Assembly (NCBI GenBank): GCA_033344875.1 | Contig: JAWPMO010000001.1 | Location: forward strand, 2,133,595 to 2,197,594 | Source of the DNA: Ilumatobacteraceae bacterium | Lineage (GTDB): Bacteria > Actinomycetota > Acidimicrobiia > Acidimicrobiales > Ilumatobacteraceae | DNA length: 64,000 nt | Direction: 5' to 3' | In this document: positions 1 through 64,000 of the stretch, one piece after another | Position numbering within the stretch: the first letter of the stretch is position 1 | Layout: every line of letters starts with the position of its first letter | Made by a program: the position numbers and the translations under genes | The notes under the pieces: model-generated | Seen by the model: the letters and a program-made list of their open reading frames with translations, nothing else | The model's database searches: none | Told to the model about the DNA's origin: nothing

Positions 1-1
1 G

Positions 2-70
2 CTGAGCGTGATCACCCTGGTGGTCATCGGCGTGCGCGCACGGCGGTCGGGCACGTCACTCGCGAGTTGA
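2..70 (+). CDS. C-terminal fragment of a possible membrane protein (partial, 5' end outside the window)
   Basis: An open frame enters from the left edge and stops with TGA at 68-70. The 22 visible residues begin with a hydrophobic run (LSVITLVVIGV) followed by a basic tail (RARRSG), which looks like the end of a last membrane helix with a cytoplasmic positive tail. It converges on the glucokinase gene and overlaps its stop by 15 bases. There is too little sequence to name a family. Confidence 0.35.
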   Translation: MSVITLVVIGVRARRSGTSLAS

Positions 71-826
71 CTCGGCGGCGTCGAGCGCCGGCGAGAGCAA
101 CGCCGCACCGGCGATGCCGGCGTTGTTCGCCATCGACGCCACCACGACCTCGCAGCCCGGGTCGACCCGGTGCATCCACTTCTCCGGCTTCTTGCTCGCC
201 CCGCCGCCGACGATGATCAGCTCCGGCGAGAACAGCATCACCACGTGCCGGAGGTAGTGATCGACCCGGTCGCCCCACTGCTCCCAGCTCAGCCCGTCCC
301 GCTCCCGTGCGCTCGCGGCTGCTCGCTTCTCGATGTCGGGACCGTCGAGTTCGAGATGACCGAGTTCGGTGTTGGGGACGAGGACCCCGTCGTTGAACAG
401 TCCGGAGCCGATACCGGTCCCGAATGTCAGACAGAGCACGACCCCGCCACGATCGCGTCCGCTCCCCCACGTCATCTCGGCGACGCCGGCCGCGTCGGCA
501 TCGTTGAGCACCGACACCGGGGCGCCGACGGCTTCGGTGAAGAGCTCGTCGGCATCGATGTCGATCCAGCTGTCGTCGATGTTCGCAGCACTCCTGACGA
601 TGCCGCGGGTGACCACCGACGGCATGCACACACCGACCGGGCCCTCCCAGGCGTGACGCTCGACGAGCTTGCGGACGACCTTGGCGAGCGCCTTCGGCGT
701 CGCCGGCTGGGGTGTGTCGATGCGCACCCGGTCGGCGGCGAGCTCACCCGTCGCCAGGTCGACCGGTGCCGCTTTCATGCCCGTCCCGCCGATGTCGATC
801 CCGAAGCCGTACTCGCGTGTGCTCAC
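56..826 (-). CDS. ppgK: Polyphosphate glucokinase (ROK family)
   Basis: ROK-family sugar kinase that in actinobacteria phosphorylates glucose with inorganic polyphosphate (and often ATP) to glucose 6-phosphate in the cytoplasm. From a GTG start at 826 the protein has 256 residues, the usual PpgK size. Visible motifs are the N-terminal phosphate loop IDIGGTG (residues 10-16), the catalytic segment LNDADAAG (97-104), a second phosphate-binding loop [10 protein letters not shown] (123-132) and the ELGHLEL segment (144-150). The ROK zinc-cysteine cluster is absent, as expected for the PpgK branch. A GTG 30 bases upstream would add ten residues without family support, so 826 is preferred. It lies 63 bases downstream of the flavoprotein gene on the same strand and may be cotranscribed. 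Confidence 0.88.
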
Positions 827-889
827 GGTCGAACACGGTAGCGACACCACCGCCACCGCCGCCGCTTTCCGCCGAGTTGGGACGGATCG

Positions 890-2113
890 TCAGGCGCGGG
901 CGCGGGTCTTGCGCAGGATCGGATCGGCCGCTGCGAGTGTTCGATCGGCGAGTCTCATCGTGAAGCCGGCCGCCCCCGGCGTCTGCGAGTCGACGAGATT
1001 GCCCATCACCTGCAACGTGATGTCGGCGATCTTGTGGGTACCGACGGCGAACCGGAGCCCGGTCCGCATCAGGCCCGGATGCCCGATCAGGAAGGCGAAC
1101 CGCCGGCCGGTGCGCAGGAACCCGTCGAATCGCTCGCCGATCTGCTCGTCGTAGCGATCGGGAGCGGTGGCGGGATCGGCGAGGAACAGGTCGGCGGCGA
1201 GCATCCCCGACTCGAGGCCGTAGTCGATGCCCTCACCGTTCATCGGATTGACGAGTCCGGCGGCGTCGCCGATCGCGACCCAGCCCGGTCCGTGGCGCTT
1301 GACCGCGCTCATCGGGAGGCGCCACGCCCGTGGTCGTTCGAGGTTCGGGCCGATCTCCCACGAGTCGGCGACGAGACCGCGGTAGCTGTCGAGCAGGTGG
1401 TTCAGATTCAGCCCTTTGAACCCCTTCATCGTCGACAGCGCGCCGACGCCGATGTTCACCGTGCCGTCGCCGCACGGGAACATCCATCCGTATCCCGGCA
1501 CCCAGGTACCCCGACCGTCGCGGATCGTCAGGCACGCCTCGAGGTGTTCGTCGGCATGTCGGGGACTCTCCACGTAGGCACGGATCGCGAGCCCGAACGG
1601 CTCGTTGGGGTCACGCTCGGCGCCGAGCGCCCGGGCGACCGCCCCCGGGGCACCGGTGGCCGCGACGACGAGGTCGGCACCGATGGGGCCGTTCGGCGTC
1701 GTGATGCCGGTCACCCGGCCGGTCCGGTCGTCGAGCACCGGCTCGCCGGTCGTCTCGAACCGGACGTCGGCGCCCGCTCGGATCGCGGCGTCGATCAGCG
1801 CCGCGTCGAGCCGTCGCCGCGGCCAGACGGCACCGTGGGCGGGGAACCGACCCGTGTCGGGCCACGGCAGCTCGCGGACCTGCTTGCCGGCGATCATCCG
1901 GAGTCCGGCGATGCGATGTGCACCGTCGAGCGGTATCTCGAGTTCGTTGAGCGCCGCGACCGCACGGGGGGTCAGGCCGTCACCGCAGATCTTGTCTCGG
2001 CCGTACGGGCCCTTCTCGACGACGACGACCCGGGCGCCGGCACGGGCCGCCCTGATCGCGACCGCGGCTCCGGCCGGTCCGCCGCCGATGACCGCGATGT
2101 CGAAGCGTTCCAC
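890..2113 (-). CDS. Geranylgeranyl-reductase-family FAD oxidoreductase (MenJ-like)
   Basis: Flavoprotein of the geranylgeranyl reductase/digeranylgeranylglycerophospholipid reductase family, which saturates double bonds of isoprenoid chains; the mycobacterial member MenJ reduces the menaquinone side chain. 407 residues with a Rossmann GGGPAG at 10-15, the family signature [12 protein letters not shown] at 41-52, YGWMFP near 200, and the second FAD motif GDAAGLVNP at 282-290 followed by [14 protein letters not shown] start at 2113. It follows the chorismate mutase gene by 22 bases on the same strand, so a chorismate/quinone-related operon is plausible. The exact isoprenoid substrate cannot be read from sequence. 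Confidence 0.85.
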
Positions 2114-2135
2114 GCCCTCGATTCAATCGGGAGAA

Positions 2136-2447
2136 TCAGTCGGCCGTCGACGTCGGCAACACGTCACCGTCGTCGGCGATCCGCTGGTGGTGGTGGATCA
2201 CCTCGGCCACGATGAACCGCAGGAACTTCTCGGAGAACACCGGATCGAGCCCGGAGTCCTCGGCGAGCGTGCGCAGACGGGCGACCTGCCGGGCCTCGCG
2301 ATCGAGATCTGCCGGGGGCAGCCCGACCGACGCCTTGTACCGGCCGACGTCCTGGGTGATCTTGAACCGCTCGGCGAGCAGGTGGATGAGTGCGGCATCG
2401 ATGTTGTCGATGCTCGAGCGGTACCTGGCGAGCTGCTCATCCGTCAT
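2136..2447 (-). CDS. Chorismate mutase, AroQ type
   Basis: Small all-helical chorismate mutase converting chorismate to prephenate for phenylalanine and tyrosine synthesis. 103 residues match the stand-alone AroQ length. The first helix carries the expected R-x-x-I-D-x-I-D-x-x-L/I pattern (YRSSIDNIDAALIHLLAERF), followed by a K-rich second helix region and a C-terminal helix with IVAEVIHHHQ. ATG start at 2447; there is no signal peptide, so it is cytoplasmic. First gene of the aroQ/flavoprotein pair and divergent from the hydroxyacid dehydrogenase at 2502. Confidence 0.85.
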   Translation of the reverse strand: MTDEQLARYRSSIDNIDAALIHLLAERFKITQDVGRYKASVGLPPADLDREARQVARLRTLAEDSGLDPVFSEKFLRFIVAEVIHHHQRIADDGDVLPTSTAD

Positions 2448-2501
2448 GGTGACCAGACGCTACCGGATCTCCTCGCCACGCCAAGGGGCTACGTTCGCGA
2501 G

Positions 2502-3431
2502 ATGGATCCTCTGCCGGTGCTGTTCGTCGATCATCCGTTCCCGGAGATGTACCTCGACCTGGTCGACGGGCGGGCCACGGTGGTCGGCTCGGGCAGCGAC
2601 GACGGGTTGGCCGATGCCGTCGCTGTCGTCGCCGGCGCCTCACGCCCGTGGGACGCCACCGCGTTCGCGCTGGCGCCTCGGCTCCGGGTCATCTCGCGGG
2701 TCGGCGTGGGCTACGACAACGTCGACGTCGAAGCGGCGCATGCCGCCGGTGTCGTCGTGTGCAACGCCCCGCTCGCACCGATGGTCTCGACCGCCGAGCA
2801 CACGATGGCGCTGATCTTCGCGGTCACGAAGCATCTCCCTCATCAGATGCGCCGAGCCGAACAGGGGCTCCGGGGTGAGCCGGTCGGTCGCTCGCTCGAA
2901 CTCGACGGCCGCGTGCTCGGCCTGGTCGGCATCGGCCGGATCGCGAGCCGGGTGGCGGTCGCCGCCCAGGCGCTCGGGATGCGGGTGATCGCGACCGACC
3001 CCGCCATGAGCGAGTCGCCGGTGGCCGGGGTCGACCTGGTCGGCTTCCACGAACTCCTCGCCATGAGCGACGTGGTGTCGTTGCACGCCCCTGCCGTGCC
3101 GTCGACGATCGGGATGATCGATGCCGACGCCATCGGTCGCATGAAGCCCGGCTCGTACCTCGTCAACTGCGCTCGCGGGCTGCTGGTCGACCACGACGCG
3201 CTCCGCGTCGCGCTCGACGCCGGGCACCTCCTCGGAGCCGGACTCGACGTCACCGACCCCGAGCCGCTCCCCGCCGGCCACCCCCTGCTCGATCGCCCCG
3301 ACGTCGTCGTGACCCCGCACGTCGCCTCCGCGACCGCTGCGGGACGTCACCGGCTGTACGCCCACGCCATCGACAACGCGTTGGCCGTGCTCGACGGCAG
3401 ACCGGCCTCCGTCGTCGCGCCATCGACCTGA
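2502..3431 (+). CDS. D-isomer-specific 2-hydroxyacid dehydrogenase
   Basis: NAD-dependent dehydrogenase of the phosphoglycerate/glyoxylate reductase family, interconverting a D-2-hydroxyacid and its 2-oxoacid. 309 residues from ATG 2502. The NAD-binding Rossmann loop GLVGIGRIA lies at 140-148, and the catalytic triad is present as R225 (NCARG), E254 (DPEPLP) and H273 (TPHVAS). The open frame continues far upstream, but only the part from 2502 resembles the family. The HpcH-type aldolase begins 12 bases downstream, suggesting an operon that degrades or makes a hydroxyacid. No regulatory C-terminal ACT domain is present, so it is not a long-type SerA. Substrate unknown. Confidence 0.85.
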   Translation: MDPLPVLFVDHPFPEMYLDLVDGRATVVGSGSDDGLADAVAVVAGASRPWDATAFALAPRLRVISRVGVGYDNVDVEAAHAAGVVVCNAPLAPMVSTAEHTMALIFAVTKHLPHQMRRAEQGLRGEPVGRSLELDGRVLGLVGIGRIASRVAVAAQALGMRVIATDPAMSESPVAGVDLVGFHELLAMSDVVSLHAPAVPSTIGMIDADAIGRMKPGSYLVNCARGLLVDHDALRVALDAGHLLGAGLDVTDPEPLPAGHPLLDRPDVVVTPHVASATAAGRHRLYAHAIDNALAVLDGRPASVVAPST

Positions 3432-3443
3432 CAGACTCGTCGC

Positions 3444-4223
3444 ATGACTTTGCGTGACACCCTCTCGGCCGGTGGCGAGGCCCTCGGCTTCTGGCTCTCG
3501 ATGCCCGGTTTCGTCGGTGCCGAGATCGCCGCCAGGCAACCCGTCGACTACGTCTGCGTCGACACCCAGCACGGGGCGATCGACTACCTCACGTCGGTGT
3601 CGATGATCCAGGCGATCGAACTCGCCGGCGGCACCCCGATCGTGCGGGTGCCGTGGAACGAGCCGGGGATCATCGGCAAGTCCCTCGATGCAGGCGCACA
3701 CGGCGTCGTCGTGCCGATGGTGAACACTCGAGCCGAGGCCGAGGCGGTCGTGCGCTCATCGCGCTACGTGCCAGAGGGCGCCCGGAGCTGGGGGCCGATC
3801 ATGGCGTCGCAGCGCCACCCCGACAACCGGGCGTGGGCCCACGAGACGATCTGCGTGATCCCGATGATCGAGACCCGCGAGGCGATCACGAACCTCGACG
3901 ACATCCTCTCGGTCCCCGGCATCGACGCGATCTACGTCGGACCCGCCGACCTGTCGCTCAGCCTCGGTCTCCAACCGTCGGGCAACGCCGACGAGACGGT
4001 GCTCGACGAGGCGCTCGCCACGATCGTCGAGGCCTGCGGACGCCACGGCGTGACCCCGGGGATCCACAGCTCCGGCGCGCTGGCGCAACGTCGCCGTGAT
4101 CAGGGTTTCCGGATGATCACGATCGGCAGCGACGCGCTCGCGCTCCGAGCGGGGTACGCGGGCGAGCTGGCCGCCTCGGCGGGGCCCGCCGACGAGTCGT
4201 CGGCATCAGGCAGCCTGTACTGA
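3444..4223 (+). CDS. HpcH/HpaI-family class II (metal) pyruvate aldolase
   Basis: Member of the HpcH/HpaI aldolase family that reversibly cleaves 2-keto-3-deoxy acids to pyruvate plus an aldehyde, using a divalent metal. 259 residues, the standard size. Visible active-site residues are H43 (DTQHG), R68 (IVRVPW), and the metal ligands E143 (MIETREA) and D169 (GPADLS). Related enzymes include YfaU (2-keto-3-deoxyrhamnonate aldolase) and HpaI; the substrate cannot be fixed. It probably forms a two-gene operon with the preceding dehydrogenase. The last ~20 residues are a polar, low-complexity tail. Confidence 0.85.
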   Translation: MTLRDTLSAGGEALGFWLSMPGFVGAEIAARQPVDYVCVDTQHGAIDYLTSVSMIQAIELAGGTPIVRVPWNEPGIIGKSLDAGAHGVVVPMVNTRAEAEAVVRSSRYVPEGARSWGPIMASQRHPDNRAWAHETICVIPMIETREAITNLDDILSVPGIDAIYVGPADLSLSLGLQPSGNADETVLDEALATIVEACGRHGVTPGIHSSGALAQRRRDQGFRMITIGSDALALRAGYAGELAASAGPADESSASGSLY

Positions 4224-4241
4224 CCCTACTCGCCCATCGAC

Positions 4242-5096
4242 TCAGATCGGGCGACGACCGACCGCTACCCGGTCATGTCCGGCCAGGTCGGGACGGATCG
4301 CCGCGTCTCGATAGCCGTGGATGTCGAGCAGCTCACGCACGGCACCGCCCTGGTCGGCGCCGATCTCCAGGACCAGGTGACCGTCGGCCGCGAGTCGGTC
4401 GGGGGCGCCGGCGATCAGCGTCCGGATGTCGTCGAGCCCGTCGGTGCCGGCGAACAGCGCCGAGCCCGGCTCCCAGTCACGCACCGACTCGCCGAGGTCG
4501 GGCGATCCGACCGCCACGTACGGCGGATTGCTGACGACGACGTCGCAGACCACGTCGGAGGGCAGGGCGTCGAACCACGACCCCGATGCGATACGGACGT
4601 TGCGGGCGGTCCGCCCGATCCCGGCGAGGTTGGCGCGGGCGACCGCGATCGCATCATCGCTCACGTCGGTCATCCACACCGTCGTGTCGGCGACCGGAAG
4701 CTCGAACGCCAGCGACAGGCCGATCGCTCCCGAGCCGGTGCCGAGGTCGGCGACCGTACGTGGCCCGGGCACGACGGCGGACAACTCGATCGCCAGGCCG
4801 GCGACCAGCTCGGTCTCGGGTCGGGGGATCAGGACCCGCCGGTCGATCGCGAGATCGAGATGCCGGAACGACCACCGGCCCAGCACGTACGCGAGCGGCT
4901 CGCCGGCGCGGTACCGGGCGACCATGGCATCGAGGTGCGCGACCGTGCGAACCGTCGCCGGCTCGTCGAGTGCAGCATCGAGTTCGTCACCGTCGAGCCC
5001 GACGGCGACCTCGCACAACCAGCGGGCCTCGTGCCGGGACCCCACGACCTCGGCGGTCTGATCGAGGAGCGCGCTGATGGGAACGAGCTCGCTCAC
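4242..5096 (-). CDS. prmC: Release factor glutamine methyltransferase
   Basis: SAM-dependent N5-glutamine methyltransferase that methylates the GGQ glutamine of release factors 1 and 2. 284 residues with an N-terminal helical substrate-binding domain, the PRPETE segment (91-96), SAM loop DLGTGSGA (117-124) and the catalytic NPPY (190-193). GTG start at 5096, one base after the prfA stop, the classical prfA-prmC arrangement. It converges with the aldolase gene. Confidence 0.95.
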   Translation of the reverse strand: MSELVPISALLDQTAEVVGSRHEARWLCEVAVGLDGDELDAALDEPATVRTVAHLDAMVARYRAGEPLAYVLGRWSFRHLDLAIDRRVLIPRPETELVAGLAIELSAVVPGPRTVADLGTGSGAIGLSLAFELPVADTTVWMTDVSDDAIAVARANLAGIGRTARNVRIASGSWFDALPSDVVCDVVVSNPPYVAVGSPDLGESVRDWEPGSALFAGTDGLDDIRTLIAGAPDRLAADGHLVLEIGADQGGAVRELLDIHGYRDAAIRPDLAGHDRVAVGRRPI

Positions 5097-5097
5097 G

Positions 5098-6180
5098 TCA
5101 ACCTTCGAAGGCAGCCAGCTGCTGCGCTCGCTCGTCGATCAGCAGCGGTTCGACGACGAGATCGAGATCACCGGCGAGCACATCGGCGAGGCGGTACACG
5201 GTGAATCCGATCCGGTGATCGGTGACACGGTTCTCCTTGAAGTTGTACGTGCGGATCTTCTCGCTGCGGCCACCACCACCGACCTGCGATCGGCGTTCGG
5301 CCGACAGCTCGTCGTCACGCTCTTGTTGCGCCAGGTCGTACAGACGAGCGCGAAGCACCTGCATCGCCCTGGCTCGGTTCTGGAGCTGGCTCCGCTCGTC
5401 CTGCATCGTGACCACGACACCGGTCGGGACGTGGGTGATCCGGACCGCCGAATCGGTGGTGTTGACGTGCTGTCCACCGGCTCCCGAGGAGCGGTAGACG
5501 TCGATGTCGAGGTCGCGTTCGTCGATCTTCACCTCGACCTCGTCGACCTCGGGCAGCACGGCGACGGTCGCCGACGACGTGTGGATCCGACCTTGGCTCT
5601 CGGTCACGGGGACCCGCTGGACCCGATGCGGCCCGCCCTCGAACTTCAGGTGCTGCCACGCATCGTCGCCCCGGACGACGAACGTCACCTGGTTGACGCC
5701 GCCCAGGTCGCTGGGCGTGTGCGACAGGACTTCGAGCTTCCATCGGCGGCGCGCGGCGTAGGCGGCGTACATCTCGTTGAGGTCGCGCGCGAACAGGTTC
5801 GCTTCCTCGCCACCCTCGGCACCCCGGATCTCCATGATCACGGCGCGTCCGGCGTGCGGGTCGCGTGGCAGGAGCAGCTCACGGAGTCGCTCGGCGAGTC
5901 GGGCGAGGTCTCGTTCTGCGCCGGCGACCTCGTCGGCCGCCATCGCCCGCCCCTCGGGATCGGGGTCGTCGAGCATCTCCCGTGCCGTTTCGAGGTCGCC
6001 GGAGCGTGCGAGGTGTTCGCGATGGGCGGCGACCAGCGGTTCGAGTTCGCGGTATCGCTGTGACACGACACGCAGCTGATCCGGGTCGCTCGTGGTCGCG
6101 GGGTCGGCGAGACGGGCTTCGAGTTCACGGAACTCGTCGGCGACAGCGGCCAAACGAGCGGAGACACCTGGATCGAGCAT
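5098..6180 (-). CDS. prfA: Peptide chain release factor 1
   Basis: Class I release factor reading UAA and UAG. 360 residues, exactly the usual RF1 length. The stop-codon recognition tripeptide is PVT at 191-193 (RF1 type, not the SPF of RF2), and the catalytic GGQ is at 235-237 within GAGGQHVN. ATG start at 6180. Followed immediately by prmC, which modifies that glutamine. In mycobacteria prfA follows rpmE directly; here about 5.6 kb of other genes separate them. Confidence 0.97.
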   Translation of the reverse strand: MLDPGVSARLAAVADEFRELEARLADPATTSDPDQLRVVSQRYRELEPLVAAHREHLARSGDLETAREMLDDPDPEGRAMAADEVAGAERDLARLAERLRELLLPRDPHAGRAVIMEIRGAEGGEEANLFARDLNEMYAAYAARRRWKLEVLSHTPSDLGGVNQVTFVVRGDDAWQHLKFEGGPHRVQRVPVTESQGRIHTSSATVAVLPEVDEVEVKIDERDLDIDVYRSSGAGGQHVNTTDSAVRITHVPTGVVVTMQDERSQLQNRARAMQVLRARLYDLAQQERDDELSAERRSQVGGGGRSEKIRTYNFKENRVTDHRIGFTVYRLADVLAGDLDLVVEPLLIDERAQQLAAFEG

Positions 6181-6217
6181 GGCCTCGGCAGGCTATCCGC
6201 TCGCGGTCTCCGTCAAT

Positions 6218-6238
6218 CTTGAGTTGTTATCGCTCAGC
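6218..6238 (+). promoter_or_regulatory. HAIR-like (HspR) operator upstream of hsp20
   Basis: CTTGAGT, seven bases, then GCTCAGC. The left arm matches the HspR-associated inverted repeat (CTTGAGT-N7-ACTCAAG) perfectly and the right arm keeps the CTCA core. It overlaps a candidate -35 (TTGTTA, 6224-6229) that stands 16 bases from a -10 TATCAT (6246-6251). Position and sequence suggest heat-shock repression by HspR; no hspR gene lies in the window. Confidence 0.6.
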
Positions 6239-6258
6239 ATTTCTGTATCATGATCACT

Positions 6259-6280
6259 GTTCTCTTCGAACATCGAGAAC
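6259..6280. repeat. Inverted repeat in the hsp20 leader
   Basis: GTTCTC, ten bases containing TTCGAA, then GAGAAC: perfect 6-base arms just after the proposed -10 element, hence in the start-site/5' untranslated region. Could be a second operator or a leader hairpin. Confidence 0.4.
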
Positions 6281-6326
6281 GAACCATCAGTCTCATCATC
6301 ATCAGACACCCCGCAGGAGGTCACCC

Positions 6327-6782
6327 ATGTTGGTACGGCACCGCACCTACACCCCCACCTTTGATCGCACCTTCGATCGCACCTTCGATCGGGCGTTCGA
6401 ACAACTCACCAACTCGTTCTTCGAGACCCGTCGCGCCGACGGTCCCGTCATCGACGGTGCGTGGATCGACGACGAGTACGTCCTCACCGTCGATCTGCCG
6501 GGCGTCCCAGCCGACGCCGTGTCGGTCGAAGTCACCGGCGCACAGCTCACGGTGAGCGTCGCCACCGATGCACTCGACTGGAAGCGCTCGATGCGGCTCG
6601 GCGAACGACTCGACCCCGACAAGGTCGGCGCCCGCCATCTCGACGGTCGTCTGACCGTTCGCATCGGCGCCGTCGACGAGCCCGAGGCACGCACGATCGC
6701 CATCGACACCTCGGCGCCCGAGCGGGCGATCGAGGCCACCTCGTCCGACGATCAGTCGACCGAGACGAACGTCACCGAGTGA
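6327..6782 (+). CDS. Small heat shock protein, Hsp20/alpha-crystallin family
   Basis: ATP-independent holdase chaperone. 151 residues from ATG 6327, with an excellent AGGAGG ribosome site at 6315-6320. The alpha-crystallin domain spans about residues 38-115 (VIDGAWIDDEYVLTVDLPGVPADAVSVEV...), and the tail is acidic and Ser/Thr-rich. The usual A-x-x-x-n-G-v-L motif is degenerate (ARHLDGRLTVRI). The N-terminus contains a tandem TFDR tetrapeptide repeat encoded by a 12-base DNA repeat. A HAIR-like element and AT-rich promoter precede it. Its 3' end overlaps the convergent gene at 6752 by 31 bases. Confidence 0.9.
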   Translation: MLVRHRTYTPTFDRTFDRTFDRAFEQLTNSFFETRRADGPVIDGAWIDDEYVLTVDLPGVPADAVSVEVTGAQLTVSVATDALDWKRSMRLGERLDPDKVGARHLDGRLTVRIGAVDEPEARTIAIDTSAPERAIEATSSDDQSTETNVTE

Positions 6783-7753
6783 CGCAACCGGTCGGCGATC
6801 TCGTCGACCAGACCGATCCGGTCTCGTGGCGGCAACGCCACCACGAGACGCCCTCCGCCGACGCCCGGTTCGCCCAGAGCGAGCCGGGCGTCGGCCGCGT
6901 ACGGGATCAGATCGAGATCGACACCCGACGAGCAGACGACCACGACACGTTCGCCGGCCGGCCCGATGCCGGCGGCGACGCAGGGCAGCGGGTCCTTCAG
7001 GTTGGGGCGTGGGATCGGCGGCGGTGCCGGAGCGAGCACGCCGGCACCGACCAGTTCGGGTTGCTGTTCGAGTCGCCAGCGGATGAGGCGCTCGGCACCC
7101 AGCGACTTGAGCGGGTGTGGTGGCCCGTCCGGTGAACGGTGCCCGGCGACGGCCTCGACGACCCGTGCCAGCGAGGCCACCGCCGGCACGTCACCGTGCA
7201 TCATCTGGAACGCTTCACGATCGTGGGCCCCGACGCCGACCTCGAGCCGGGTGGCGCCGGTGGCGGGGTCGTCGACCACTCGGCACACCTCGAGACCACG
7301 GACCTCGCCGGTCAGCACACCGTGCTCGACGACCGGTTGGGCACCACCCTCCTCGATCAGGGCCCGGAACGTCTCGTGCTCGACGGATGCCGGCGCCGGG
7401 CTCGGCAACGGGTCGGGCTCGGCGCGGCGCATCGAGCGCCCTTCGGCGAGCCAGACGGTGATCGGCAACTCGAACTCGGCGGCTCGCCGCGCGAGCACAC
7501 CGGTGCCGTCCTCGGCGACGATGTGGAGCCTCCGGGCGCCCGAGCGGATCGCCCACGCGATCGCGGCTCCGAGACGGCCGGCGGGCCGTTCGTCGAGCAA
7601 CACCCATCCGTCGTCACCGTCGCGCAGTGCTGCTCCCGGGGCGAATTCGACGGGTGCCTCCGGCGGGCGGCCGAGCTCGTCGGTCACCAGGGCCAGCAGT
7701 TTGATGCCGTTCAGTCGGCTCCGGCGCGATCCGTCGTCGTGTGTGTCGCTCAC
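6752..7753 (-). CDS. Conserved hypothetical protein (333 aa)
   Basis: No family recognised. From GTG 7753 the protein has 333 residues, no signal peptide and no membrane segment. The N-terminal third (about 15-110) has alternating strands and helices, including GWVLLDERPAGRLGAAIAWAI and ARRLHIVAEDGTGVLARRAAEF, which reads like an alpha/beta fold. The centre is Pro-rich (PLPSPAPASVEHET), and the C-terminal part ends in a hydrophobic strand with VVALPPRDRIGLVDEIADRL. Codon composition resembles its neighbours. It lies 31 bases upstream of nothing recognisable and just before the DUF1501 gene end; probably its own transcript. Confidence 0.6.
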   Translation of the reverse strand: MSDTHDDGSRRSRLNGIKLLALVTDELGRPPEAPVEFAPGAALRDGDDGWVLLDERPAGRLGAAIAWAIRSGARRLHIVAEDGTGVLARRAAEFELPITVWLAEGRSMRRAEPDPLPSPAPASVEHETFRALIEEGGAQPVVEHGVLTGEVRGLEVCRVVDDPATGATRLEVGVGAHDREAFQMMHGDVPAVASLARVVEAVAGHRSPDGPPHPLKSLGAERLIRWRLEQQPELVGAGVLAPAPPPIPRPNLKDPLPCVAAGIGPAGERVVVVCSSGVDLDLIPYAADARLALGEPGVGGGRLVVALPPRDRIGLVDEIADRLRHSVTFVSVD

Positions 7754-7784
7754 GCGACCGACCGTATCGGCACGGCGAGCCGAT

Positions 7785-10253
7785 CTAGGCCACGAAGTAA
7801 CCGAGGACGTCCCCGATGACCTGACACTCCGCGATCTCGTTGGCGATCGTGAGCGCGCCGCCGTCGCCGAGACGGCAGATCACCAGGTTGGCGACCGTCT
7901 GCCCCGGAGCCAGGTTCAGGTTGGACGTGCCCGGATTCTCCTCGCCGTAGGGCCAGACCGAGATGAACGACGGGCCCGCGACCTCGGTCGCGGCGACGTT
8001 CATGACGACGGCGGTCGCCGTCGGCGGCACCGCGCCCGAGCCACCGAGCGTGAGTCGAACCGGCTGCCCGGGGCCGACCGGCCCGTCCGCGCCGACGCCG
8101 TAGCGGGTGTCGAGCACGCGACGTGGCGGTGTCGCTCGGAGCTGATCGCCGTTGGAGGTGAAGTAGCCGAACACGTCGGCGAGGACGTGCCGGTTGCCGC
8201 CGGCACCGCTGATCGTGACCTTGCCGCCCTTGCCCAGTTTGCAGATCGCCAGGTTCGGCACGGTGTCGTTGGCGAAGAAGTTGACGTTCGACGTGTCGGG
8301 TGCGGGGCTGCCCGTCGGCGCGACGCTGACGAATCCGGGGGCGTCGGGTTCGGTGACGGTGAGGTTGAGCACCACCGCTGTTGCGCCGGTTCCGGGCACA
8401 CCGGCCTTGCTCGCCACCTGCACGTCCATCGTCTCGAGGTGCCCCAGCTTGCCGCGCCGTGGGCCGACACCGGTGCGGGTGTCGAACAGTCGGGCCGGAT
8501 CGACCGGCTGGAATCTGTCGCCGCCGTCGGCGGCGAAGTAGCCGAACACGTCGACGACGCAGTGGGTGTTGCCGTGCGAGTTGAACACCTCGATGCAGCC
8601 GTCGTCGCCGATTCCCATCACCACGAGGTTCGGCACCGGTCGACCGGGGCCGCCGTTGATGTTCGAGGTCGACGGACGAGCCGTCGCCCCGGGATACACG
8701 GTGAAGAACATCGGCTGTGTCGCTTCGACCGCCGTGACGTTGGCGACGACCGCCGTCGCCTTCGCGTCCACACCGGCGACGCCGCGCACCTTGACCCGCA
8801 CCCGTTCCTCGGAACGCAACCGCCGGCGGAGCACACCGCCAAGACCATCGCGGGTGTCGGCGACTCGCTTCGGGGCCAGCGGCACGAAACTCGACGGCGC
8901 TGTCACCGTCGCAGGCCCGGGTGCGATGCCGCCGCCCGGCAGGATCCCGGGTCCGCGGCGGAACAGGCCGAGGTTCTCGAAGTTACCGCCGAGCACGTCG
9001 CTCGACCCGCCACCGAGCCACCCGTCGATGATCGACGCGTAGTACGAGCGGAAGTCGACGTGGTGCCCCATACGTTCCCACCGGTTGAGGCCTGCCATCT
9101 TCGGCTGCCGGCCGTACATGCCGCCCCGGACGTTCTCACCGAACACCAGGTGGGGGGCGGACGACCCGTGATCGGTACCGGCACCGTCGTTGCTCCACGG
9201 CGTGCGGCCGAACTCGGAGAACGTCATGACCGTGACGCGACTCTTCCAGGCGGGGTCGAGCACTTCGAAGAAGCGTTTGACGGCGGCGTTGAGTTCCCGC
9301 ATCCGGACCGGGTGCTGGTCGGGTTGACCGGCGTGGCTGTCGAAGTCGCCGTAACCGGCGGTCATGACCCGGAAACCCAGGTTCGCGTTGATCAACCGGG
9401 CGGCGACGTCGAGTCGGGCGACGACCGGCGTGTCGGAGAGATTGTCCGACGACGGGATCACCGGCGCCAGCTGTTGAGCGAGATCGAGCTGATCCACCAT
9501 CGCCTCGGAGACCGCACCGAACCAGGGGCCGTTGGCGCCGGACTGCATCGCCCGGATCGCCTGGTAGCCGCGTCGGCTGCGTTCGGAGTTGTCGGCGCCG
9601 AACCCGGGGGTGGACGGCGGCACCACGGTGCCACGGGCGGCTGCTCCGACGAGGTGCAGCGGGACCGAGTAGCCGACCTCGGCGGCCGCGTACAGGTCTT
9701 TGGAGCCATCGAGGTAGCCGTCGAGCCAGCGGCCGAGCCAACCCGACGTCGGAATCGCGTGCGGCCGTCCTGCCATCCAGTACGCCATCGAGTTGAAGTG
9801 GGAGAAGTCGGGGTTCGGGTAGCCGATCCCGTTGACCACGGCGAGCTGTCCGTCGTCCCACATGCTCTTGAGTTCGGTGAGTTCGGGGTTGAGGCCGAGG
9901 CTCTCGGTGAGCGGCAGCGTCTGGCCCTCGGGGATCGCGAGGCTGCCGTGCATGTCGTAGTAGTTGCCGTCGTTGAAGGGAACGACCGTGTTCAGACCGT
10001 CGTTCCCGCCGAACATGCCGATCACGACGAGGATGCCGTCGGTCGGGCCGACCGGTCCCGCCGCCCAGGCAGGGGTGCCGAGTCCGTCGAGGAGGTCGGC
10101 GACGAGCGGCGACACACCGCCGGCCGCCACACCGGCGCCGGCGCCCATGCCGACGAGTTGCAGGAACGACCGACGATCGAGGGCGTGCGGGTCGGTCTCG
10201 GCGTGGGAGAGATGGGCGAGCGCATCGCGGCTGGTGATGTCGGGATCGAACAC
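7785..10253 (-). CDS. Tat-exported DUF1501 protein with three C-terminal beta-rich modules
   Basis: 822 residues. The N-terminus has a twin-arginine signal (DRRSF at 26-30, followed by LQLVGMGAGAGVAAGG). Residues about 60-430 form a DUF1501 domain, a family related to the alkaline phosphatase/sulfatase fold and usually encoded beside DUF1800. Residues about 447-822 hold three copies of a roughly 120-residue module that begins with a DTR motif and ends with GYF (DNA about 8525-8895, 8160-8515, 7788-8140). The same module occurs in the proteins at 22919 and 59078. GTG start at 10253 with a GAGGAGG site overlapping the stop of the DUF1800 gene, so translation is coupled. Unlike the other carriers, these modules lack the YPC cysteine. 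Enzymatic role unknown. Confidence 0.85.
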   Translation of the reverse strand: MFDPDITSRDALAHLSHAETDPHALDRRSFLQLVGMGAGAGVAAGGVSPLVADLLDGLGTPAWAAGPVGPTDGILVVIGMFGGNDGLNTVVPFNDGNYYDMHGSLAIPEGQTLPLTESLGLNPELTELKSMWDDGQLAVVNGIGYPNPDFSHFNSMAYWMAGRPHAIPTSGWLGRWLDGYLDGSKDLYAAAEVGYSVPLHLVGAAARGTVVPPSTPGFGADNSERSRRGYQAIRAMQSGANGPWFGAVSEAMVDQLDLAQQLAPVIPSSDNLSDTPVVARLDVAARLINANLGFRVMTAGYGDFDSHAGQPDQHPVRMRELNAAVKRFFEVLDPAWKSRVTVMTFSEFGRTPWSNDGAGTDHGSSAPHLVFGENVRGGMYGRQPKMAGLNRWERMGHHVDFRSYYASIIDGWLGGGSSDVLGGNFENLGLFRRGPGILPGGGIAPGPATVTAPSSFVPLAPKRVADTRDGLGGVLRRRLRSEERVRVKVRGVAGVDAKATAVVANVTAVEATQPMFFTVYPGATARPSTSNINGGPGRPVPNLVVMGIGDDGCIEVFNSHGNTHCVVDVFGYFAADGGDRFQPVDPARLFDTRTGVGPRRGKLGHLETMDVQVASKAGVPGTGATAVVLNLTVTEPDAPGFVSVAPTGSPAPDTSNVNFFANDTVPNLAICKLGKGGKVTISGAGGNRHVLADVFGYFTSNGDQLRATPPRRVLDTRYGVGADGPVGPGQPVRLTLGGSGAVPPTATAVVMNVAATEVAGPSFISVWPYGEENPGTSNLNLAPGQTVANLVICRLGDGGALTIANEIAECQVIGDVLGYFVA

Positions 10254-10263
10254 GATGGCCTCC

Positions 10264-11628
10264 TCAGGCGACCTGGAGATCGGGGGCGAGCATCACGAGA
10301 TGGAACAGGTCGCTGCGTTCCCAACGGGCGGAGTTGCGGGCGAACTCCGCGAGGGCGTCGTACGACCCGGCGGACAGCGAGAGGTCGGCGAGCCGCAGCA
10401 TCTCGTCGATCACCTTCAGCGGCTGGTCGTCCCATGCATCCACATCCGCCCGGGAGATCGTCCCGTTCCGGAGGTGGAGTGCACCGCCGCTCCAGTAGTC
10501 CTGCATCGAGCGCCAGATGATCTGACGGACCGTCTCGGTGCGCTTCGCCATCGCGCTCGCGTTCACCCAGTAGCTGTTGTGCTTCCAACCGCTGACGTTC
10601 GGTGGGAAGAGTGGCCGCTGGCCCATGCCCTGCATCAACCACAGCGGCGTCGCCTCGGCCGAGCGTCGCCCGGTCGCGTACAGCAGCGCGACGGTGAATT
10701 CGACCGGGGAACGCACGAGGCCCTGCTTCACCGAGGTCGAGTAGAACTCGTCTCGCATCAGGAGCGTCCTGAGCCACGGTCGGATGTCGAAGTCGTGAGC
10801 GAGCGCGGCGTCGCGGAGCGCGGTCAGCACCGCGCCCGGCGGCTCGGTGCCCGCGAACTCGATCCAGAGCTTCTTCGACAGGAACTCCGCGGCGACCTCC
10901 TTCGAGGGGCGCCCGCCGTTGTTCGGTGCGGCGCCGGGGATCGTGCCGTTGCCGAGCATGACCTCGATCGTCTCGCGGCCGTGCCGGGTCGCATCGGTGC
11001 CCTGATTGATGTTGCGGCCCAGGAAGCTCTTGGTCGAAGCGTCGTGCCAGTCGGCGCGCCAGACGTACTCACCGTTCTGCCAGTTGTCCGTGTGGCCGGT
11101 CCATGCCGCCGTGGCGGCCTCGACGTCGGCTTCGGTGTAGTTGCCGACGCCGAGCAGGAACAGCTCCATCAGCTCGCGTGCGAAGTTCTGGTTGGGCGAC
11201 GTGTTCCGGTTCTGGTTGTTGTCGAGATAGCGCAGCATCGCCACCTGCGTCGACATCTCGATCGCCAGGGCGCGCACATTCGTGAGCGATCCGCGCCGGA
11301 ACGTGTCGATCTGCTCCTGCATCAGGTCGGCCGAGCCGACCTTCGTCAGCTCGGAGCAGAAGTGGCCGTGCCAGAAGAAGCCCATCTTCTCCTGGATCGG
11401 CTTGGGCGAATCGTGCGCCATCCGGTCGAGCCAGTGGTGCGTGAGCTGCTCGCCACGACGCCAGTTCTCGCTGTGGGTCAGGTTGGCCGACCCGGGGTTC
11501 GCCGGCACGTCGAGAATGTCATCGACCGCGTCGCCGCGCGACTGGTCCTTCAACGCGTCGATACGAGATGGCCGCGCGACGAATTCGGTGCGGCGCAGCA
11601 GGTGTTCGAGATCTGCGATGGCTGGCAT
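10264..11628 (-). CDS. DUF1800 family protein
   Basis: 454-residue DUF1800 protein, a helical family of unknown biochemical function almost always paired with DUF1501. Recognisable segments include the RRTEFV start, GFFWHGHF, a long NFARELMELFLLG stretch, and FLSKKLW later. No signal peptide is visible, although the DUF1501 partner carries a Tat signal. The stop lies 10 bases before the partner start. Transcription probably begins in the 187-base gap downstream of rpmE. Confidence 0.85.
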   Translation of the reverse strand: MPAIADLEHLLRRTEFVARPSRIDALKDQSRGDAVDDILDVPANPGSANLTHSENWRRGEQLTHHWLDRMAHDSPKPIQEKMGFFWHGHFCSELTKVGSADLMQEQIDTFRRGSLTNVRALAIEMSTQVAMLRYLDNNQNRNTSPNQNFARELMELFLLGVGNYTEADVEAATAAWTGHTDNWQNGEYVWRADWHDASTKSFLGRNINQGTDATRHGRETIEVMLGNGTIPGAAPNNGGRPSKEVAAEFLSKKLWIEFAGTEPPGAVLTALRDAALAHDFDIRPWLRTLLMRDEFYSTSVKQGLVRSPVEFTVALLYATGRRSAEATPLWLMQGMGQRPLFPPNVSGWKHNSYWVNASAMAKRTETVRQIIWRSMQDYWSGGALHLRNGTISRADVDAWDDQPLKVIDEMLRLADLSLSAGSYDALAEFARNSARWERSDLFHLVMLAPDLQVA

Positions 11629-11751
11629 GAGACTCCCGGGGTGTGCTTCTTGGGGTCATCGTCGGCCGCCCCGCCGAACTTGATGTCGATCGCACAGTTT
11701 GACCGAAACCTGAGCTGATCATGTGTCGCGCCGCACACGCTGCCGAAAACG

Positions 11752-11784
11752 ACGACACCGCCCCGACGAGCGGGGCGGTGTCGT
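11752..11784 (-). terminator. Intrinsic terminator after rpmE
   Basis: Perfect 14-base stem (11752-11765 with 11771-11784) around a 5-base loop. Read on the minus strand the stem is followed by CGTTTTCGG, a short T tract. It lies 31 bases past the rpmE stop and separates rpmE from the DUF1800/DUF1501 operon. Confidence 0.85.
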
Positions 11785-11815
11785 TTTGGTCGTTCAGCGG
11801 CTGACGCCGCGGACG

Positions 11816-12031
11816 TCACTTCTTCTTGCTGCGGTCGCCGTAGCGCTTGTTGAAGCGCTCGACACGGCCACCGGAGTCGACCAGCTTCTGCTTACCGGTG
11901 AAGAACGGATGGCACTCGTTGCACAGCTCGAGGAGCTGCTCGCCGGGCTTCGTCGACTTCGTCGTGAACGTGTTGCCGCACGAGCACTTGACCGTGACGT
12001 CTTCGTACGTGGGGTGGATTTCGGTTTGCAT
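11816..12031 (-). CDS. rpmE: 50S ribosomal protein L31
   Basis: 71-residue large-subunit protein L31 of the zinc-binding (C+) type: C16, C18, C37 and C40 form the CxC...CxxC zinc knuckle. The tail is Lys/Arg-rich. ATG at 12031 with an AGGGAG ribosome site. It follows rho, as in other actinobacteria, and ends at a strong terminator. Confidence 0.96.
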
Positions 12032-12119
12032 GACTGTGCTCCCTGAGGAATTCGGACTGTGGAAGGATAACCCCGGCCCGACGGAATTTTGTTCCCGCGG
12101 GCCGCACGGCGGTGGTCAC

Positions 12120-12140
12120 GGAGGGGGTCTGACCCCCTCC
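12120..12140. terminator. Hairpin between rho and rpmE
   Basis: Nine-base perfect stem GGAGGGGGT / ACCCCCTCC with a CTG loop directly behind the rho stop codon. There is no T run, so it is a weak candidate for intrinsic termination; it may instead stabilise the rho 3' end. Confidence 0.45.
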
Positions 12141-12142
12141 GA

Positions 12143-14062
12143 TCACATGCCGGGTTGTTTGGCGATCTCGGTGAGGAACTCCTCGTTGGTCCGGAACGTC
12201 TTGAGACGGTCGACCAGGAGTTCGAGGCCCGGCGCCGCATTGCCGTCGGCGGCGAGACCGCTGAGCACACGGCGAAGCTTCCACACCATCTGGAGCTGCT
12301 TGCGATCGAACAGCAACTCCTCGTGCCGGGTGCTGGACGCATCGACGTCGATCGCCGGGTAGATGCGTCGCTCGGCGAGCTTGCGATCGAGACGGAGCTC
12401 CATGTTGCCGGTGCCCTTGAACTCCTCGAACACCGCCTCGTCCATGCGGCTGTTCGTCTCGACGAGTGCCGTGGCGAGGATCGTGAGCGAGCCCCCCTCC
12501 TCGACGTTGCGGGCGGCACCGAAGAAGCGCTTCGGCGGGTACAGCGCCCCGGCGTCGATACCGCCGGAGAGGATGCGCCCGCTGGCAGGGGCGGCGAGGT
12601 TGTAGGCACGGGCCAGTCGGGTGATGCCATCGAGCACGACGAGTACGTCGTCGCCGTACTCGACCATCCGCTTGGCCTTCTCGATCGTCATCTCGGCGAT
12701 CTGCGTGTGCTGATCGCTCGGTTTGTCGAACGTGGACGCGATCACCTCGCCCTTGGCCATCCGCTTCATGTCGGTGACCTCTTCTGGCCGCTCGTCGATC
12801 AGCAGGACGATGACCTTGACCTCGGGGTTGTTCTTCTCGACCGATGCCACGACGGTCTTCATGACCGACGTCTTGCCGGCCTTTGGCGGCGAGACGATGA
12901 TGCCGCGCTGCCCCTTGCCGATCGGGCTGACGAGGTCGATGATGCGGGCCGTCATGTTGGTCGGGTCCGACGGGTCCTCGAGTCGGAGCTGCGAATCGGG
13001 GAAGAGTGCCGTCAGATCCTCGAAGCGGGGGCGCTTCTTGGCCTCTTCGGGCGGGCGGCCGTTGACCGAGTGGATCTCGAGCATGGCCGGGTTCTTCTCG
13101 TTGCGGCCGGCCGGACGCGACATGCCGACGACGTGGTCGCCCTTGCGGAGGCCGTACTGGCGGCTCAGCTTGACCGGGATGTACGAGTCGCTCTTGCTCG
13201 CCAGGTAGTTGTTGACCCGGACGAAGCCGTACCCCTCGTCACGCAGGTCGAGGTAGCCGTCGACCTTGACGGGTTCGTTGCTCTGCGGCTCGTTGGTGTC
13301 GTCGTCGGACTCGAGCAGTTCGCGGTCTTCGCCCTGTGGTCCGTCCTGGCCGCCACGGCCCTTGCGGCGCCGGCGGCGGCGCTTGTTGCGCGACTCGCCG
13401 TCGCCGTCGTTCCCGCCCTGGTTGTTGCGATTGTTGTTGCGGTTCTGGTTGCGACCGCCCTGATCACGCTGTTGGCGATTGCCCTGGTCCTGCTTGCCGT
13501 CGCCCGACTGCTGGCCGCCGGACCGGTCGTCCTGTTTCGCGTCGGACGAGTCGGAGCCGGACTTCGACTCGTCGCGCTGCTCGTCGCGCTTGGTGTCGTC
13601 GCGCTTGGTGTCGTCGCGCCGGCCGCCGGACTGGTCGGCGGACTTCGACCCGTCGCGCCGGTCGCTCTGCTGTGCGCCGTCCTGCTGTGCGCTGTCCTGC
13701 TCGGTCTCGCGCTGCTTGGTGTCGCGCTGCTTGGTGTCGCGCTGCTCGGTGTGGCCGGCGTCGGCATCACCGCCGTCCTGTTCGGCCTGCAACTCCCACT
13801 CGGCCTTCGGCTCGTCGGCCGGGTCGGGCGGCGGAGGCGGCGTCGCTGCGGCCTTGGCCGGAGCACTCGACGCGGCGGAAGCCGTGGCCGGCGCGGCGTC
13901 GGAGCCACCGGACGAACCGCCGGTCTTCGACAGGATCTGGCCGATGATGTCGGCCTTCTTGTTGCGAGCGCTGGCCTTGACGCCGAGCGCCTCGGCGATG
14001 GCAATCAGCTGCGTCTTGTCCTTCGATTCGAGGACGGATTGTTCGAGCGCCTGTGCGGTCAC
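12143..14062 (-). CDS. rho: Transcription termination factor Rho, with long disordered insertion
   Basis: ATP-dependent RNA helicase terminating transcription. 639 residues, much longer than the ~420 of E. coli Rho. Residues 1-46 form the N-terminal helical bundle. Residues about 47-265 are a low-complexity insertion rich in Gln, Asp, Asn, Gly and Arg with short internal repeats (RDTKQ, DDTKR) and a basic block [12 protein letters not shown] at 227-238. The cold-shock RNA-binding domain is about 275-340, the Walker A motif PPKAGKTS is 392-399, and [14 protein letters not shown] marks the hexamer region. Insertions of this type are known in actinobacterial Rho and raise RNA affinity. GTG start at 14062. 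Confidence 0.96.
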
Positions 14063-14374
14063 GATGACCTACTTCCCTTGATGTCGGGGGGATGGGGGCG
14101 AGGCAGGATTCACCACGAACGATTCGCCGTGAACGCCACGCTTCCGGAGTGGAAACACACATGTTCGATCGGCCGACGGCGGATCGATGGACCCCTTCGG
14201 ACCGCTGTCGACTCACGAGTCGGGCAAACCGTACGAAGTGGTGTCGGGTCGAACACGTGCGACCCGGGATACCCCAGGTGAACCCACTGTAGCCCGGTCC
14301 ACTCCCCCAGCACAACGCACGCCCGAACACGTGTGCGAGCGGGCGGCACGAGCCGGTCGGCGCCGGCCGTCCGA
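14063..14374. other. Intergenic region / rho leader, no gene seen
   Basis: 312 bases between the rho start and the thrC stop (both minus strand). No coding frame with family resemblance is seen; thrB, which stands here in mycobacteria, is absent. Next to the thrC stop, GCCGG-TCGGCG-CCGGC (14352-14367) is a short GC hairpin. The remainder presumably holds the rho promoter and leader, where Rho autoregulation often acts. Confidence 0.6.
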
Positions 14375-15751
14375 TCAGGCCACGACGCGGGCGACGGAGC
14401 GCACGAACGCCTGGACCGTTGCGAGGTCGTTCGGCAGCGTGCGGGTCCGCTCCGGCCGCGCGAACAAGTCGGCCAGGTGCTCCGGGAGCGCCGGCCGCAC
14501 GCCGGTGGCCCGCTCGACGGCGTCGGGGAACTTCGCCGGGTGTGCGGTCGACAGGGTGACGATCGGACGCTCGCCGCCGAAACGTCGGGCGGCGGCGGTG
14601 GCCGTCGCCGTGTGCGGGTCGATCAACAGACCGGTTTCGCCGTGGATGCGCGAGATCTCCTCGATGGTCTCGTCGTCGTCGAAGCGAGCCGCTCGGAACG
14701 AACCGTCGACGAACTGCTGCTGCTGGTCGGGCTCGATGCCGAGCCGGCCGGACGAGCGGAACAAGCGCAACTGCTCGGCGGTGATGCCGCCGTCACGACC
14801 GTTCATCTCGAACAGGAGACGCTCGAAGTTCGACGACACCTGGATGTCCATGCTCGGGCTGAGCGTCGGCACGACCTCACGGGCCGACATGTCGCCGTCG
14901 TTGATGAAGCGGGTGAGGATGTCGTTCGAGTTCGATGCGACGATGAAGTCGTTGACGGGTGCGCCCATCTCGCGGGCGATCCACCCGGCCAACACGTTGC
15001 CGAAGTTGCCGGTCGGCACGCAGAACGTCGGCTCGCCGGCCAGCGCGGTCGACGCCGTGACGTAGTAGACGATCTGCGCCATCACCCGGGCCCAGTTGAT
15101 CGAGTTGACCGCTGACAGCTGCAACTCGTCACGGAACGCCGCGTCGCCGAACATCGCCTTCACGAGGTCCTGGCAGTCGTCGAAGTTGCCGTCGATCGCG
15201 ATCGCGTGCACGTTCGGACTGTCGACGGTGGTCATCTGGCGGCGCTGCACGTCGCTCGTGCGGCCGGCCGGGTAGAGGATCACGATGTCGACGTGGTCAC
15301 AGCCCTTGACGCCGTCGATCGCCGCCGACCCGGTGTCGCCGCTGGTGGCACCGACGATGGTGATCCGTCGGCCGCGCTGGTCGAGCACGTGGTCGAACAT
15401 GCGACCGACCAACTGGAGGGCGACGTCCTTGAACGCGAGCGTCGGCCCGTGGAACAGCTCGAGGAGCCAGTGATGATCGTCGATCTGCACGAGCGGCACG
15501 ACCGCCGGATGCCGGAACGTCCCGTAGGCGTCACGGCAGAGGTCGGAGAGGACGCCGGCGCCGAGGTCGTCGCCGACGAACGGCTGCATGACGGCTGCCG
15601 CCGTGTCGGCATAGGTCGTGGCACCGGCGAGGTCGGGCAACGTCGGCCACTCGCTCGGAACGTAGAGGCCGCCGTCGTTCGCCAGGCCCGCGAGGAGGAC
15701 GTCGGCGAACCCGAGTTCGGGCGCGTCGCCGCGGGTGGAGACGTACCTCAC
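14375..15751 (-). CDS. thrC: Threonine synthase
   Basis: PLP enzyme converting O-phosphohomoserine to threonine. 458 residues, the longer threonine synthase class. The PLP lysine is K108 in GPTLAFKDVALQ; the phosphate-binding glycine loop appears as ATSGDTGSAA, and SVNSINWARV and PTGNFGN are characteristic. ATG at 15751, one base after the hom stop, so hom and thrC are one transcription unit. The enzyme that supplies its substrate (homoserine kinase) is not adjacent. Confidence 0.95.
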   Translation of the reverse strand: MRYVSTRGDAPELGFADVLLAGLANDGGLYVPSEWPTLPDLAGATTYADTAAAVMQPFVGDDLGAGVLSDLCRDAYGTFRHPAVVPLVQIDDHHWLLELFHGPTLAFKDVALQLVGRMFDHVLDQRGRRITIVGATSGDTGSAAIDGVKGCDHVDIVILYPAGRTSDVQRRQMTTVDSPNVHAIAIDGNFDDCQDLVKAMFGDAAFRDELQLSAVNSINWARVMAQIVYYVTASTALAGEPTFCVPTGNFGNVLAGWIAREMGAPVNDFIVASNSNDILTRFINDGDMSAREVVPTLSPSMDIQVSSNFERLLFEMNGRDGGITAEQLRLFRSSGRLGIEPDQQQQFVDGSFRAARFDDDETIEEISRIHGETGLLIDPHTATATAAARRFGGERPIVTLSTAHPAKFPDAVERATGVRPALPEHLADLFARPERTRTLPNDLATVQAFVRSVARVVA

Positions 15752-15752
15752 C

Positions 15753-17063
15753 TCACGAACCGATCACCCGGATGAAACCACCGATGCGGCGCACCACGTC
15801 GAGATCCCGCAGGTGGCGCACGGTTGCCTGCACATCGGCCTCGCGGGCCGAGTGCGTGATGAACACGAGCCGCGCTTCCGGCCCGATGCCCTCCTGCTCG
15901 GCGGCACGGATGCTGACGTCGTGTTCGGCGAACGCGCCGGTGACGGCGTGGAGCACGCCGGGTTCGTCGACCACGTCGAGGCTGAGGAGGTACTCGGCGC
16001 TCGTCTCGTCGATCGCACGGATCTTCGCCTTGGCGAACGAGCCGAGACTGCCGTAGGTGCCCTTGTCGAGGTTGACGGCGGCGTCGATCACGTCGCCGAG
16101 CACCGCGCTCGCCGTCGGTGAACCGCCGGCGCCGCGGCCGTAGAACATGAGCTGGCCGACGGCATCGCCCTCGACGAACACCGCGTTGAAGCTCTCACGG
16201 ACGCTCGCCAGCGGGTGGTGCTTCGGCACCATCGCCGGATGCACCCGGACGGCGATCTCGCCGGTCGCGACGTCGCGTTCGGCGATACCGAGCAGCTTGA
16301 CGACGTAGCCGAGGCGCTGGGCGACGGCGATGTCCGCGGCGGTCACGCCGCTGATGCCCTCGTGGTAGACGTCGCCGGCGACGACTTTGGCGCCGAAGGC
16401 GATCGTGGCGATGATCGCCGCCTTGGCGCCGGCGTCGTAGCCCTCGACGTCGGCGGTCGGGTCGCGCTCGGCGAAGCCGAGCTCCTGCGCCTCGGCCAGG
16501 GCCTCGCCGTACTCGGCGCCCTCCTCGCTCATCTTGGTGAGGATGAAGTTGGTGGTGCCGTTGAGGATGCCCATCACGCGCGTGACCGGCTCGCCCCGCA
16601 GGCTCTCGCGCAGCGGGCGGACGAGGGGAATGCCGCCGGCGACCGCGGCCTCGAACAGCAGGTCGACGCCGTGTTCGTCGGCGATCGCGTACAGCTCGGG
16701 GCCGACGTTGGCGAGCAGTTCCTTGTTGCCGGTGACGACCGGCTTGCCGTTGCGCAACGCCGTGGCGATCAGTTCGCGGGCCGGTTCGATGCCGCCGATC
16801 ACCTCGACGACGAGGTCGATGTCGGGGTCAGCGACGACCTCGTGGGCGTCGCGGGTGAGCACGCCGTCGGCAATGGTCGTGCCCCGGTCCTTCGACATGT
16901 TGCGGACCGCGACGCGGGTGATCTCGAGCCGGATGCCCGTGCGGGCGGCGATCATGTCGGACTGCTGCTCGATCAGCGGGACGAGGGCCCCGCCCACGTT
17001 GCCACAGCCGAGCAGGCCGATCCGGATGGTGCGGGGGGTCACGTCACTGGAGTCGTTGGCCAC
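15753..17063 (-). CDS. hom: Homoserine dehydrogenase with C-terminal ACT domain
   Basis: Reduces aspartate semialdehyde to homoserine. 436 residues. The NAD(P) loop GLLGCGNVGG is at 16-25; the dimerisation/catalytic domain includes GILNGTTNFILTKM and the conserved E-G-Y-D-A-G-A-K-A segment. An ACT domain at about 355-436 (LLSLDVVDEPGVLHAVTGAF) implies allosteric feedback, normally by threonine. GTG or ATG near 17063; the annotated start gives the usual short N-terminal extension. Together with thrC it forms the threonine operon. Confidence 0.95.
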   Translation of the reverse strand: MANDSSDVTPRTIRIGLLGCGNVGGALVPLIEQQSDMIAARTGIRLEITRVAVRNMSKDRGTTIADGVLTRDAHEVVADPDIDLVVEVIGGIEPARELIATALRNGKPVVTGNKELLANVGPELYAIADEHGVDLLFEAAVAGGIPLVRPLRESLRGEPVTRVMGILNGTTNFILTKMSEEGAEYGEALAEAQELGFAERDPTADVEGYDAGAKAAIIATIAFGAKVVAGDVYHEGISGVTAADIAVAQRLGYVVKLLGIAERDVATGEIAVRVHPAMVPKHHPLASVRESFNAVFVEGDAVGQLMFYGRGAGGSPTASAVLGDVIDAAVNLDKGTYGSLGSFAKAKIRAIDETSAEYLLSLDVVDEPGVLHAVTGAFAEHDVSIRAAEQEGIGPEARLVFITHSAREADVQATVRHLRDLDVVRRIGGFIRVIGS

Positions 17064-17120
17064 GCAGGCAGGCTAGTGGGCGAGGCGCCGCAGGGCCCCG
17101 ACGCGTTCGGCGAAACCCGG

Positions 17121-17507
17121 CTACCACTCGACGGCGACCGGGAACGCAGCGAACGCTGCATCGCGACTGACCAATGCGGCTCCTTCGATGACCGCCTGTG
17201 CCGCCAACATGCGGTCGAACGGGTCACGATGAGGCTGATCGAAGCGCCCGGCCACGATGGCGTGCTCCACGCCGATCGGCAGCTCGGTCGACCGAAGCCG
17301 ATCGATCGCGAACGAGAACCCCTCGATGATCGGCTCGGCCTGCGAGAACTTGCCCAGGCGATGCTTGGTCGAGATCTCCCAGGCCGACGCCGCTGAGACG
17401 AACAGCTCGTTCGACGGGTCTTCGACGAGTTGTCGCGCCCGGCGGCTGAGTTCGGCCGGAGCGCTGACCGCCCAGACGAACGCGTGCGTGTCGAGGAGGA
17501 GCCTCAC
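17121..17507 (-). CDS. PIN-domain toxin (VapC-like RNase)
   Basis: 128-residue PIN-domain ribonuclease. Acidic metal ligands are D6 (LLLDTHAF), E44 (SAWEIST), D95/D98 (HRDPFDRM) and a fourth near 115 (LVSRDAAF). The THAFVWAV start is typical of the branch paired with Phd/YefM-type antitoxins. Its start overlaps the antitoxin stop by four bases, so the two are translationally coupled. The pair stands between hom and the PemK-like gene, inside an otherwise conserved housekeeping cluster. Confidence 0.9.
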   Translation of the reverse strand: MRLLLDTHAFVWAVSAPAELSRRARQLVEDPSNELFVSAASAWEISTKHRLGKFSQAEPIIEGFSFAIDRLRSTELPIGVEHAIVAGRFDQPHRDPFDRMLAAQAVIEGAALVSRDAAFAAFPVAVEW

Positions 17508-17746
17508 GGACCTTCCCAGGCCGCGAGTTCGTCGTCGGTCAGCGGGTCGAACGCAGAGCAGTCACCCGCCGGTGACGGCCAGACTCCGGCGAGGAAACCG
17601 AGTTCCCGCGGTTCGCGACTCGTCGAGACGAGACGTGCCACGGGCACTCCGGCCTTGGCGATCACGATGTCTTCGCCGGCCGCCACCTCTTCGAGCAGGC
17701 GCGACAGGTGCGTCTTGGCCTCGTGCACGTTCACCGACTTGGTCAT
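17504..17746 (-). CDS. Phd/YefM-type antitoxin
   Basis: 80-residue antitoxin. N-terminal DNA-binding segment VNVHEAKTHLSRLLEEVAAGEDIVIAKAGVPVARLV (in parts, residues 5-40) is the classical Phd/YefM fold; the acidic C-terminal tail would wrap the PIN toxin. It precedes the toxin with a 4-base overlap. Directly upstream, GGTT-AGTC-AACC (17750-17761) could be its operator. Confidence 0.88.
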   Translation of the reverse strand: MTKSVNVHEAKTHLSRLLEEVAAGEDIVIAKAGVPVARLVSTSREPRELGFLAGVWPSPAGDCSAFDPLTDDELAAWEGP

Positions 17747-17819
17747 ATGGGTTAGTCAACCATGGCGTCGCTCCGACGACAAGAGCCGCCGCTCCGCAGG
17801 CCGGATCGCCGGGAGTCGA

Positions 17820-18548
17820 TCAGTAGTCGTAGTCGAAGTCGTCGTCGGCGGTCTTCGCCGGACGCCGGATGTCGTAGTACTCGTCGACCGCGGCGATCAC
17901 CGCGTCGAATCGGTCACGCTGGAGCACGGCACCCTCTCGGCGGGTCTTGTCGGCGTCGATGTCGAGCATGCGCCAGATGCGGGCATAGCTCGTGCGCCGC
18001 TTCGGGTCCCAGTCGCCGGTGCCGATCGCGATCTGCGCCTCACGGTCGTTCTGGCGGGTGGTGAGCGGCACGCCGACCAGGCTGCGGTTGCGCCGGCCGA
18101 TCACGACGACGGGGCGGTCCTTGCCCTGCTCGGGGTCTTCCTCGAACGGCACCCACGTCCACACGACCTCGCCGGGGTCGGGGTCGCCGTCGATGCGAGG
18201 CGAGTACTCGACGGTGACGACACCTTCGGGTGGCAGGGTTCGGGTCGACGCCCTGCTCCGGCTCGGCTCGGTCGACGTGCGGCGAAGCCGGTCGCGTGCC
18301 TTCTGACTGGCCGACTTGGTGGCCTTCTTGGTGGTCGTGGTGGCGGTCTTGCCGACGTCGGTCGCCGTCGACCGCCCCTTCCGGAGGATGTCTTTGAGCA
18401 TGTCGCCCAGCCCACCGCTCGGCGGATCGGTCGCCGGTTCGTCGTTCGCTCCACGGTTCGGATCGTCGATGTCGTCGATGTCGAGGCGGCGGCCACCGCG
18501 AGCCTTCTTGGTCATCTGCTCGAAGTACCCACCGATGTCGCGCGCCAT
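17820..18548 (-). CDS. PemK/MazF-like protein with long disordered N-terminus
   Basis: 242 residues from ATG 18548. Residues 1-110 are Lys/Arg/Thr/Asp-rich and look disordered. The C-terminal half (about 115-230) resembles the PemK/MazF fold: a DPGEVVWTWVPF strand, then GKDRPVVVIGR, which corresponds to the conserved (K/R)-x-RP-x-V-v segment, and LTTRQ. Such proteins are often annotated as toxins in actinobacteria, but no antitoxin gene is adjacent, so toxin activity is unproven. The last residues are acidic/Tyr-rich (DDDFDYDY). Divergent from the enoyl-CoA hydratase gene with a 69-base gap. Confidence 0.7.
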   Translation of the reverse strand: MARDIGGYFEQMTKKARGGRRLDIDDIDDPNRGANDEPATDPPSGGLGDMLKDILRKGRSTATDVGKTATTTTKKATKSASQKARDRLRRTSTEPSRSRASTRTLPPEGVVTVEYSPRIDGDPDPGEVVWTWVPFEEDPEQGKDRPVVVIGRRNRSLVGVPLTTRQNDREAQIAIGTGDWDPKRRTSYARIWRMLDIDADKTRREGAVLQRDRFDAVIAAVDEYYDIRRPAKTADDDFDYDY

Positions 18549-18617
18549 GGGCCGATCGTACGGCACGCTCCGAACTCCGCTGCAACGACGCCCGTCCGTC
18601 CGTGCTTGGCTGGGGAG

Positions 18618-19403
18618 ATGGCCAACCCGCGACTGTCGACGATCGAGCTGATCCACCGGGACGACGACCCGGTGGCGACGATGATGCTGAACCGGCCCGA
18701 GCGACTCAACGCGCTCTCCGCCGAGACCCTGCGCGACGTCGTGCGTGCCTGTCGGTGGCTCGACGAGACCGAAGCGATCAAGGCGGTCGTCGTGCGCGGT
18801 GCCGGACGGGCGTTCTCGGCCGGGTTCGACCTCGACGACTTCCGTTCCCTCGACGGCGACGCCTCGCCCCGCGACAACGCCGACCTCGGACGCCTCGCCG
18901 CCGAGGCGCTGACCGATGTGCGGCCGCTGACCATCGCGGCGATCCACGGTCACTGCGTCGGTGGCGGGCTGGTACTGGCGGCCGCGTGCGACCTGCGGGT
19001 GGCGGCCGACACGGTGCGGTTCTCGATCCCCGAGGTCGACCTCGGTATTCCGCTCGCCTGGGGCGGCATCCCACGCCTGGTGCGCGAACTCGGGCCGGCG
19101 CTCACGAAGGAACTCGTGCTGACATGCCGGCCGTTCGACGCCGAGGAGGCCAAGGCGCTGCGGTTCCTCAATCGGGTCGTGCCGGAGGCGCTGCTCTTCG
19201 ACGAAGCCGATGCGCTCGCGACCGAACTCGCCTCGAAACCAGGCTTCGCGCTGCGGGCGACGAAGCAGCACGTCAACGCGGTGACCGAAGACCTCGCCGG
19301 CACCCGCCGCAATGCCAACGACGCCGACACCCTGGTCGCCGCGATGGCCGACGAGGAATCACGCGCGATCAGCCGCGCCTACCTCGAGTCGAAGCGGCAC
19401 TGA
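18618..19403 (+). CDS. Enoyl-CoA hydratase/isomerase family protein
   Basis: Crotonase-fold acyl-CoA enzyme, 261 residues from ATG 18618 with a GGGGAG ribosome site; the open frame upstream is not coding-like. CoA/oxyanion-hole motifs AFSAGFDLDDF (65-75) and GHCVGGG (111-117), and the catalytic glutamate equivalent E139 in SIPEVDLGIP. Only one of the two catalytic glutamates of canonical hydratases is clear, so isomerase or other crotonase activity is possible. It is the only plus-strand gene inside the argS-prmC cluster. Confidence 0.85.
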   Translation: MANPRLSTIELIHRDDDPVATMMLNRPERLNALSAETLRDVVRACRWLDETEAIKAVVVRGAGRAFSAGFDLDDFRSLDGDASPRDNADLGRLAAEALTDVRPLTIAAIHGHCVGGGLVLAAACDLRVAADTVRFSIPEVDLGIPLAWGGIPRLVRELGPALTKELVLTCRPFDAEEAKALRFLNRVVPEALLFDEADALATELASKPGFALRATKQHVNAVTEDLAGTRRNANDADTLVAAMADEESRAISRAYLESKRH

Positions 19404-19461
19404 TCAGCACGCGGAGCGCGCGAACGGAGCGAAACTGGTTCGCTCGGTTCGGCGCCGGGGT

Positions 19462-20739
19462 TCAGCCGACGTCGGTGGCGAGCAGGTCGTCGAACGTCTC
19501 GCGCCGGACGACGAGCCGGGCGTCACCGTCGTTCACGAACACGACCGGTGGCCGCGTGATGCGGTTGTAGTTGGAGCCCATCGACTGGCCGTAGGCGCCG
19601 GTGACCGGCGTGGCGAGCAGGTCGCCCACCCGGGCGTCGGCCGGCAGTTTGGCGTCGAACAGCAGCACGTCACCGCTCTCGCAGTGCTTGCCGACCAGAC
19701 GGCCGTGCAACGTGCGATCGACGAACGGCGCCCGAGGCAGGAACGACTCGTAGCCCGATCCGTACAGCACCGGTCGCGGGTTGTCGCTCATCCCTCCGTC
19801 GACCGAGAAGTAGGTGCGCACGCCGGGGATGTGCTTGATCGTGCCGAGCGTGTAGACGGTCATCGCCGACGCCGCGACGATCGACCGACCCGGCTCCACG
19901 CTGACCCGGGCGGTCACCCCGAGCGACTCGCACGCGTCGCGCAGGACGTTCCCCCACTGGGTGATCGACGGCGCTTCCTCGGTCTCGACGTAGGCGACGC
20001 CGAGGCCACCGCCGAGCACGAGTTCCGGCAGGTCGAGCGGGGCGGCGAAGTCGGCCATCACCTCGGCGGCCTTGCCGAAGCTGGACGCCGCGAACACGTT
20101 GGAGCCGATGTGGCAGTGCAACCCGACCAGGTTCACGCTCGCCGATGCCCTGGCCCGCTCGACGGCACGCATCGCATCGCCGTTGCCGAGGTTGAACCCG
20201 AACTTCGAGTCGTCCTGGCCGGTGGCGATGAACTCGTGGGTGTGGGCGTGCACGCCGGGCGTGATCCGCAGGAGCACGTCGGGCACCGGGCCGACGCCGT
20301 CGGCGTGGAGCACATCGAGACGGTCGAGCTCGTCGAACGAGTCGACCACGATCTGGTGCACGCCGGCCTCGACCGCCTGCCGCAGTTCGGCGACGCTCTT
20401 GTTGTTGCCGTGCATCACGCACGCGCTCGCCGGCACACCCGCCGCGAGCACGGTGTGCAGCTCGCCGCCCGTGGCCACGTCGAGGTTCATCTGCTCCTCG
20501 TAGGCGAGGCGGGCCATCGCCTTGCAGAGGAACGCCTTGGTCGCGTACACCGCCTGCTGCGGGCCGAACGCGGCGACCGCCTCGCGGCACCGGGCCCGGA
20601 TGTGTGCCTCGTCGTACACGAACAGCGGCGTGCCGAACTCGGCGGCGAGGTCACGGATCGAGCAGCCGCCGATCGTCAGCCAGCCGTCGTCGCCGACGGC
20701 TGCCGTGTCGGGGAGGAGTCGTTGCGGCAACGCGGTCAC
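19462..20739 (-). CDS. lysA: Diaminopimelate decarboxylase
   Basis: PLP-dependent final step of lysine synthesis, meso-diaminopimelate to lysine. 425 residues. PLP lysine K68 in AVYATKAFLC; HIGSNVF, GGGLGVAY and EPGRSIVA follow in the TIM-barrel, and CESGDVL (substrate-binding Cys) with YGQSMGSNYN near the C-terminus. It lies 60 bases downstream of argS on the same strand, reproducing the mycobacterial argS-lysA order. Confidence 0.95.
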   Translation of the reverse strand: MTALPQRLLPDTAAVGDDGWLTIGGCSIRDLAAEFGTPLFVYDEAHIRARCREAVAAFGPQQAVYATKAFLCKAMARLAYEEQMNLDVATGGELHTVLAAGVPASACVMHGNNKSVAELRQAVEAGVHQIVVDSFDELDRLDVLHADGVGPVPDVLLRITPGVHAHTHEFIATGQDDSKFGFNLGNGDAMRAVERARASASVNLVGLHCHIGSNVFAASSFGKAAEVMADFAAPLDLPELVLGGGLGVAYVETEEAPSITQWGNVLRDACESLGVTARVSVEPGRSIVAASAMTVYTLGTIKHIPGVRTYFSVDGGMSDNPRPVLYGSGYESFLPRAPFVDRTLHGRLVGKHCESGDVLLFDAKLPADARVGDLLATPVTGAYGQSMGSNYNRITRPPVVFVNDGDARLVVRRETFDDLLATDVG

Positions 20740-20799
20740 GCCGCCACGGTATCCGCGGCGACCTCGTGCGGCAGCGGCCGCTTCGGGGCTACCGCCGTC

Positions 20800-22539
20800 C
20801 TACATCGACGTCGGCGCCGAGATGCCGAGCAGGCCGAGACCGTGTTCGAGCGTGCGGGCGGTGACGTCACACAGTGCGAGCCGACTGGTGCGCAGCGGCT
20901 CGTCGGCCTTCATCACCGGGCAGTGCTCGTAGAACGAGGTGAAGTCCTGCGCCAGCTCGAACAGGTACGTGCACAGCTTGTGCGGCGAGTACACGGCGAG
21001 CGTGTCGTCGAGCGCGGTCGGGTACGCCAGCAGGCGTTTCGCGAGGGCACGTTCCTGATCGGTGCCGAGATCGACCGCGCTCGCACGGACGGCCGTGCGT
21101 TCGACCTCGGCGCGCCGGAAGATCGAACAGATGCGGGCGTGGGCGTACTGGAGGTACGGCGCCGTGTTGCCCTCGAAGGCGAGCATCCGGTCCCAGTCGA
21201 ACACGTAGTCCTTGATGCGGTCGGTGGACAGGTCGGCGTACTTCAGCGCGCCGATGCCGATCATCCGTGCGATCTCCGACCGCTCGTCGGCTGTCAGGTC
21301 GGGGCTCTTCTCGGCGACGGCGGCCTCGGCCCGCTCGACGGCCTCGTCGAGCAACTCGATCAGCTTGACCGCGTCGCCGCTGCGGCTGCGCAGCATCTTG
21401 CGGTCGTCGCCGAGCACACTGCCGAACGCGACGTGCACGGCTTCGGCGGGCGGCGTGAGCCATCCGGCCATCTTCGACACCTCGAACACCATCTGCAGGT
21501 GCTGCGCCTGCGGTGCGCCGATCACGTACAGCAGCAGGTCGGCGCCGATGTTCTCGGTGCGGTCGAGCACACAGGCCAGGTCGCTGGTGGCGTACATGAA
21601 CGCGCCGGCGCTGGAGCGCACGATCAGCGGGAGCGGCTCGTTCTCACGGTTCGTGAACCCGGGCACGAACACGACCTGCGCGCCGTCGCTCTCGGTCATC
21701 AGACCGGCCTGGTCGAGGCGGTCGTACACCTCGGGCATCAACGACTCGTACTTGCTCTCGCCCGCCAGGTCGTCGTCGGTGAGCAGGACGCCGAGCTTGC
21801 GATACACCAGGTTGAAGTAGTCGGTCGACATGTCGACGAGGCGCTGCCAGATCGCGATCGTCTCGGGCTCGCGGGCCTGGAGCTTCACGACCCGCTCCCG
21901 GGAGCGTTCCTGGAACTCCTCCGACCCGGCGAACTTGGCGTTGGCCGCCTTGTAGAACCCGTCGAGGTCGCCCTGCTTGAGCCCCTCGGCCGCGACGTCT
22001 TCGCCGATGTCGAGCAGGTGCTCGATCATCATGCCGAACGGTCGACCCCAGTCGCCGATGTGGTTCTCGCGGATGACCTCGTGACCCTGGAACTCGAGCA
22101 TCCGCACGAGTGCGTCACCGATCACGGTGGTGCGGAGGTGACCGGCGTGCATCTCCTTGGCGACGTTCGGCGCCGAGTAGTCGATGATCACCTTGCGGTG
22201 GTGCTCGGCGGGCTCGACGCCGAGACGTTCATCGGCGGCGACGGCACCGAGTTGCCCGGCGAGGAACGCCTCGGAGAACGTCAGGTTGATGAATCCGGGC
22301 CCGGCGATCTCGACCGAGTCACACACGTCGCCCAGTACGCCGGCGTCGAGCACCCGCTGGGCGATCTCACGCGGGTTCGACCCGATCTGCTTGGCCAGGG
22401 GCAGTGCACCGTTGACCTGAGCGTCGGCACGGTCGGACGGACGGACGACGGGATCGACGTCAGTCGCGCCGGGGCGGCCGGCGATCTCGGCGAAGACGGG
22501 AGTGAGCAGATCGGAGACGAGGGAGATCGGGTCGGCCAC
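20800..22539 (-). CDS. argS: Arginyl-tRNA synthetase
   Basis: Class I aminoacyl-tRNA synthetase. From GTG 22539 the protein has 579 residues; the open frame extends 44 codons further upstream, but that part (Pro/Gly/Arg-rich) is not family-like. The HIGH signature is HAGH at 131-134 (APNVAKEMHAGHLR). The KMSKS equivalent is the degenerate KMLRSRSG, normal for ArgRS. The C-terminal anticodon-binding helices include the ending VTARTLEHGLGLLGI. A tRNA-Arg(CCG) gene is divergent, 145 bases away. Confidence 0.95.
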   Translation of the reverse strand: MADPISLVSDLLTPVFAEIAGRPGATDVDPVVRPSDRADAQVNGALPLAKQIGSNPREIAQRVLDAGVLGDVCDSVEIAGPGFINLTFSEAFLAGQLGAVAADERLGVEPAEHHRKVIIDYSAPNVAKEMHAGHLRTTVIGDALVRMLEFQGHEVIRENHIGDWGRPFGMMIEHLLDIGEDVAAEGLKQGDLDGFYKAANAKFAGSEEFQERSRERVVKLQAREPETIAIWQRLVDMSTDYFNLVYRKLGVLLTDDDLAGESKYESLMPEVYDRLDQAGLMTESDGAQVVFVPGFTNRENEPLPLIVRSSAGAFMYATSDLACVLDRTENIGADLLLYVIGAPQAQHLQMVFEVSKMAGWLTPPAEAVHVAFGSVLGDDRKMLRSRSGDAVKLIELLDEAVERAEAAVAEKSPDLTADERSEIARMIGIGALKYADLSTDRIKDYVFDWDRMLAFEGNTAPYLQYAHARICSIFRRAEVERTAVRASAVDLGTDQERALAKRLLAYPTALDDTLAVYSPHKLCTYLFELAQDFTSFYEHCPVMKADEPLRTSRLALCDVTARTLEHGLGLLGISAPTSM

Positions 22540-22627
22540 CTCGCCATTGTGGCCGCTCGACCCGCCACGACCACCGACGAATTGTGGAAACGGCGGACGG
22601 ATCACCGAGCGAGGCGTCGCGGGCCAG

Positions 22628-22655
22628 TGCGACCAGGCGGGTCGCCCGCTAGATT
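22628..22655 (+). promoter_or_regulatory. Candidate promoter of the tRNA-Arg gene
   Basis: TGCGAC (22628-22633), 16 bases, then TAGATT (22650-22655). It would start transcription about 20 bases before the tRNA. The -35 match is weak. Confidence 0.35.
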
Positions 22656-22684
22656 CGCGGTGCTGCCGCAACTCGGCAGTCCCC

Positions 22685-22756
22685 GCCCTCGTAGCTCAGG
22701 GGATAGAGCATTGGCCTCCGAAGCCATGTGCCCAGGTTCGAATCCTGGCGAGGGCG
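22685..22756 (+). tRNA. tRNA-Arg, anticodon CCG
   Basis: 72-base cloverleaf. Acceptor GCCCTCG (22685-22691) pairs with CGAGGGC (22749-22755), discriminator G at 22756. D stem GCTC/GAGC, anticodon loop CTCCGAA giving anticodon CCG (codon CGG), T arm CCAGG-TTCGAAT-CCTGG. CCA is not encoded. Divergent from argS, whose product would charge it. Confidence 0.96.
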
Positions 22757-22800
22757 CTGACCGCCTCCGGCCCCCGATCAGACCCCTGCCGGGTTCGGCA

Positions 22801-22856
22801 TGCACGGTCTGAGGTGCACGGTCTGACATGCACGGTCTGACATGCACGGTCTGACA
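22801..22856. repeat. Four tandem copies of a 14-base unit
   Basis: Unit TGCACGGTCTGACA; the first copy ends GG instead of CA and the next three are identical. It lies 44 bases downstream of the tRNA and 16 bases before a long hairpin, in a stretch without genes. Confidence 0.9.
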
Positions 22857-22872
22857 TCCCAGAGATGCTGAG

Positions 22873-22903
22873 TCCCCGGGCCCGGTGTTCTCGGGCCCGG
22901 GGA
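22873..22903. terminator. Bidirectional hairpin between convergent tRNA-Arg and the Ig-repeat protein gene
   Basis: Twelve-base perfect stem (TCCCCGGGCCCG with CGGGCCCGGGGA) and 7-base loop, 15 bases past the stop of the minus-strand gene. No T run on either side, so efficiency as an intrinsic terminator is uncertain, but the position between convergent units fits. Confidence 0.6.
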
Positions 22904-22918
22904 ACTCCGACGATGTGT

Positions 22919-25900
22919 TCAGCCCTGCCGGGCGGCGTTGACGTCGATGACGATGTGCGTGTCGACCAACGAGACGATGCAGATGTCACCATCGGCATCC
23001 ACGGGCGCCAAGACGGCGTTCGCCACCGTCTCGCCGGCCACGAAGTTGAGGTTCGAGGCCACCGGCACGGACGAGCCGCACCGGTAGACGGTCACGAACC
23101 CGATGTCGGCCGGCTCGGTCACCGTGACGTTGACGATGACTCCGGTGGCGTCGGCGTTGATGCCGCCGCGGCCGACGACGTGCACCGTGAACGGCTCATT
23201 GCCGACGAGTGGTGTGCCGGTCGTGCGGGTGTCGACCAGACGGGTCGGCGCCAGGGCCCTGACGGTTCCGTCGGCCTCGGACGGCGAGAACGTCCCGTTG
23301 ACATCGACCACGAGGTGAGCGGCCGCCAGCGTGAACACACAGACGGCGCCGTCGTCGTCGAGGAGTGCCAGGACGGCGTTGGGCACGGTCTGACCGGCGA
23401 CGTAGTTGACGCTGGAGACCGTCGGGACCTCTTCGGAGCAGGGATACACCGTGACGAATCCGAGTGCCTCGGGTTCCGTGACCGTGACGTTCAGCATCGC
23501 TGCCGTGGCATCCGCCGGCACGCCGTCCAGGTCTCGGACGACGATGCGCTGCACGGACCCCGCCGTCGGCTTGCTGTCCTCGTTCCGGGTGTCGAGGACC
23601 CGCTTCGGGCCGAACGGCGTCAGACCGTCCGTCCCCTCGGCGGCGCTGTAGGCACCGTTCAGGTCGACGACGAGATCGAGATCGACCAGGGCGTACATGC
23701 AGACCGCGCCGTCGTCGCCGACCTTCGCGGTGACAGCGTTGGCCACGACCTCGCCCATGGCGAAGTTGACGTTGGATGCCAGCGGAAGATCCTCGCCGCA
23801 TGGGTACACGGTCACGAAACCTTCAGCTGCCGGATCGACGACGGTCACGTTGAGCGCCACCGACTCGGCGTCATCGGGCACGCCGGCGATACCGGCGACC
23901 GGGACCCGCAGGACATCGCCGGCACCGAGACGCTCGGTCGACCGGGTGTCGACGAGGCGGGTCGGATCGAGGCGGACGAGCAGCGGCCCGTGGGCCTCGA
24001 CGGGCTCCTCTTCGTCGACTTCGATGGTGCCGCTGAAGTTCATCTGCACCGAGCCGTGCTCGTTCGTGGCCGTGATCGAGAAGCTGTAGTCGCCGGTTGT
24101 CGTCGGCGTGCCGGTGATCGCTCCGGTGATCGGATCGAGTGTCAGGCCGGCCGGCAACTCACCTGCGGTGACCGAATACGTCGGAGCCGGCTGACCGTCG
24201 ACGGCGACCGAACCGGAGAAGGGAACGCCGACGGGAATCTCGCCGAGCGTGGGTTCGGCCGGACCCGAGCCGGGGGCGCCTTCGACCGTTCCACTGAAGT
24301 CGGCCGACACCGTTCCGGCGGCATTGGTGGCCTGGACGGTGAACGAGTAGGGGCCGGTGGCCGTCGGGGTACCGGCGATGACGCCGGTGATCGAATCGAG
24401 CGTCAGGCCCGCGGGGAGCGTGCCTGCCGACACGGAGTAGGTCGGCGCAGGGGAACCCGATGCTCCGACGGCATCGGTCAGCACGGTGCCTTTCACGAGC
24501 GGGGCGATCGTGCTGTCGGTGAAGACGGGAGCGACCATCGGGTTGACGGTCAGCACCGCCACGTTGCTGGTCACGTTGCCGCTCGAGTTCGAGATGCGTG
24601 CTCGGTAGTGATTGCCATCCATGTCGTTCGTGACCATGAGCATCAGGTGGCCTTCCTCCCCGCCACTGAAGTTGGTCCACGTCTCACCTTCATCGGTGCT
24701 GACCTGCCACTGCGCGACCGGCGTCGGGACCCCGGAAGAATGGGCATGCAGCATGGTCGTGGTCCCGGCATCGGCCGTGTGGGATTCGGGCTGCTTGGTG
24801 ATGACCGGAGGCGACGTCACGGACAGGGTGCCGGTGCCGGTCGCCGACTCGGTCGGAGTCGCGGGGTCGTCGGCGACCGTGACGGTGATCGTGGACGTTC
24901 CGGCCTCGACCGGCGCGTCCCAGGTCAGGCGCGATGACAGCAGACCGGTGATGTCGGCGATGCTCCCCTCGAATGCCAGGGTCGTCTGGTTCGTGAAGCT
25001 CGGCGTCGGCGCGGTCAGCGAGACCGTGTACCCCGACGTGTTCAGGCTCAGCGTGCCGGACCCGACCGGGATCGACACGGTTGCGTACACGGTCCCGGCG
25101 ACGAACTCGGCGACGGTGACGGGGACGACCTTGTCGGATCCGCTCGCATCTTGCTCGACGTCGACGACATCGACGCGAGCGCCACTCCAGTTGATCACGA
25201 TCGCTCGCGAGTCGGCTGGTGCGCCGCTCGTGATCGTCGCCGTCACGGTATCTCGGCCACCGTTGGTGCCGGTGTAGCAGAACTGCGCAGCGCCCGAGGC
25301 GTCGGTCACATCCGAGCCGGACTCCGAGCTGTTGGCGCCGGCGACCGTGAAGGTCAGCGTCGCGCCTTCGACCGGTGTCTCGGTCTCGCCGTCGGTCGTG
25401 GCGGCGAGCGTATCGATGCACACAGATGCGTCGCGAGCCAACGTCGTCGACGGAGACGCATCGACGGAGAGCGTCGATGTCGTGACGGTCGTCGAGTCGG
25501 TGCCCGTTCCCGGACCGGTGGTCACGGTCGCGGTGACATCGTCCTCACCTGACTCGGCGACCTCGTAGCAGTACACCGCCTCGCCGTTGACGTCGGTCAC
25601 CTGCGAGCCGACCGACTCACCGTCGACGAAGAACTCGACGCTGGCGCCTTCGACCGGCGTGCCGCCGGATGTCACGGTCGCAGTCGTGCACACCGTGTCG
25701 CCGGGGCGCGGTTGCTCGGGAGTCGTCGACAGCGAGACCGTCGACGGCAAGGTCACCGAGTCGCCACCGAGGATCACCGTGTGGGTGCCACTCTGCAACG
25801 CGAGCTGCGTCAGCGGGAACTCGCCCGTGGCCACGAAACAGTTGTGCCACGGCGCAGCGATGTCGCTGTCGGTGAGGCCGGGGAACTGTGCGTATCCGGC

Positions 25901-26629
25901 AGCGGTCAGCGACGGCGTGCTGCCGGAGCAACCCGCGGTCGAGGCGGACAGGTCTGTGAACAGCGAGTTCAGCCATCCGTAGGACTGCGACTGCGCGAAC
26001 AGCGCGCCCCCACGGTTCACGTGCGCGGCGATGGCCGGACCACGGGCGTTGACCACGGCGGCCTCCGTGTTGTCCATGCCGTTGCCGCACCAGTTCTGCT
26101 CGACGATCTGGATCATCTGGTAGTTCGATGTACCTGCCAGCACCCCGTCGAACAGGGTGCCGATCGCCGCTGCCCCGTCGACGTAGTCGACGGTCACTTC
26201 GCCGGACGCCAAACGTTCGGCGATGTAGTGCGCCGCAGCGCCACAGTTGTTCGAGGTCGAAGTCGAGTCCGAGGCACCGACGATCGCGACCTTGCCGTTG
26301 TGTTCGTACGACGACGGAACGCCGGCCAGCAGCGTCTCCCACGCCTTGAGCTCGTAGACCCACGTGCTGTTGAGTTCGCTCGCCTTGGGGACCCCGCTGC
26401 CGTCCAATGTGATCGAACCGTGGAGGCCGGCGTCGGTTCCGTCGAGAATGACCGGTCCGCCCGCCTGCGTGGCGCCGACGGGGGCGGCCGACACCGTCGG
26501 TGTCGATCCGAACGGACCCGTCACCGTGGCGCAGGACGCAAGCGCAAGGAGCCAAGCGCCCCCGACGCGCCGGCGCCGTTTGTCGGATCCTGAGGATCGA
26601 CCTCGTTTCGAATACGGAGACTTGAACAT
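22919..26629 (-). CDS. Large secreted Ig-like repeat protein with three C-terminal DTR modules
   Basis: 1236 residues from ATG 26629, which has a GAAGGAAG ribosome site; an alternative start nine codons upstream lacks one. The N-terminus is basic with a short hydrophobic core, then either a lipobox (LASC, C33) or a signal peptidase site near SAA (48). Residues about 55-260 form a globular, possibly ThuA/glutamine-amidotransferase-like domain (KVAIVGASDS, IQIVEQNWC, HVNRGGALFAQS). Next come two Big_1/invasin-type Ig repeats (about 265-450), a beta-sandwich region, an Ig-like domain with WQVSTDEGETW (about 620-700), two putative-Ig repeats of the PTYSV-x-AG-x-LPAGLTLD type (about 715-880), and three DTR modules (about 885-1236), each with a YPC...VC cysteine pair. 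Likely cell-surface or extracellular; function unknown. Confidence 0.85.
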   Translation of the reverse strand: MFKSPYSKRGRSSGSDKRRRRVGGAWLLALASCATVTGPFGSTPTVSAAPVGATQAGGPVILDGTDAGLHGSITLDGSGVPKASELNSTWVYELKAWETLLAGVPSSYEHNGKVAIVGASDSTSTSNNCGAAAHYIAERLASGEVTVDYVDGAAAIGTLFDGVLAGTSNYQMIQIVEQNWCGNGMDNTEAAVVNARGPAIAAHVNRGGALFAQSQSYGWLNSLFTDLSASTAGCSGSTPSLTAAGYAQFPGLTDSDIAAPWHNCFVATGEFPLTQLALQSGTHTVILGGDSVTLPSTVSLSTTPEQPRPGDTVCTTATVTSGGTPVEGASVEFFVDGESVGSQVTDVNGEAVYCYEVAESGEDDVTATVTTGPGTGTDSTTVTTSTLSVDASPSTTLARDASVCIDTLAATTDGETETPVEGATLTFTVAGANSSESGSDVTDASGAAQFCYTGTNGGRDTVTATITSGAPADSRAIVINWSGARVDVVDVEQDASGSDKVVPVTVAEFVAGTVYATVSIPVGSGTLSLNTSGYTVSLTAPTPSFTNQTTLAFEGSIADITGLLSSRLTWDAPVEAGTSTITVTVADDPATPTESATGTGTLSVTSPPVITKQPESHTADAGTTTMLHAHSSGVPTPVAQWQVSTDEGETWTNFSGGEEGHLMLMVTNDMDGNHYRARISNSSGNVTSNVAVLTVNPMVAPVFTDSTIAPLVKGTVLTDAVGASGSPAPTYSVSAGTLPAGLTLDSITGVIAGTPTATGPYSFTVQATNAAGTVSADFSGTVEGAPGSGPAEPTLGEIPVGVPFSGSVAVDGQPAPTYSVTAGELPAGLTLDPITGAITGTPTTTGDYSFSITATNEHGSVQMNFSGTIEVDEEEPVEAHGPLLVRLDPTRLVDTRSTERLGAGDVLRVPVAGIAGVPDDAESVALNVTVVDPAAEGFVTVYPCGEDLPLASNVNFAMGEVVANAVTAKVGDDGAVCMYALVDLDLVVDLNGAYSAAEGTDGLTPFGPKRVLDTRNEDSKPTAGSVQRIVVRDLDGVPADATAAMLNVTVTEPEALGFVTVYPCSEEVPTVSSVNYVAGQTVPNAVLALLDDDGAVCVFTLAAAHLVVDVNGTFSPSEADGTVRALAPTRLVDTRTTGTPLVGNEPFTVHVVGRGGINADATGVIVNVTVTEPADIGFVTVYRCGSSVPVASNLNFVAGETVANAVLAPVDADGDICIVSLVDTHIVIDVNAARQG

Positions 26630-26774
26630 ACGACTTCCTTCTACATGTGGCGGCACGGAGGCACCGGTTGGGCTCCGGTGGTGTGTATCGGTGGGGACCT
26701 GTCGAAACTTGACCGCGAGTTCACATCAGCCGGGCGATGACGTCGGATGTGCTCCGCTCGGTACCGTCGTCCGC

Positions 26775-27548
26775 ATGAACGACCGTCGAGATCGGGGCAT
26801 GGACGTCGGCGAGTACCTCGAGTGGATCGGTTTCGGCGGCACCCCGCAGGTCGATCTCGCCACGCTGACGCAACTCCAGCAGTTGCACATGACCGCGGTG
26901 CCGTTCGAGAACCTGTCCATCACACAGGGCGTCCATCTGCCGACCGACGCCGAGTCGTCGTACGACAAGATCGTGCGGCAGGGTCGCGGCGGCTGGTGTT
27001 TCGAGCTGAACGGGGCGTTCGGTGCGCTGCTCGAGGCGCTCGGGTTCCGGGTCACCCTGCTCGGTGCGGCCGTGCTGCTCGACGGCCCGAACCAGGTGAT
27101 CGAGCACCTCGCGCTCGAGGTGCTCGTCGATCAGCCGTATCTGGTCGACGTCGGCTTCGGCGACTCGTTCATCCAACCGCTCGCGCTCAACCGCGCGGGA
27201 CCCCAGGACGGCGGCAACGCCACGTACGAGCTGATCCCCAGCCCGCAGGGCACCACCCTCACCCGCCACATCGACGGATTCCCGACTCCCGAGTACCGCT
27301 TCAAGCGGGTGGCGCACACGCTCGACGACTTCACGGCGGTGTCCGATTCGATGCAGGTCGACCCCGACAAGAACTGGCGGTCCAAGCCGTTCGCGACCCG
27401 TCTGCTCGACGGTGGTCCCGACCGGATCACCGTCACCCGCAACCACCGCAAACTCGTCCGCGACGGCGTGGTCGACGAGGAGCCGCTCGAGGGCGATGCC
27501 TGGGAGCAGGAGCTGGTCGACTGGTTCGGGTTCCCGTATCGCGTCTGA
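26775..27548 (+). CDS. nat: Arylamine N-acetyltransferase
   Basis: Transfers acetyl from acetyl-CoA to arylamines and hydrazines. 257 residues from ATG 26775. The cysteine protease-like triad is complete: C75 (RGGWCFELNG), H111 (VIEHLALEV) and D125 (YLVDVGFGD). The N-terminal PFENLSI segment is typical. Divergent from the Ig-repeat protein gene. In mycobacteria NAT stands in cholesterol catabolism; here the next genes (DUF35, thiolase) could be of the same kind, but this is only suggestive. Confidence 0.92.
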   Translation: MNDRRDRGMDVGEYLEWIGFGGTPQVDLATLTQLQQLHMTAVPFENLSITQGVHLPTDAESSYDKIVRQGRGGWCFELNGAFGALLEALGFRVTLLGAAVLLDGPNQVIEHLALEVLVDQPYLVDVGFGDSFIQPLALNRAGPQDGGNATYELIPSPQGTTLTRHIDGFPTPEYRFKRVAHTLDDFTAVSDSMQVDPDKNWRSKPFATRLLDGGPDRITVTRNHRKLVRDGVVDEEPLEGDAWEQELVDWFGFPYRV

Positions 27549-27617
27549 CGTCCGACTCGACGTCACGATGCCCGGATGCGGGAAGATCATGCTGCACGGA
27601 TCACTCGAGGAGAGCCC

Positions 27618-28028
27618 ATGACCGACACCGCAGCACCGGAACGGATCCCGTTCGTCGACTATCTCGTCCTCGACGACGGCGACCCGCATCTCGTCGCCCA
27701 CGAGTGCACGACGTGCGGGGCCCGGTACTTCGACCGCCGCAACGCGTGTGCCGGCTGCTTCAACACCGAGTTCCGCACCGTACCGGTCGCCACCGAGGGC
27801 GAGGTGCGGTCGTTCACGATCGTCACGTTCGCCGCTCCCGGCGTCGAGGTGCCGTTCGTCGCCGCGGTCGTCGACTGTGACGGCACCAGCGTCCGCGGCA
27901 ACATCGTGAACTGCCCACCCGACCCCGACCACGTCTCGCTCGGGATGCGGGTTCGCCTCACCACGATCTCGATGGGCACCGACGACCGCGGCATCGAAGC
28001 GGTCAACTACGGATTCGAACCAAGCTGA
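27618..28028 (+). CDS. DUF35 OB-fold / zinc-ribbon acyl-CoA-associated protein
   Basis: 136 residues from ATG 27618 with GAGGAGAG ribosome site. The zinc ribbon uses C30, C33, C44 and C47 (CTTC...CAGC), followed by an OB-fold domain (VRSFTIVTFAAPGVEVPFVAAVV). DUF35 proteins partner with SCP-x/lipid-transfer thiolases or hydratases in sterol and acyl-CoA metabolism. The thiolase gene begins 51 bases downstream, after a long inverted repeat. Confidence 0.9.
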   Translation: MTDTAAPERIPFVDYLVLDDGDPHLVAHECTTCGARYFDRRNACAGCFNTEFRTVPVATEGEVRSFTIVTFAAPGVEVPFVAAVVDCDGTSVRGNIVNCPPDPDHVSLGMRVRLTTISMGTDDRGIEAVNYGFEPS

Positions 28029-28031
28029 CGA

Positions 28032-28064
28032 CATCGCGAGTTGTGCCAGGCACAACTCGCGATG
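28032..28064. repeat. Perfect 16-base inverted repeat between DUF35 and thiolase genes
   Basis: CATCGCGAGTTGTGCC and GGCACAACTCGCGATG separated by one A, giving a practical stem of about 14 pairs with a CCAGG loop. It lies 15 bases before the thiolase ATG, immediately before its ribosome site. No T run follows. Confidence 0.95.
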
Positions 28065-28079
28065 CGAAAGGACAGGACA

Positions 28080-29297
28080 ATGAGCGCGAGTGACGACATC
28101 TGGATCCTCGGGATCCACATGACCAAGTTCGGCAAGCACTTCGACCAGGACGTGGTCGACCTCGGCGCCGAGGCGATCATGGGAGCGCTCGGTGACGCCG
28201 GGGTGACGATGGCCGACATCGGCGTGCTCGCCGCCGGCAACCTGATGGGCCGGGGCGGGATCGCCCAGCAACTGCAGAAGCAGGTCGGCCAGACCGGCAT
28301 CCCCGCCTACAACGTGTCGAACGCGTGCGCCACCGGCGCCACCGCGCTGCGCACCGCGATCATGGCGATCAAGGCCGGCGAGGTCGACATGGGCCTCGCG
28401 GTCGGTGTCGAGAAGCTGGCCGGGGTCGGCCTACTCGGTGGCGGCGGCGTCGCCAAGAGCGACGGCGACGAGTGGGAACCGTCGGGCCGTTACGGTGCCG
28501 TCGGCCCGGTCGACGGCCGGATCGGCACCGAGGCGATGCCCGGTGTGTTCGCCCAGGTCGGCATGGAGTACGGCCACAAGTACGGCGGGACGAGCTTCGA
28601 GCTGTTCGCCAAGATCAGCGAGAAGAACCACTCGCACTCGACCCTCAACCCGCTCGCCGCCTATTCGAAGGCGATGTCGCTCGAACAGATCATGGGCGAC
28701 GTCATGATCGCCTACCCGAACACCCGGCCGATGTGCTCCGCGAACTGCGACGGCGCCGCAGCCGCGGTCGTCGTCAACGGCGAGAAGCTCAAGACGCTGT
28801 CGCTCGAGCAGCAACGCCGGGCCGTCAAGGTCAGCGCGTCGATCCTCACCTCCGATCCGTGGCAGGAGGCGTGCCAGGTGTTGCCCGACGTGAACACGCT
28901 CACCCGCAACGCGGCCACACAGGCGTACGAGCAGGCCGGGGTCGGCCCCGACGATCTCGACCTCGTCGAACTCCACGACTGCTTCGCCACCGCCGAGCTC
29001 GTCCACTACGACAACCTCATGCTGTGCGAGCAGGGTGGCGCCGTCGACTTCTTCGAGTCGGGTGCACCGTGGCGTGACGGTCGCATGCCGGTCAACGTCT
29101 CCGGCGGACTCCAGTCGAAGGGCCATCCGATCTCGGCGACCGGTATCGCCAACATCTGGGAGGTCGCCCAGCACGTCCGCGGCGAGGGTGGGCCACGTCA
29201 GATCGAGGGTGCCAAGATCGGCCTCGCCCACGTGATCGGGCTCGGCTCGGCGTGCGGCATCCACATCCTGGAGAAGTCCGGTTTGGCGGCCGCCTGA
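28080..29297 (+). CDS. Thiolase family protein (SCP-x / lipid-transfer type)
   Basis: 405 residues from ATG 28080 with AAAGGA upstream. The acyl-accepting cysteine is C83 (NVSNACATGATAL). The conserved His is in the SKGHPISATG segment near 345, and the second Cys is in GLGSACGIHIL near the end. This branch cleaves or forms 3-ketoacyl-CoA with bulky chains and usually works with a DUF35 protein, encoded immediately upstream. The downstream rhodanese gene starts inside its stop codon. Confidence 0.9.
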   Translation: MSASDDIWILGIHMTKFGKHFDQDVVDLGAEAIMGALGDAGVTMADIGVLAAGNLMGRGGIAQQLQKQVGQTGIPAYNVSNACATGATALRTAIMAIKAGEVDMGLAVGVEKLAGVGLLGGGGVAKSDGDEWEPSGRYGAVGPVDGRIGTEAMPGVFAQVGMEYGHKYGGTSFELFAKISEKNHSHSTLNPLAAYSKAMSLEQIMGDVMIAYPNTRPMCSANCDGAAAAVVVNGEKLKTLSLEQQRRAVKVSASILTSDPWQEACQVLPDVNTLTRNAATQAYEQAGVGPDDLDLVELHDCFATAELVHYDNLMLCEQGGAVDFFESGAPWRDGRMPVNVSGGLQSKGHPISATGIANIWEVAQHVRGEGGPRQIEGAKIGLAHVIGLGSACGIHILEKSGLAAA

Positions 29298-29719
29298 TGG
29301 GCCGCCGTACCGTCGCCGACCTCGTCGCCGAGGCGAAGAGCCGCATCGAAGAGCTGTCGGTCGAACAACTGCAGGCCGAGATCGAGGCCGGTGACGTGAC
29401 CGTCGTCGACATCCGCGACGTACGCGAACGGTGGGACAAGGGCGCGATCCCAGGTGCGAAGTCGATGCCGCGCGGCATGCTCGAGTTCTGGTTCGATCCC
29501 GAGTCGCCGTACTACCGCAGCGGTCTCGAGTTCGACCGTCGCTACGTGCTGCACTGCGCCGGAGGACACCGCTCGGCACTCGCCGCCGACGTGCTGCAAG
29601 AACTGGGCTACACCAACGTCGCCCATCTGACCGTCGGGTTCAACGGCTGGAGCGAGGCCGGCGGTGCGGTCGAGGCGGTCCACGCCGACCCGAAGTACTT
29701 CCGAGCCGCCGAGACCTGA
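29297..29719 (+). CDS. Rhodanese-domain protein
   Basis: 140 residues from ATG 29297, which shares its A with the thiolase TGA (TGATG). Rhodanese core at about 22-130 with VVDIRDVRERWDKGAIPGA and the active-site loop HCAGGHRS, catalytic C87. Sulfur transfer is expected; in this operon a role in acyl-CoA/thiol handling is possible but unproven. Confidence 0.9.
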   Translation: MGRRTVADLVAEAKSRIEELSVEQLQAEIEAGDVTVVDIRDVRERWDKGAIPGAKSMPRGMLEFWFDPESPYYRSGLEFDRRYVLHCAGGHRSALAADVLQELGYTNVAHLTVGFNGWSEAGGAVEAVHADPKYFRAAET

Positions 29720-29753
29720 CCACGATCTGCTCGGACGTGGCAACATGGCGCCG

Positions 29754-30320
29754 ATGTCCGACGTGATCGAGCGATTCCGCGCCGGCGACCCCGATGCCGT
29801 CCGCGCGATCTATCGCGAGCATTCCGGCGCCGTGCACACGGTTGCGAGGTCGATCGTGCGCGACCGCGAGCTCGCCGCCGACGTCGTCCAGCAGACGTTC
29901 GTCAAGGCGTGGCGGGCGGCGCGAACGTTCGAGGGCGACCGCGAGATCGCCCCCTGGCTGTACTCGATCGCTCGCCACACGGCGATCGACATGGTCAGGT
30001 CCGAGTCGAAGCCCACGCGCGGTGGCCATGCACCCGAGACCGATGTCGGCGTGCAGCCCGAGACGTTCGAACGCACCTGGGAGCGGTTCGAGGTGCGACG
30101 TGCGATCGACGCCCTACCCGACGGCGAGCGTGACGTCGTGCGCCTCTCGCACCTGGAGGGCCACACGCACGAAGCGATCGCGGAGCGTCTCCGGATCCCC
30201 GTCGGCACGGTGAAGTCACGCTCCGGGCGCGCCCACAAGCGGCTGGCCGCAGCGCTGGCCCATCTCACCGCGAACCACGACGCCGCGGCCGACGTAGTGC
30301 ACACCGAGGACCCGACATGA
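29754..30320 (+). CDS. ECF-type RNA polymerase sigma factor
   Basis: 188 residues from ATG 29754 (ATG 29745 would add three). Region 2 about 10-75 (DVVQQTFVKAWRAARTFEGDREIAPWLYSIARHTAIDMVR in parts) and region 4 about 120-175 (LPDGERDVVRLSHLEGHTHEAIAERLRIPVGTVKSR). The RskA-type anti-sigma gene overlaps its stop by four bases, so the two are coupled. No ECF consensus promoter could be assigned. Confidence 0.92.
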   Translation: MSDVIERFRAGDPDAVRAIYREHSGAVHTVARSIVRDRELAADVVQQTFVKAWRAARTFEGDREIAPWLYSIARHTAIDMVRSESKPTRGGHAPETDVGVQPETFERTWERFEVRRAIDALPDGERDVVRLSHLEGHTHEAIAERLRIPVGTVKSRSGRAHKRLAAALAHLTANHDAAADVVHTEDPT

Positions 30321-30946
30321 CCGACCATCTGGACTCGCTCCCCGACCCGAGCGACGACGAACTCGCCGCACTCGCGGCGCTGCTGTCCCGCGCCGAGCCG
30401 TGGGACGAACCGCCGCGCGACCTCGAGGACGCCGTGGTCGCGGCGATCGCCGACGAGGCAGCGACAGCTCGTCGGCTCACGGGCCCGTCGAGGGCCGAAA
30501 CCCGAGCGCGTGCCGTCTGGTCGCGGAGCCGGATGCTCGGTGCCGCGGCGGCGATCGCGGTGGTGGTCGCCGGACTCGTCCTGATGACGCGGGGCTCGAC
30601 CGATGGCGTGACCTTCGCGCTCGAGGGCACCGACGCCGAGCCGGGGGCGACGGCGAGCGTCGTCGTGTCCGCCACCCCTGCCGGGCTCAAGATCCTGCTC
30701 GATTGCGACGGTCTGCCCGGCGCACCCGAGGGCTACATGTACGAGGCGTGGGTCGGTGACGGCACGATCGGTGTCAGCGCCGGCACGTTCCACCTGCGCG
30801 GCGGCGACGGCCCGATCGAGTTGTGGGCCGGCGTGACCGGCAACGAGTTCCACCGGCTCTGGATCACCCTCGAACCGATCGACGACGACGCTGCGTCGTC
30901 GTCGGATGCCCGGATGCGCGGCGAGTTCTCGCTGCCCGACGACTGA
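30317..30946 (+). CDS. RskA-like anti-sigma factor
   Basis: 209 residues. An N-terminal acidic helical part (1-50), one transmembrane helix about 73-90 (MLGAAAAIAVVVAGLVLM), then an extracytoplasmic beta domain with the anti-sigma-K signature (EGYMYEAWVGDG). There is no HxxxCxxC zinc motif. ATGA overlap with the sigma gene. It probably holds the sigma factor at the membrane until an outside signal triggers proteolysis. Confidence 0.8.
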   Translation: MTDHLDSLPDPSDDELAALAALLSRAEPWDEPPRDLEDAVVAAIADEAATARRLTGPSRAETRARAVWSRSRMLGAAAAIAVVVAGLVLMTRGSTDGVTFALEGTDAEPGATASVVVSATPAGLKILLDCDGLPGAPEGYMYEAWVGDGTIGVSAGTFHLRGGDGPIELWAGVTGNEFHRLWITLEPIDDDAASSSDARMRGEFSLPDD

Positions 30947-30971
30947 CCGGACGGGCCGCCCGACCGCGCGG

Positions 30972-31727
30972 TCAGTAACCGGTCGGTGGCGGGGGCGTGT
31001 CGCCGTCGAGGCCTGCCGCCTCGATCAGCGCGCCGAGCAGGCTGCTCGCCCCGAACCGGAACGTCGCCGGCCCGACCCAGCCGTCGCCCATGACGGCTTC
31101 GGCCAGTCCGATGTACCGCTCGGCATCGTCGGCGCTGGAGATACCGCCCGACGGCTTGATGCCCACGGGACGACCGGCCTCGGCGATGACCTGCATCATC
31201 GTGGTCACGGCCTCGGTCGTCGCCGACACCGCCGACTTGCCCGTGGAGGTCTTGATGAAGTCGGCGCCCTCGCCGACGGCGAGTTCGGCTGCCGCTCGGA
31301 CCACGTCGGTGTCGACCAACTCGCCGGTCTCGAGGATCACCTTGAGCCGTGCCCGGCCGGCGCTCGCCGAGCGCACGGCGCGCACCATGGCGGCGGCGTG
31401 AGCGTGGTCGCCCGCGGCGAACGCCCGATACGGCAGGACGAGGTCGATCTCGGTGGCGCCGTCGTCGAGCGCGCGCTCGGTCTGCCCCACGACGGAGAAG
31501 ACTCGTTCGTCACCCGTCGGGAAGTTCACGACCGTCGCGATCCCGACGTCGGTCCCCGCCAGTTGGGTCGCCGCGGCAGCGACGAAGTCGGGCCACACGC
31601 ACACCGCCGCGGTCCCGTACCGGCGCGCCCGCTCGCAGAGTGCGATGACGGCCGCCTCCTCGCAGTCGTCGTTGAGGTTGGTGAGATCGACGAGCGAGAT
31701 GGCTCGTCGGGCGTCGTTCTGAGTCAT
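30972..31727 (-). CDS. deoC: Deoxyribose-phosphate aldolase
   Basis: Cleaves 2-deoxyribose 5-phosphate to acetaldehyde and glyceraldehyde 3-phosphate in nucleoside catabolism. 251 residues from ATG 31727, which has an ideal GAGGAGG site seven bases upstream; the GTG nine bases earlier is less likely. The Schiff-base lysine is K159 (DFIKTSTGK) and the helper lysine K191 (GIKPSGG). The DLTNLNDD start resembles the E. coli class. Divergent from a LacI-type regulator. Confidence 0.94.
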   Translation of the reverse strand: MTQNDARRAISLVDLTNLNDDCEEAAVIALCERARRYGTAAVCVWPDFVAAAATQLAGTDVGIATVVNFPTGDERVFSVVGQTERALDDGATEIDLVLPYRAFAAGDHAHAAAMVRAVRSASAGRARLKVILETGELVDTDVVRAAAELAVGEGADFIKTSTGKSAVSATTEAVTTMMQVIAEAGRPVGIKPSGGISSADDAERYIGLAEAVMGDGWVGPATFRFGASSLLGALIEAAGLDGDTPPPPTGY

Positions 31728-31801
31728 CGGGGGCACCTCCTCGGTGGGGTCTCAGCGTACCGAAGTGGTGGCGTCGGGTCGCTCGGCTTGACCCAGCGGG
31801 C

Positions 31802-31815
31802 TGTAACCGCTTTCA
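31802..31815. promoter_or_regulatory. LacI-family operator between deoC and lacI-type regulator
   Basis: TGTAACCGCTTTCA, a full match to the general LacI/CcpA half-palindrome TGWAANCGNTNWCA. It lies 25 bases before the regulator ATG and 75 bases upstream of deoC. Confidence 0.7.
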
Positions 31816-31840
31816 TGGTTGGGCCCGTCACGGGTGTCCT

Positions 31841-32887
31841 ATGAGCGTCAACGTCACCCAGCCGAGCCACTTCCGACGGGAGCGCGCGACGATCGAAGAC
31901 GTCGCCCGGGCCGCCGGCGTCTCGGTCGCCACCGTCTCGCGTGCGCTCAGGAACCTCCCGAACGTTGCCGACTCGACCCGGGCGCGCGTCGAGGCAGCGG
32001 CGCTCGAACTCGACTATCGCGCCGATCCGGCGGCGTCGCGACTGGCGACCGGTAGGTCGCGCTCGGTCGCCGTCGTCGTCCAACTCCTGAACGGCTGGTA
32101 CTCGTCGCACGTCGTCGCCGGGGTCGAGGCCGTGTGCGCCGAAGCCGGGTACGACACGATCGTGGTCGGCGTCGGCCCTGGCTCGCGCGACCGCGACGTG
32201 TTCTCGGCGGCCGACGCGATCCATCGACGTGTCGACGCCATCATCTTCGTCGACGTCCGGGTCTCGTCCGAAGAACTCGCCGCGCTCGCCGAGCAGTCGC
32301 TCGCACTCGTGTCGGTCGGCCACGAACTCCCGCAGATTCCCTCGGTCGGTATCGACGACGTCGAAGTCGGCCGCATCGCGGCCCGCCACCTCATCGGTCT
32401 CGGCCATCGCCGGATCGGGCTGATCAACGGCCCCGACGAGCTCCCGTTCGTCGTGCCGCACCACCGGCAGAATGGTTTCGAACAAGCGATGCGAGAGGCC
32501 GGCCTCGAGCCCGATCCCGCCCTGTACGTGCCCGGCAACTTCACGGTCCAGGACGGCGCCGACGCGCTGAACACGCTGATGGACCGCGACGATCCGCCCA
32601 CGGCGATCTTCGCGCTGGCCGACGAGATGGCGTTCGGCGTGATCCTGGCCGCCGACGAGCGCGGCATCGCGATCCCCGACGACGTGTCGCTGATGGGCGT
32701 CGACGACCACGATTTCGCACCGGTCGTCGGCCTCACGACCGTGCACCAGGACGTCGCCGAACACGGCGCTCGTGCCGCCCGTCTCGTCGTCACCCAACTC
32801 GGCCACGTCGACGACTCGATCGACACCCAGCCGGCGCCGATCCGCTTGGTCGAGCGCCGGACCACGGCGCCGCCGCGCACGGTCTGA
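31841..32887 (+). CDS. LacI-family transcriptional regulator
   Basis: 348 residues. The N-terminal helix-turn-helix is at about 17-45 (TIEDVARAAGVSVATVSRAL) and the periplasmic-binding-like sugar domain at about 75-340 (SVAVVVQLLNGWYSSHVVAGVE...GVDDHDFAPVVGLTTVHQD). The hinge region around 55-65 is DPAASRLATGRS. Divergent from deoC across a perfect LacI-type operator, so autoregulation and control of deoC are likely. Effector unknown. Confidence 0.92.
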   Translation: MSVNVTQPSHFRRERATIEDVARAAGVSVATVSRALRNLPNVADSTRARVEAAALELDYRADPAASRLATGRSRSVAVVVQLLNGWYSSHVVAGVEAVCAEAGYDTIVVGVGPGSRDRDVFSAADAIHRRVDAIIFVDVRVSSEELAALAEQSLALVSVGHELPQIPSVGIDDVEVGRIAARHLIGLGHRRIGLINGPDELPFVVPHHRQNGFEQAMREAGLEPDPALYVPGNFTVQDGADALNTLMDRDDPPTAIFALADEMAFGVILAADERGIAIPDDVSLMGVDDHDFAPVVGLTTVHQDVAEHGARAARLVVTQLGHVDDSIDTQPAPIRLVERRTTAPPRTV

Positions 32888-32947
32888 ACAACCCGGAGGT
32901 CCCCGCCGCTCAGTAACGGCCGGCAGGGTCCGGTAGCGTCGTGCGAC

Positions 32948-33541
32948 GTGAATCAGGTCAAGACCCGCCTCCAGTCCCTCGGCCTCCTCGATCGCGCGTT
33001 CGCGAATGCGACCGACGACGAACTCCAGTCCGCGATCGACGCATTGGGCGACGAACACCGCGACGCGCTCGACGAGCTCGTCGGCGGGACGGCGTCGGCC
33101 GAGTCGGTCCGTGAGGCGATCAGCAAGGGCCGTCTCGACGGCACGATGGAGAGCGCTGCGCTCGTGCTGACCGATGCCTGCCTCGCCGAGTGCATCGAGG
33201 AGCTGGGTGAGCACGCCGACCACCCGACGAGCGAACAGCTCCGCGAGGTGCTCCCCGGTCTGGTCGAGACGCACGGCAAGGCGATCTGCCAGCTGATGCT
33301 CGCATCGACCGTCGCCGGCGAGGCACCGGCCTCGGCGATCATCCGCGACCTCCTCAAGAACGACGACGACTACCAGCTGCCGAAGGCCGAGCCGAAGCCG
33401 ATCAGCCCGATCGTGCAGGGCCCCGACGTCGACCCGGCCGAGCGTGCCGCGATCAAGGCGAAGCGCAAGGAGATGAAGCAGCGCAAGCAGGAAGAGGCTC
33501 GCGCTCGCCGCGAGCAGGCCCAGGCCGCCAAGCGCCGCTGA
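32948..33541 (+). CDS. Hypothetical helical protein with basic tail
   Basis: 197 residues from GTG 32948; family not recognised. Residues 1-140 are predicted helical by their heptad-like pattern of Leu/Ala (LQSLGLLDRAFANATDDELQSAIDAL). Residues 145-165 form a Pro-rich linker and 165-197 a Lys/Arg/Glu/Gln coiled tail ending AAKRR. No signal peptide. It lies alone between the LacI gene and the alkylation-repair operon. Confidence 0.6.
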   Translation: MNQVKTRLQSLGLLDRAFANATDDELQSAIDALGDEHRDALDELVGGTASAESVREAISKGRLDGTMESAALVLTDACLAECIEELGEHADHPTSEQLREVLPGLVETHGKAICQLMLASTVAGEAPASAIIRDLLKNDDDYQLPKAEPKPISPIVQGPDVDPAERAAIKAKRKEMKQRKQEEARARREQAQAAKRR

Positions 33542-33665
33542 CCACCGTCGGGCCGATGCTCGCCGATCGGATCGACGATCTGCGGCGAGCGCCTACAGCG
33601 AGACGAACGGCGATCGACCGAGCGGTCTCACCCGTCGTGAGGCGCTCGAGCACCTGGGCGCGTGA

Positions 33666-34238
33666 TCAATCGCCGGCGCCCGCCCGGGCGCGAACCTCGA
33701 ACTCGTGGTCGAGCAACCAGGCCTTCGCGTCGAGCCCACCGGCGAATCCGGTGAGGTGGCCGTTGCTGCCGACCACCCGGTGGCACGGGACCACGATCGG
33801 GATCGGGTTCTTCCCGTTGGCGGCACCGACGGCGCGCGCCTTGTTCCTGTCGCCGAGCATCGTGGCCTGCTCGCCGTAGCTGACGGTCTCACCGAACGGA
33901 ATCCGGACGAGCGCATCCCAGGCCAGATGCTGGAACGGGGTGCCGGCGGCGGCGAGCGGCAGGTCGAAGTCGGTTCGCTCACCGTCGAAGTACTCGCCGA
34001 GCTGCTCGACCGCGAGCGCGAGCGGCGCATGATCGCCGGCCTCGACGTCGACGATCTCGGCGTCGCCGAGCATCGCCTCGTGGCCGCTCTCACCGTCCCA
34101 GTCGATCGCGACGACGGCGTCGTCGTTCGCGACGATCGTCAACGTGCCGATCGGGGACGGCATCGTGGTGCGGCGGTAGGTCGTGTTCATGTCCGTGTTC
34201 ATGTCCGTGTTCATCTTCGTCTCCATCTTCGTCGTCAT
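33666..34238 (-). CDS. ogt: Methylated-DNA--protein-cysteine methyltransferase
   Basis: Suicide repair protein for O6-methylguanine. With the outermost ATG (34238) it has 190 residues. The acceptor is C152 in VVPCHRVVGSNG, preceded by the GKNPIPI segment; RAVGAANG belongs to the DNA-binding HTH. The N-terminus is a run of in-frame tetrapeptides starting with Met (MTTK, METK, MNTD, MNTD, MNTT), so five ATGs spaced by 12 bases are candidate starts; the last, at 34190, fits the family length best. Follows the Ada-AlkA gene by 16 bases. Confidence 0.92.
   Translation of the reverse strand: MTTKMETKMNTDMNTDMNTTYRRTTMPSPIGTLTIVANDDAVVAIDWDGESGHEAMLGDAEIVDVEAGDHAPLALAVEQLGEYFDGERTDFDLPLAAAGTPFQHLAWDALVRIPFGETVSYGEQATMLGDRNKARAVGAANGKNPIPIVVPCHRVVGSNGHLTGFAGGLDAKAWLLDHEFEVRARAGAGD
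34179..34238. repeat. 12-base tandem repeat at the ogt start
   Basis: Five 12-base units, each opening with ATG on the minus strand (consensus ATGAACACGGAC; the inner copies are identical). Replication slippage would add or remove whole codons and candidate starts without changing frame. Confidence 0.75.
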
Positions 34239-34254
34239 GTCGGGGTCGTTCCGG

Positions 34255-35703
34255 TCAGAGCGAGTTCCAGAGGTGGTGCATGGCGTAGGTGCGCCACGGC
34301 CGCCAGCGTTCGGCATCCGCGACGTCGAGGCCGATCGCGGCGAGGGCGTGCTTGACGCCGAGGTCGGTCCCGAGGAACACGTCGGGGTCGCCGAGCCCGC
34401 GCATGGCGACGTACTCCGCGGTCCATGGCCCGATCCCCTTCACCGCCAGCAACCGCTCGATCGCTACGGGCCGGTCGATACCGGCGTCGATCACGAGATC
34501 GCCGCCGGCGATCATGCCTCCCACCCGCTGCAGTGTGGCTGCCCGCGCTGTCGGCATCGGGAACGCCGCCGGATCGGCGGCCGCGATGCGATCCATCGAC
34601 GGGAACACGTGGGTCAGCGAAGCGTGCTCGACGTCGAGCGGTTCGCCGATCGCATCGGCGAGGCGCCCCGTGACGGTGCGGGCGCCGGCGACGGACACCT
34701 GCTGGCCGACGATGGCTCGGACGATCGTCTCGGTCGGGTCGACCGAACCCGCGGCGCGGAGGCCCGGCGTGGCGGCGACCAGTGGCGCGAGTGCGGGATC
34801 GTGCGAGAGGGCTTCGTCGATGGCGACCGGGTCGGCGTCGAGGTCGAGCAGTCGGCGGACGCGCCACACGGCGGGCGCCAGGTCTCGCCAGTCGGCGAGC
34901 CGGAACGACGCAGCGACGTAGCCGTCGGCCAGCCGGATCGCGACGGTGCCGTGTCCCCGGGGCAGCGCGAGCGCGCGCTCGTACGTCTCACCGTCCCAGA
35001 TCTCGACGCCCGGCACCGCCCGACGTCCGAGGAAATCGAGCAGCTGTTCGCCGGCGAAGGGGTCACGCACCGGGAGTCGTACGGCGACCGTGCCGGTCGC
35101 CGCCGTTGCCGCACCCGCACTCGACCGGCTTCGCAGGTCACTCGGAGCACCGGCGAACACCTCGCGGACCGTGTCGTTGAACTGTCGGACACTGCCGAAT
35201 CCGGCGGCGAACGCGATGTCGGTCATCGTCATGTCGGTCGTCTCGATCAGCACGCGAGCGGTCTGCGCCCGTTGGCTGCGTGCGAGGGCGAGCGGCCCGG
35301 CGCCGAGTTCGTCGGTGAGCAGCCGGTTGAGGTGACGTGTGCTGTAGCCGAGTCGGCCGGACAGGCCGTCGACGCCTTCCCGATCGATGACGCCGTCGGA
35401 GATCAGCCGCATCGCCCGGGCGACGAGGTCGCTGCGGAGATCCCACTCCGGCGACCCGGGCGCCGCGTCGGGCCGGCACCGCTTGCACGCCCGGAAGCCC
35501 CGCTGCTGTGCCGCCGCCGCCGACGGGTAGAAGTCGACGTTCGTTCGCTTCGGCGTGACGGCCGGGCAGCTCGGTCGGCAGTAGATCCCGGTGGTCCGAA
35601 CAGCGATGTAGAACCATCCGTCGAACCGCTCGTCGCGGCTCTGCGCAGCCCGGTAGCACCGGTCGGCATCGAGGTGGATGGCGTCGCTCACAGGCACCAT
35701 CAT
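34255..35703 (-). CDS. Ada-type methylation sensor fused to AlkA DNA glycosylase
   Basis: 482 residues from ATG 35703. Ada N-domain with four zinc cysteines C42, C46, C73 and C76 (YCRPSC...CKRC); in E. coli the first of these accepts methyl groups from phosphotriesters. AraC-type HTH at about 90-185 (MTDIAFAAGFGSVRQFNDTVREVF). Then AlkA_N (about 205-285) and HhH-GPD glycosylase (about 300-482) with VKGIGPWTAEYVAMR and a catalytic Asp in LGTDLGVK. Such AdaA-AlkA fusions are known in actinobacteria. With the downstream ogt it forms a complete adaptive response to alkylation: sensing, activation, base excision and direct reversal. Confidence 0.93.
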   Translation of the reverse strand: MMVPVSDAIHLDADRCYRAAQSRDERFDGWFYIAVRTTGIYCRPSCPAVTPKRTNVDFYPSAAAAQQRGFRACKRCRPDAAPGSPEWDLRSDLVARAMRLISDGVIDREGVDGLSGRLGYSTRHLNRLLTDELGAGPLALARSQRAQTARVLIETTDMTMTDIAFAAGFGSVRQFNDTVREVFAGAPSDLRSRSSAGAATAATGTVAVRLPVRDPFAGEQLLDFLGRRAVPGVEIWDGETYERALALPRGHGTVAIRLADGYVAASFRLADWRDLAPAVWRVRRLLDLDADPVAIDEALSHDPALAPLVAATPGLRAAGSVDPTETIVRAIVGQQVSVAGARTVTGRLADAIGEPLDVEHASLTHVFPSMDRIAAADPAAFPMPTARAATLQRVGGMIAGGDLVIDAGIDRPVAIERLLAVKGIGPWTAEYVAMRGLGDPDVFLGTDLGVKHALAAIGLDVADAERWRPWRTYAMHHLWNSL

Positions 35704-35937
35704 GTCAGCCCCCACCACGGAGCATGAGCGGGAATCGGACACCACGATCGGCGGCTGAAACCCGCTGACCGGGCGAACATGGGGTCAGCGGTCGACGGGC
35801 GCACTCACCGATGTGTCCGCGAGCGGATCATCACCGTCGACCGATGCGCCGACACGCTCGTCGATCACGATCGCCATTTCCCGACACCGTGCGAACGTCG
35901 CTGGTGACCTCGACGATCTGGGCCGAGGTGCTCCCGT
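35704..35937. other. Intergenic region upstream of the Ada-AlkA gene
   Basis: 234 bases between a LapA-domain gene and the alkylation operon. It should hold the operon promoter; no clear Ada box or gene is seen. Confidence 0.4.
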
Positions 35938-36279
35938 TCAGCTGTTCTCGCGGAGGCGCTTCAGTTCTGCGCGTTCTTGCAGCCGGCGCCGGCGTCGATG
36001 CCGCCAGACGAAGCCGATCGATTCGGCACCCAGGACCGCCAACCCGAACGTGATGAGCAGGATCAGGATCAACGGCAGCTGGGTCTCGAACCACAGGAAC
36101 TCGAAACCGACATCGTGCGTGTTCTGGAATGCGACCACCACGAGGAGCGCGAGCGCCGCCACCAGGGCGAAGCCCGTCCACATGATCCCGGTTCCCCGGT
36201 ACTCCTCGACGGTGTCGGCGCGGTCCGCCGAACGCGCGGACGACGCCTCGTCGGTTTCGGACGATTGATCGCGTGCCAT
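35938..36279 (-). CDS. LapA-domain small membrane protein
   Basis: 113 residues from ATG 36279. Two hydrophobic segments, about 33-55 (MWTGFALVAALALLVVVAFQN) and 67-85 (LPLILILLITFGLAVLGAE), with the FQN...V.F......PL spacing of the LapA/DUF1049 family, then a basic coiled tail ([17 protein letters not shown]). Family function in actinobacteria is not defined. The Ser/Asp-rich first 30 residues are probably cytoplasmic. Confidence 0.8.
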   Translation of the reverse strand: MARDQSSETDEASSARSADRADTVEEYRGTGIMWTGFALVAALALLVVVAFQNTHDVGFEFLWFETQLPLILILLITFGLAVLGAESIGFVWRHRRRRRLQERAELKRLRENS

Positions 36280-36361
36280 GACGAGCACATACCCGGTATC
36301 GGGCAGATCGACACGTGGGTGCGATCGTGTGCCAGCGGGTCTGCCCACACGGCGTCGCCCG

Positions 36362-37606
36362 TCACCGGCGACCGAAGCCGAAGAGGTGTTGGGCGACCTT
36401 GCGCATCTGGATCTCCTCGGCGCCCTCGGTGATCCGGTAGCGGCGATGGTGACGGTAGATGTGCTCGAACGGCATGTGGCGCGAGTAGCCCATGCCGCCG
36501 CACGTCTGCATCGCCCGGTCGGCAGCGTCACAGGCGAGCCGGTTGGCCCGGTAGTTGCACATGGCGACCTGGTGGGTGACCTCCATGTGGTGCTGCTGGT
36601 CGAGCCGCCATGCGGTCTCGCGAATCAGTTGTCGGAGCATCGCCGCCTCGGTGTGCAGTTCGACCAGCGGGAACTGGATGCCCTGGTTGACCGACAGCTT
36701 CTTGCCCCAGGTCACCCGGTCGTTCGCGTAGTCGACCGCCAGGTCGATGCAGTGCTGCGCCGCGCCCAGCGAGGATGCCGCCTGACGGATCCGGTTCTCG
36801 TGCACGAAGTGTTGGGCGAGTTCGAGGCCATGGTCGACGCGGCCGAACACGGCGTCGGCGCCGACGCGGATCTCGTTCAGGCTCACCTCGCCGTGGTCGC
36901 TCGGCATGTTGAACGTCCACCAGTAGTGCTCGACCACGAACCCGGGGTCGGCACACGGCACCAGGAACGCGGTGATGCCGACCGGGCTGCCGTCGTCGCC
37001 GGACGTGCGGGCGAAGATGATGTCGTGGGTGGCATGGTGCACCCCGGTGTTCCACCGCTTCATCCCGTTGATGACCCATTCGTCGCCGTCCTCGACCGCG
37101 GTCGTCTCGAGGTAGGTCGCGTCGCTGCCGTGATTGGGCTCGGTCAGCCCGAATGCCAGCCGGCGTGAACCGTCGAGGAACCCGGGCATCCACTCGGCGA
37201 TCTGCTCCGGGGTGCCGAAGTCGCGCATCATCAGGACGGTCGGGAAGTTGCCGACGATCGACGACTCGTTCTGCAGGTCGTTGTGGAGCCCGAGCCCACG
37301 GTGCGCGAGGTGCTCACGGATGATCGCCATCTCGAGGTTCGACGCCGCCCGCCCACCGAACTCCTCGGGCAGCGCCAGGCGGAGCCAGCCGGCCGCGTCG
37401 GCCCGGCGCCGCATCTCACGGAGCAGTTCCTCCCACTCCTCACGCGGCACGCCGTCGTGCTCGAAGTCGGTGCGTGCCCACTCCCGACGATGGTCGAAGA
37501 AGCGCATGTTGTCGTCCGCGTGCTGCAACGGGAGGATCTCGGCCTCGATGAACGCGTCGAGTTCGTCGAGGGTGTGTTGGATCTCAGCCGGGATCGAGAA
37601 GTCCAT
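36362..37606 (-). CDS. Acyl-CoA dehydrogenase family protein
   Basis: 414-residue FAD enzyme oxidising an acyl-CoA at alpha-beta carbons. Domains in order: N-terminal helical (1-125), beta domain with the FAD-binding segment FGLTEPNHGSDAT (about 150-165) and the mid-domain strands (166-260), C-terminal helical bundle with QTCGGMGYSRHMPFEHIYRHHRRYRITEGAEEIQ. No catalytic Glu could be assigned with certainty. Alone on its strand, with the LysR gene 93 bases upstream. Confidence 0.9.
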   Translation of the reverse strand: MDFSIPAEIQHTLDELDAFIEAEILPLQHADDNMRFFDHRREWARTDFEHDGVPREEWEELLREMRRRADAAGWLRLALPEEFGGRAASNLEMAIIREHLAHRGLGLHNDLQNESSIVGNFPTVLMMRDFGTPEQIAEWMPGFLDGSRRLAFGLTEPNHGSDATYLETTAVEDGDEWVINGMKRWNTGVHHATHDIIFARTSGDDGSPVGITAFLVPCADPGFVVEHYWWTFNMPSDHGEVSLNEIRVGADAVFGRVDHGLELAQHFVHENRIRQAASSLGAAQHCIDLAVDYANDRVTWGKKLSVNQGIQFPLVELHTEAAMLRQLIRETAWRLDQQHHMEVTHQVAMCNYRANRLACDAADRAMQTCGGMGYSRHMPFEHIYRHHRRYRITEGAEEIQMRKVAQHLFGFGRR

Positions 37607-37699
37607 GGGCGCAACCTACGCGGGAGGCGTGGGTCGACGACCAGCGGACGGCCGGTCCTCGACCCGCACGCGCCCTGCCGGTGCTCCGGCGTCTCGTGG

Positions 37700-38587
37700 T
37701 CAACCGGGATCGCCGGGTGAGATCGACCCGACGAACGCGTCGGCCGCAGGACTCGGGTTGAACGCGCTCCGGGCGAGGTGCTCCGTGCGCGTCGGCCCCC
37801 GTCGGAGGGCCACGGTCGCGAGCCCGGGTTCGCCCTTCGGCGCGACAGCGGACGGGAGCAGCGCGATGCCGAGGCCCGACTTGACGAGTTCGGCGATGAT
37901 GTCGAGCGCCATCGCCTCGAACGCGACGTCGCGTGTCAGCCCGATCGCTTCGAACGCCCGGTCGCTCTGGGCCCGACCCGGCGTGTCCGTCGGGAAGTCG
38001 ACGAACGTCTCGTCGGCCAACCGAGCGAGATCGATCGACCGTCGGCCGGCGAGCGGATGGTCACCCCCGACCAGGGCGACGTGCCGGTCGCGGGCGAGCA
38101 CCCTCGACCGGACACCGGCGGGGATGTCGCCCGATGGCAGGCCGAGCACGCCGACGTCGACGACACCGTCTCGGATGCCGGCGATGAACTCGTCGCTGCC
38201 ACCGACCTGCAGGCTGACGCTGACCGCCGGGTGGGCAGTGCGGAACGCGAGCAGCGCTGCGGGTACGTCGACGGCGGTGACGGTCGGGATGACGCCCAGC
38301 ACGAGCCGACCGCGCACCTCACCGATCGCCGCCGCCGCATCGGCGACCGCTCGCTCGGCCGCATCGAGCGCCCGCCGGGCCTCCGGCAGGAACGCCGCAC
38401 CGGCGGCGGTGATGTCGACCCGACGACTCGTGCGGGCGAACAGCTCGAAGCCCAGCTCCCGTTCGAGCGCCTTGATCTGGTGGCTGAGCGCTGACTGCAC
38501 GACGTAGCAGCGCTCGGCGGCACGGGTGAAGTTGCCGGTCTCGGCGACGGCGACGACGTAACGCATCTGCTTCAGGTCCACGAGCAC
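37700..38587 (-). CDS. LysR-family transcriptional regulator
   Basis: 295 residues. N-terminal winged HTH at about 5-65 (MRYVVAVAETGNFTRAAERCYVVQSALSHQIKALE in parts), and the periplasmic-binding-like effector domain at about 95-290. Divergent from the FMN reductase/EamA pair with a 132-base gap that contains a LysR-type palindrome directly before this start codon. It is therefore the likely local regulator. Confidence 0.92.
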   Translation of the reverse strand: MLVDLKQMRYVVAVAETGNFTRAAERCYVVQSALSHQIKALERELGFELFARTSRRVDITAAGAAFLPEARRALDAAERAVADAAAAIGEVRGRLVLGVIPTVTAVDVPAALLAFRTAHPAVSVSLQVGGSDEFIAGIRDGVVDVGVLGLPSGDIPAGVRSRVLARDRHVALVGGDHPLAGRRSIDLARLADETFVDFPTDTPGRAQSDRAFEAIGLTRDVAFEAMALDIIAELVKSGLGIALLPSAVAPKGEPGLATVALRRGPTRTEHLARSAFNPSPAADAFVGSISPGDPG

Positions 38588-38594
38588 AGTCTGT

Positions 38595-38606
38595 CAGATT
38601 GATCTG
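38595..38606. promoter_or_regulatory. Candidate LysR binding site
   Basis: CAGAT-TG-ATCTG palindrome, eight bases upstream of the LysR start, in the AT-rich centre of the divergent gap. Fits an autorepression site; 114 bases from the FMN reductase ATG. Confidence 0.5.
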
Positions 38607-38719
38607 GTTTCGAGATTGCTTCGGTGAAAACCATGTGTTGGACTCATTGCCCGATCTCGCTGAGAGTGGATGCCGTCGCCATCCGACGACACCCCGACCA
38701 GACCAACCAGGAGATCACC

Positions 38720-39355
38720 ATGAACACCGCCCACACCACCGACACCATCGACACGGCCGACGCCACGAGTTCCACGCCGACGATCGGCGTTCTGGTCGGC
38801 AGCCTGTCGTCCACGTCGATCAATCGCACGCTCGCCCGCAGCCTGACCGGCCTCATCGGCGAGCGGGCCCATGTCGCCGAGATCGAGATCGGCGACCTGC
38901 CGCTCTACAACTCGGATCTCGACGAGACGCCGCCGGAAGCGGTACGCCGCTTCAAGCGCGAGGTGTCGTCGGTCGACGGCCTGATCGTCGTCACGCCCGA
39001 GTACAACCGGACGATGTCGGCCGTGTTGAAGAACGCGTTCGAGTGGGGGTCGCGCCCGTACGGCGAGAGCATCTGGGCGGGCATCCCGGCCGGTCTCGTC
39101 GGTGCGTCACCCGGGGCGATCGGCACTGCGACCGCCCAACAGCATGTCCGCAACGTGATGTCGTTCCTCGACATGCCGACCCTCGCACAACCGGAGGTCT
39201 ACCTGCAGTTCCGGCCGGAGGTCTTCACCGACGACGGCCGGATCAGCGATGCCGGTACCCGGGGATTCCTCGCCGGGTGGGCCGACCGGTTCGTCGACCA
39301 CGTCCGGCTGCACGCCGACGCCCGTCTCGTCGCGGCCGGGAGTCGAGCGGCGTGA
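38720..39355 (+). CDS. NADPH-dependent FMN reductase
   Basis: 211 residues from ATG 38720 with an AGGAG ribosome site. Flavodoxin-like fold: GVLVGSLSSTSINRTLARSL phosphate loop (about 30-48), LPLYNSDLD, and the flavin-binding PEYNRTMSAVLKNAFEW signature. Reduces FMN with NADPH. Its stop overlaps the EamA start (GTGA). The Thr/Asp-rich first 25 residues are unusual for the family but the ribosome site supports this start. Confidence 0.9.
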   Translation: MNTAHTTDTIDTADATSSTPTIGVLVGSLSSTSINRTLARSLTGLIGERAHVAEIEIGDLPLYNSDLDETPPEAVRRFKREVSSVDGLIVVTPEYNRTMSAVLKNAFEWGSRPYGESIWAGIPAGLVGASPGAIGTATAQQHVRNVMSFLDMPTLAQPEVYLQFRPEVFTDDGRISDAGTRGFLAGWADRFVDHVRLHADARLVAAGSRAA

Positions 39356-40338
39356 GCACCACCACCGCCCCGCTCCCCCACCAGGCCGTCGCCGCGCCGA
39401 TGACCACCCCGACCAGCCCGACCACCACGGCCCGGCCGGCCGGAACCGGACGGGTCGGCATCACGATCGCCACCGCGATCGCACCCGCGACGTGGGGCAC
39501 GACGTATCTCGTCACCTCCGAACTCCTCCCGCCCGGCCACCCCATGTTCGCGGCACTCACACGGTCGCTCCCGATGGGACTCCTCGCACTCGCGATGACC
39601 CGGCGACTCCCCACCGGCGACTGGTGGTGGCGGGCCATGGTGCTGGGTGCGCTCAACATCGGTCTCTTCTTCTCGTTGCTGTTCGTCACCGCTGAACGTC
39701 TGCCGGGCGGTGTGGCCGCGACCGTCGGAGCGGTCCAGCCGACGATCGTCGCACTGCTGGCCTGGGGCGTCCTCCGTGAACGACTGTCGGGCCGGCGCCT
39801 CGGTTGGGGGGTGGTCGGCGTCGTCGGCGTCGGCCTGGTCGTGCTCGGTCCCGGCGCCTCGCTCGACGGTGTCGGGCTCCTCGCCGGCGTTGCCGGAGCG
39901 GCGTCGATGGCGACCGGCGTGACCCTCAGCAAGAAGTGGGGGCGCCCGGCGGGTGTCGGGCCGATGGCCTACGCCGGCTGGTTGCTGACCGCCGGAGGAC
40001 TGTGGCTCCTGCCCGCCGTCGCCGCGTTCGAGGGCGTTCCCTCCGACGTCGACGCCGCCGCGCTCGGTGGGTACGCCTGGCTGGCGGTCGTCGGTGGCCT
40101 CGTGGCGTACATCCTGTGGTTCCGCGGGATCGGCCGTCTGCCGGTCACGGCGACGGCGCTGCTCGGCCTCCTGTCACCGGTGGTGGCCACGCTGCTGGGA
40201 GTCGTCGTGCTCGACGAGTCGTTCAGCATCCTGCAGGTGATCGGCATCGCCCTGACGCTCGCCGCGCTCCTCGCCGGCCAGACCAACGCACCGTCGGCGG
40301 CGTCACGGAAGTCCGCCCGGCGTCGCCGTACGTGGTAG
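39352..40338 (+). CDS. EamA-family drug/metabolite exporter
   Basis: 328 residues from GTG 39352, overlapping the preceding TGA; ATG 39400 is an alternative. Two EamA repeats give about ten membrane helices, starting TIATAIAPATWGTTYLVTSELL and later GGYAWLAVVGGLVAYILWFRGIGRLPVTATALLGLLSPVVATLLGVVVLDE. Transports small metabolites; substrate unknown. Coupling with the FMN reductase under a LysR gene suggests export of a compound linked to redox or xenobiotic stress. Confidence 0.9.
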   Translation: MSTTTAPLPHQAVAAPMTTPTSPTTTARPAGTGRVGITIATAIAPATWGTTYLVTSELLPPGHPMFAALTRSLPMGLLALAMTRRLPTGDWWWRAMVLGALNIGLFFSLLFVTAERLPGGVAATVGAVQPTIVALLAWGVLRERLSGRRLGWGVVGVVGVGLVVLGPGASLDGVGLLAGVAGAASMATGVTLSKKWGRPAGVGPMAYAGWLLTAGGLWLLPAVAAFEGVPSDVDAAALGGYAWLAVVGGLVAYILWFRGIGRLPVTATALLGLLSPVVATLLGVVVLDESFSILQVIGIALTLAALLAGQTNAPSAASRKSARRRRTW

Positions 40339-40348
40339 TGATGCCGCC

Positions 40349-41239
40349 ATGTCGCCCGGAGCATCGTTCGTCAGCTCATGCCCCGCCCGGGCAGCGCTGG
40401 CCGGCAATCCGTCCGACGGCTACGGCGGCGCGGTCGTGGCCGTGCCGGTGCCCGATCTCGCCGCCTTCGCCTCGGCCGAACCGGCCGACCGATTCTCGGT
40501 CCGCGTCGGCGATGCCGATCTCGACCGGCTGCTGGCGGCGACGGCACGCTCGTTCGCCGATGCGGTGGGCCGACCCCGTGATGTCACGCTCTCGGCGACC
40601 ACCACCATTCCGCGGTCGGTCGGTCTCGCCGGTTCGAGCGCGTTGATCGTCTGCGCACTCCGGGTGCTCGCCGCCACGATCGACCACCGATTCGAGCCGA
40701 TCGAACTCGCGCAACTCGCCTTGTCGGTCGAGCGCGACCGGCTCGGCATCGCGGCCGGGCTGCAGGACCGGCTCGTCCAGTCGGTCGGCCAGCTGGTGTC
40801 GATGCGGTTCGACCCCGTCGGTTTCGAGCGCCTCGATCCTCCCGTCGAGCTGCCCCTGTTCGTCGCCTGGTCGGCGTCGGCGGCGCAGACGAGCGACACC
40901 GTCCATCGCTCGCTCCGCCGCCGGTACGACGTCGCCGACCCGCACGTGATCACGAGCATGTCCGGGCTGGCCGAGCAGGCCGACCGTGCGGCGACGGCGA
41001 TCGCGAACGGCGACCTCGATCGCTTGGCTCAGGCGATGAACCGCACCTTCGAGATCCGGTCGATGATGATCGACGTCGACATCGCGACCCGGGCCCTGGT
41101 GCGCATCGCGGTTCGCAACGGGGCCGCGGCGAACTCGGCGGGATCGGGCGGTTCGATCGTCGGCCTCGCCCGCGACCACGACCACCTCACGGAGCTCGAG
41201 TCGGCGTTCGCCGGCCACGGCTTCCAGGTGATCGACTGA
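40349..41239 (+). CDS. GHMP-family sugar kinase (glucuronokinase-like)
   Basis: 296 residues. The N-terminal CPARAALAGNPSDGYGG resembles the PARV-x-L-x-GNPSD-x-x-GG start of glucuronokinase and heptose kinases. The phosphate loop is IPRSVGLAGSSALIV (about 87-101) and a third GHMP motif occurs at NSAGSGGSIVGL near the C-terminus. Substrate cannot be decided; a sugar or uronic acid is more likely than homoserine. Ten bases after the EamA gene, so possibly in its operon. Confidence 0.75.
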   Translation: MSPGASFVSSCPARAALAGNPSDGYGGAVVAVPVPDLAAFASAEPADRFSVRVGDADLDRLLAATARSFADAVGRPRDVTLSATTTIPRSVGLAGSSALIVCALRVLAATIDHRFEPIELAQLALSVERDRLGIAAGLQDRLVQSVGQLVSMRFDPVGFERLDPPVELPLFVAWSASAAQTSDTVHRSLRRRYDVADPHVITSMSGLAEQADRAATAIANGDLDRLAQAMNRTFEIRSMMIDVDIATRALVRIAVRNGAAANSAGSGGSIVGLARDHDHLTELESAFAGHGFQVID

Positions 41240-41245
41240 CGCAGC

Positions 41246-42682
41246 TCAGCTCTTGCGCTGGTGCAGGATCTGCGACACGAGCTTGCCGTCGGCCTGACCG
41301 CGACTCGCCTTCATGATGTGCCCGACGAGCGCGCCCATCGCCTTGCCCTCGCCGGCGCAGAACTTCTCCCACGCATCGGGCTGGGCGGCGATCGCGTCGT
41401 CGACCATCGCTTCGAGCTCCGACGTGTCCATCGCCTCGAAGCCCTTGTCGGCGGCGATGGCCGCGGCGTCGCCGCCACCGCGTGCGATGAGCTCGGCGAC
41501 GACGGTCTTCGCCTGGGTGGCCGTCAGCTGCCCGTCGATCTCCATCCGGGTGAGGCCGGCGAGGTCGGCGGGCGGCAGCGCCGGCTCGGCGCCCGCATCG
41601 GCGAACGCCTCCTTGAGATGCACGACCGCGCGACCGATCTCGCCGCCGGCGGCCTGCACGGCGAACGCGTAGTCGTCCTGTCCGCGCTCGACCAGGATGC
41701 CGACGGCCTCACTGTCGGGTTCGAGGCCCGCGGCCTCGGCGAGTCGGGTGCGACGGGCTGCGGGCAGCACCGGCAGCGCCGCACGGACCGACTCGATCCA
41801 CTCGGTCGACGGGTCGAGCGGGACGAGATCGGGTTCGAGGAAATAGCGGTAGTCGTCGGCGTCTTCCTTGTCGCGCAGCGTGTGAGTGCGGCCGTCGCCC
41901 TCGTCCCAGTGGCGGGTCTGCTGTCGCACTGCCTCGCCGCTCTCGATCAGGATGATCTGGCGCCGGGCCTCGTACTCGATCGCCCGACCGACCGAGCGCA
42001 CCGAGTTGACGTTCTTGATCTCGCAGCGGGTGCCGAACTCGTCGCCGGGGCGCCGGACGCTGACGTTCGCGTCGACACGCATCGAGCCCTCCTCCATCTT
42101 GGCGTCGGACGCCTCGATCGCGAGGAGGATCGCCCGGAGTTCGCCGACGTACGCCTTCGCCTGCTCGGGCGAACGGATGTCGGGACGACTCACGATCTCG
42201 ACCAGCGGCACACCGGCCCGGTTGAGATCGATCAGCGAGTGTTCGGCGCCGTGGACGCGACCCTCTCCCCCACCGACGTGGGTCGACTTGCCGGCGTCCT
42301 GCTCCATGTGGGCGCGCTCGATCCCGACCCGGCTGCCGTCGGGCAGGTCGAGCCAGCCGTCGACGTTGAGCGGATCCTCGTACTGGCTGATCTGGTACGA
42401 CGTCGGCATGTCGGGATAGAAGTAGTTCTTGCGGGCGAACGTGCAGCGCTGCACGGTGCAGTTCAGTGCCAGACCGATCCGCATCGCCAGCTCGACCGCG
42501 TGCCGGTTGAGCACCGGGAGTGCTCCGGGCAGACCGAGGGTGACCGGGTCGATGTTGGTGTTCGGCTCGTCACCGAACCGGTTCGGCGACGCGGAGAACA
42601 GTTTGGTGGCGGTGGAGAGCTCGGCGTGCACTTCGAGCCCGACGACCATCTCCCAGCCGTCGTGGGTCCAGATCTCGCTCAT
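41246..42682 (-). CDS. gatB: Aspartyl/glutamyl-tRNA(Asn/Gln) amidotransferase subunit B
   Basis: 478 residues. GatB of GatCAB, which converts Glu-tRNA(Gln) or Asp-tRNA(Asn) to the amide form with glutamine-derived ammonia. Typical features are VGLEVHAELST at the N-terminus, KNYFYPDMPTSYQISQY, the cradle domain up to about 290, and the C-terminal YqeY-like tail domain (about 330-478). Overlaps the gatA stop by four bases. Order gatC-gatA-gatB. Confidence 0.96.
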   Translation of the reverse strand: MSEIWTHDGWEMVVGLEVHAELSTATKLFSASPNRFGDEPNTNIDPVTLGLPGALPVLNRHAVELAMRIGLALNCTVQRCTFARKNYFYPDMPTSYQISQYEDPLNVDGWLDLPDGSRVGIERAHMEQDAGKSTHVGGGEGRVHGAEHSLIDLNRAGVPLVEIVSRPDIRSPEQAKAYVGELRAILLAIEASDAKMEEGSMRVDANVSVRRPGDEFGTRCEIKNVNSVRSVGRAIEYEARRQIILIESGEAVRQQTRHWDEGDGRTHTLRDKEDADDYRYFLEPDLVPLDPSTEWIESVRAALPVLPAARRTRLAEAAGLEPDSEAVGILVERGQDDYAFAVQAAGGEIGRAVVHLKEAFADAGAEPALPPADLAGLTRMEIDGQLTATQAKTVVAELIARGGGDAAAIAADKGFEAMDTSELEAMVDDAIAAQPDAWEKFCAGEGKAMGALVGHIMKASRGQADGKLVSQILHQRKS

Positions 42683-44115
42683 GCCAGGCCTCCTGCCGCC
42701 CGCTCGAGTTCGGCCGCCACCTGCAGCATGACCGGCTCACCGAGCGCTGGCGCCAGCACCTGGACGCCGACCGGCAGATCGTCGGCACCGGTGCCGAACG
42801 GCACGCTCATGCCCGGGTCGCCCGTGAGATTGGCGGGGATCGTGTAGGTGTCGCACAGGTACATGGCGAACGGATCGGCGGTCTTCGACCCGAACGGGAA
42901 GGCGACGCTGGGCGACGACGGGGTGAGCAGCACGTCGGCCTGTTCGTACGCCACGGCGAAGTCGCGTGCCATCAGGCGCCGGATCTTGAGCGCCTTGCCG
43001 TAGTAGGCGTCGTAGTAGCCGGCCGACAGGGCGTACGTGCCGAGCAGGATGCGCCGCTTGACCTCGTCGCCGAAGCCGGCCGCACGGGTCGCCATGTACA
43101 TCGCGTCGGTGGTCGCCGCGTCGACCCGCATCCCGTACCTGACGCCGTCGTAGCGAGCCAGGTTGGACGAGGCCTCGGCCGGGGCGATCAGGTAGTAGGC
43201 GGTCAGGCCGTAGCCGAAGGCGGGCACCTCGACGTCGACGATCGTGGCGCCGGCTTCGCGGAGCGCGTCGAACGCCTGCTCGAGCCGCTGCTGCACATCC
43301 GGGTCGGCACCCTCGGGCAGGTCGGTGATCCGACCGACACGGAGCCCCTCGACGCCGGCTTCGAGCAGTGCCGAGTAGTCGGGCAGCGGCTCGGGGATCG
43401 ACGTGGAGTCGCGCGGATCGTGCCCCGAGACCGTCTGGAGCGCGAGCGCTGCATCGCCGACCGTGTGGGCGAACGGACCGATCTGGTCGAGGCTGCTGGC
43501 GAAGGCGACGAGGCCGTACCGGCTCACCCGCCCGTAGGTCGGCTTGATCCCGACGACGCCGCACAGCGCTGCGGGTTGGCGGATCGATCCGCCGGTGTCG
43601 GACCCGAACGACAGCGCCGAGAACCCGGCGGCGACCGCAGCGGCCGAACCACCCGACGAACCGCCGGGCACACGCGTCGTGTCGAGCGGGTTGCGGGTCG
43701 GACCGAATGCGGAGTTCTCGGTCGACGAGCCCATCGCGAACTCGTCGAGGTTGGTCTTGCCGACCGCGACAGCGCCGGCCGCGTCGAGCATCGACACGAC
43801 GGTGCCGTCGTACGGCGGGATCCACCCCTCCAGGATCTTCGACGAGCACGTCGTCGGCACACCGCGGGTGCACATGTTGTCCTTGAGCGCGACCGGCACA
43901 CCGGCCAGCGGACCCGGATCGTGTCCGGCTGCGACGGCCTCGTCGACGGCAGCGGCCCGCTCGCGTGCCCGATCGGCCATCACCGTGTTGAAGGCGTGGA
44001 TCTCTCCCTCGCGGTCGTCGATCCGCGCCAGGTGGGCATCGAGGACGTCGACGGCCTTGAGCGTGCCGGAGCGGACACCCGCGGCGATCTCGACGGCGGT
44101 GGTCTCGTCGCCCAT
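42679..44115 (-). CDS. gatA: Aspartyl/glutamyl-tRNA(Asn/Gln) amidotransferase subunit A
   Basis: 478-residue amidase releasing ammonia from glutamine. The Ser-cisSer-Lys catalytic triad is complete: K78 (VALKDN), S153 (GGSSGGS) and S177 (GSDTGGSIRQ). ATG at 44115 overlaps the gatC stop region. Presence of GatCAB implies an indirect route for Gln-tRNA or Asn-tRNA. Confidence 0.97.
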   Translation of the reverse strand: MGDETTAVEIAAGVRSGTLKAVDVLDAHLARIDDREGEIHAFNTVMADRARERAAAVDEAVAAGHDPGPLAGVPVALKDNMCTRGVPTTCSSKILEGWIPPYDGTVVSMLDAAGAVAVGKTNLDEFAMGSSTENSAFGPTRNPLDTTRVPGGSSGGSAAAVAAGFSALSFGSDTGGSIRQPAALCGVVGIKPTYGRVSRYGLVAFASSLDQIGPFAHTVGDAALALQTVSGHDPRDSTSIPEPLPDYSALLEAGVEGLRVGRITDLPEGADPDVQQRLEQAFDALREAGATIVDVEVPAFGYGLTAYYLIAPAEASSNLARYDGVRYGMRVDAATTDAMYMATRAAGFGDEVKRRILLGTYALSAGYYDAYYGKALKIRRLMARDFAVAYEQADVLLTPSSPSVAFPFGSKTADPFAMYLCDTYTIPANLTGDPGMSVPFGTGADDLPVGVQVLAPALGEPVMLQVAAELERAAGGLA

Positions 44116-44414
44116 CAGCCCTCACCGCCCGTCGGCGGCACCCGGAAGCGACCGTCCTCGGCATCGGGTGCCATGGCCAGCGCCTCGTCGCGATCGATGC
44201 TCGGCTGCACGATGTCGTCGCGCATCACGTTGACCAGGTGGTACGGCTGCGTCATCGGTTCGACATCGTCGAGGTCGAGGGCGTCGATGTCGGCGAAATG
44301 CTCGAGCATGTCGCCCAGCTGTTCGGTCGCCAGGTCGATCTCGGCCGACGTCAGCTCGAGTCGGGCAAGGTGTGCGACCTTGGCCACATCTTCACGGGTC
44401 AGACGTTCGGACAC
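44115..44414 (-). CDS. gatC: Aspartyl/glutamyl-tRNA(Asn/Gln) amidotransferase subunit C
   Basis: 99 residues from GTG 44414; the longer open frame upstream runs through the citrate synthase gene and is not coding. Typical LTREDVAKVAHLARLELTSAEI start and the DVEPMTQPYHLVNVMRDD belt that wraps GatA and GatB. First gene of gatCAB; only 11 bases after the citrate synthase stop on the same strand. Confidence 0.95.
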   Translation of the reverse strand: MSERLTREDVAKVAHLARLELTSAEIDLATEQLGDMLEHFADIDALDLDDVEPMTQPYHLVNVMRDDIVQPSIDRDEALAMAPDAEDGRFRVPPTGGEG

Positions 44415-44425
44415 GAGTAGCGAGG

Positions 44426-45607
44426 CTACTGACCCCCGAGCCCTCGACCCACATGGGCTGCTGCGGGTTGGACGCGGGCGAGCGATCGGTCGGGCCGCGG
44501 CCCCACGTACCGTGCTGCCGGCCTGATCAGCTTGCCGACGGCCGCCTGTTCCAAGGCGTGGGTCACCCAACCGATCACTCGGCTCACGGCGAAGGTCGGG
44601 GTGAACATCGAACGTGGCAGACCGACGGTCTCCATGATCACGCCGGCGTAGAACTCGACGTTGCTCGGCAGCGGCCGGTCGGGCTTGAGCTCGGCGAGGG
44701 TCGCGAGGATCTCGACCTCGGTCGCCATCGCCTGCTCGACGAGCGGGCCACCGAGCGACTCGGCGACCTCGCGGAGCAGCCCCGAGCGCGGATCCGGAGC
44801 GCGGTAGACGGCATGCCCGAATCCCATGATGCGTCGGCCGGCGGCGAGTTCGGTGCGGACGAACCGGGCTGCGTGCGCGGGGTCGCCGATCGCGTCGAGC
44901 GCATCGAGGGCACGGCTCGGCGCACCGCCGTGCAGCGGTCCGGCGAGCGCGCCGATCGCCGCACACACGACGTCGGCGATGTCGGCACCGGTCGATGCGA
45001 CCACCCGGCCGGTGAACGTCGAGGCGTTGAACCCGTGGTCGACCGTGAGCATCAGGTACTGCTCGAGCGCCCTGGCGTGTGCCGCCGACGGCGTCCGGCC
45101 GGTGACGGCACGGAGGTACGACGCGGCGTGGCCGAGGCCGGGCATCGGTGCGGGGATCTCGGTCCCGGCCGCAGCATGGTGGAGCGCGGCCAGCACGGTC
45201 GGCGTCAAGGCCGCGATCGAGCGGGCCTGACGTCGCCGTTCGTCGACTCCGAGATCGAGCATCGGGGCGAGGCCGATGACCTGCTGCGTCGCCGACAGCA
45301 CCGTTCGCAACTGCGCCAGCGGCGAGCCACCGGTCCGCGCCGCGGCCTCGATCAGCGGGCCGAGATCGGCCGGCAGATCGCGGAGCGGCTCCACCTCGGA
45401 CCGGAAGCGGTCCAGTTCGACCCCGGTCGGGAGTTCACCGTGTTCGAACAGGTACCAGACCTCCTCGAAACCGACGGACCGCGCGAGTTCGGTCGCGTCG
45501 TACTGGCGGTAGTGGTAGAAGCCTTCGTCGCCGTGGACGGTTCCGATCGCCGTGTCGGCCACCGCCACGCCGTTGAGTCCCGGGGGTACGTCGATGAGTT
45601 CGTTCAT
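44426..45607 (-). CDS. Citrate synthase family protein
   Basis: 393 residues from ATG 45607. Condenses oxaloacetate and acetyl-CoA (or propionyl-CoA). Active-site histidines H191 (TVDHGFNAST), H226 (GPLHGGAP) and H265 (MGFGHAVYR) are present. The catalytic aspartate of the NVDFYSG motif is replaced by Glu (E318 in NVEFYAG), seen in some 2-methylcitrate/secondary citrate synthases. The last residues are Pro/Arg-rich. Divergent from the HTH-citrate synthase across an 88-base gap full of dyads, and followed by gatC. Confidence 0.9.
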   Translation of the reverse strand: MNELIDVPPGLNGVAVADTAIGTVHGDEGFYHYRQYDATELARSVGFEEVWYLFEHGELPTGVELDRFRSEVEPLRDLPADLGPLIEAAARTGGSPLAQLRTVLSATQQVIGLAPMLDLGVDERRRQARSIAALTPTVLAALHHAAAGTEIPAPMPGLGHAASYLRAVTGRTPSAAHARALEQYLMLTVDHGFNASTFTGRVVASTGADIADVVCAAIGALAGPLHGGAPSRALDALDAIGDPAHAARFVRTELAAGRRIMGFGHAVYRAPDPRSGLLREVAESLGGPLVEQAMATEVEILATLAELKPDRPLPSNVEFYAGVIMETVGLPRSMFTPTFAVSRVIGWVTHALEQAAVGKLIRPAARYVGPRPDRSLARVQPAAAHVGRGLGGQ

Positions 45608-45623
45608 GCGTCGAGTTTCCGCC

Positions 45624-45664
45624 GTCAACCGTTGGTGATCAACGTTGATCTTATCAACATTGAC
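45624..45664. promoter_or_regulatory. Interlocking dyad array between the two citrate synthase genes
   Basis: Consecutive half-sites GTCAAC, C, GTTGGT, GATCAAC, GTTGATC, TT, ATCAAC, ATTGAC. The central GATCAACGTTGATC (45637-45650) is a perfect palindrome, overlapping a second perfect dyad GTTGAT-CTT-ATCAAC (45644-45658). The array occupies most of the 88-base divergent gap and so probably both promoters. Confidence 0.75.
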
Positions 45665-45695
45665 GAATCCACGCCGCCCTGGGACGATGGCACAC

Positions 45696-46835
45696 ATGTC
45701 GACGTTGATCGGGGCGAAGGAGGCCGCCGCGACCCTTGGCGTCACCAAGCCGACGCTGTACGCCTACGTCTCTCGTGGTCTCGTCACTCGCCAGGTGGCA
45801 GTGGACGGCCGCACCTCGCTCTACGACCGGGCCGAGGTCGAGACCCTCGCGAACCGGTCGCGTCGTCGGCCTCCCGCGGAGCGCCCGTCGATCGACGTGC
45901 AGATCGCGACCTCGGTCACACGGCTCCACGACGACTCCCCGACCTACCGGGGGCAGCGCGTGCTCGACCTCGTCGAAAGTCACTCGTTCGAGCAGGTGGC
46001 CGATCTACTCCTCACCGGCGAGGCGACCGGCCGTGCGACCGACTGGAAGCTCGATCGATCGGCGCTCGCCCGCTCCCGGAGCATCGTCGATGCCGCGACA
46101 CCGATCGATCCGCTGGGAGCGCTGTCGCTCACCGCACGATCACTCGAACATCGCGACGGCGACCAGACCGCAACGGTCACGCGTCGGCTGCTCTCGATCA
46201 TTCCGTCGGTGCTCGGGGGTCCGCAACGCGGCGGCATCCCCGACCGGCTCTCGCGGGCGTGGCTCCGGCGACCCGCCCCGCAGGTCGTCGACGCGGTCGA
46301 ACGGGCGCTGATCCTGTTGGCCGACCACGAGCTCGCGACCAGCACACTCGCCGTGCGGGTCGCTGCGTCGGTCCGTGCGGCACCGCCGGCTGCACTCGCC
46401 GCGGGCCTCGACGTCGTCGCGGGACCACTGCACGGTGCGGCGAGCCAGGCTGCGGTCGCCCTGTTCGAGCACGCCTCCGAGACCGACCCGGCCGACGCCG
46501 TCCGATCCGGGCTCGGCGGCGGCCGACGGCTGCCGGGTTTCGGTCACACCGTCTACCGCCGTGGCGACCCTCGATTCGAACCACTCCTCGACGCCGTGCG
46601 AGCGATCCCGGCACCGCCCGAGCGCATGGCCGTCGTCGACGAGGTCATCCGGGAGGCGGGTCGATCGATCGGGCATCTCCCCAACATCGATCTCGCACTG
46701 GCAGCATTGATACACGTCGCCGGTCTCGCGAGCGATGTACCGCTCTTCGGCGTGGCGCGCCTCGCGGGTTGGGCGGCGCACTACGACGAGGAGCTCGGCG
46801 AGCGCCCCGTCCGGTTCCGAGGCCTCAGCCGCTGA
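45696..46835 (+). CDS. Helix-turn-helix domain fused to a citrate synthase
   Basis: 379 residues from ATG 45696 (ATG 45687 possible). Residues 1-55 form a MerR/excisionase-type winged HTH: STLIGAKEAAATLGVTKPTLYAYVSRGLV, then a wing (VDGRTSLYDRAEVETLANR). A basic linker (56-64) leads into a citrate synthase domain. All catalytic residues are present: H201 (LADHELATS), H236 (GPLHGAAS), H274 (PGFGHTVYRRGDPR) and D322 (LPNIDLALA). It is shorter than its divergent paralogue in the small domain. An enzyme that binds DNA, or a metabolite sensor that reuses the enzyme fold, are both compatible. The dyad array directly upstream is the natural target. Confidence 0.88.
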   Translation: MSTLIGAKEAAATLGVTKPTLYAYVSRGLVTRQVAVDGRTSLYDRAEVETLANRSRRRPPAERPSIDVQIATSVTRLHDDSPTYRGQRVLDLVESHSFEQVADLLLTGEATGRATDWKLDRSALARSRSIVDAATPIDPLGALSLTARSLEHRDGDQTATVTRRLLSIIPSVLGGPQRGGIPDRLSRAWLRRPAPQVVDAVERALILLADHELATSTLAVRVAASVRAAPPAALAAGLDVVAGPLHGAASQAAVALFEHASETDPADAVRSGLGGGRRLPGFGHTVYRRGDPRFEPLLDAVRAIPAPPERMAVVDEVIREAGRSIGHLPNIDLALAALIHVAGLASDVPLFGVARLAGWAAHYDEELGERPVRFRGLSR

Positions 46836-47741
46836 TCAATCGACGTCGTCGACGACCGCCGGCTGATCGTCGAGCTCCTCGGCAGCGTCGGACGCACCGT
46901 CGTCGAGCGCGTCGGTGTCGCTCGGCCCGGGCTCGGGCCAGCGACGGCCTCGCGTGGCGAGCAGATAGAGCCCGCCGCCGACGATCGCGGCCAACGCCAC
47001 CCACTGGTTCCAGCGCAGACCGGCCACGTCGCTCAGCTGCACGGCGTCGATCCGCAGGCCTTCGATCCAGAAGCGGCCGACGCCGTAGCCCATCAGATAG
47101 ACCGCGAACAGGCGACCCGGCCCGAGCCGGAACGTGCGGTCGATCCACAGCAGGAGGGCGACGAGGCCCAGGTTCCAGAGCGATTCGTAGAGGAACGTCG
47201 GGTGGAACGTGGTGTCGGCGGCGTATCCGGCCGGCGTGTGCGCGTCGTCGATCTCGAGGCCCCACGGCAGATCGGTCGGCTTGCCGAACAGCTCCTGGTT
47301 GAACCAGTTGCCCCAGCGCCCGATCGCCTGTGCGAGCGGGATCGCCGGTGCTGCACAACTGAGGAGTTGCGCCGCCGGGATACCGCGCTGACGACCCTGC
47401 CACACGCCGACGGCGACGCCGGCGAGGAGTCCGCCCGGGATGCCGAGGCCGCCCTCCCAGATCTTCGGGATCGCAGCGAGGTCGTCGGAGAAGCGATCCC
47501 AGTCGGTGGCCACGTGGTAGAGCCGCGCCCCGACGATGCCGGCAGCGACACCCCACATGCCGATCGTGCTCGCGTCGTCGGTCGTGCCGAGGCGCTTGGA
47601 TTCGAGCTGTCGCCCGAGCATCCAGACCGCGGCCAGCACGCCGAGCGCGATCATCAACCCGTAGGCGTTCAACGAGAGCGGACCCAACGAGATCGAGTTG
47701 CCGGACGGGCTCGGGATCGAAGCGAGCATCGGGTTCATCAT
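46836..47741 (-). CDS. lgt: Prolipoprotein diacylglyceryl transferase
   Basis: 301 residues from ATG 47741, overlapping the esterase stop as ATGA, which fixes the start. Transfers diacylglycerol to the lipobox cysteine of prelipoproteins. About seven membrane helices; the Lgt signature GRWGNWFNQE is at 141-150 and the conserved ARLYHV with H76 in the second helix region. An acidic Asp/Glu-rich tail of about 35 residues is added at the C-terminus. It would process the lipoprotein beginning at 62485. Confidence 0.95.
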   Translation of the reverse strand: MMNPMLASIPSPSGNSISLGPLSLNAYGLMIALGVLAAVWMLGRQLESKRLGTTDDASTIGMWGVAAGIVGARLYHVATDWDRFSDDLAAIPKIWEGGLGIPGGLLAGVAVGVWQGRQRGIPAAQLLSCAAPAIPLAQAIGRWGNWFNQELFGKPTDLPWGLEIDDAHTPAGYAADTTFHPTFLYESLWNLGLVALLLWIDRTFRLGPGRLFAVYLMGYGVGRFWIEGLRIDAVQLSDVAGLRWNQWVALAAIVGGGLYLLATRGRRWPEPGPSDTDALDDGASDAAEELDDQPAVVDDVD

Positions 47742-48496
47742 GCCTCCACGGAGCGGACGAAGTCGACGGTGCCGTCGATGACCGTGCCACGGTCGAAGTC
47801 GAGGGTCGCGACGTGGTAGCTGCGCTCGAGCCAGGTGTGCAGCACCGGCCCACCCCATGTGGTGGCGAGATGCTCGCTGTCGGACGGCGGGACGACGTGG
47901 TCCTGGCGCGACGTGAACAGCCGGAGCGGGACGGTGAGCTCACCGAACCGGTCGGTGATCGGCACGATGCCGTCGGCGACCAGGGATCGGAGAGGTCGCA
48001 GCGGCGTGCCGTCGTACGCGATGTCGGTCGATTCGGGATCGGCGATGTCGGAGCCCTCTCCCGGCGCGATCTCGAGGCCGTCGTCGATGAACTCGTCGAC
48101 CATCGCCATCGTCGCTTCGTCGCGCGTCCTGGTGGCGGGGTTGATACCGACGACGCCGACGACGTGTGGACGGTCGAATGCGGCGGCGATCGCCAGGGTC
48201 CCGCCGGCGCTCTGGCCGACCAGCACGATGCGTTCGACACGGCGAGCCAGCTCGTCGACGACGCGCTCGGTCTCCGCGAACCAGTCGGCCCATCCGGTCG
48301 CGACCATGTCGTCGATCGTGGTGCCGTGACCGGGGAGGCGTGGGAGTTCGAGGTCGTACCCGGCGGCGATCACGGCGTCGGCAACCCCCCGCATCGAGGA
48401 CGGATTCCCGGTGAACCCGTGCAGCACGACGACGCCGGTCGACGAAGCGCCACGATGGGACCGCGGTTCGCACCCGGGCATCACGGTCGAGGTCAT
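47738..48496 (-). CDS. Alpha/beta-hydrolase (carboxylesterase / monoacylglycerol lipase type)
   Basis: 252 residues. Oxyanion segment VVVLHGFTGNPSSM (22-35), nucleophile elbow VGQSAGGT with S96, acid in SRQDHVVPP, and His near the end in SYHVATLDFD. The LHGFTGNP start is typical of Est30/monoacylglycerol-lipase proteins. It overlaps lgt by four bases, so the two form an operon. A TetR gene is divergent. Confidence 0.9.
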   Translation of the reverse strand: MTSTVMPGCEPRSHRGASSTGVVVLHGFTGNPSSMRGVADAVIAAGYDLELPRLPGHGTTIDDMVATGWADWFAETERVVDELARRVERIVLVGQSAGGTLAIAAAFDRPHVVGVVGINPATRTRDEATMAMVDEFIDDGLEIAPGEGSDIADPESTDIAYDGTPLRPLRSLVADGIVPITDRFGELTVPLRLFTSRQDHVVPPSDSEHLATTWGGPVLHTWLERSYHVATLDFDRGTVIDGTVDFVRSVEA

Positions 48497-48520
48497 CGCA
48501 CGGTTCTACCAGCGGATCGG

Positions 48521-48538
48521 CTTGACCCACCGGTCAAG
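48521..48538. promoter_or_regulatory. TetR-type operator
   Basis: CTTGACC-CACC-GGTCAAG: perfect 7-base arms, 18 bases before the TetR start and 25 before the esterase start. TTGACC could at the same time be a -35 box for the TetR gene. Confidence 0.65.
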
Positions 48539-48556
48539 ACCCGCTGAACTAGCGAG

Positions 48557-49159
48557 GTGCCCGTCCATGCCGCAGCGGATCGTCAGCTCACCGAACAGGG
48601 GCGCGAACGCAAGCAACAGCTCATCGACGCCGCGATCCCGCTGTTCGCCGAACGCGGTTACGCGGCGACGCGCATCCTCGACATCTGCGATCGCGCCGGC
48701 GTCGCCAAAGGGCTGTTCTACTGGTATTTCCCCACCAAGCTCGACCTGTTCAGCGAACTCGTCCGGTCGATGCGCCATCAGCTGCGACGCGCACAGGCCG
48801 CCGCCATGTCGCCCGACGCCGACGCACTGACGCGCATCCACCAGGGTGCGGCAGCGAGCGTTCGTTTCATGGCCGAGCACGCGACCTATTTCTCACTCGT
48901 CGACGTCGAGCGGTCCGATCCGACCATCGCCGATGCTCTCAAGAGCGGTAGCGAGGTCTATCTCGACGACGTCACCGCCCTGGTCCGCGAAGCACAGCGC
49001 GACGGTCGGGTCCCCGATGCCGATCCACAACTGCTCGCGCTCGGCGTGCTCGGATCGGTCTCGTCGTTCAGCAATGCGTGGCGGAGCGGCCGCATCGACA
49101 TGACCGCCGAGGACCTGGCCGACTTCGTCGCCGACTGGGTCGGACGCGCACTCGGTTGA
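48557..49159 (+). CDS. TetR-family transcriptional regulator
   Basis: 200 residues from GTG 48557. HTH at about 20-65 (QQLIDAAIPLFAERGYAATRILDICDRAGVAKGLFYWYFPTK in parts), and a C-terminal ligand domain with an ACT-like helical pattern typical of TetR_C. Divergent from the esterase-lgt operon with an inverted repeat between them; autoregulation and control of the esterase are probable. Ligand unknown. Confidence 0.92.
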   Translation: MPVHAAADRQLTEQGRERKQQLIDAAIPLFAERGYAATRILDICDRAGVAKGLFYWYFPTKLDLFSELVRSMRHQLRRAQAAAMSPDADALTRIHQGAAASVRFMAEHATYFSLVDVERSDPTIADALKSGSEVYLDDVTALVREAQRDGRVPDADPQLLALGVLGSVSSFSNAWRSGRIDMTAEDLADFVADWVGRALG

Positions 49160-49166
49160 GCGGGCT

Positions 49167-50984
49167 TCAGCCGAGCTGATTGCCGAGTTCGGGATCGCGG
49201 GCGGTGAGCACCGCCACGAAGGCGTCGACGACGTCGGGGTCGAACTGACCGTCGCGACCCAGGATGACGAAGCGTGCCGCCTCCTCCTTGTGCCACGCCC
49301 GCTTGTAGGGGCGCTTGCTGCACAGTGCGTCGTAGACGTCGGCGATGCTGACGATCCGCCCCGACAGGGCGATCGACGAACCGCTGATACCGAGCGGGTA
49401 GCCGCTGCCGTCCCACCACTCGTGGTGCGACTGCGCGATCTCGGCGGCCATCTGGAACATGGGCGCCGAGTTCCCGGCGAGGATGCGGTGGCCCATGCTC
49501 GTGTGGGCCTTCATCATCTCGTACTCCTCGACCGTCAGCGGCCCGGTCTTGCGGAGCACCGAATCCGGCACCGCGACCTTGCCGATGTCGTGCAACCGCG
49601 AGGCGAGGCGCAACTGCTCGCACCACTCGGGCGACTTGCCGAGGGCGTGGGCGATCTCCGCGGCCATGTCGCCGACGCGGTCGGTGTGCGCCCCGGTCTC
49701 GGAGTCGCGGAACTCCGTGAGGATCGCGAGTTGCTCGAATGCTTCGAGGTGATGCGACGGCGTGACGGCCTGCGTGGCGTCCACATCGATCACGTCGTGG
49801 TCGACAGCTTCGAAGTCCTGGTGCCGAAGGCGGAAGATCTCCGCCTGGTGGCGTGCGGTCGCCGTCTCGTGGGCGACCTGGAGGGTGCGCAGCCGAAGGT
49901 CGGCGGCGTGGGTGAACATCTGGCGATGCTGTTGGTCGTGCGTCTCACGTCGTTCCAACGCCTCTTCGAAACGTCCGCTGCGCTTGAACGCCGTGGCGAG
50001 TAGGTCGTTGACCTCGAGTTCGTATTCCTTCGACTCGGTCCGTTCCGACATGTCGAGCGCGGCCTGGAGCACGCTGATCGCGTCGTCGAGCGCGCCGCGG
50101 CGCAGCGCGACGCGGCCCTCCGCGACCATGACACCGAGCTGGGCCGAGTACGAGGGTTCCGAGCCGTCGTCCGACATCTGAGCCAGGACCCGACGCGCCT
50201 CGGCGAAGCACTCGGCGGCCTTCTGGTGATCGGCCAGGCCCATGTACGCCTCGGCGAGGTCGGCGAGGAGATTGGTGACGATCGAGGGGCTGTGCTCCCT
50301 GGCGATCTCCACGGCTCGACGGCCGAGCGAGACGGCCGGCAGGTACTCGGACCGCGACGAACGGATGCGGGCGATGTTGCCGAGGATCAGGGCGACCATC
50401 TCGGGCCGACCGTAGGGCTCGGCGGCGGCGAGCGCCTGCTCGTAGGTGACGATCGCCCGATCGTTGTCGCCCATCGAGTGGTAGACGGCGGCGACCGTGT
50501 TCAGGATGTTCCCGGAATCCACGCCGTGACCGGTGGCCTGGTACACGTCGAGGGCCCGAAGACAGTTCTCGAGCGCCTCGGAGAAATTGGAGGCCTGGTA
50601 GTGCACGATGCCCAGGAGATGGATCGCCCATGCCTCGACCAGCTGCGCGCCGCACTGCTCGGCGACCTCGCTGGCCTCCATCGCGAGTCCGAAGGCGTCC
50701 TCGGGGTCGTCACCGAAGTGGGCCAGGCTCGCCAGTCGGTACAGCGACTCGGCTTCCCCGACACGATCGCCGTTCGCTCGGGCGACGACCCGGGCCTGCA
50801 GGGCATGACGACGCGCGCCGGCCGGATTCAGTTCCTGGTCCTGGGCCGCTCGCTCCAACAGTTCTCGGACTGCTGGGGACGCGCTCGGCTCGGACGCCGC
50901 GAGGGCATTCGATTCCACGATTTCACTTCGGCACGATCCGCGGGCGACTTGAAGGGTTCTTGACGCCAACGTGATCGTCAGCAT
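49167..50984 (-). CDS. TPR-repeat protein with C-terminal HD-GYP domain
   Basis: 605 residues from ATG 50984; GTG 50918 is an alternative start, and neither has a strong ribosome site. Residues about 35-395 hold tandem tetratricopeptide repeats (AWAIHLLGIVHYQASNFSEALENCLRAL, NTVAAVYHSMGDNDRAIVTYEQAL in parts). The C-terminal 190 residues form an HD-GYP phosphodiesterase: ASRLHDIGKVAVPD (HD) and HHEWWDGSGYP (GYP). It would hydrolyse cyclic di-GMP or a related dinucleotide in the cytoplasm, since there is no membrane segment. Input via the TPR part. Confidence 0.88.
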   Translation of the reverse strand: MLTITLASRTLQVARGSCRSEIVESNALAASEPSASPAVRELLERAAQDQELNPAGARRHALQARVVARANGDRVGEAESLYRLASLAHFGDDPEDAFGLAMEASEVAEQCGAQLVEAWAIHLLGIVHYQASNFSEALENCLRALDVYQATGHGVDSGNILNTVAAVYHSMGDNDRAIVTYEQALAAAEPYGRPEMVALILGNIARIRSSRSEYLPAVSLGRRAVEIAREHSPSIVTNLLADLAEAYMGLADHQKAAECFAEARRVLAQMSDDGSEPSYSAQLGVMVAEGRVALRRGALDDAISVLQAALDMSERTESKEYELEVNDLLATAFKRSGRFEEALERRETHDQQHRQMFTHAADLRLRTLQVAHETATARHQAEIFRLRHQDFEAVDHDVIDVDATQAVTPSHHLEAFEQLAILTEFRDSETGAHTDRVGDMAAEIAHALGKSPEWCEQLRLASRLHDIGKVAVPDSVLRKTGPLTVEEYEMMKAHTSMGHRILAGNSAPMFQMAAEIAQSHHEWWDGSGYPLGISGSSIALSGRIVSIADVYDALCSKRPYKRAWHKEEAARFVILGRDGQFDPDVVDAFVAVLTARDPELGNQLG

Positions 50985-51032
50985 TCTGCAAACCAGCGGT
51001 TCGCCGATCGATGAGGCTCGTATCATCGCCGC

Positions 51033-51932
51033 ATGGGAACGGCCGTCGCGGGGAGGAGCCGGCAGATCGACCGATCCGCCGTCGCTGCACTCTTCCCCGT
51101 CGCGACCCTCGTGCCGTTCTGGCTCCTGGCCTTGGCGTTGATCTGGGTGCCGGTCTGGCTGGTGACCGGGTTGCCGTACTGGGTGGTCCCTGTGGGGTGG
51201 CTGATCGCCGGTGTCGCGCTGTTCGTCCCGAGCGTGCAGGCGCTCGTGCTCAGCCCGGTGTTCGGTGCCCGTCAACCGACGCCCGAGGAACTCGCCGTGA
51301 TCACTCCGATCTGGCGCGATCTGGCGGTCGCAGCGAATCTTCCGCAGTACCGCTACACGATCCGGGTGGTCGACTCCGACGAGTTGAACGCGTTCGCGTG
51401 CGGCGGGCACCTGCTGATCGTCACCTCGTTCGCACTCGAGGAGCTGAGCTCGCGCGAGCTCTCGGGTGTGCTGGCGCACGAACTGAGCCACCATCTCGGG
51501 CTCCACACCGCTGCCTTGACGATCGGCCACTGGCTGTCACTCCCCGTGCTCGTGCTCGCCCGCATCGGGTTCTACCTCCAGAACGTCGCGCGAGCGGCGA
51601 CGGATTCGTTCGCGTCGCACTCGGCGGCGTTGACGGCGGTCGGACGAGTCGTCGCGACGGTCCTGAACGCGGTGGCATGGGTGTTCCTCGCCGCGCTCCA
51701 CGCGTCGGATGCCCTGTCGAACGTGGTCGCCCACAGCTCGGAGTTCGAAGCCGATCGCCGAGCGGTCCGGATGGGGTACGGGCGGCCGCTCGCCGATGCG
51801 CTGCGTCGGGTGATCCGGCTCGGCGGTGGCCACCGGGCGGCTGGGTGGCGCGGCCGCCTGACCTCGTCGCACCCGCCGGCCCGCACCCGCGTCGCCCGCA
51901 TCGAGGCGATGCTGCGCCACCCGAGCCGCTGA
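51033..51932 (+). CDS. M48-family membrane metalloprotease (HtpX-like)
   Basis: 299 residues. Two N-terminal membrane helices about 24-65, then a catalytic domain with the zinc motif H149-E150-x-x-H153 (LAHELSHHLG) and the third ligand in SSEFEADRRAVRMGYG (Glu about 236). The end PPARTRVARIEAML is typical of M48 peptidases. Probably membrane-protein quality control. An A/T-rich TTGACG element and -10-like TATCAT precede the start. Confidence 0.9.
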   Translation: MGTAVAGRSRQIDRSAVAALFPVATLVPFWLLALALIWVPVWLVTGLPYWVVPVGWLIAGVALFVPSVQALVLSPVFGARQPTPEELAVITPIWRDLAVAANLPQYRYTIRVVDSDELNAFACGGHLLIVTSFALEELSSRELSGVLAHELSHHLGLHTAALTIGHWLSLPVLVLARIGFYLQNVARAATDSFASHSAALTAVGRVVATVLNAVAWVFLAALHASDALSNVVAHSSEFEADRRAVRMGYGRPLADALRRVIRLGGGHRAAGWRGRLTSSHPPARTRVARIEAMLRHPSR

Positions 51933-51954
51933 GCCGCTCCAGACCCCGTCGGCT

Positions 51955-52446
51955 TCAGGCGGCGATGTCGGCGACGGTCGCCTCGAGCAGTGCCACGAGG
52001 TCATCGGGCGCCACGGCGATGTCGAGCCCCCGCTTGCCACCGCTGACGTAGATGCTGTCGAACGCGAGCGCCAGCTCGTCGATCACGGTCGGCAGGCGCT
52101 TCTTCTGGCCGAACGGGCTGATCCCGCCGCGCACGTAGCCGGTGATCCGCTCCGCGACCGCCGGGTCGCACATCTCGACTCGCTTCGCGCCGAGGGCTCG
52201 CCCGACCGCCTTCAGTGCCAGCTTGCCGCTGACCGGCACGATCGCGACCGCCTGCTCACCGTCGGCGGTGACCAGCAGCGTCTTGAAGACCTGGTCGGGG
52301 TCGAGGCCCAGCTTGTCGGCGGCTTCGGCGCCGAAGTCGTGCAGCGTGTCGCCGCGTTCGTACTCGTGGACGCTGAACGCGATCTGCGCCGCCTCGAGTT
52401 CCAGGATCGCCGGGGTCACGAGCCGAGTATGGCCGGTGTCGGACAT
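51955..52446 (-). CDS. ybaK: YbaK-type aminoacyl-tRNA deacylase
   Basis: 163 residues from ATG 52446. YbaK/EbsC family, which hydrolyses Cys-tRNA(Pro). Recognisable segments are VFKTLLVTADG, ALGAKRVEMCDP and GGISPFGQKKRLPTVID; the conserved Lys is in the first of these. Divergent by 19 bases from the thioesterase gene. Confidence 0.9.
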   Translation of the reverse strand: MSDTGHTRLVTPAILELEAAQIAFSVHEYERGDTLHDFGAEAADKLGLDPDQVFKTLLVTADGEQAVAIVPVSGKLALKAVGRALGAKRVEMCDPAVAERITGYVRGGISPFGQKKRLPTVIDELALAFDSIYVSGGKRGLDIAVAPDDLVALLEATVADIAA

Positions 52447-52465
52447 CGCCCGTAAGGTCGCGGGC

Positions 52466-52888
52466 GTGCGCATCACCGACGACCCGTCGACCGACCCGCA
52501 GAAGTACGAGTTCACCCATCAGCTCCGCGTGCGGTTCGCCGAGACCGACGCGATGGGGATCGTGCACCACAGCCGCTATCTCCCGATGATGGAGGAGGCC
52601 CGCGTCGCCTTCCTGCGACACATCGGGCACCCCTACCAGGAGATCCGCGACGAGGGCATCGAGATGAACGTGCTCGAGGCGTGGGTGAAGTACCGCCGAC
52701 CGCTGCTGTTCGACGACGTCGTCGACGTGCACGTGCAGCTCACGTCGGCCGAGCGGGCCTCGTTCCAGATGGGCTACCTGCTGACCGTCGACGGCGAGGT
52801 GCGGGCGACCGGCATCACCGCCCACGGCGCCGTCACCCCGGAGGGTCGCCCCGTCCGCCTGCCCGAGTGGCTCCGCGCCATGGGCTGA
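52466..52888 (+). CDS. 4-hydroxybenzoyl-CoA thioesterase family protein (YbgC/FadM-like)
   Basis: 140 residues from GTG 52466; hot-dog fold. The catalytic Asp is in RFAETDAMGIVHHSRYLPMMEEAR, the typical YbgC/FadM signature. Hydrolyses an acyl-CoA; substrate not readable. Confidence 0.88.
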   Translation: MRITDDPSTDPQKYEFTHQLRVRFAETDAMGIVHHSRYLPMMEEARVAFLRHIGHPYQEIRDEGIEMNVLEAWVKYRRPLLFDDVVDVHVQLTSAERASFQMGYLLTVDGEVRATGITAHGAVTPEGRPVRLPEWLRAMG

Positions 52889-53074
52889 GTCCCACGTCGG
52901 GACCGCTACGCAAGCAGCCTCGCTGCAGCGATCGACAAATCTGCCCGGAGCGAGCGGTCCACTCGAACAACACCGGCGGCAGCTTTCTCGGCACTCCTCC
53001 CGAGACCAACTCGACCCCATGGTCATCCCGCATGGCGCGGCCCGCCTCACCTGAGAGTGGATCGTCGCAACCTG

Positions 53075-53103
53075 TTGTGAATCGAACGTATGTTCGATAT
53101 CAT
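53075..53103 (+). promoter_or_regulatory. SOS-regulated promoter with the LexA box in its spacer
   Basis: -35 TTGTGA (53075-53080) and -10 TATCAT (53098-53103) spaced by 17 bases. The spacer holds TCGAACGTATGTTCGA (53082-53097), a perfect actinobacterial SOS box (TCGAAC-N4-GTTCGA). Transcription would start about 53110-53111, at the ATG. Confidence 0.8.
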
Positions 53104-53110
53104 GAGACCT

Positions 53111-54523
53111 ATGTTCGAGTCGGTGATCGAGGACTGCGTGGCACTGCCCGAGTCGTCGCTCGACGAGCGGCTTCGGGCCAACGAGTTGGCCGCCCGGCGG
53201 CTGGCGGCCGAGCGGGCGGCGCTCGTCGGGGTGATCGAACAACGCGGCGTGTTCGCCGGCGAGCACCGGACGATGGCGGCGTACCTGCGGGCGACCGTCA
53301 ACTGCTCGAACGGAACCGCGGCGTGTGACCGCAGACTCGCACGACTGTTGACCACCTATCCAGCGGTCGGCGACGCGCTGCACGCCGGGCACATCACCGT
53401 CGATGCCGCACTCCAGATCTGCCGGGTGCACGCCAACCGTCGCATCCGTGAATGGCTGGGTGTCGTGGTCCCGGTGCTCGTGGAGCTCGCCGAGCACACG
53501 CCACACCGGGAGTTCGCCGATCACGTCAGCGGGCTGATCGCGCAGCTCGACCAAGACGGTGCGTTCACCGACATGGACGACTCGATCGACGGGCGCAGCG
53601 CCACCGTCGTCGAGGTCGGCGGTGAGGTCGCCATCAGAGCGCACGGCGGCGACCCGGTCCAGGCCGCTCAGTTGCAGACGGTGTTCGACGCGTTCGTCGA
53701 GGGCGAATACCGCGACGATCTCGCAGCCAGGCGAGCCGAACACGGCGAGGACGCCGATCGGTTCCCACTCTCGCGCACCGGCGCCCAGCGTCGCTTCGAC
53801 GCACTGGTGGCCATCTTCGCCGCGGCCGCCGGGTCGCCCGATGCGTCCGGACTGCCCGAGCCGGTCGTCCATCTCGTCGTCGACGACCGGACCACCCACG
53901 AGACGCTCGTCCGCGCGGGCATCGCCTTGCCCGGCGGCAACCAGATCGAACTCGACGACGACGGCAGCATCGCCGACGAAGCTGCGCTGCTCACCGACCT
54001 CGCCGACGAGTTGGCCGACGACCCCGAAGCCTTCCTCTCACGCCGGTGCGAAACGCAGAACGGTTCGCCGATCCATCCGAGCGTCGTACTGCGGGCCTTG
54101 CTGACCGGCCACGTCCGCCGGGTCGTCATGGACTCGCGGGGTGTCGTGATCGACTACGGCACGAAACAGCGACTCTTCACCGGGCTCGCCCGGCAGGCGG
54201 CGATGGTCATGCACCGCACGTGCGAAGCACCTGGCTGCACGATGCCGGCCGCCTGGTCGCAGGTCGACCACAACACCGAGTGGCACGAAGGCGGCCGGAC
54301 CGACCAGAGCAACCGGACCATCGGCTGCGGTCACCACAACCGACGGAAACATCGAGAACGATGGCGGGTGCGTCGTGACCGGCGCGGGCGCGCCTACACG
54401 CTCCGTCCCGACGGCACGATCCTGCTCCCGGTCGGCGAACGCCCACCCGACCTCAGCGACGACGAGATCACCGAACACATTCGCCGGCGTGTCCGCGATC
54501 TCATCGCCGCACGAGCAGCGTGA
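53111..54523 (+). CDS. DUF222/HNH-endonuclease (13E12-family-like)
   Basis: 470 residues from ATG 53111, seven bases after the -10 box, consistent with a leaderless mRNA; ATG 53090 would lie inside the LexA site and is unlikely. Residues 1-330 are DUF222 (helical, with ELAARRLAAERAALVGVIE). The HNH motif is near 370-415: CEAPGCTMP...VDHNTEWHEGG...NRTIGCGHHNRRKH with paired Cys and the catalytic His of VDH. Proteins of the 13E12 repeat family in mycobacteria are similar, and some of those are LexA-regulated. Role during DNA damage unknown. Confidence 0.92.
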   Translation: MFESVIEDCVALPESSLDERLRANELAARRLAAERAALVGVIEQRGVFAGEHRTMAAYLRATVNCSNGTAACDRRLARLLTTYPAVGDALHAGHITVDAALQICRVHANRRIREWLGVVVPVLVELAEHTPHREFADHVSGLIAQLDQDGAFTDMDDSIDGRSATVVEVGGEVAIRAHGGDPVQAAQLQTVFDAFVEGEYRDDLAARRAEHGEDADRFPLSRTGAQRRFDALVAIFAAAAGSPDASGLPEPVVHLVVDDRTTHETLVRAGIALPGGNQIELDDDGSIADEAALLTDLADELADDPEAFLSRRCETQNGSPIHPSVVLRALLTGHVRRVVMDSRGVVIDYGTKQRLFTGLARQAAMVMHRTCEAPGCTMPAAWSQVDHNTEWHEGGRTDQSNRTIGCGHHNRRKHRERWRVRRDRRGRAYTLRPDGTILLPVGERPPDLSDDEITEHIRRRVRDLIAARAA

Positions 54524-54535
54524 CACCGCAGCGTG

Positions 54536-55831
54536 CTACTCGGCACCGCGCCCTGACCGGACGACCACGGCGTCGCCGTGTTCGGTCATCGTCAGACCGT
54601 GCGGCTCGATCTCCCGGCGGACGTCGTCGGGCGACCAGCACCGGTACGTCGACGTGACGCTCTGTTCCGACACGAGCGTGTCGCCGTCGAGTACCCGATA
54701 GGCCATGACCCACCGCATCGTGCGACCGTCGTCCGGTTCACCCGACTGCCAGCCCTCGTAGGTGAAGCGTCCCACCTGGAGGCTCTTGTACAACGTGGGT
54801 TCCACCACGATCGGTCGGTACGGCGGCAGGATCTCGACGACCACCGGAGCACCGGCATGCATCCGTTCGGCGGCATACCGCCAGAGCAGCGATCGCTCCG
54901 ATCGGTCGAGGTGACCGAGTACCGCCGACAGCACGATGGCCGAGGCGCGTTCGGGCAATGCGTCGGCGAGCGGGCGGGGATCGACGGTGACGCGACCGGC
55001 CAGAGAAGGGTCGAGGAGCAGACGGGTATGCAGCGCGGTCCGCATCGACTTGCTGGGTTCGATCGCGTAGAGATCGGCGTCGGGAACCGCAGCGCGCAGG
55101 TAGGGCAGACCGATGCCGGTGCCCGCACCCACGTCGACGATCGGGCCGGCCGTCGGATCGACACCGTCGAGCAGGTCGAGCAACTCGAGACCGGTTCGCT
55201 CCCAGTGCGCCGTCGCCAACAGCTCGTAGAACTCGGCGGTGGCGGTGCCGTAGGGGTCCGACGGATCGGGCCCGGCATCGGCAGGCGCCGGCGATGCGCT
55301 GCCCGCCTCGGGTGTGGATTCGACCGGCGACAGGAGATGCACCCATCGCGCATCCTTCTGGCCCGGCCGACGTTCCAGTTGCACCACGAGCGGCTCGTCA
55401 CGTGCGGCCATCGCGGACAGGACGCCTGCGACCTCGTCGGTCGAGCCGAAGGCGTGTTGCCGTTCGGTCCTGGTCTTGAGTTCGCCGACGGTCTGTTCGC
55501 CACGGAGCATCAACACGGCGAGCACCGCCGTCTCCCCCGGTTCGAGCCCGAGCACCTCCGGCACGACGTGGCGGAACTTCATCGCCCGGTTCGAGGTGCT
55601 GTGGACCGTGCGGGTCCACCCCCTCGCCCGCAACGACGTCAACGCCTGTTCGACGTCGTGGTCGGTCATCGACATCACCGGGTCACGGCTGGTCGACTGG
55701 TTGCACGCGTTGCGCAGGCTGTTCGCCGTGAGCGGATATGCGTCGGGCGTCGTGGACTCCTTCTCGATCAGGCAACCGAGCACGCGTGCCTCACCATCGG
55801 TCAGATCGCCGTGGCGGCGCGATTCGTCCAT
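54536..55831 (-). CDS. DUF480 (YceH-like) winged-helix domain fused to a SAM methyltransferase
   Basis: 431 residues. Residues 1-180 are DUF480/YceH (LTDGEARVLGCLIEKESTTPDAYPLTANSLRNACNQ in parts; ending with KDARWVHLL). A Pro/Ala linker (180-205) joins a class I methyltransferase (about 205-431) with PIVDVGAGTGIGLPYL SAM loop and the ILPPYRPIVVEP stretch. The fusion suggests a DNA-binding or ligand-sensing methyltransferase. Divergent from the malyl-CoA-lyase-like gene. Confidence 0.82.
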   Translation of the reverse strand: MDESRRHGDLTDGEARVLGCLIEKESTTPDAYPLTANSLRNACNQSTSRDPVMSMTDHDVEQALTSLRARGWTRTVHSTSNRAMKFRHVVPEVLGLEPGETAVLAVLMLRGEQTVGELKTRTERQHAFGSTDEVAGVLSAMAARDEPLVVQLERRPGQKDARWVHLLSPVESTPEAGSASPAPADAGPDPSDPYGTATAEFYELLATAHWERTGLELLDLLDGVDPTAGPIVDVGAGTGIGLPYLRAAVPDADLYAIEPSKSMRTALHTRLLLDPSLAGRVTVDPRPLADALPERASAIVLSAVLGHLDRSERSLLWRYAAERMHAGAPVVVEILPPYRPIVVEPTLYKSLQVGRFTYEGWQSGEPDDGRTMRWVMAYRVLDGDTLVSEQSVTSTYRCWSPDDVRREIEPHGLTMTEHGDAVVVRSGRGAE

Positions 55832-55888
55832 GCCCGGTTATCGGACGTTCCGTCCACGATCTGGAGTCGTCGGCTTGCGACCCTCCTG

Positions 55889-55902
55889 TTACCGATCGGT
55901 AA
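55889..55902. promoter_or_regulatory. Perfect 14-base palindrome in the lyase promoter
   Basis: TTACCGATCGGTAA, ten bases before the GTG start at 55912 and 58 bases from the divergent gene. Size and symmetry fit a TetR-type operator; no TetR gene is adjacent. Confidence 0.65.
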
Positions 55903-55911
55903 GGTCGGATC

Positions 55912-56961
55912 GTGCGCTCACCCAAGGACTTCTTCCAGCCGCTCGCCGTCGGCGCTCCCGCCCCGCTCCGTGAGATCCCGATCCGCCCGAGCCGGATGAT
56001 CCACTTCTTCCCGTCGTCGAACGAGAAGATGCGCGGCAAGGTGCCGGGCATGGTCGGCAAGGTCGACGTGCTGCTCGCCAACCTCGAAGACGGCGTGCCG
56101 GCCACCGACAAGGAGGCGGCCCGGGCCGGCCTGATCGAGGTCGCCAAGACGGTCGACTTCGGTGAGACCCAGTTCTGGACCCGCGTCAACAGCCTCGATT
56201 CGCCGTGGGGCCTCGACGACCTGACCGCGGCCGTCCTCGAAGCGGGCGAGGCGCTCGACGTGATCATGATCCCGAAGGTCGAAGGGCCCGAGGACATCCA
56301 CTACGTCGACCGGCTCCTGGCCCAACTCGAAGCCAAGGCGGGCCTCACCGAGCCGCTGCTGGTGCACGCGATCCTCGAGACCGCACGTGGCGTCGCCAAC
56401 GTCGAGGAGATCTGCCTGGCGTCGCCACGCATGCAGGGCCTGTCGCTCGGCCCCGCCGATCTCGCCGCCAACCGCCGCATGAAGACGACCCGGGTCGGTG
56501 GCGGTCACCCCGACTACGTCGTGCGCGACGACGCGAATCCCGATGCCCCCGACGCGGCGCGGGCGACCCATCAGCAGGATCTGTGGCACTACACGATCGC
56601 CCGCATGGTCGACGCCTGCGTCACGGCCGGGATCCTCCCGTTCTATGGCCCGTTCGGCGACATCGCCGACGGCGTCGCCTGCGAAGACCAGTTCCGCAAC
56701 GCCTACCTGCTCGGCTGCGTCGGCGCCTGGTCGCTGCACCCCAGCCAGATCGACATCGCCAAGCGCGTGTTCTCGCCGCGACCGGCCGACGTGGCCCACG
56801 CCCAACGGGTGATCGAGGCGATGGGCGACGGCACCGGGGCGATCATGCTCGACGGCAAGATGGAGGACGACGCGTCGTGCAAGCAGTGCATGGTCGTCGT
56901 CGCGTTGGCGAAGGAACTCGCCGCCAACGATCCCGAACTCGCCGAGGCGTACGGGTTCTGA
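55912..56961 (+). CDS. Malyl-CoA lyase-like HpcH/HpaI aldolase (CitE superfamily)
   Basis: 349 residues from GTG 55912. TIM-barrel CoA-ester lyase with [11 protein letters not shown] (metal-site Glu/Asp region), [35 protein letters not shown] with the catalytic Glu, [11 protein letters not shown], and a C-terminal SCKQC extension. Resembles L-malyl-CoA/beta-methylmalyl-CoA lyases of glyoxylate and propionate assimilation. The second CitE-like gene starts one base after its stop. Confidence 0.85.
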
Positions 56962-56962
56962 C

Positions 56963-57829
56963 ATGAGCGACCTGCGACCCCGCCGCTCCGTCCTGTACAT
57001 GCCCGCCGCCAACGAGCGAGCCCTCGAGAAGGCCAAGGCGATCCCGGCCGACGCGCTGATCTTCGACCTCGAGGACGCCGTCGCCCCCGACGCCAAAGAG
57101 CAGGCGCGGGCCAACGCCGTCGCCGCAGCCGCGTCGGACGACTACGGCCATCGCGAGATCACGATCCGCTGCAACGGTCTCGACACCCCGTGGGGTGCCG
57201 ACGACCTCGCCGCCGCCGCCACCTCGGGCGCCGCCGCGGTCGTGATCCCCAAGGTCGGGTCGAGCGAGTACCTCGACCAGATCGCACAGCAACTCGACGC
57301 GGCCGGCGCCCCGGCCGAGCTCGCGATCTGGGCGATGATCGAGACACCGAGCGCACTGCTCGACATCCGCTCGATCGCGCACCACCCGCGGGTCACCGTG
57401 CTCGTGATGGGCACGAACGACCTGATCAAGGAACTCCGCACGGTCGCGCTCGCCGACCGTTCACCACTGATCCCCCACCTGGCGACGGCACTCGTCGGTG
57501 CCCGGGAGGCCGACAAGGTGATCCTCGACGGCGTCTACAACGACGTCCGCGACCCCGATGGCTTCCGGGCCGAGGCCGAGCAGGGCAAGGCCTTCGGTTT
57601 CGACGGCAAGACGCTCATCCACCCGAGCCAGGTCGAGCCGACCAACGAGGTCTGGGCGCCGACCGACGACGAGGTCGAGTTCTCACGTCGCGTGATCGAA
57701 GCATTCGAGGCCGCCGAGGCCGAGGGTCGCGGCGTGATCACCGTCGACGGCCGGATGATCGAGAACCTCCACGTCGACAACGCCAGGCGCGTCCTGGCCG
57801 TCGCCGACGCGATCGCCGCGCTCGGCTGA
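56963..57829 (+). CDS. CitE-like CoA-ester lyase
   Basis: 288 residues, smaller sister of the preceding enzyme. Starts PRRSVLYMPAANERALEKA, with LIFDLEDAVAPDAKEQAR (metal ligands), IPKVGSSEYLDQIA, MIETPSALLDI, MGTNDLIKEL, and the C-terminal DGKTLIHPSQVE that closes the active site. Family members cleave citryl-, malyl- or methylmalyl-CoA. Direct coupling with the upstream lyase suggests two steps on related substrates or one hetero-complex. Confidence 0.85.
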   Translation: MSDLRPRRSVLYMPAANERALEKAKAIPADALIFDLEDAVAPDAKEQARANAVAAAASDDYGHREITIRCNGLDTPWGADDLAAAATSGAAAVVIPKVGSSEYLDQIAQQLDAAGAPAELAIWAMIETPSALLDIRSIAHHPRVTVLVMGTNDLIKELRTVALADRSPLIPHLATALVGAREADKVILDGVYNDVRDPDGFRAEAEQGKAFGFDGKTLIHPSQVEPTNEVWAPTDDEVEFSRRVIEAFEAAEAEGRGVITVDGRMIENLHVDNARRVLAVADAIAALG

Positions 57830-57851
57830 CGTCGGGCGAGCGTCGCGCCCG

Positions 57852-58688
57852 TCAGAGGCGGCGGATGTCGGGCTCGCGGCCGGTGTTGCCGTACGCGATG
57901 CCGGTCATCCGCTGGAGGTGCGACAGGTCGTGGTCGACGAGTCGAGGTGTCGCCGCCATCAGGCCGCCGTCGGCGGTGACGGCCTCGCCGGTGACGAACC
58001 TCGCCCCGTCACCGCCCAACCAGACCGCCACATCGGCGATCATCTCGGGCTGGCCACGGTCGGGCCACGGCTGGATCTGCTCGCGCCACCGATCGGTGAG
58101 TTCGGGTCGACCTCGGTGCAGGAGTTCGGTGTAGACGGCACCGGGGCAGACCGCATTGACGCGGATGCGGTGCGGAGCGAGTTCTGCGGCGGTCGTGCGC
58201 GTCAGGCTGATCACCGCCGCCTTGGTCGCGGAGTACGCCTGCGGGCCGCCGCCGCCGCTCAACCCGGCCACCGATGCCGTGTTGACGATCGCACCGCCGG
58301 TGCCCTGTTCGATCATCACCCGGGCCGCGTGCTTCGTGCCGAGGAACACCGAGCGCACGTTGATCGCGAACGTCGCGTCCCAGTCGTCGACCGACTGTTC
58401 GGTGATCGGCCCGAAGGCGCCACCGATCCCGGCGTTGTTGTACATCGCATCGAGGTGTCCGAAGGTCGAACACGCCGTCGCGACCAGCCGCTCGACGTCG
58501 GCCTCGTCCGCGACGTCGACCTGCTCGAATCGCACCGCGTCGGGCCGACCGATCATGTCCAGGGCGTCCCGACCGCGCTGCTCGTTCAGGTCGCCGATGA
58601 CGACGGCACCCCCGGATTCGACGATCGAACGAGCGATCGCCAGACCGATCCCACCGCCCGCCCCGGTCACGACTGCCACGTTGTCCAT
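57852..58688 (-). CDS. Short-chain dehydrogenase/reductase
   Basis: 278 residues from ATG 58688 (GTG 58694 possible). NAD(P) loop TGAGGGIG (8-15), NNAGIGGAF, catalytic Ser in NTASVAGLSG, Tyr/Lys in YSATKAA. Classical SDR of about 250 residues with a 25-residue C-terminal extension. Converges with the CitE-like gene, separated by 22 bases. Substrate unknown. Confidence 0.9.
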   Translation of the reverse strand: MDNVAVVTGAGGGIGLAIARSIVESGGAVVIGDLNEQRGRDALDMIGRPDAVRFEQVDVADEADVERLVATACSTFGHLDAMYNNAGIGGAFGPITEQSVDDWDATFAINVRSVFLGTKHAARVMIEQGTGGAIVNTASVAGLSGGGGPQAYSATKAAVISLTRTTAAELAPHRIRVNAVCPGAVYTELLHRGRPELTDRWREQIQPWPDRGQPEMIADVAVWLGGDGARFVTGEAVTADGGLMAATPRLVDHDLSHLQRMTGIAYGNTGREPDIRRL

Positions 58689-58723
58689 CGACACGACCGT
58701 AGGCGTCGGCCTACGGTGGACAC

Positions 58724-59005
58724 GTGCCCGACCACGTCCACGACGACGAGTTCACCGACGACGAGCTCGCCGCGTTGGCACTGGCCGCCGATCCCGACAC
58801 CGTCGTTCCCGACGACGCCGTCCCCTTCACCGGTGTCGACGAACCCGGCCTCGGCCTGCTCCCCGAGTGGTACATGCCGATGCCTGGCGGAGGTCGGTCG
58901 ACGTCGAAGCGGGTGGTGCTGACCGGCGTGGCGATCGCATTGTTCGTGATCAACGTCGGCGGTGTGTGCGTCACGTACGGCCTGCCCGACCCGGTCTGGA
59001 AGTAG
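58724..59005 (+). CDS. Small single-pass membrane protein, hypothetical
   Basis: 93 residues from GTG 58724. Acidic N-terminus (DDEFTDDELAALALAADPDT), then one membrane helix about 65-84 (VVLTGVAIALFVINVGGVCV) and a short tail. No family recognised. Divergent from the SDR by 35 bases. Confidence 0.65.
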   Translation: MPDHVHDDEFTDDELAALALAADPDTVVPDDAVPFTGVDEPGLGLLPEWYMPMPGGGRSTSKRVVLTGVAIALFVINVGGVCVTYGLPDPVWK

Positions 59006-59077
59006 TCCACCGAGACCGTCGGAGACCGCCCGAAAAGGCGACGACATCATCGACGGGAACACTGTTACGTTTCGCGG

Positions 59078-61753
59078 ATGTCGTGTCGTCTGGTGATCTC
59101 CTGGACGTGCTTCATCACGTCCGTCGTGGCCGTCGGCGTCAGCGCTCCGGCCACCGCTGCCGACCTGGTTTCGCAGACCTGTACTCCCCTCACGTCGGGC
59201 TCCGCCGTGCGATCCGACGCGCTCGCGAGCTTCGAGGCGGTCTCCCCGCGTCGACTCGTCGACACCCGCATCGGCACCGGTGGGCGCTCCGCCCCGGTCG
59301 AGGCGGGATGCACCCTGCAGCTCGACATCGCGGCGGCATCGGTGCCCGCCGAGGCGGCCGCGGTCGCGCTGTCGGTCACGGCGCTCGGGTCGCAGCCGGG
59401 GTTCCTGACCGTGTTCCCGTGCGCGGCCGGTCGACCCGAGACCTCCAACATCAACACCCGGTCCGGCGGCTTCCCGACCCCGAACCTCGTCGTGGCGATC
59501 CCCGACGGCGCTCGCCGGGTGTGCATCTACAGCCTGTTCGAGGCCGACGTGATCGTCGACCTGACCGGATGGTGGACGGAGGAGGGCGACCAGCGCCTCA
59601 CCACGATCGCGCCGGTCCGGGCGGTCGACTCCCGTGACGACCCCGGGCGGGAGCCGTTGCCACCCGGCGCCACCCGCACGATTCCGCTCTCGGCGTTCAT
59701 CCCGGCCGACGCCACGGCCGTGCTCGGCAACCTCACCGTGACCGAGCCGCAGGCCGACGGCTTCATGACCGTGTTCCCGTGCGGCAGCCCGGTCCCGCTG
59801 GCATCGAACCTCAACTTCCGCCGGAACGAGTCGCGTGCGGTTGCGGTCGCCGTCGGGCTGGGCGCCGACGCGCAACTGTGTGTCGAGAGCAGCACCAACG
59901 CCCATGTCGTGTTCGACGTCAGCGGCTACTACGCACCCGCACCGCAGTTCGGTCCGGTCGCCGGGCTGCAACCGCTGAGCGGGCGCCGGATCGCCGATTC
60001 GAGGACCGGCGAGGGCGGGTGGACCGGCAAGTTCGCGGCCGCGGGCACGCGACGTCTCCGACCGACCGCGGGGCTGGTGAATGACGGACAGAGCACCGCC
60101 GTCGTCGTCAACGTGATCGTCACGCAAGCCGACGGCGACGGCTTCGTCACGCTCTATCCCTGTGGCGACGACGTCCCCAACAGCTCCGCGGTGAACTACA
60201 GCAGCGCCGGGGAGTCGACGAACATGGTCGTCGTCGACCTGTCGGCGTCCGGCGAGATCTGCGTGTTCGCACTCACGCCGGCCCACGTGGTCGTCGACCT
60301 CTTCGGGGTACTCGCGGCCGACACCGGCGAGCTCGTCGAGTCGCTGACCCTCGATGGGTTCACCTGGCCCGCGTACCACCGCGACGCAACCGACTACGCG
60401 GTCGAGTGCTCCGGGCCGTCGACCGACATCGGGCTCGAACTGCTGCGCTCGACCACCGCCCGACTCAACGGCGTCCCGGTCGGGTCGGGCTCGATCGATC
60501 TCCCGACCTCGGCCGACGACCGGTTCCGACTCGAGTTGCGTCGCGGCTCCACCGTGCAGCAACTGTCGTTCCGATGTGTGCCGGGCGACTTCCCGCGACT
60601 CGACGTCGACCGCCCCGGGAGCCCGGCACCTGGCTGGTACGTCACCACCGTGCGCACGCCCGGCACGGGTGGCGGCTACGCCACCGTCCTCGATCGATTC
60701 GGAGCACCGGTCTGGTACAAGCGTGTGCCGGGCGACCTGTCCGGCGTCGACCGTCGTGCCGACGGTCGCCTGCTGATGGTGCCGGCGCTCGGCCCGCGGT
60801 ACGGAGTCGACCCCGACCGCGGTTTCGTCGTCACCAGCTTGTTCGGCACGATCGTGGACGAGATCCTGACCGTGCCTGATCCGCTCGAGCCGGGTGTGTC
60901 GTTCCCGACCGACCACCACGACTTCGTGGCGCTCACCGGCGGTGCCCGGGCGATGCTGACGTATCCGCTCCTGGCCGACCAGGACCTGACCGTGCTCGGG
61001 CCGGGCTACCTCGCCGACGACGTCATCGCCGACGGCGTGATCCAGGAGATCGCCGCCGACGACACGCTGCTCTGGCGGTGGCGCACCAGCGACCACTTCG
61101 GCTACGACGTCTCGTACCCGGTGCGGTGGGGTCCGCTCGAGGGGTACGACGGCAACGAGGTCGACGTCTTCCATCTCAACTCGCTCGAGCAGGTCGCCGA
61201 CGGCAGCGGCGACTACGTGGTGTCGGCACGGCACCTGGACAACGTGTTCCGGGTCGATCGGGCCACCGGTGGCGTCGACTGGGTGCTCGGCCAGGTCCCG
61301 AGCGATTCACCGGCTGCCACGCTCGCCGCGCAGCTCACCATCGTCGACGACCCGCGAGGCGGACCGCGTCGTCCCCACGACGCCCGCCTGAACGGCGACG
61401 TCCTCACCCTGTTCGACAATCGCACCGACACCGGCGAGCCGGCGCGCGCCGTCGCCTATCGCATCGACGACGTCGCGGAGACCGCGACGTTGCTCTGGGA
61501 GATCGAGCAGGCGGCGGGCCTCACCAGCGTGGGGTTGGGGTCGGCACGGGTGACGACGGCGGGCACGGTGGTGGTGTCGTGGGGCGGGGCGATCCAGCCG
61601 GTGTTCGGCGAGTACTCGATCGACGGCGAACCGTTGATCGAGATCACCCAGGTCGCCGGCGGCAACGCCTACCGGATCGTGAAGGAGTCGCCGGGAGCGT
61701 TCTCCCTCGACCTGCTGCGGGCGACCGCAGGCGGGTCGATCGACGTCCCCTGA
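59078..61753 (+). CDS. Secreted arylsulfotransferase-like protein with three N-terminal DTR modules
   Basis: 891 residues. Signal peptide 1-28 (CFITSVVAVGVSAPATA, then ADLV). Residues about 52-410 hold three modules that each start with a DTR/DSR motif (DNA about 59231-59580, 59600-59935, 59970-60310) with a FPC/YPC...VC cysteine pair. The rest (about 420-891) is a beta-propeller of the ASST/arylsulfotransferase family: SPAPGWYVTTVRTPG, DRFGAPVWYKRVPG, DHHDFVAL, DVFHLNSLEQV, ARHLDNVFRVDRATGGVDWVLG, RRPHDARLNGDVLTLFDNR. Several of these histidines would be at the active site. Proteins of this type transfer sulfate between phenolic compounds, but the true substrate is unknown. A TTACGT -10-like box 7 bases before the ATG suggests a leaderless transcript. 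Confidence 0.85.
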   Translation: MSCRLVISWTCFITSVVAVGVSAPATAADLVSQTCTPLTSGSAVRSDALASFEAVSPRRLVDTRIGTGGRSAPVEAGCTLQLDIAAASVPAEAAAVALSVTALGSQPGFLTVFPCAAGRPETSNINTRSGGFPTPNLVVAIPDGARRVCIYSLFEADVIVDLTGWWTEEGDQRLTTIAPVRAVDSRDDPGREPLPPGATRTIPLSAFIPADATAVLGNLTVTEPQADGFMTVFPCGSPVPLASNLNFRRNESRAVAVAVGLGADAQLCVESSTNAHVVFDVSGYYAPAPQFGPVAGLQPLSGRRIADSRTGEGGWTGKFAAAGTRRLRPTAGLVNDGQSTAVVVNVIVTQADGDGFVTLYPCGDDVPNSSAVNYSSAGESTNMVVVDLSASGEICVFALTPAHVVVDLFGVLAADTGELVESLTLDGFTWPAYHRDATDYAVECSGPSTDIGLELLRSTTARLNGVPVGSGSIDLPTSADDRFRLELRRGSTVQQLSFRCVPGDFPRLDVDRPGSPAPGWYVTTVRTPGTGGGYATVLDRFGAPVWYKRVPGDLSGVDRRADGRLLMVPALGPRYGVDPDRGFVVTSLFGTIVDEILTVPDPLEPGVSFPTDHHDFVALTGGARAMLTYPLLADQDLTVLGPGYLADDVIADGVIQEIAADDTLLWRWRTSDHFGYDVSYPVRWGPLEGYDGNEVDVFHLNSLEQVADGSGDYVVSARHLDNVFRVDRATGGVDWVLGQVPSDSPAATLAAQLTIVDDPRGGPRRPHDARLNGDVLTLFDNRTDTGEPARAVAYRIDDVAETATLLWEIEQAAGLTSVGLGSARVTTAGTVVVSWGGAIQPVFGEYSIDGEPLIEITQVAGGNAYRIVKESPGAFSLDLLRATAGGSIDVP

Positions 61754-61760
61754 GGAGCGG

Positions 61761-62399
61761 TCAGCGCACCCGTGTCAGGATCCGCAGCGAGCCCGTGACC
61801 GCCGCGAGTTCGAAGCGGCCGCTCTCGATCGCCGGCAGGTAGATCTGCTCGTACGGCGGGCGTCCACCATCCGCCGGGTCGGGGAACACGTCGTGGATCG
61901 CGAGCGTGCCACCGGCCGCAACGTGTGGCGTCCAGCCCTCGTAGTCGGCCTGCGCCGGTTCGACCCCGTGGCCACCGTCGACGAACAGGAACGCGAGCGG
62001 GGTCGACCACGCGCTCGCGACGGTCGGGGAACGACCGACGACACCGACGACGTGATCCTCCAGCCCGGCATCGTGGATCGCGCACCGGAAGAACGGGAGG
62101 GTGTCCATCTTGCCGACCCGATCGTCGACCACGTCGGCGTCGTGGTGCTCCCAGCCCGACTGGTTCTCCTCCGACCCGCGATGGTGATCGACCGCGAACA
62201 ACGTCGCACCGGTCGTGCGTGCGGCGTCGCCGAGCCAGATCGTCGACCGGCCGCAGTACGAGCCGACCTCGACCCACGGCAGACCCGGGACGGCGGCACC
62301 TGCCGCGAGGGCGGCGGCGTGGAGCGCATCGCCCTCGTCCTCGGGCATGAACCCCTTGGTCGCGAGTGCGAGTTCACGCAGGGTCGGGTCGAGCGGCAC
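61761..62399 (-). CDS. Class I SAM-dependent methyltransferase
   Basis: 212 residues from GTG 62399. Motif I VEVGSYCGRSTIWLGDAA, then FAVDHHRGS and FLFVDGGHGVEPAQADYEGW, like O-methyltransferase-type enzymes (Methyltransf_24). Converges with the ASST gene, 7 bases apart. Substrate unknown. Confidence 0.85.
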   Translation of the reverse strand: MPLDPTLRELALATKGFMPEDEGDALHAAALAAGAAVPGLPWVEVGSYCGRSTIWLGDAARTTGATLFAVDHHRGSEENQSGWEHHDADVVDDRVGKMDTLPFFRCAIHDAGLEDHVVGVVGRSPTVASAWSTPLAFLFVDGGHGVEPAQADYEGWTPHVAAGGTLAIHDVFPDPADGGRPPYEQIYLPAIESGRFELAAVTGSLRILTRVR

Positions 62400-62484
62400 C
62401 GGGCCAGGCTAGGACTCGGGGACGGACATGTGACGAGATCGTGACGTTCGGGAACCGGACGACGGTCGGGCACGTCCAACCCTC

Positions 62485-64000
62485 ATGCGTGCCATTCCTG
62501 CCCTCATCGCGTCACTGGCCCTGGCCGCCTCGGCGTGCTCGGCCAACGGCGAGACCGCCGATCCCCGGGTGGTCGGTTCGACGACCCCATCGTCGACCGA
62601 ACCGGGCGGAACGACGAACAGCCGGACCGACGGCACCCCAGCGTCGGGTGGCACGGGTGGGTCCGCTCGCTTCCCACAGGCGCTGACGCCCTTCTCCGAT
62701 TGCAGCACGTTCCTCGACCACGTCAAGGCCGAGGCCCGCGAGCGGGTCGGTCCGTACGGCCTGAATGGCAGCCCCTGGGGCTACTGGGGCGGCGAGGACG
62801 TGATCATGGACGAGATGGCGACCGCAGACGACGCGGCCGAAACGGCCGAGGCCCCCGTCGGGAACAGCGACACAACCGAGTACTCGGCCGCCGGCGACGA
62901 CGGTTCCTACACCGGCACCAACGTCCAGGAGCTCGGCGTCGACGAGCCCGACATCGTGAAGACCGACGGCACGCGGATCCTCACGGTCTCCGAGAATCGC
63001 CTCAGCTACATCGACGTCACGGGCGACCCCACGCTCACCGACACGCTGGTGGTCCCCGAGGGATGGGGTCATCAGCTGTTCATCAGGGGCGACCGTGCGC
63101 TGCTGTTCACCAACGGCGGTCAGTGGGGCTACCCGATGCCGATCGACATCGAAGCGACCGACGACGCCGAGTCCGACTTCGCCTCCGGCGACATCGTCGC
63201 GGACATGCCGTTCGAGCAGTTCGGGCCCGCCACGCTGATCCTCGACGTCGATCTGAGCGATCCGACCGACCTGCGGATCGCCGCCACCATGCGGATCGAG
63301 GGCCAGTACCTCAGCGCCCGGGCGATCGACGAGCGAGTGCGCCTGGCGGTCACCAGCCCGCCGAGCCAGCTGCCCTGGCTCTTCCCGCAGAACCAGAACG
63401 GCGAGGACCGCGCCGAGGAGGCCAACCGGGCGATCATCGACGAGTCGACGCTCGCCGACTGGCTGCCCGACTACGAGCTCGACGCCGACGGTTCGACCAT
63501 CTCGGGCACCCTGCTGTCGTGCGAACGGGCCCATCGCCCCGCTGAGTTCTCCGGTTTCGACATGGTCTCGATCGTCGACCTCGACCTCGACACCGGGCTC
63601 GCCGGCGCCGCCGACCGCATCGAAGCCGTCGGCGTGCTGGCCGGCGGGCAGACCGTCTACTCGTCCACCGACCGGATGTACGTCGCCACGACCAAGTGGA
63701 TCGGCCAGGACCTGGTCGACGATGCCGACCGCGTCCGGGAGTGGACCGAGGAGTTCGAGACCGAACTCCACTCCTTCGCCATCGCCGCGGGTGAGCCGAC
63801 CCGCTACGTCGCTTCGGGAGCGATCGCCGGGAGCCTCCTCAACCAGTTCGCACTCGACGAGCACGACGGCTACCTCCGGGCGATCACGACCGACGGCTCG
63901 CCGTGGTCCCAGGACGGTGAGAGCGAGACCCATCTCGTCGTGTTCGAGGAGCAGGGCGATCAGCTCGTCCCCGTCGGCGAGGTCGGTGGCCTCGGCAAGG
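62485..64000 (+). CDS. Beta-propeller lipoprotein (partial, 3' end outside the window)
   Basis: ATG 62485; 505 codons visible without a stop. The N-terminus MRAIPALIASLALAASAC ends in a lipobox-like ASAC, so it is a likely lipoprotein for Lgt (C18). A Ser/Thr/Gly linker follows (to about 65). Then the YTGTNVQELGVDEPDIVKTDGTRI signature, typical of the actinobacterial beta-propeller family (distant WD-40-like), and propeller blades up to the edge. Secreted and membrane-anchored; function unknown. Confidence 0.88.
   Translation, partial: MRAIPALIASLALAASACSANGETADPRVVGSTTPSSTEPGGTTNSRTDGTPASGGTGGSARFPQALTPFSDCSTFLDHVKAEARERVGPYGLNGSPWGYWGGEDVIMDEMATADDAAETAEAPVGNSDTTEYSAAGDDGSYTGTNVQELGVDEPDIVKTDGTRILTVSENRLSYIDVTGDPTLTDTLVVPEGWGHQLFIRGDRALLFTNGGQWGYPMPIDIEATDDAESDFASGDIVADMPFEQFGPATLILDVDLSDPTDLRIAATMRIEGQYLSARAIDERVRLAVTSPPSQLPWLFPQNQNGEDRAEEANRAIIDESTLADWLPDYELDADGSTISGTLLSCERAHRPAEFSGFDMVSIVDLDLDTGLAGAADRIEAVGVLAGGQTVYSSTDRMYVATTKWIGQDLVDDADRVREWTEEFETELHSFAIAAGEPTRYVASGAIAGSLLNQFALDEHDGYLRAITTDGSPWSQDGESETHLVVFEEQGDQLVPVGEVGGLGK

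Follow-up and report, generated by a model that had tools for sequence, protein, structure and literature searches.

An open reading frame in the 64,000-nucleotide stretch of Ilumatobacteraceae DNA analysed here (the window) encodes a citrate synthase (CS) domain preceded by a winged helix-turn-helix (HTH). We consider it probable that the protein is a dedicated one-component transcription factor built from citrate synthase, which would control its own gene and a divergent CitA-type CS gene through an operator array in the gap between them, with the CS fold acting as the sensor (Table 1). Judged by comparison of sequences, the link between the fusion protein and the operator is real and conserved, and new as far as we have searched; the best reading of the same comparison is a widespread regulator that would also be autoregulating.

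Table 1. Features of the fusion locus, in positions of the window, and loci of relatives with a different partner
Feature	Position or locus	Strand	Details
Divergent CitA-type citrate synthase (partner), 393 aa	44426..45607	-	Glu at catalytic Asp position (SNVEF)
Third site TCAACCGTTGG, degenerate	45625..45635		Read from sequence
Operator core GATCAACGTTGATC, perfect 14-nt palindrome	45637..45650		Repeat search and comparison
Second operator site ATCAACATTGAC	45653..45664		TCAA 15 nt from TCAA of first site
HTH-citrate synthase fusion gene	45696..46835	+	379 aa; start ATG at 45696
Near-copy TCGACGTTGATC	45699..45710		Overlaps codons 2-5 of fusion gene; may be chance
Winged helix-turn-helix, residues 4-57, MerR/BldC/Xis type	45705..45866	+	Pfam, structure model, fold search
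Citrate synthase domain, residues 72-368	45909..46799	+	PF00285 E 7e-49; fold match
H211 codon, invariant	46326..46328	+	Alignment
H246 codon, catalytic His by alignment	46431..46433	+	Alignment
H284 codon, catalytic His by alignment	46545..46547	+	Alignment
R293 codon, invariant	46572..46574	+	Alignment
D332 codon, catalytic Asp by alignment	46689..46691	+	Alignment
R355 codon, invariant	46758..46760	+	Alignment
R375 codon, invariant	46818..46820	+	Alignment
HMGL-type partner loci	L061, L072, L073, L076, L089, L110, L114, L120, L127		

The fusion had been described, from the letters of the DNA, as a 379-residue protein in which a MerR/excisionase-like HTH is joined to a citrate synthase domain, and both the Pfam search and the structure model agree with this. 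A second in-frame ATG lies 9 nt upstream of the start. PF13411 (MerR_1) matches residues 8-52 with 21.7 bits, marginally above its cut-off of 21.6, while HTH_17 and MerR score under their cut-offs in the Pfam search; amongst the 30 aligned fusions of the order HTH_17 was matched at E <= 0.01 in all 30 and MerR_1 in 27. The AlphaFold model, which is of a single chain and has a mean pLDDT of 91.9, contains a beta segment (residues 4-6), helices at 7-14 and 18-26, strands at 32-34 and 41-44 and a further helix at 45-57, followed by lower-confidence residues to around 70. When the HTH was modelled alone, the top fold matches were phage Xis, BldC and SoxR, with Z scores of 8.0, 7.9 and 7.7 that are trustworthy for the general class only. 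Leu14, Gly15, Tyr22, Tyr24, Val25, Ser26, Arg27 and Gly28 of the HTH are invariant in the 30 fusions, which were picked by whole-protein similarity, and also in the 94 rows of the wider alignment described below, where the selecting pattern itself demanded most of them.

The gene facing the fusion is a plain citrate synthase, as the sequence-only reading had it, and the best relative of this partner with a solved structure is Bacillus subtilis citrate synthase 1. Three PF00285 genes are found in the genome: besides the adjacent, divergent pair of fusion and partner there is a housekeeping-type CS at 1602603. Among the matches listed, the closest named relatives of the fusion are those at L034 and L035 (Ilumatobacteraceae, Ilumatobacter), to which it is 56% and 49% identical, and the partner in the window shares 72% and 65% identity with theirs. 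Close after the partner CS, within 41246-45607 on the minus strand, are genes that by eye read as gatC, gatA and gatB of an amidotransferase; because they follow so closely on the same strand, the operator might influence this run as well. In a subgroup of the order (L009, L012, L019 and L027-L033) the CS part of the partner starts several hundred nt from the fusion. At two of these loci, L028 (3-1343, minus strand) and L030 (minus strand), the intervening sequence looks, by eye, like two CBS-like modules joined to the CS, which suggests that adenylates control the partner enzyme.

The gap between the fusion and the partner is 88 nt long (45608-45695). The three dyads previously read in it, GTCAAC/GTTGGT, GATCAAC/GTTGATC and GTTGAT/ATCAAC, were all found, the site at 45625-45635 being degenerate. 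Across the whole 4.97-Mb genome, a single contig on which the window spans 2133595-2197594, exact matches to TCAACRTTGAY occur in this gap only (three rows, corresponding to two sites), compared with one match in the backward-read control, and the pattern TCAANNTTGAN{4,8}TCAA occurs at one place, again the gap, compared with none in the control. As the exact matches are confined to the gap between them, the fusion and its partner are the genes that the array would be expected to control. A sigma-70 scan of 45500-45800 gave no sites and, at Rfam gathering scores, there was no RNA family in the gap, the one tRNA lying elsewhere in the window. The sole terminator-like match in a scan of 45500-45800, at 45630-45644, was set aside, as it consists of the operator repeats.

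The dyads had been expected to recur beside orthologous fusions if the two belong together, and they are kept both within the order and beyond it. Of 148 genomes of the order searched with the fusion, at least 35, including its own, have matches across both the HTH and the CS domain. Within 170 nt upstream of the fusion, 26 of the 30 best fusion loci of the order have the strict site, TCAANNTTGA, again with our own included, giving 36 sites in all; dinucleotide shuffles of the 30 upstream stretches gave a mean of 0.07 sites, and there were none in the other 100,730 nt of the same loci. The step of 6 nt from TCAA to TTGA is set by the search pattern. In most loci of the order the distance from the TTGA on to a third half-site is 9 nt; in others it is 10-13 nt. 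Where the strict site is missing, L009 and L019 have TAAACGTTGATCAA[CG]TCAA and L015 has TCTACGTTGATTAATCAA, and at L024 there are scattered half-sites only.

Scanning 84,980 species genomes with an alignment gave at least 596 stretches and at least 582 relatives, from which the best 80 were examined. All 80 carry the YxYVSRG HTH, this stretch being one of the two search patterns. The strict site is found with 65 of these best 80 and the three-half-site form with 60, and the strict site or a near variant with 75, where the near-variant pattern was written after the sequences had been inspected. Grouped manually, the 80 include Actinomycetota, 24 Alphaproteobacteria and one each of Acidobacteriota, Myxococcota, Deinococcota and Dormibacterota. 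All 24 alphaproteobacterial loci have the strict site, but they are not independent because most are from Bradyrhizobium. In a separate sample of the phylum the fusion was present in 16 of 119 genomes, and amongst the fusion loci examined outside the class the strict site lies near the HTH in 7 of 11; in one of the other four, G220, there is a site near the partner instead. The Kitasatospora locus L080 (Streptomycetaceae) has the fusion, the divergent partner and the operator.

To these we can add a set of 93 distinct fusions, which includes the protein of the window. The HTH pattern used to gather them requires LG and misses LA and LS proteins, so that most of the Bradyrhizobium copies, which are counted in the 80, fall outside it. 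The strict site accompanies 71 of the 93 and the three-half-site operator 64, against means of 0.15 and 0.00 in 100 shuffles. For the 22 without the strict site, 12 have a near variant, by the pattern written after inspection, and 10 have none; a narrower near-variant pattern gave 71 of 93 with a shuffle mean of 0.03. Relatives are also carried on plasmids: a Bradyrhizobium query matched 49 plasmid records at E <= 1e-40 and a Kitasatospora query matched one, and in the three that were opened (Agrobacterium fabrum C58 plasmid At, Azospirillum thermophilum and Embleya) both the HTH and the operator are present. Among the plasmid-borne relatives listed, 18 of 20 are annotated as 'citrate synthase family protein'; if they and their like are regulators, it is a mistake to count them as additional citrate synthases in gene inventories and metabolic models.

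The strict site is absent from all 16 loci of CS genes without a fusion (15 belong to the same phylum, the other to our own genome), which were scanned over their whole length. One of them, L136, is an incomplete locus and is likewise free of the site. Since not all are CitA-type, these loci control for CS genes generally and not for the subtype of the partner. In 18 fusion-bearing genomes the three-half-site pattern lies in the fusion gap in 14, the strict match being missing there in the remaining four, and there are about 21 matches elsewhere, compared with 9 for the backward-read control; outside our own genome the operator is thus near-unique and not strictly so. Part of these other matches may be true sites or may be targets of other regulators. 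When eight of the extra operator-like stretches were searched with the partner by tblastn a CS was found in L144 only, and a search of ten further stretches with CS and HMGL queries gave a CS only in L151 and L157. Apart from L143, which has a CoA-transferase, the remaining extra matches could have arisen by chance or could serve other regulators. In L153 (from G004) the match is inside, and not before, a long frame that by eye resembles a CoA-transferase. The motif in L160 looks like a different palindrome (TTCAAGATTGAA).

These controls bear on whether the array could belong to some other regulator, MtrA- or GlnR-like or otherwise, with the HTH of the fusion being a remnant or binding elsewhere. 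A case in point comes from Streptomyces coelicolor, where sco5831 and sco5832 are likewise two CS-family genes sharing one intergenic region and are probably orthologues of our gene pair. In gel shifts MtrA binds the stretch that separates them, and at late time points both genes are expressed more highly in an mtrA mutant (PMC12323332), so that another regulator would also act at what is probably the orthologous place. The genes (citA3/citA4) are described as putative citrate synthases and MtrA targets, with no mention of an HTH in the section that covers them (PMC12323332); from the layout we would guess that sco5832 bears one. The MtrA consensus, GTAACC-N5-GTAACC (PMC12323332), differs from TCAA-N2-TTGA, and our site is absent from every one of the CS loci that lack a fusion. 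It accompanies the fusion in Bradyrhizobium, Agrobacterium, Calidithermus and others and stays when the partner differs, and the HTH residues are invariant in all 30 fusions of the order. That the array belongs to another regulator therefore seems very unlikely. The sequence-only reading, in which the fusion binds the array and acts on both genes in response to a ligand, is supported in part: comparison ties the array to the fusion and to CS genes, so that fusion and array belong together, while binding and response form part of the mechanism suggested below.

Genomes in which the locus has been rearranged are informative about what the operator follows. For 11 of the 93 fusions there is neither a CS nor an HMGL gene in divergent orientation within 1.5 kb, and of these the strict site is kept in 6 and absent in 5. 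By this definition L052, with a divergent CS 1.6 kb off, counts as partnerless, and some of the loci are near contig ends. In L074, one of the six that keep the site, the CS is in tandem with the site between. No CS neighbours the fusion in G004, a metagenome-type assembly with some 250 contigs, and another of its contigs has a CitA-type CS, 54% identical to the partner in the window, with the operator around 50 nt upstream. In G134, which is from the same family as the window genome, there is no CS beside the fusion and only two CS-like matches genome-wide, presumably the fusion itself and the housekeeping CS. Here the operator, TCAACATTGAGTGATCAACGTTG, stands about 100 nt before the housekeeping CS; the like locus of the window genome (L001) has no strict site. 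G269 has two fusions (L157, on G269:C37, and L071), each with an operator and one with a CS partner.

A second site in G134 lies around 46 nt before a CoA-transferase family III gene, and in Azospirillum thermophilum the divergent partner is itself a CoA-transferase, with the operator in the gap. The two CoA-transferases are 37% identical over 357 aa, with the similarity extending outside the Pfam domain. This type of enzyme accompanies the operator in two lineages that are far apart, in trans in one and as the divergent partner in the other. They represent a subfamily of about 460-480 aa (L143 at 2796, which is G134:C1:133731, and L162 at 2411-3850). In 9 of the 93 fusions the divergent gene is an HMGL-type (DRE-TIM) synthase, which is not homologous to CS, and the operator is present in all nine. 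For the three that were tested by family search the best score was for homocitrate synthase, below the cut-off. These partners may be homocitrate or isopropylmalate-like synthases, or possibly Re-citrate synthases; as candidates for Re-citrate or homocitrate synthases they occur in Actinomycetota, Calidithermus and Dormibacterota.

The CS domain is clear by fold and family. PF00285 gives 167 bits against a cut-off of 27, although the NCBIfam CS models match weakly, the best being TIGR01800 with 113.7 bits against a cut-off of 421.3. Residues 60-379 superpose on PrpC (6s6f) with a Z score of 36.4 and an rmsd of 2.3 Å over 319 residues, and the best sequence match is 3hwk. Both of these, and 3tqg and 3o8j, which with 6s6f are among the best fold matches, are 2-methylcitrate synthases, which would be consistent with a regulator that senses propionyl-CoA or 2-methylcitrate and has a methylcitrate synthase as its partner. 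Such a role is unlikely given that the genome has no match to PrpD (PF03972), for which 7 of 14 in a control set do, that the partner is closest amongst solved structures to a citrate synthase of B. subtilis and that the operator in G134 stands before the housekeeping citrate synthase.

The active-site residues were reported earlier as H201, H236, H274 and D322. The residues are indeed retained, but the true numbers are 10 higher, His211, His246, His284 and Asp332. By alignment we take His211, Arg293, Arg355 and Arg375 to be the positions that contact oxaloacetate or citrate in known citrate synthases; the equivalent of Arg293 presumably contacts the substrate carboxylate, and that of Arg375 is presumably the arginine reaching the active site of the other subunit. 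None of the seven catalytic and contact residues varies among the 30 fusions of the order, and 86 of the 93 distinct fusions have all seven. The four contact residues are invariant throughout the 93 (94 aligned rows, as the window protein is present twice), whereas His246, His284 or Asp332 is replaced in seven: at 284 by Gln in three and by Gly and Met in one each, at 246 by Gln in one and at 332 by Glu in one. Five of the seven replacements were confirmed in their sequence context, with those of L095 and L110 being from the alignment alone. In the L157 fusion a Gln takes the place of a catalytic His. As the contacts are conserved more strictly than the catalytic residues, we take the pattern to mean that binding of oxaloacetate or citrate has been selected for and that catalysis is optional. 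The strict conservation of these contact positions makes it likely that the CS domain is a sensor of oxaloacetate, citrate or acetyl-CoA.

A variant compatible with this explanation is a trigger enzyme, a working citrate synthase that also regulates and whose own flux would set its DNA binding. It is a possibility that we take seriously without favouring it: the seven residues are kept in the great majority of fusions, yet the partner and the housekeeping enzyme in the same genome are separate citrate synthases, and a sensor fits better than an enzyme in the seven lineages where a catalytic residue is lost and the contacts are kept. The fusions may also form a multi-phylum family of factors with a catalytically competent citrate synthase sensor, gauging the entry step of the TCA cycle at their own active site and setting whichever citrate-forming or CoA-handling enzyme sits behind the operator; we see this as a fair possibility, though less likely than not.

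Returning to the dedicated transcription factor, a mechanism can be suggested. The N-terminal winged HTH would bind the TCAA-N2-TTGA array together with the further TCAA half-site, and since citrate synthase is a dimer the fusion would presumably bind as one. In doing so it would control its own gene and that of the divergent CitA-type citrate synthase, a link that comes from the comparison. The CS domain would most probably read the level of oxaloacetate, citrate or acetyl-CoA, and the opening and closing of the CS dimer may shift how the two HTHs are seated on the DNA. The likeliest sign would be repression by default, relieved or strengthened by the ligand, because the array fills a short gap between two start codons and because the final half-site in Bradyrhizobium lies directly against the presumed start codon. 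The fold of an enzyme of core metabolism would then also be the sensor of a gene regulator, and a compact, portable operator with a natural oxaloacetate, citrate or acetyl-CoA sensor would serve as a biosensor.

In a FastTree tree of the 93 fusions and 118 plain CS frames, in which Alphaproteobacteria are under-sampled, the fusions fall in one clade of 96 tips with a support of 0.97. All 96 tips bear the HTH, including three that had been entered as 'plain' and in which it was found on checking. With one clade and an HTH on every tip, a single fusion event followed by spread would be the simplest history. Citrate synthase is among the best-studied enzymes, yet at least 582 relatives of the fusion were found, with the HTH in all of the 80 examined, and we recognised no description of an HTH-citrate synthase regulator in the open-licence literature, judged mostly at the level of abstracts.

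Set beside known systems, the fusion shares with the citrate synthase family (PF00285; TIGR01800-like type II and methylcitrate synthases) the CS fold and the active-site residues, and differs in its added N-terminal winged HTH, its low TIGR01800 score and its separate clade. With MerR/BldC/excisionase-type winged HTH proteins it shares the HTH fold and the Pfam matches, and its divergent, presumably self-controlled layout is common to many MerR systems. In its single-chain model no long MerR-type coiled coil is visible between the HTH and the effector domain, where confidence is lower, and its operator of TCAA-N2-TTGA arrays is probably unlike that of MerR, which is of the spaced -35/-10 type. 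In the CitR-citA pair of B. subtilis, a regulator gene and a CitA-type CS are likewise divergent. That regulator, CitR, belongs to the LysR proteins and lacks a CS domain, and no LysR family is among the Pfam matches of the fusion up to E 1. BirA, NadR and PutA are trigger enzymes that unite catalysis with gene control; they are different enzymes, and the fusion may similarly be both catalyst and regulator. The HTH of MocR/GabR proteins is of a different family from that of the fusion. They nevertheless share with it the idea of sensing by an enzyme fold that follows an N-terminal HTH, the fold being that of an aminotransferase in MocR/GabR (PMC6917764), and the effector of the fusion has the PF00285 citrate synthase fold in place of the PLP aminotransferase fold.
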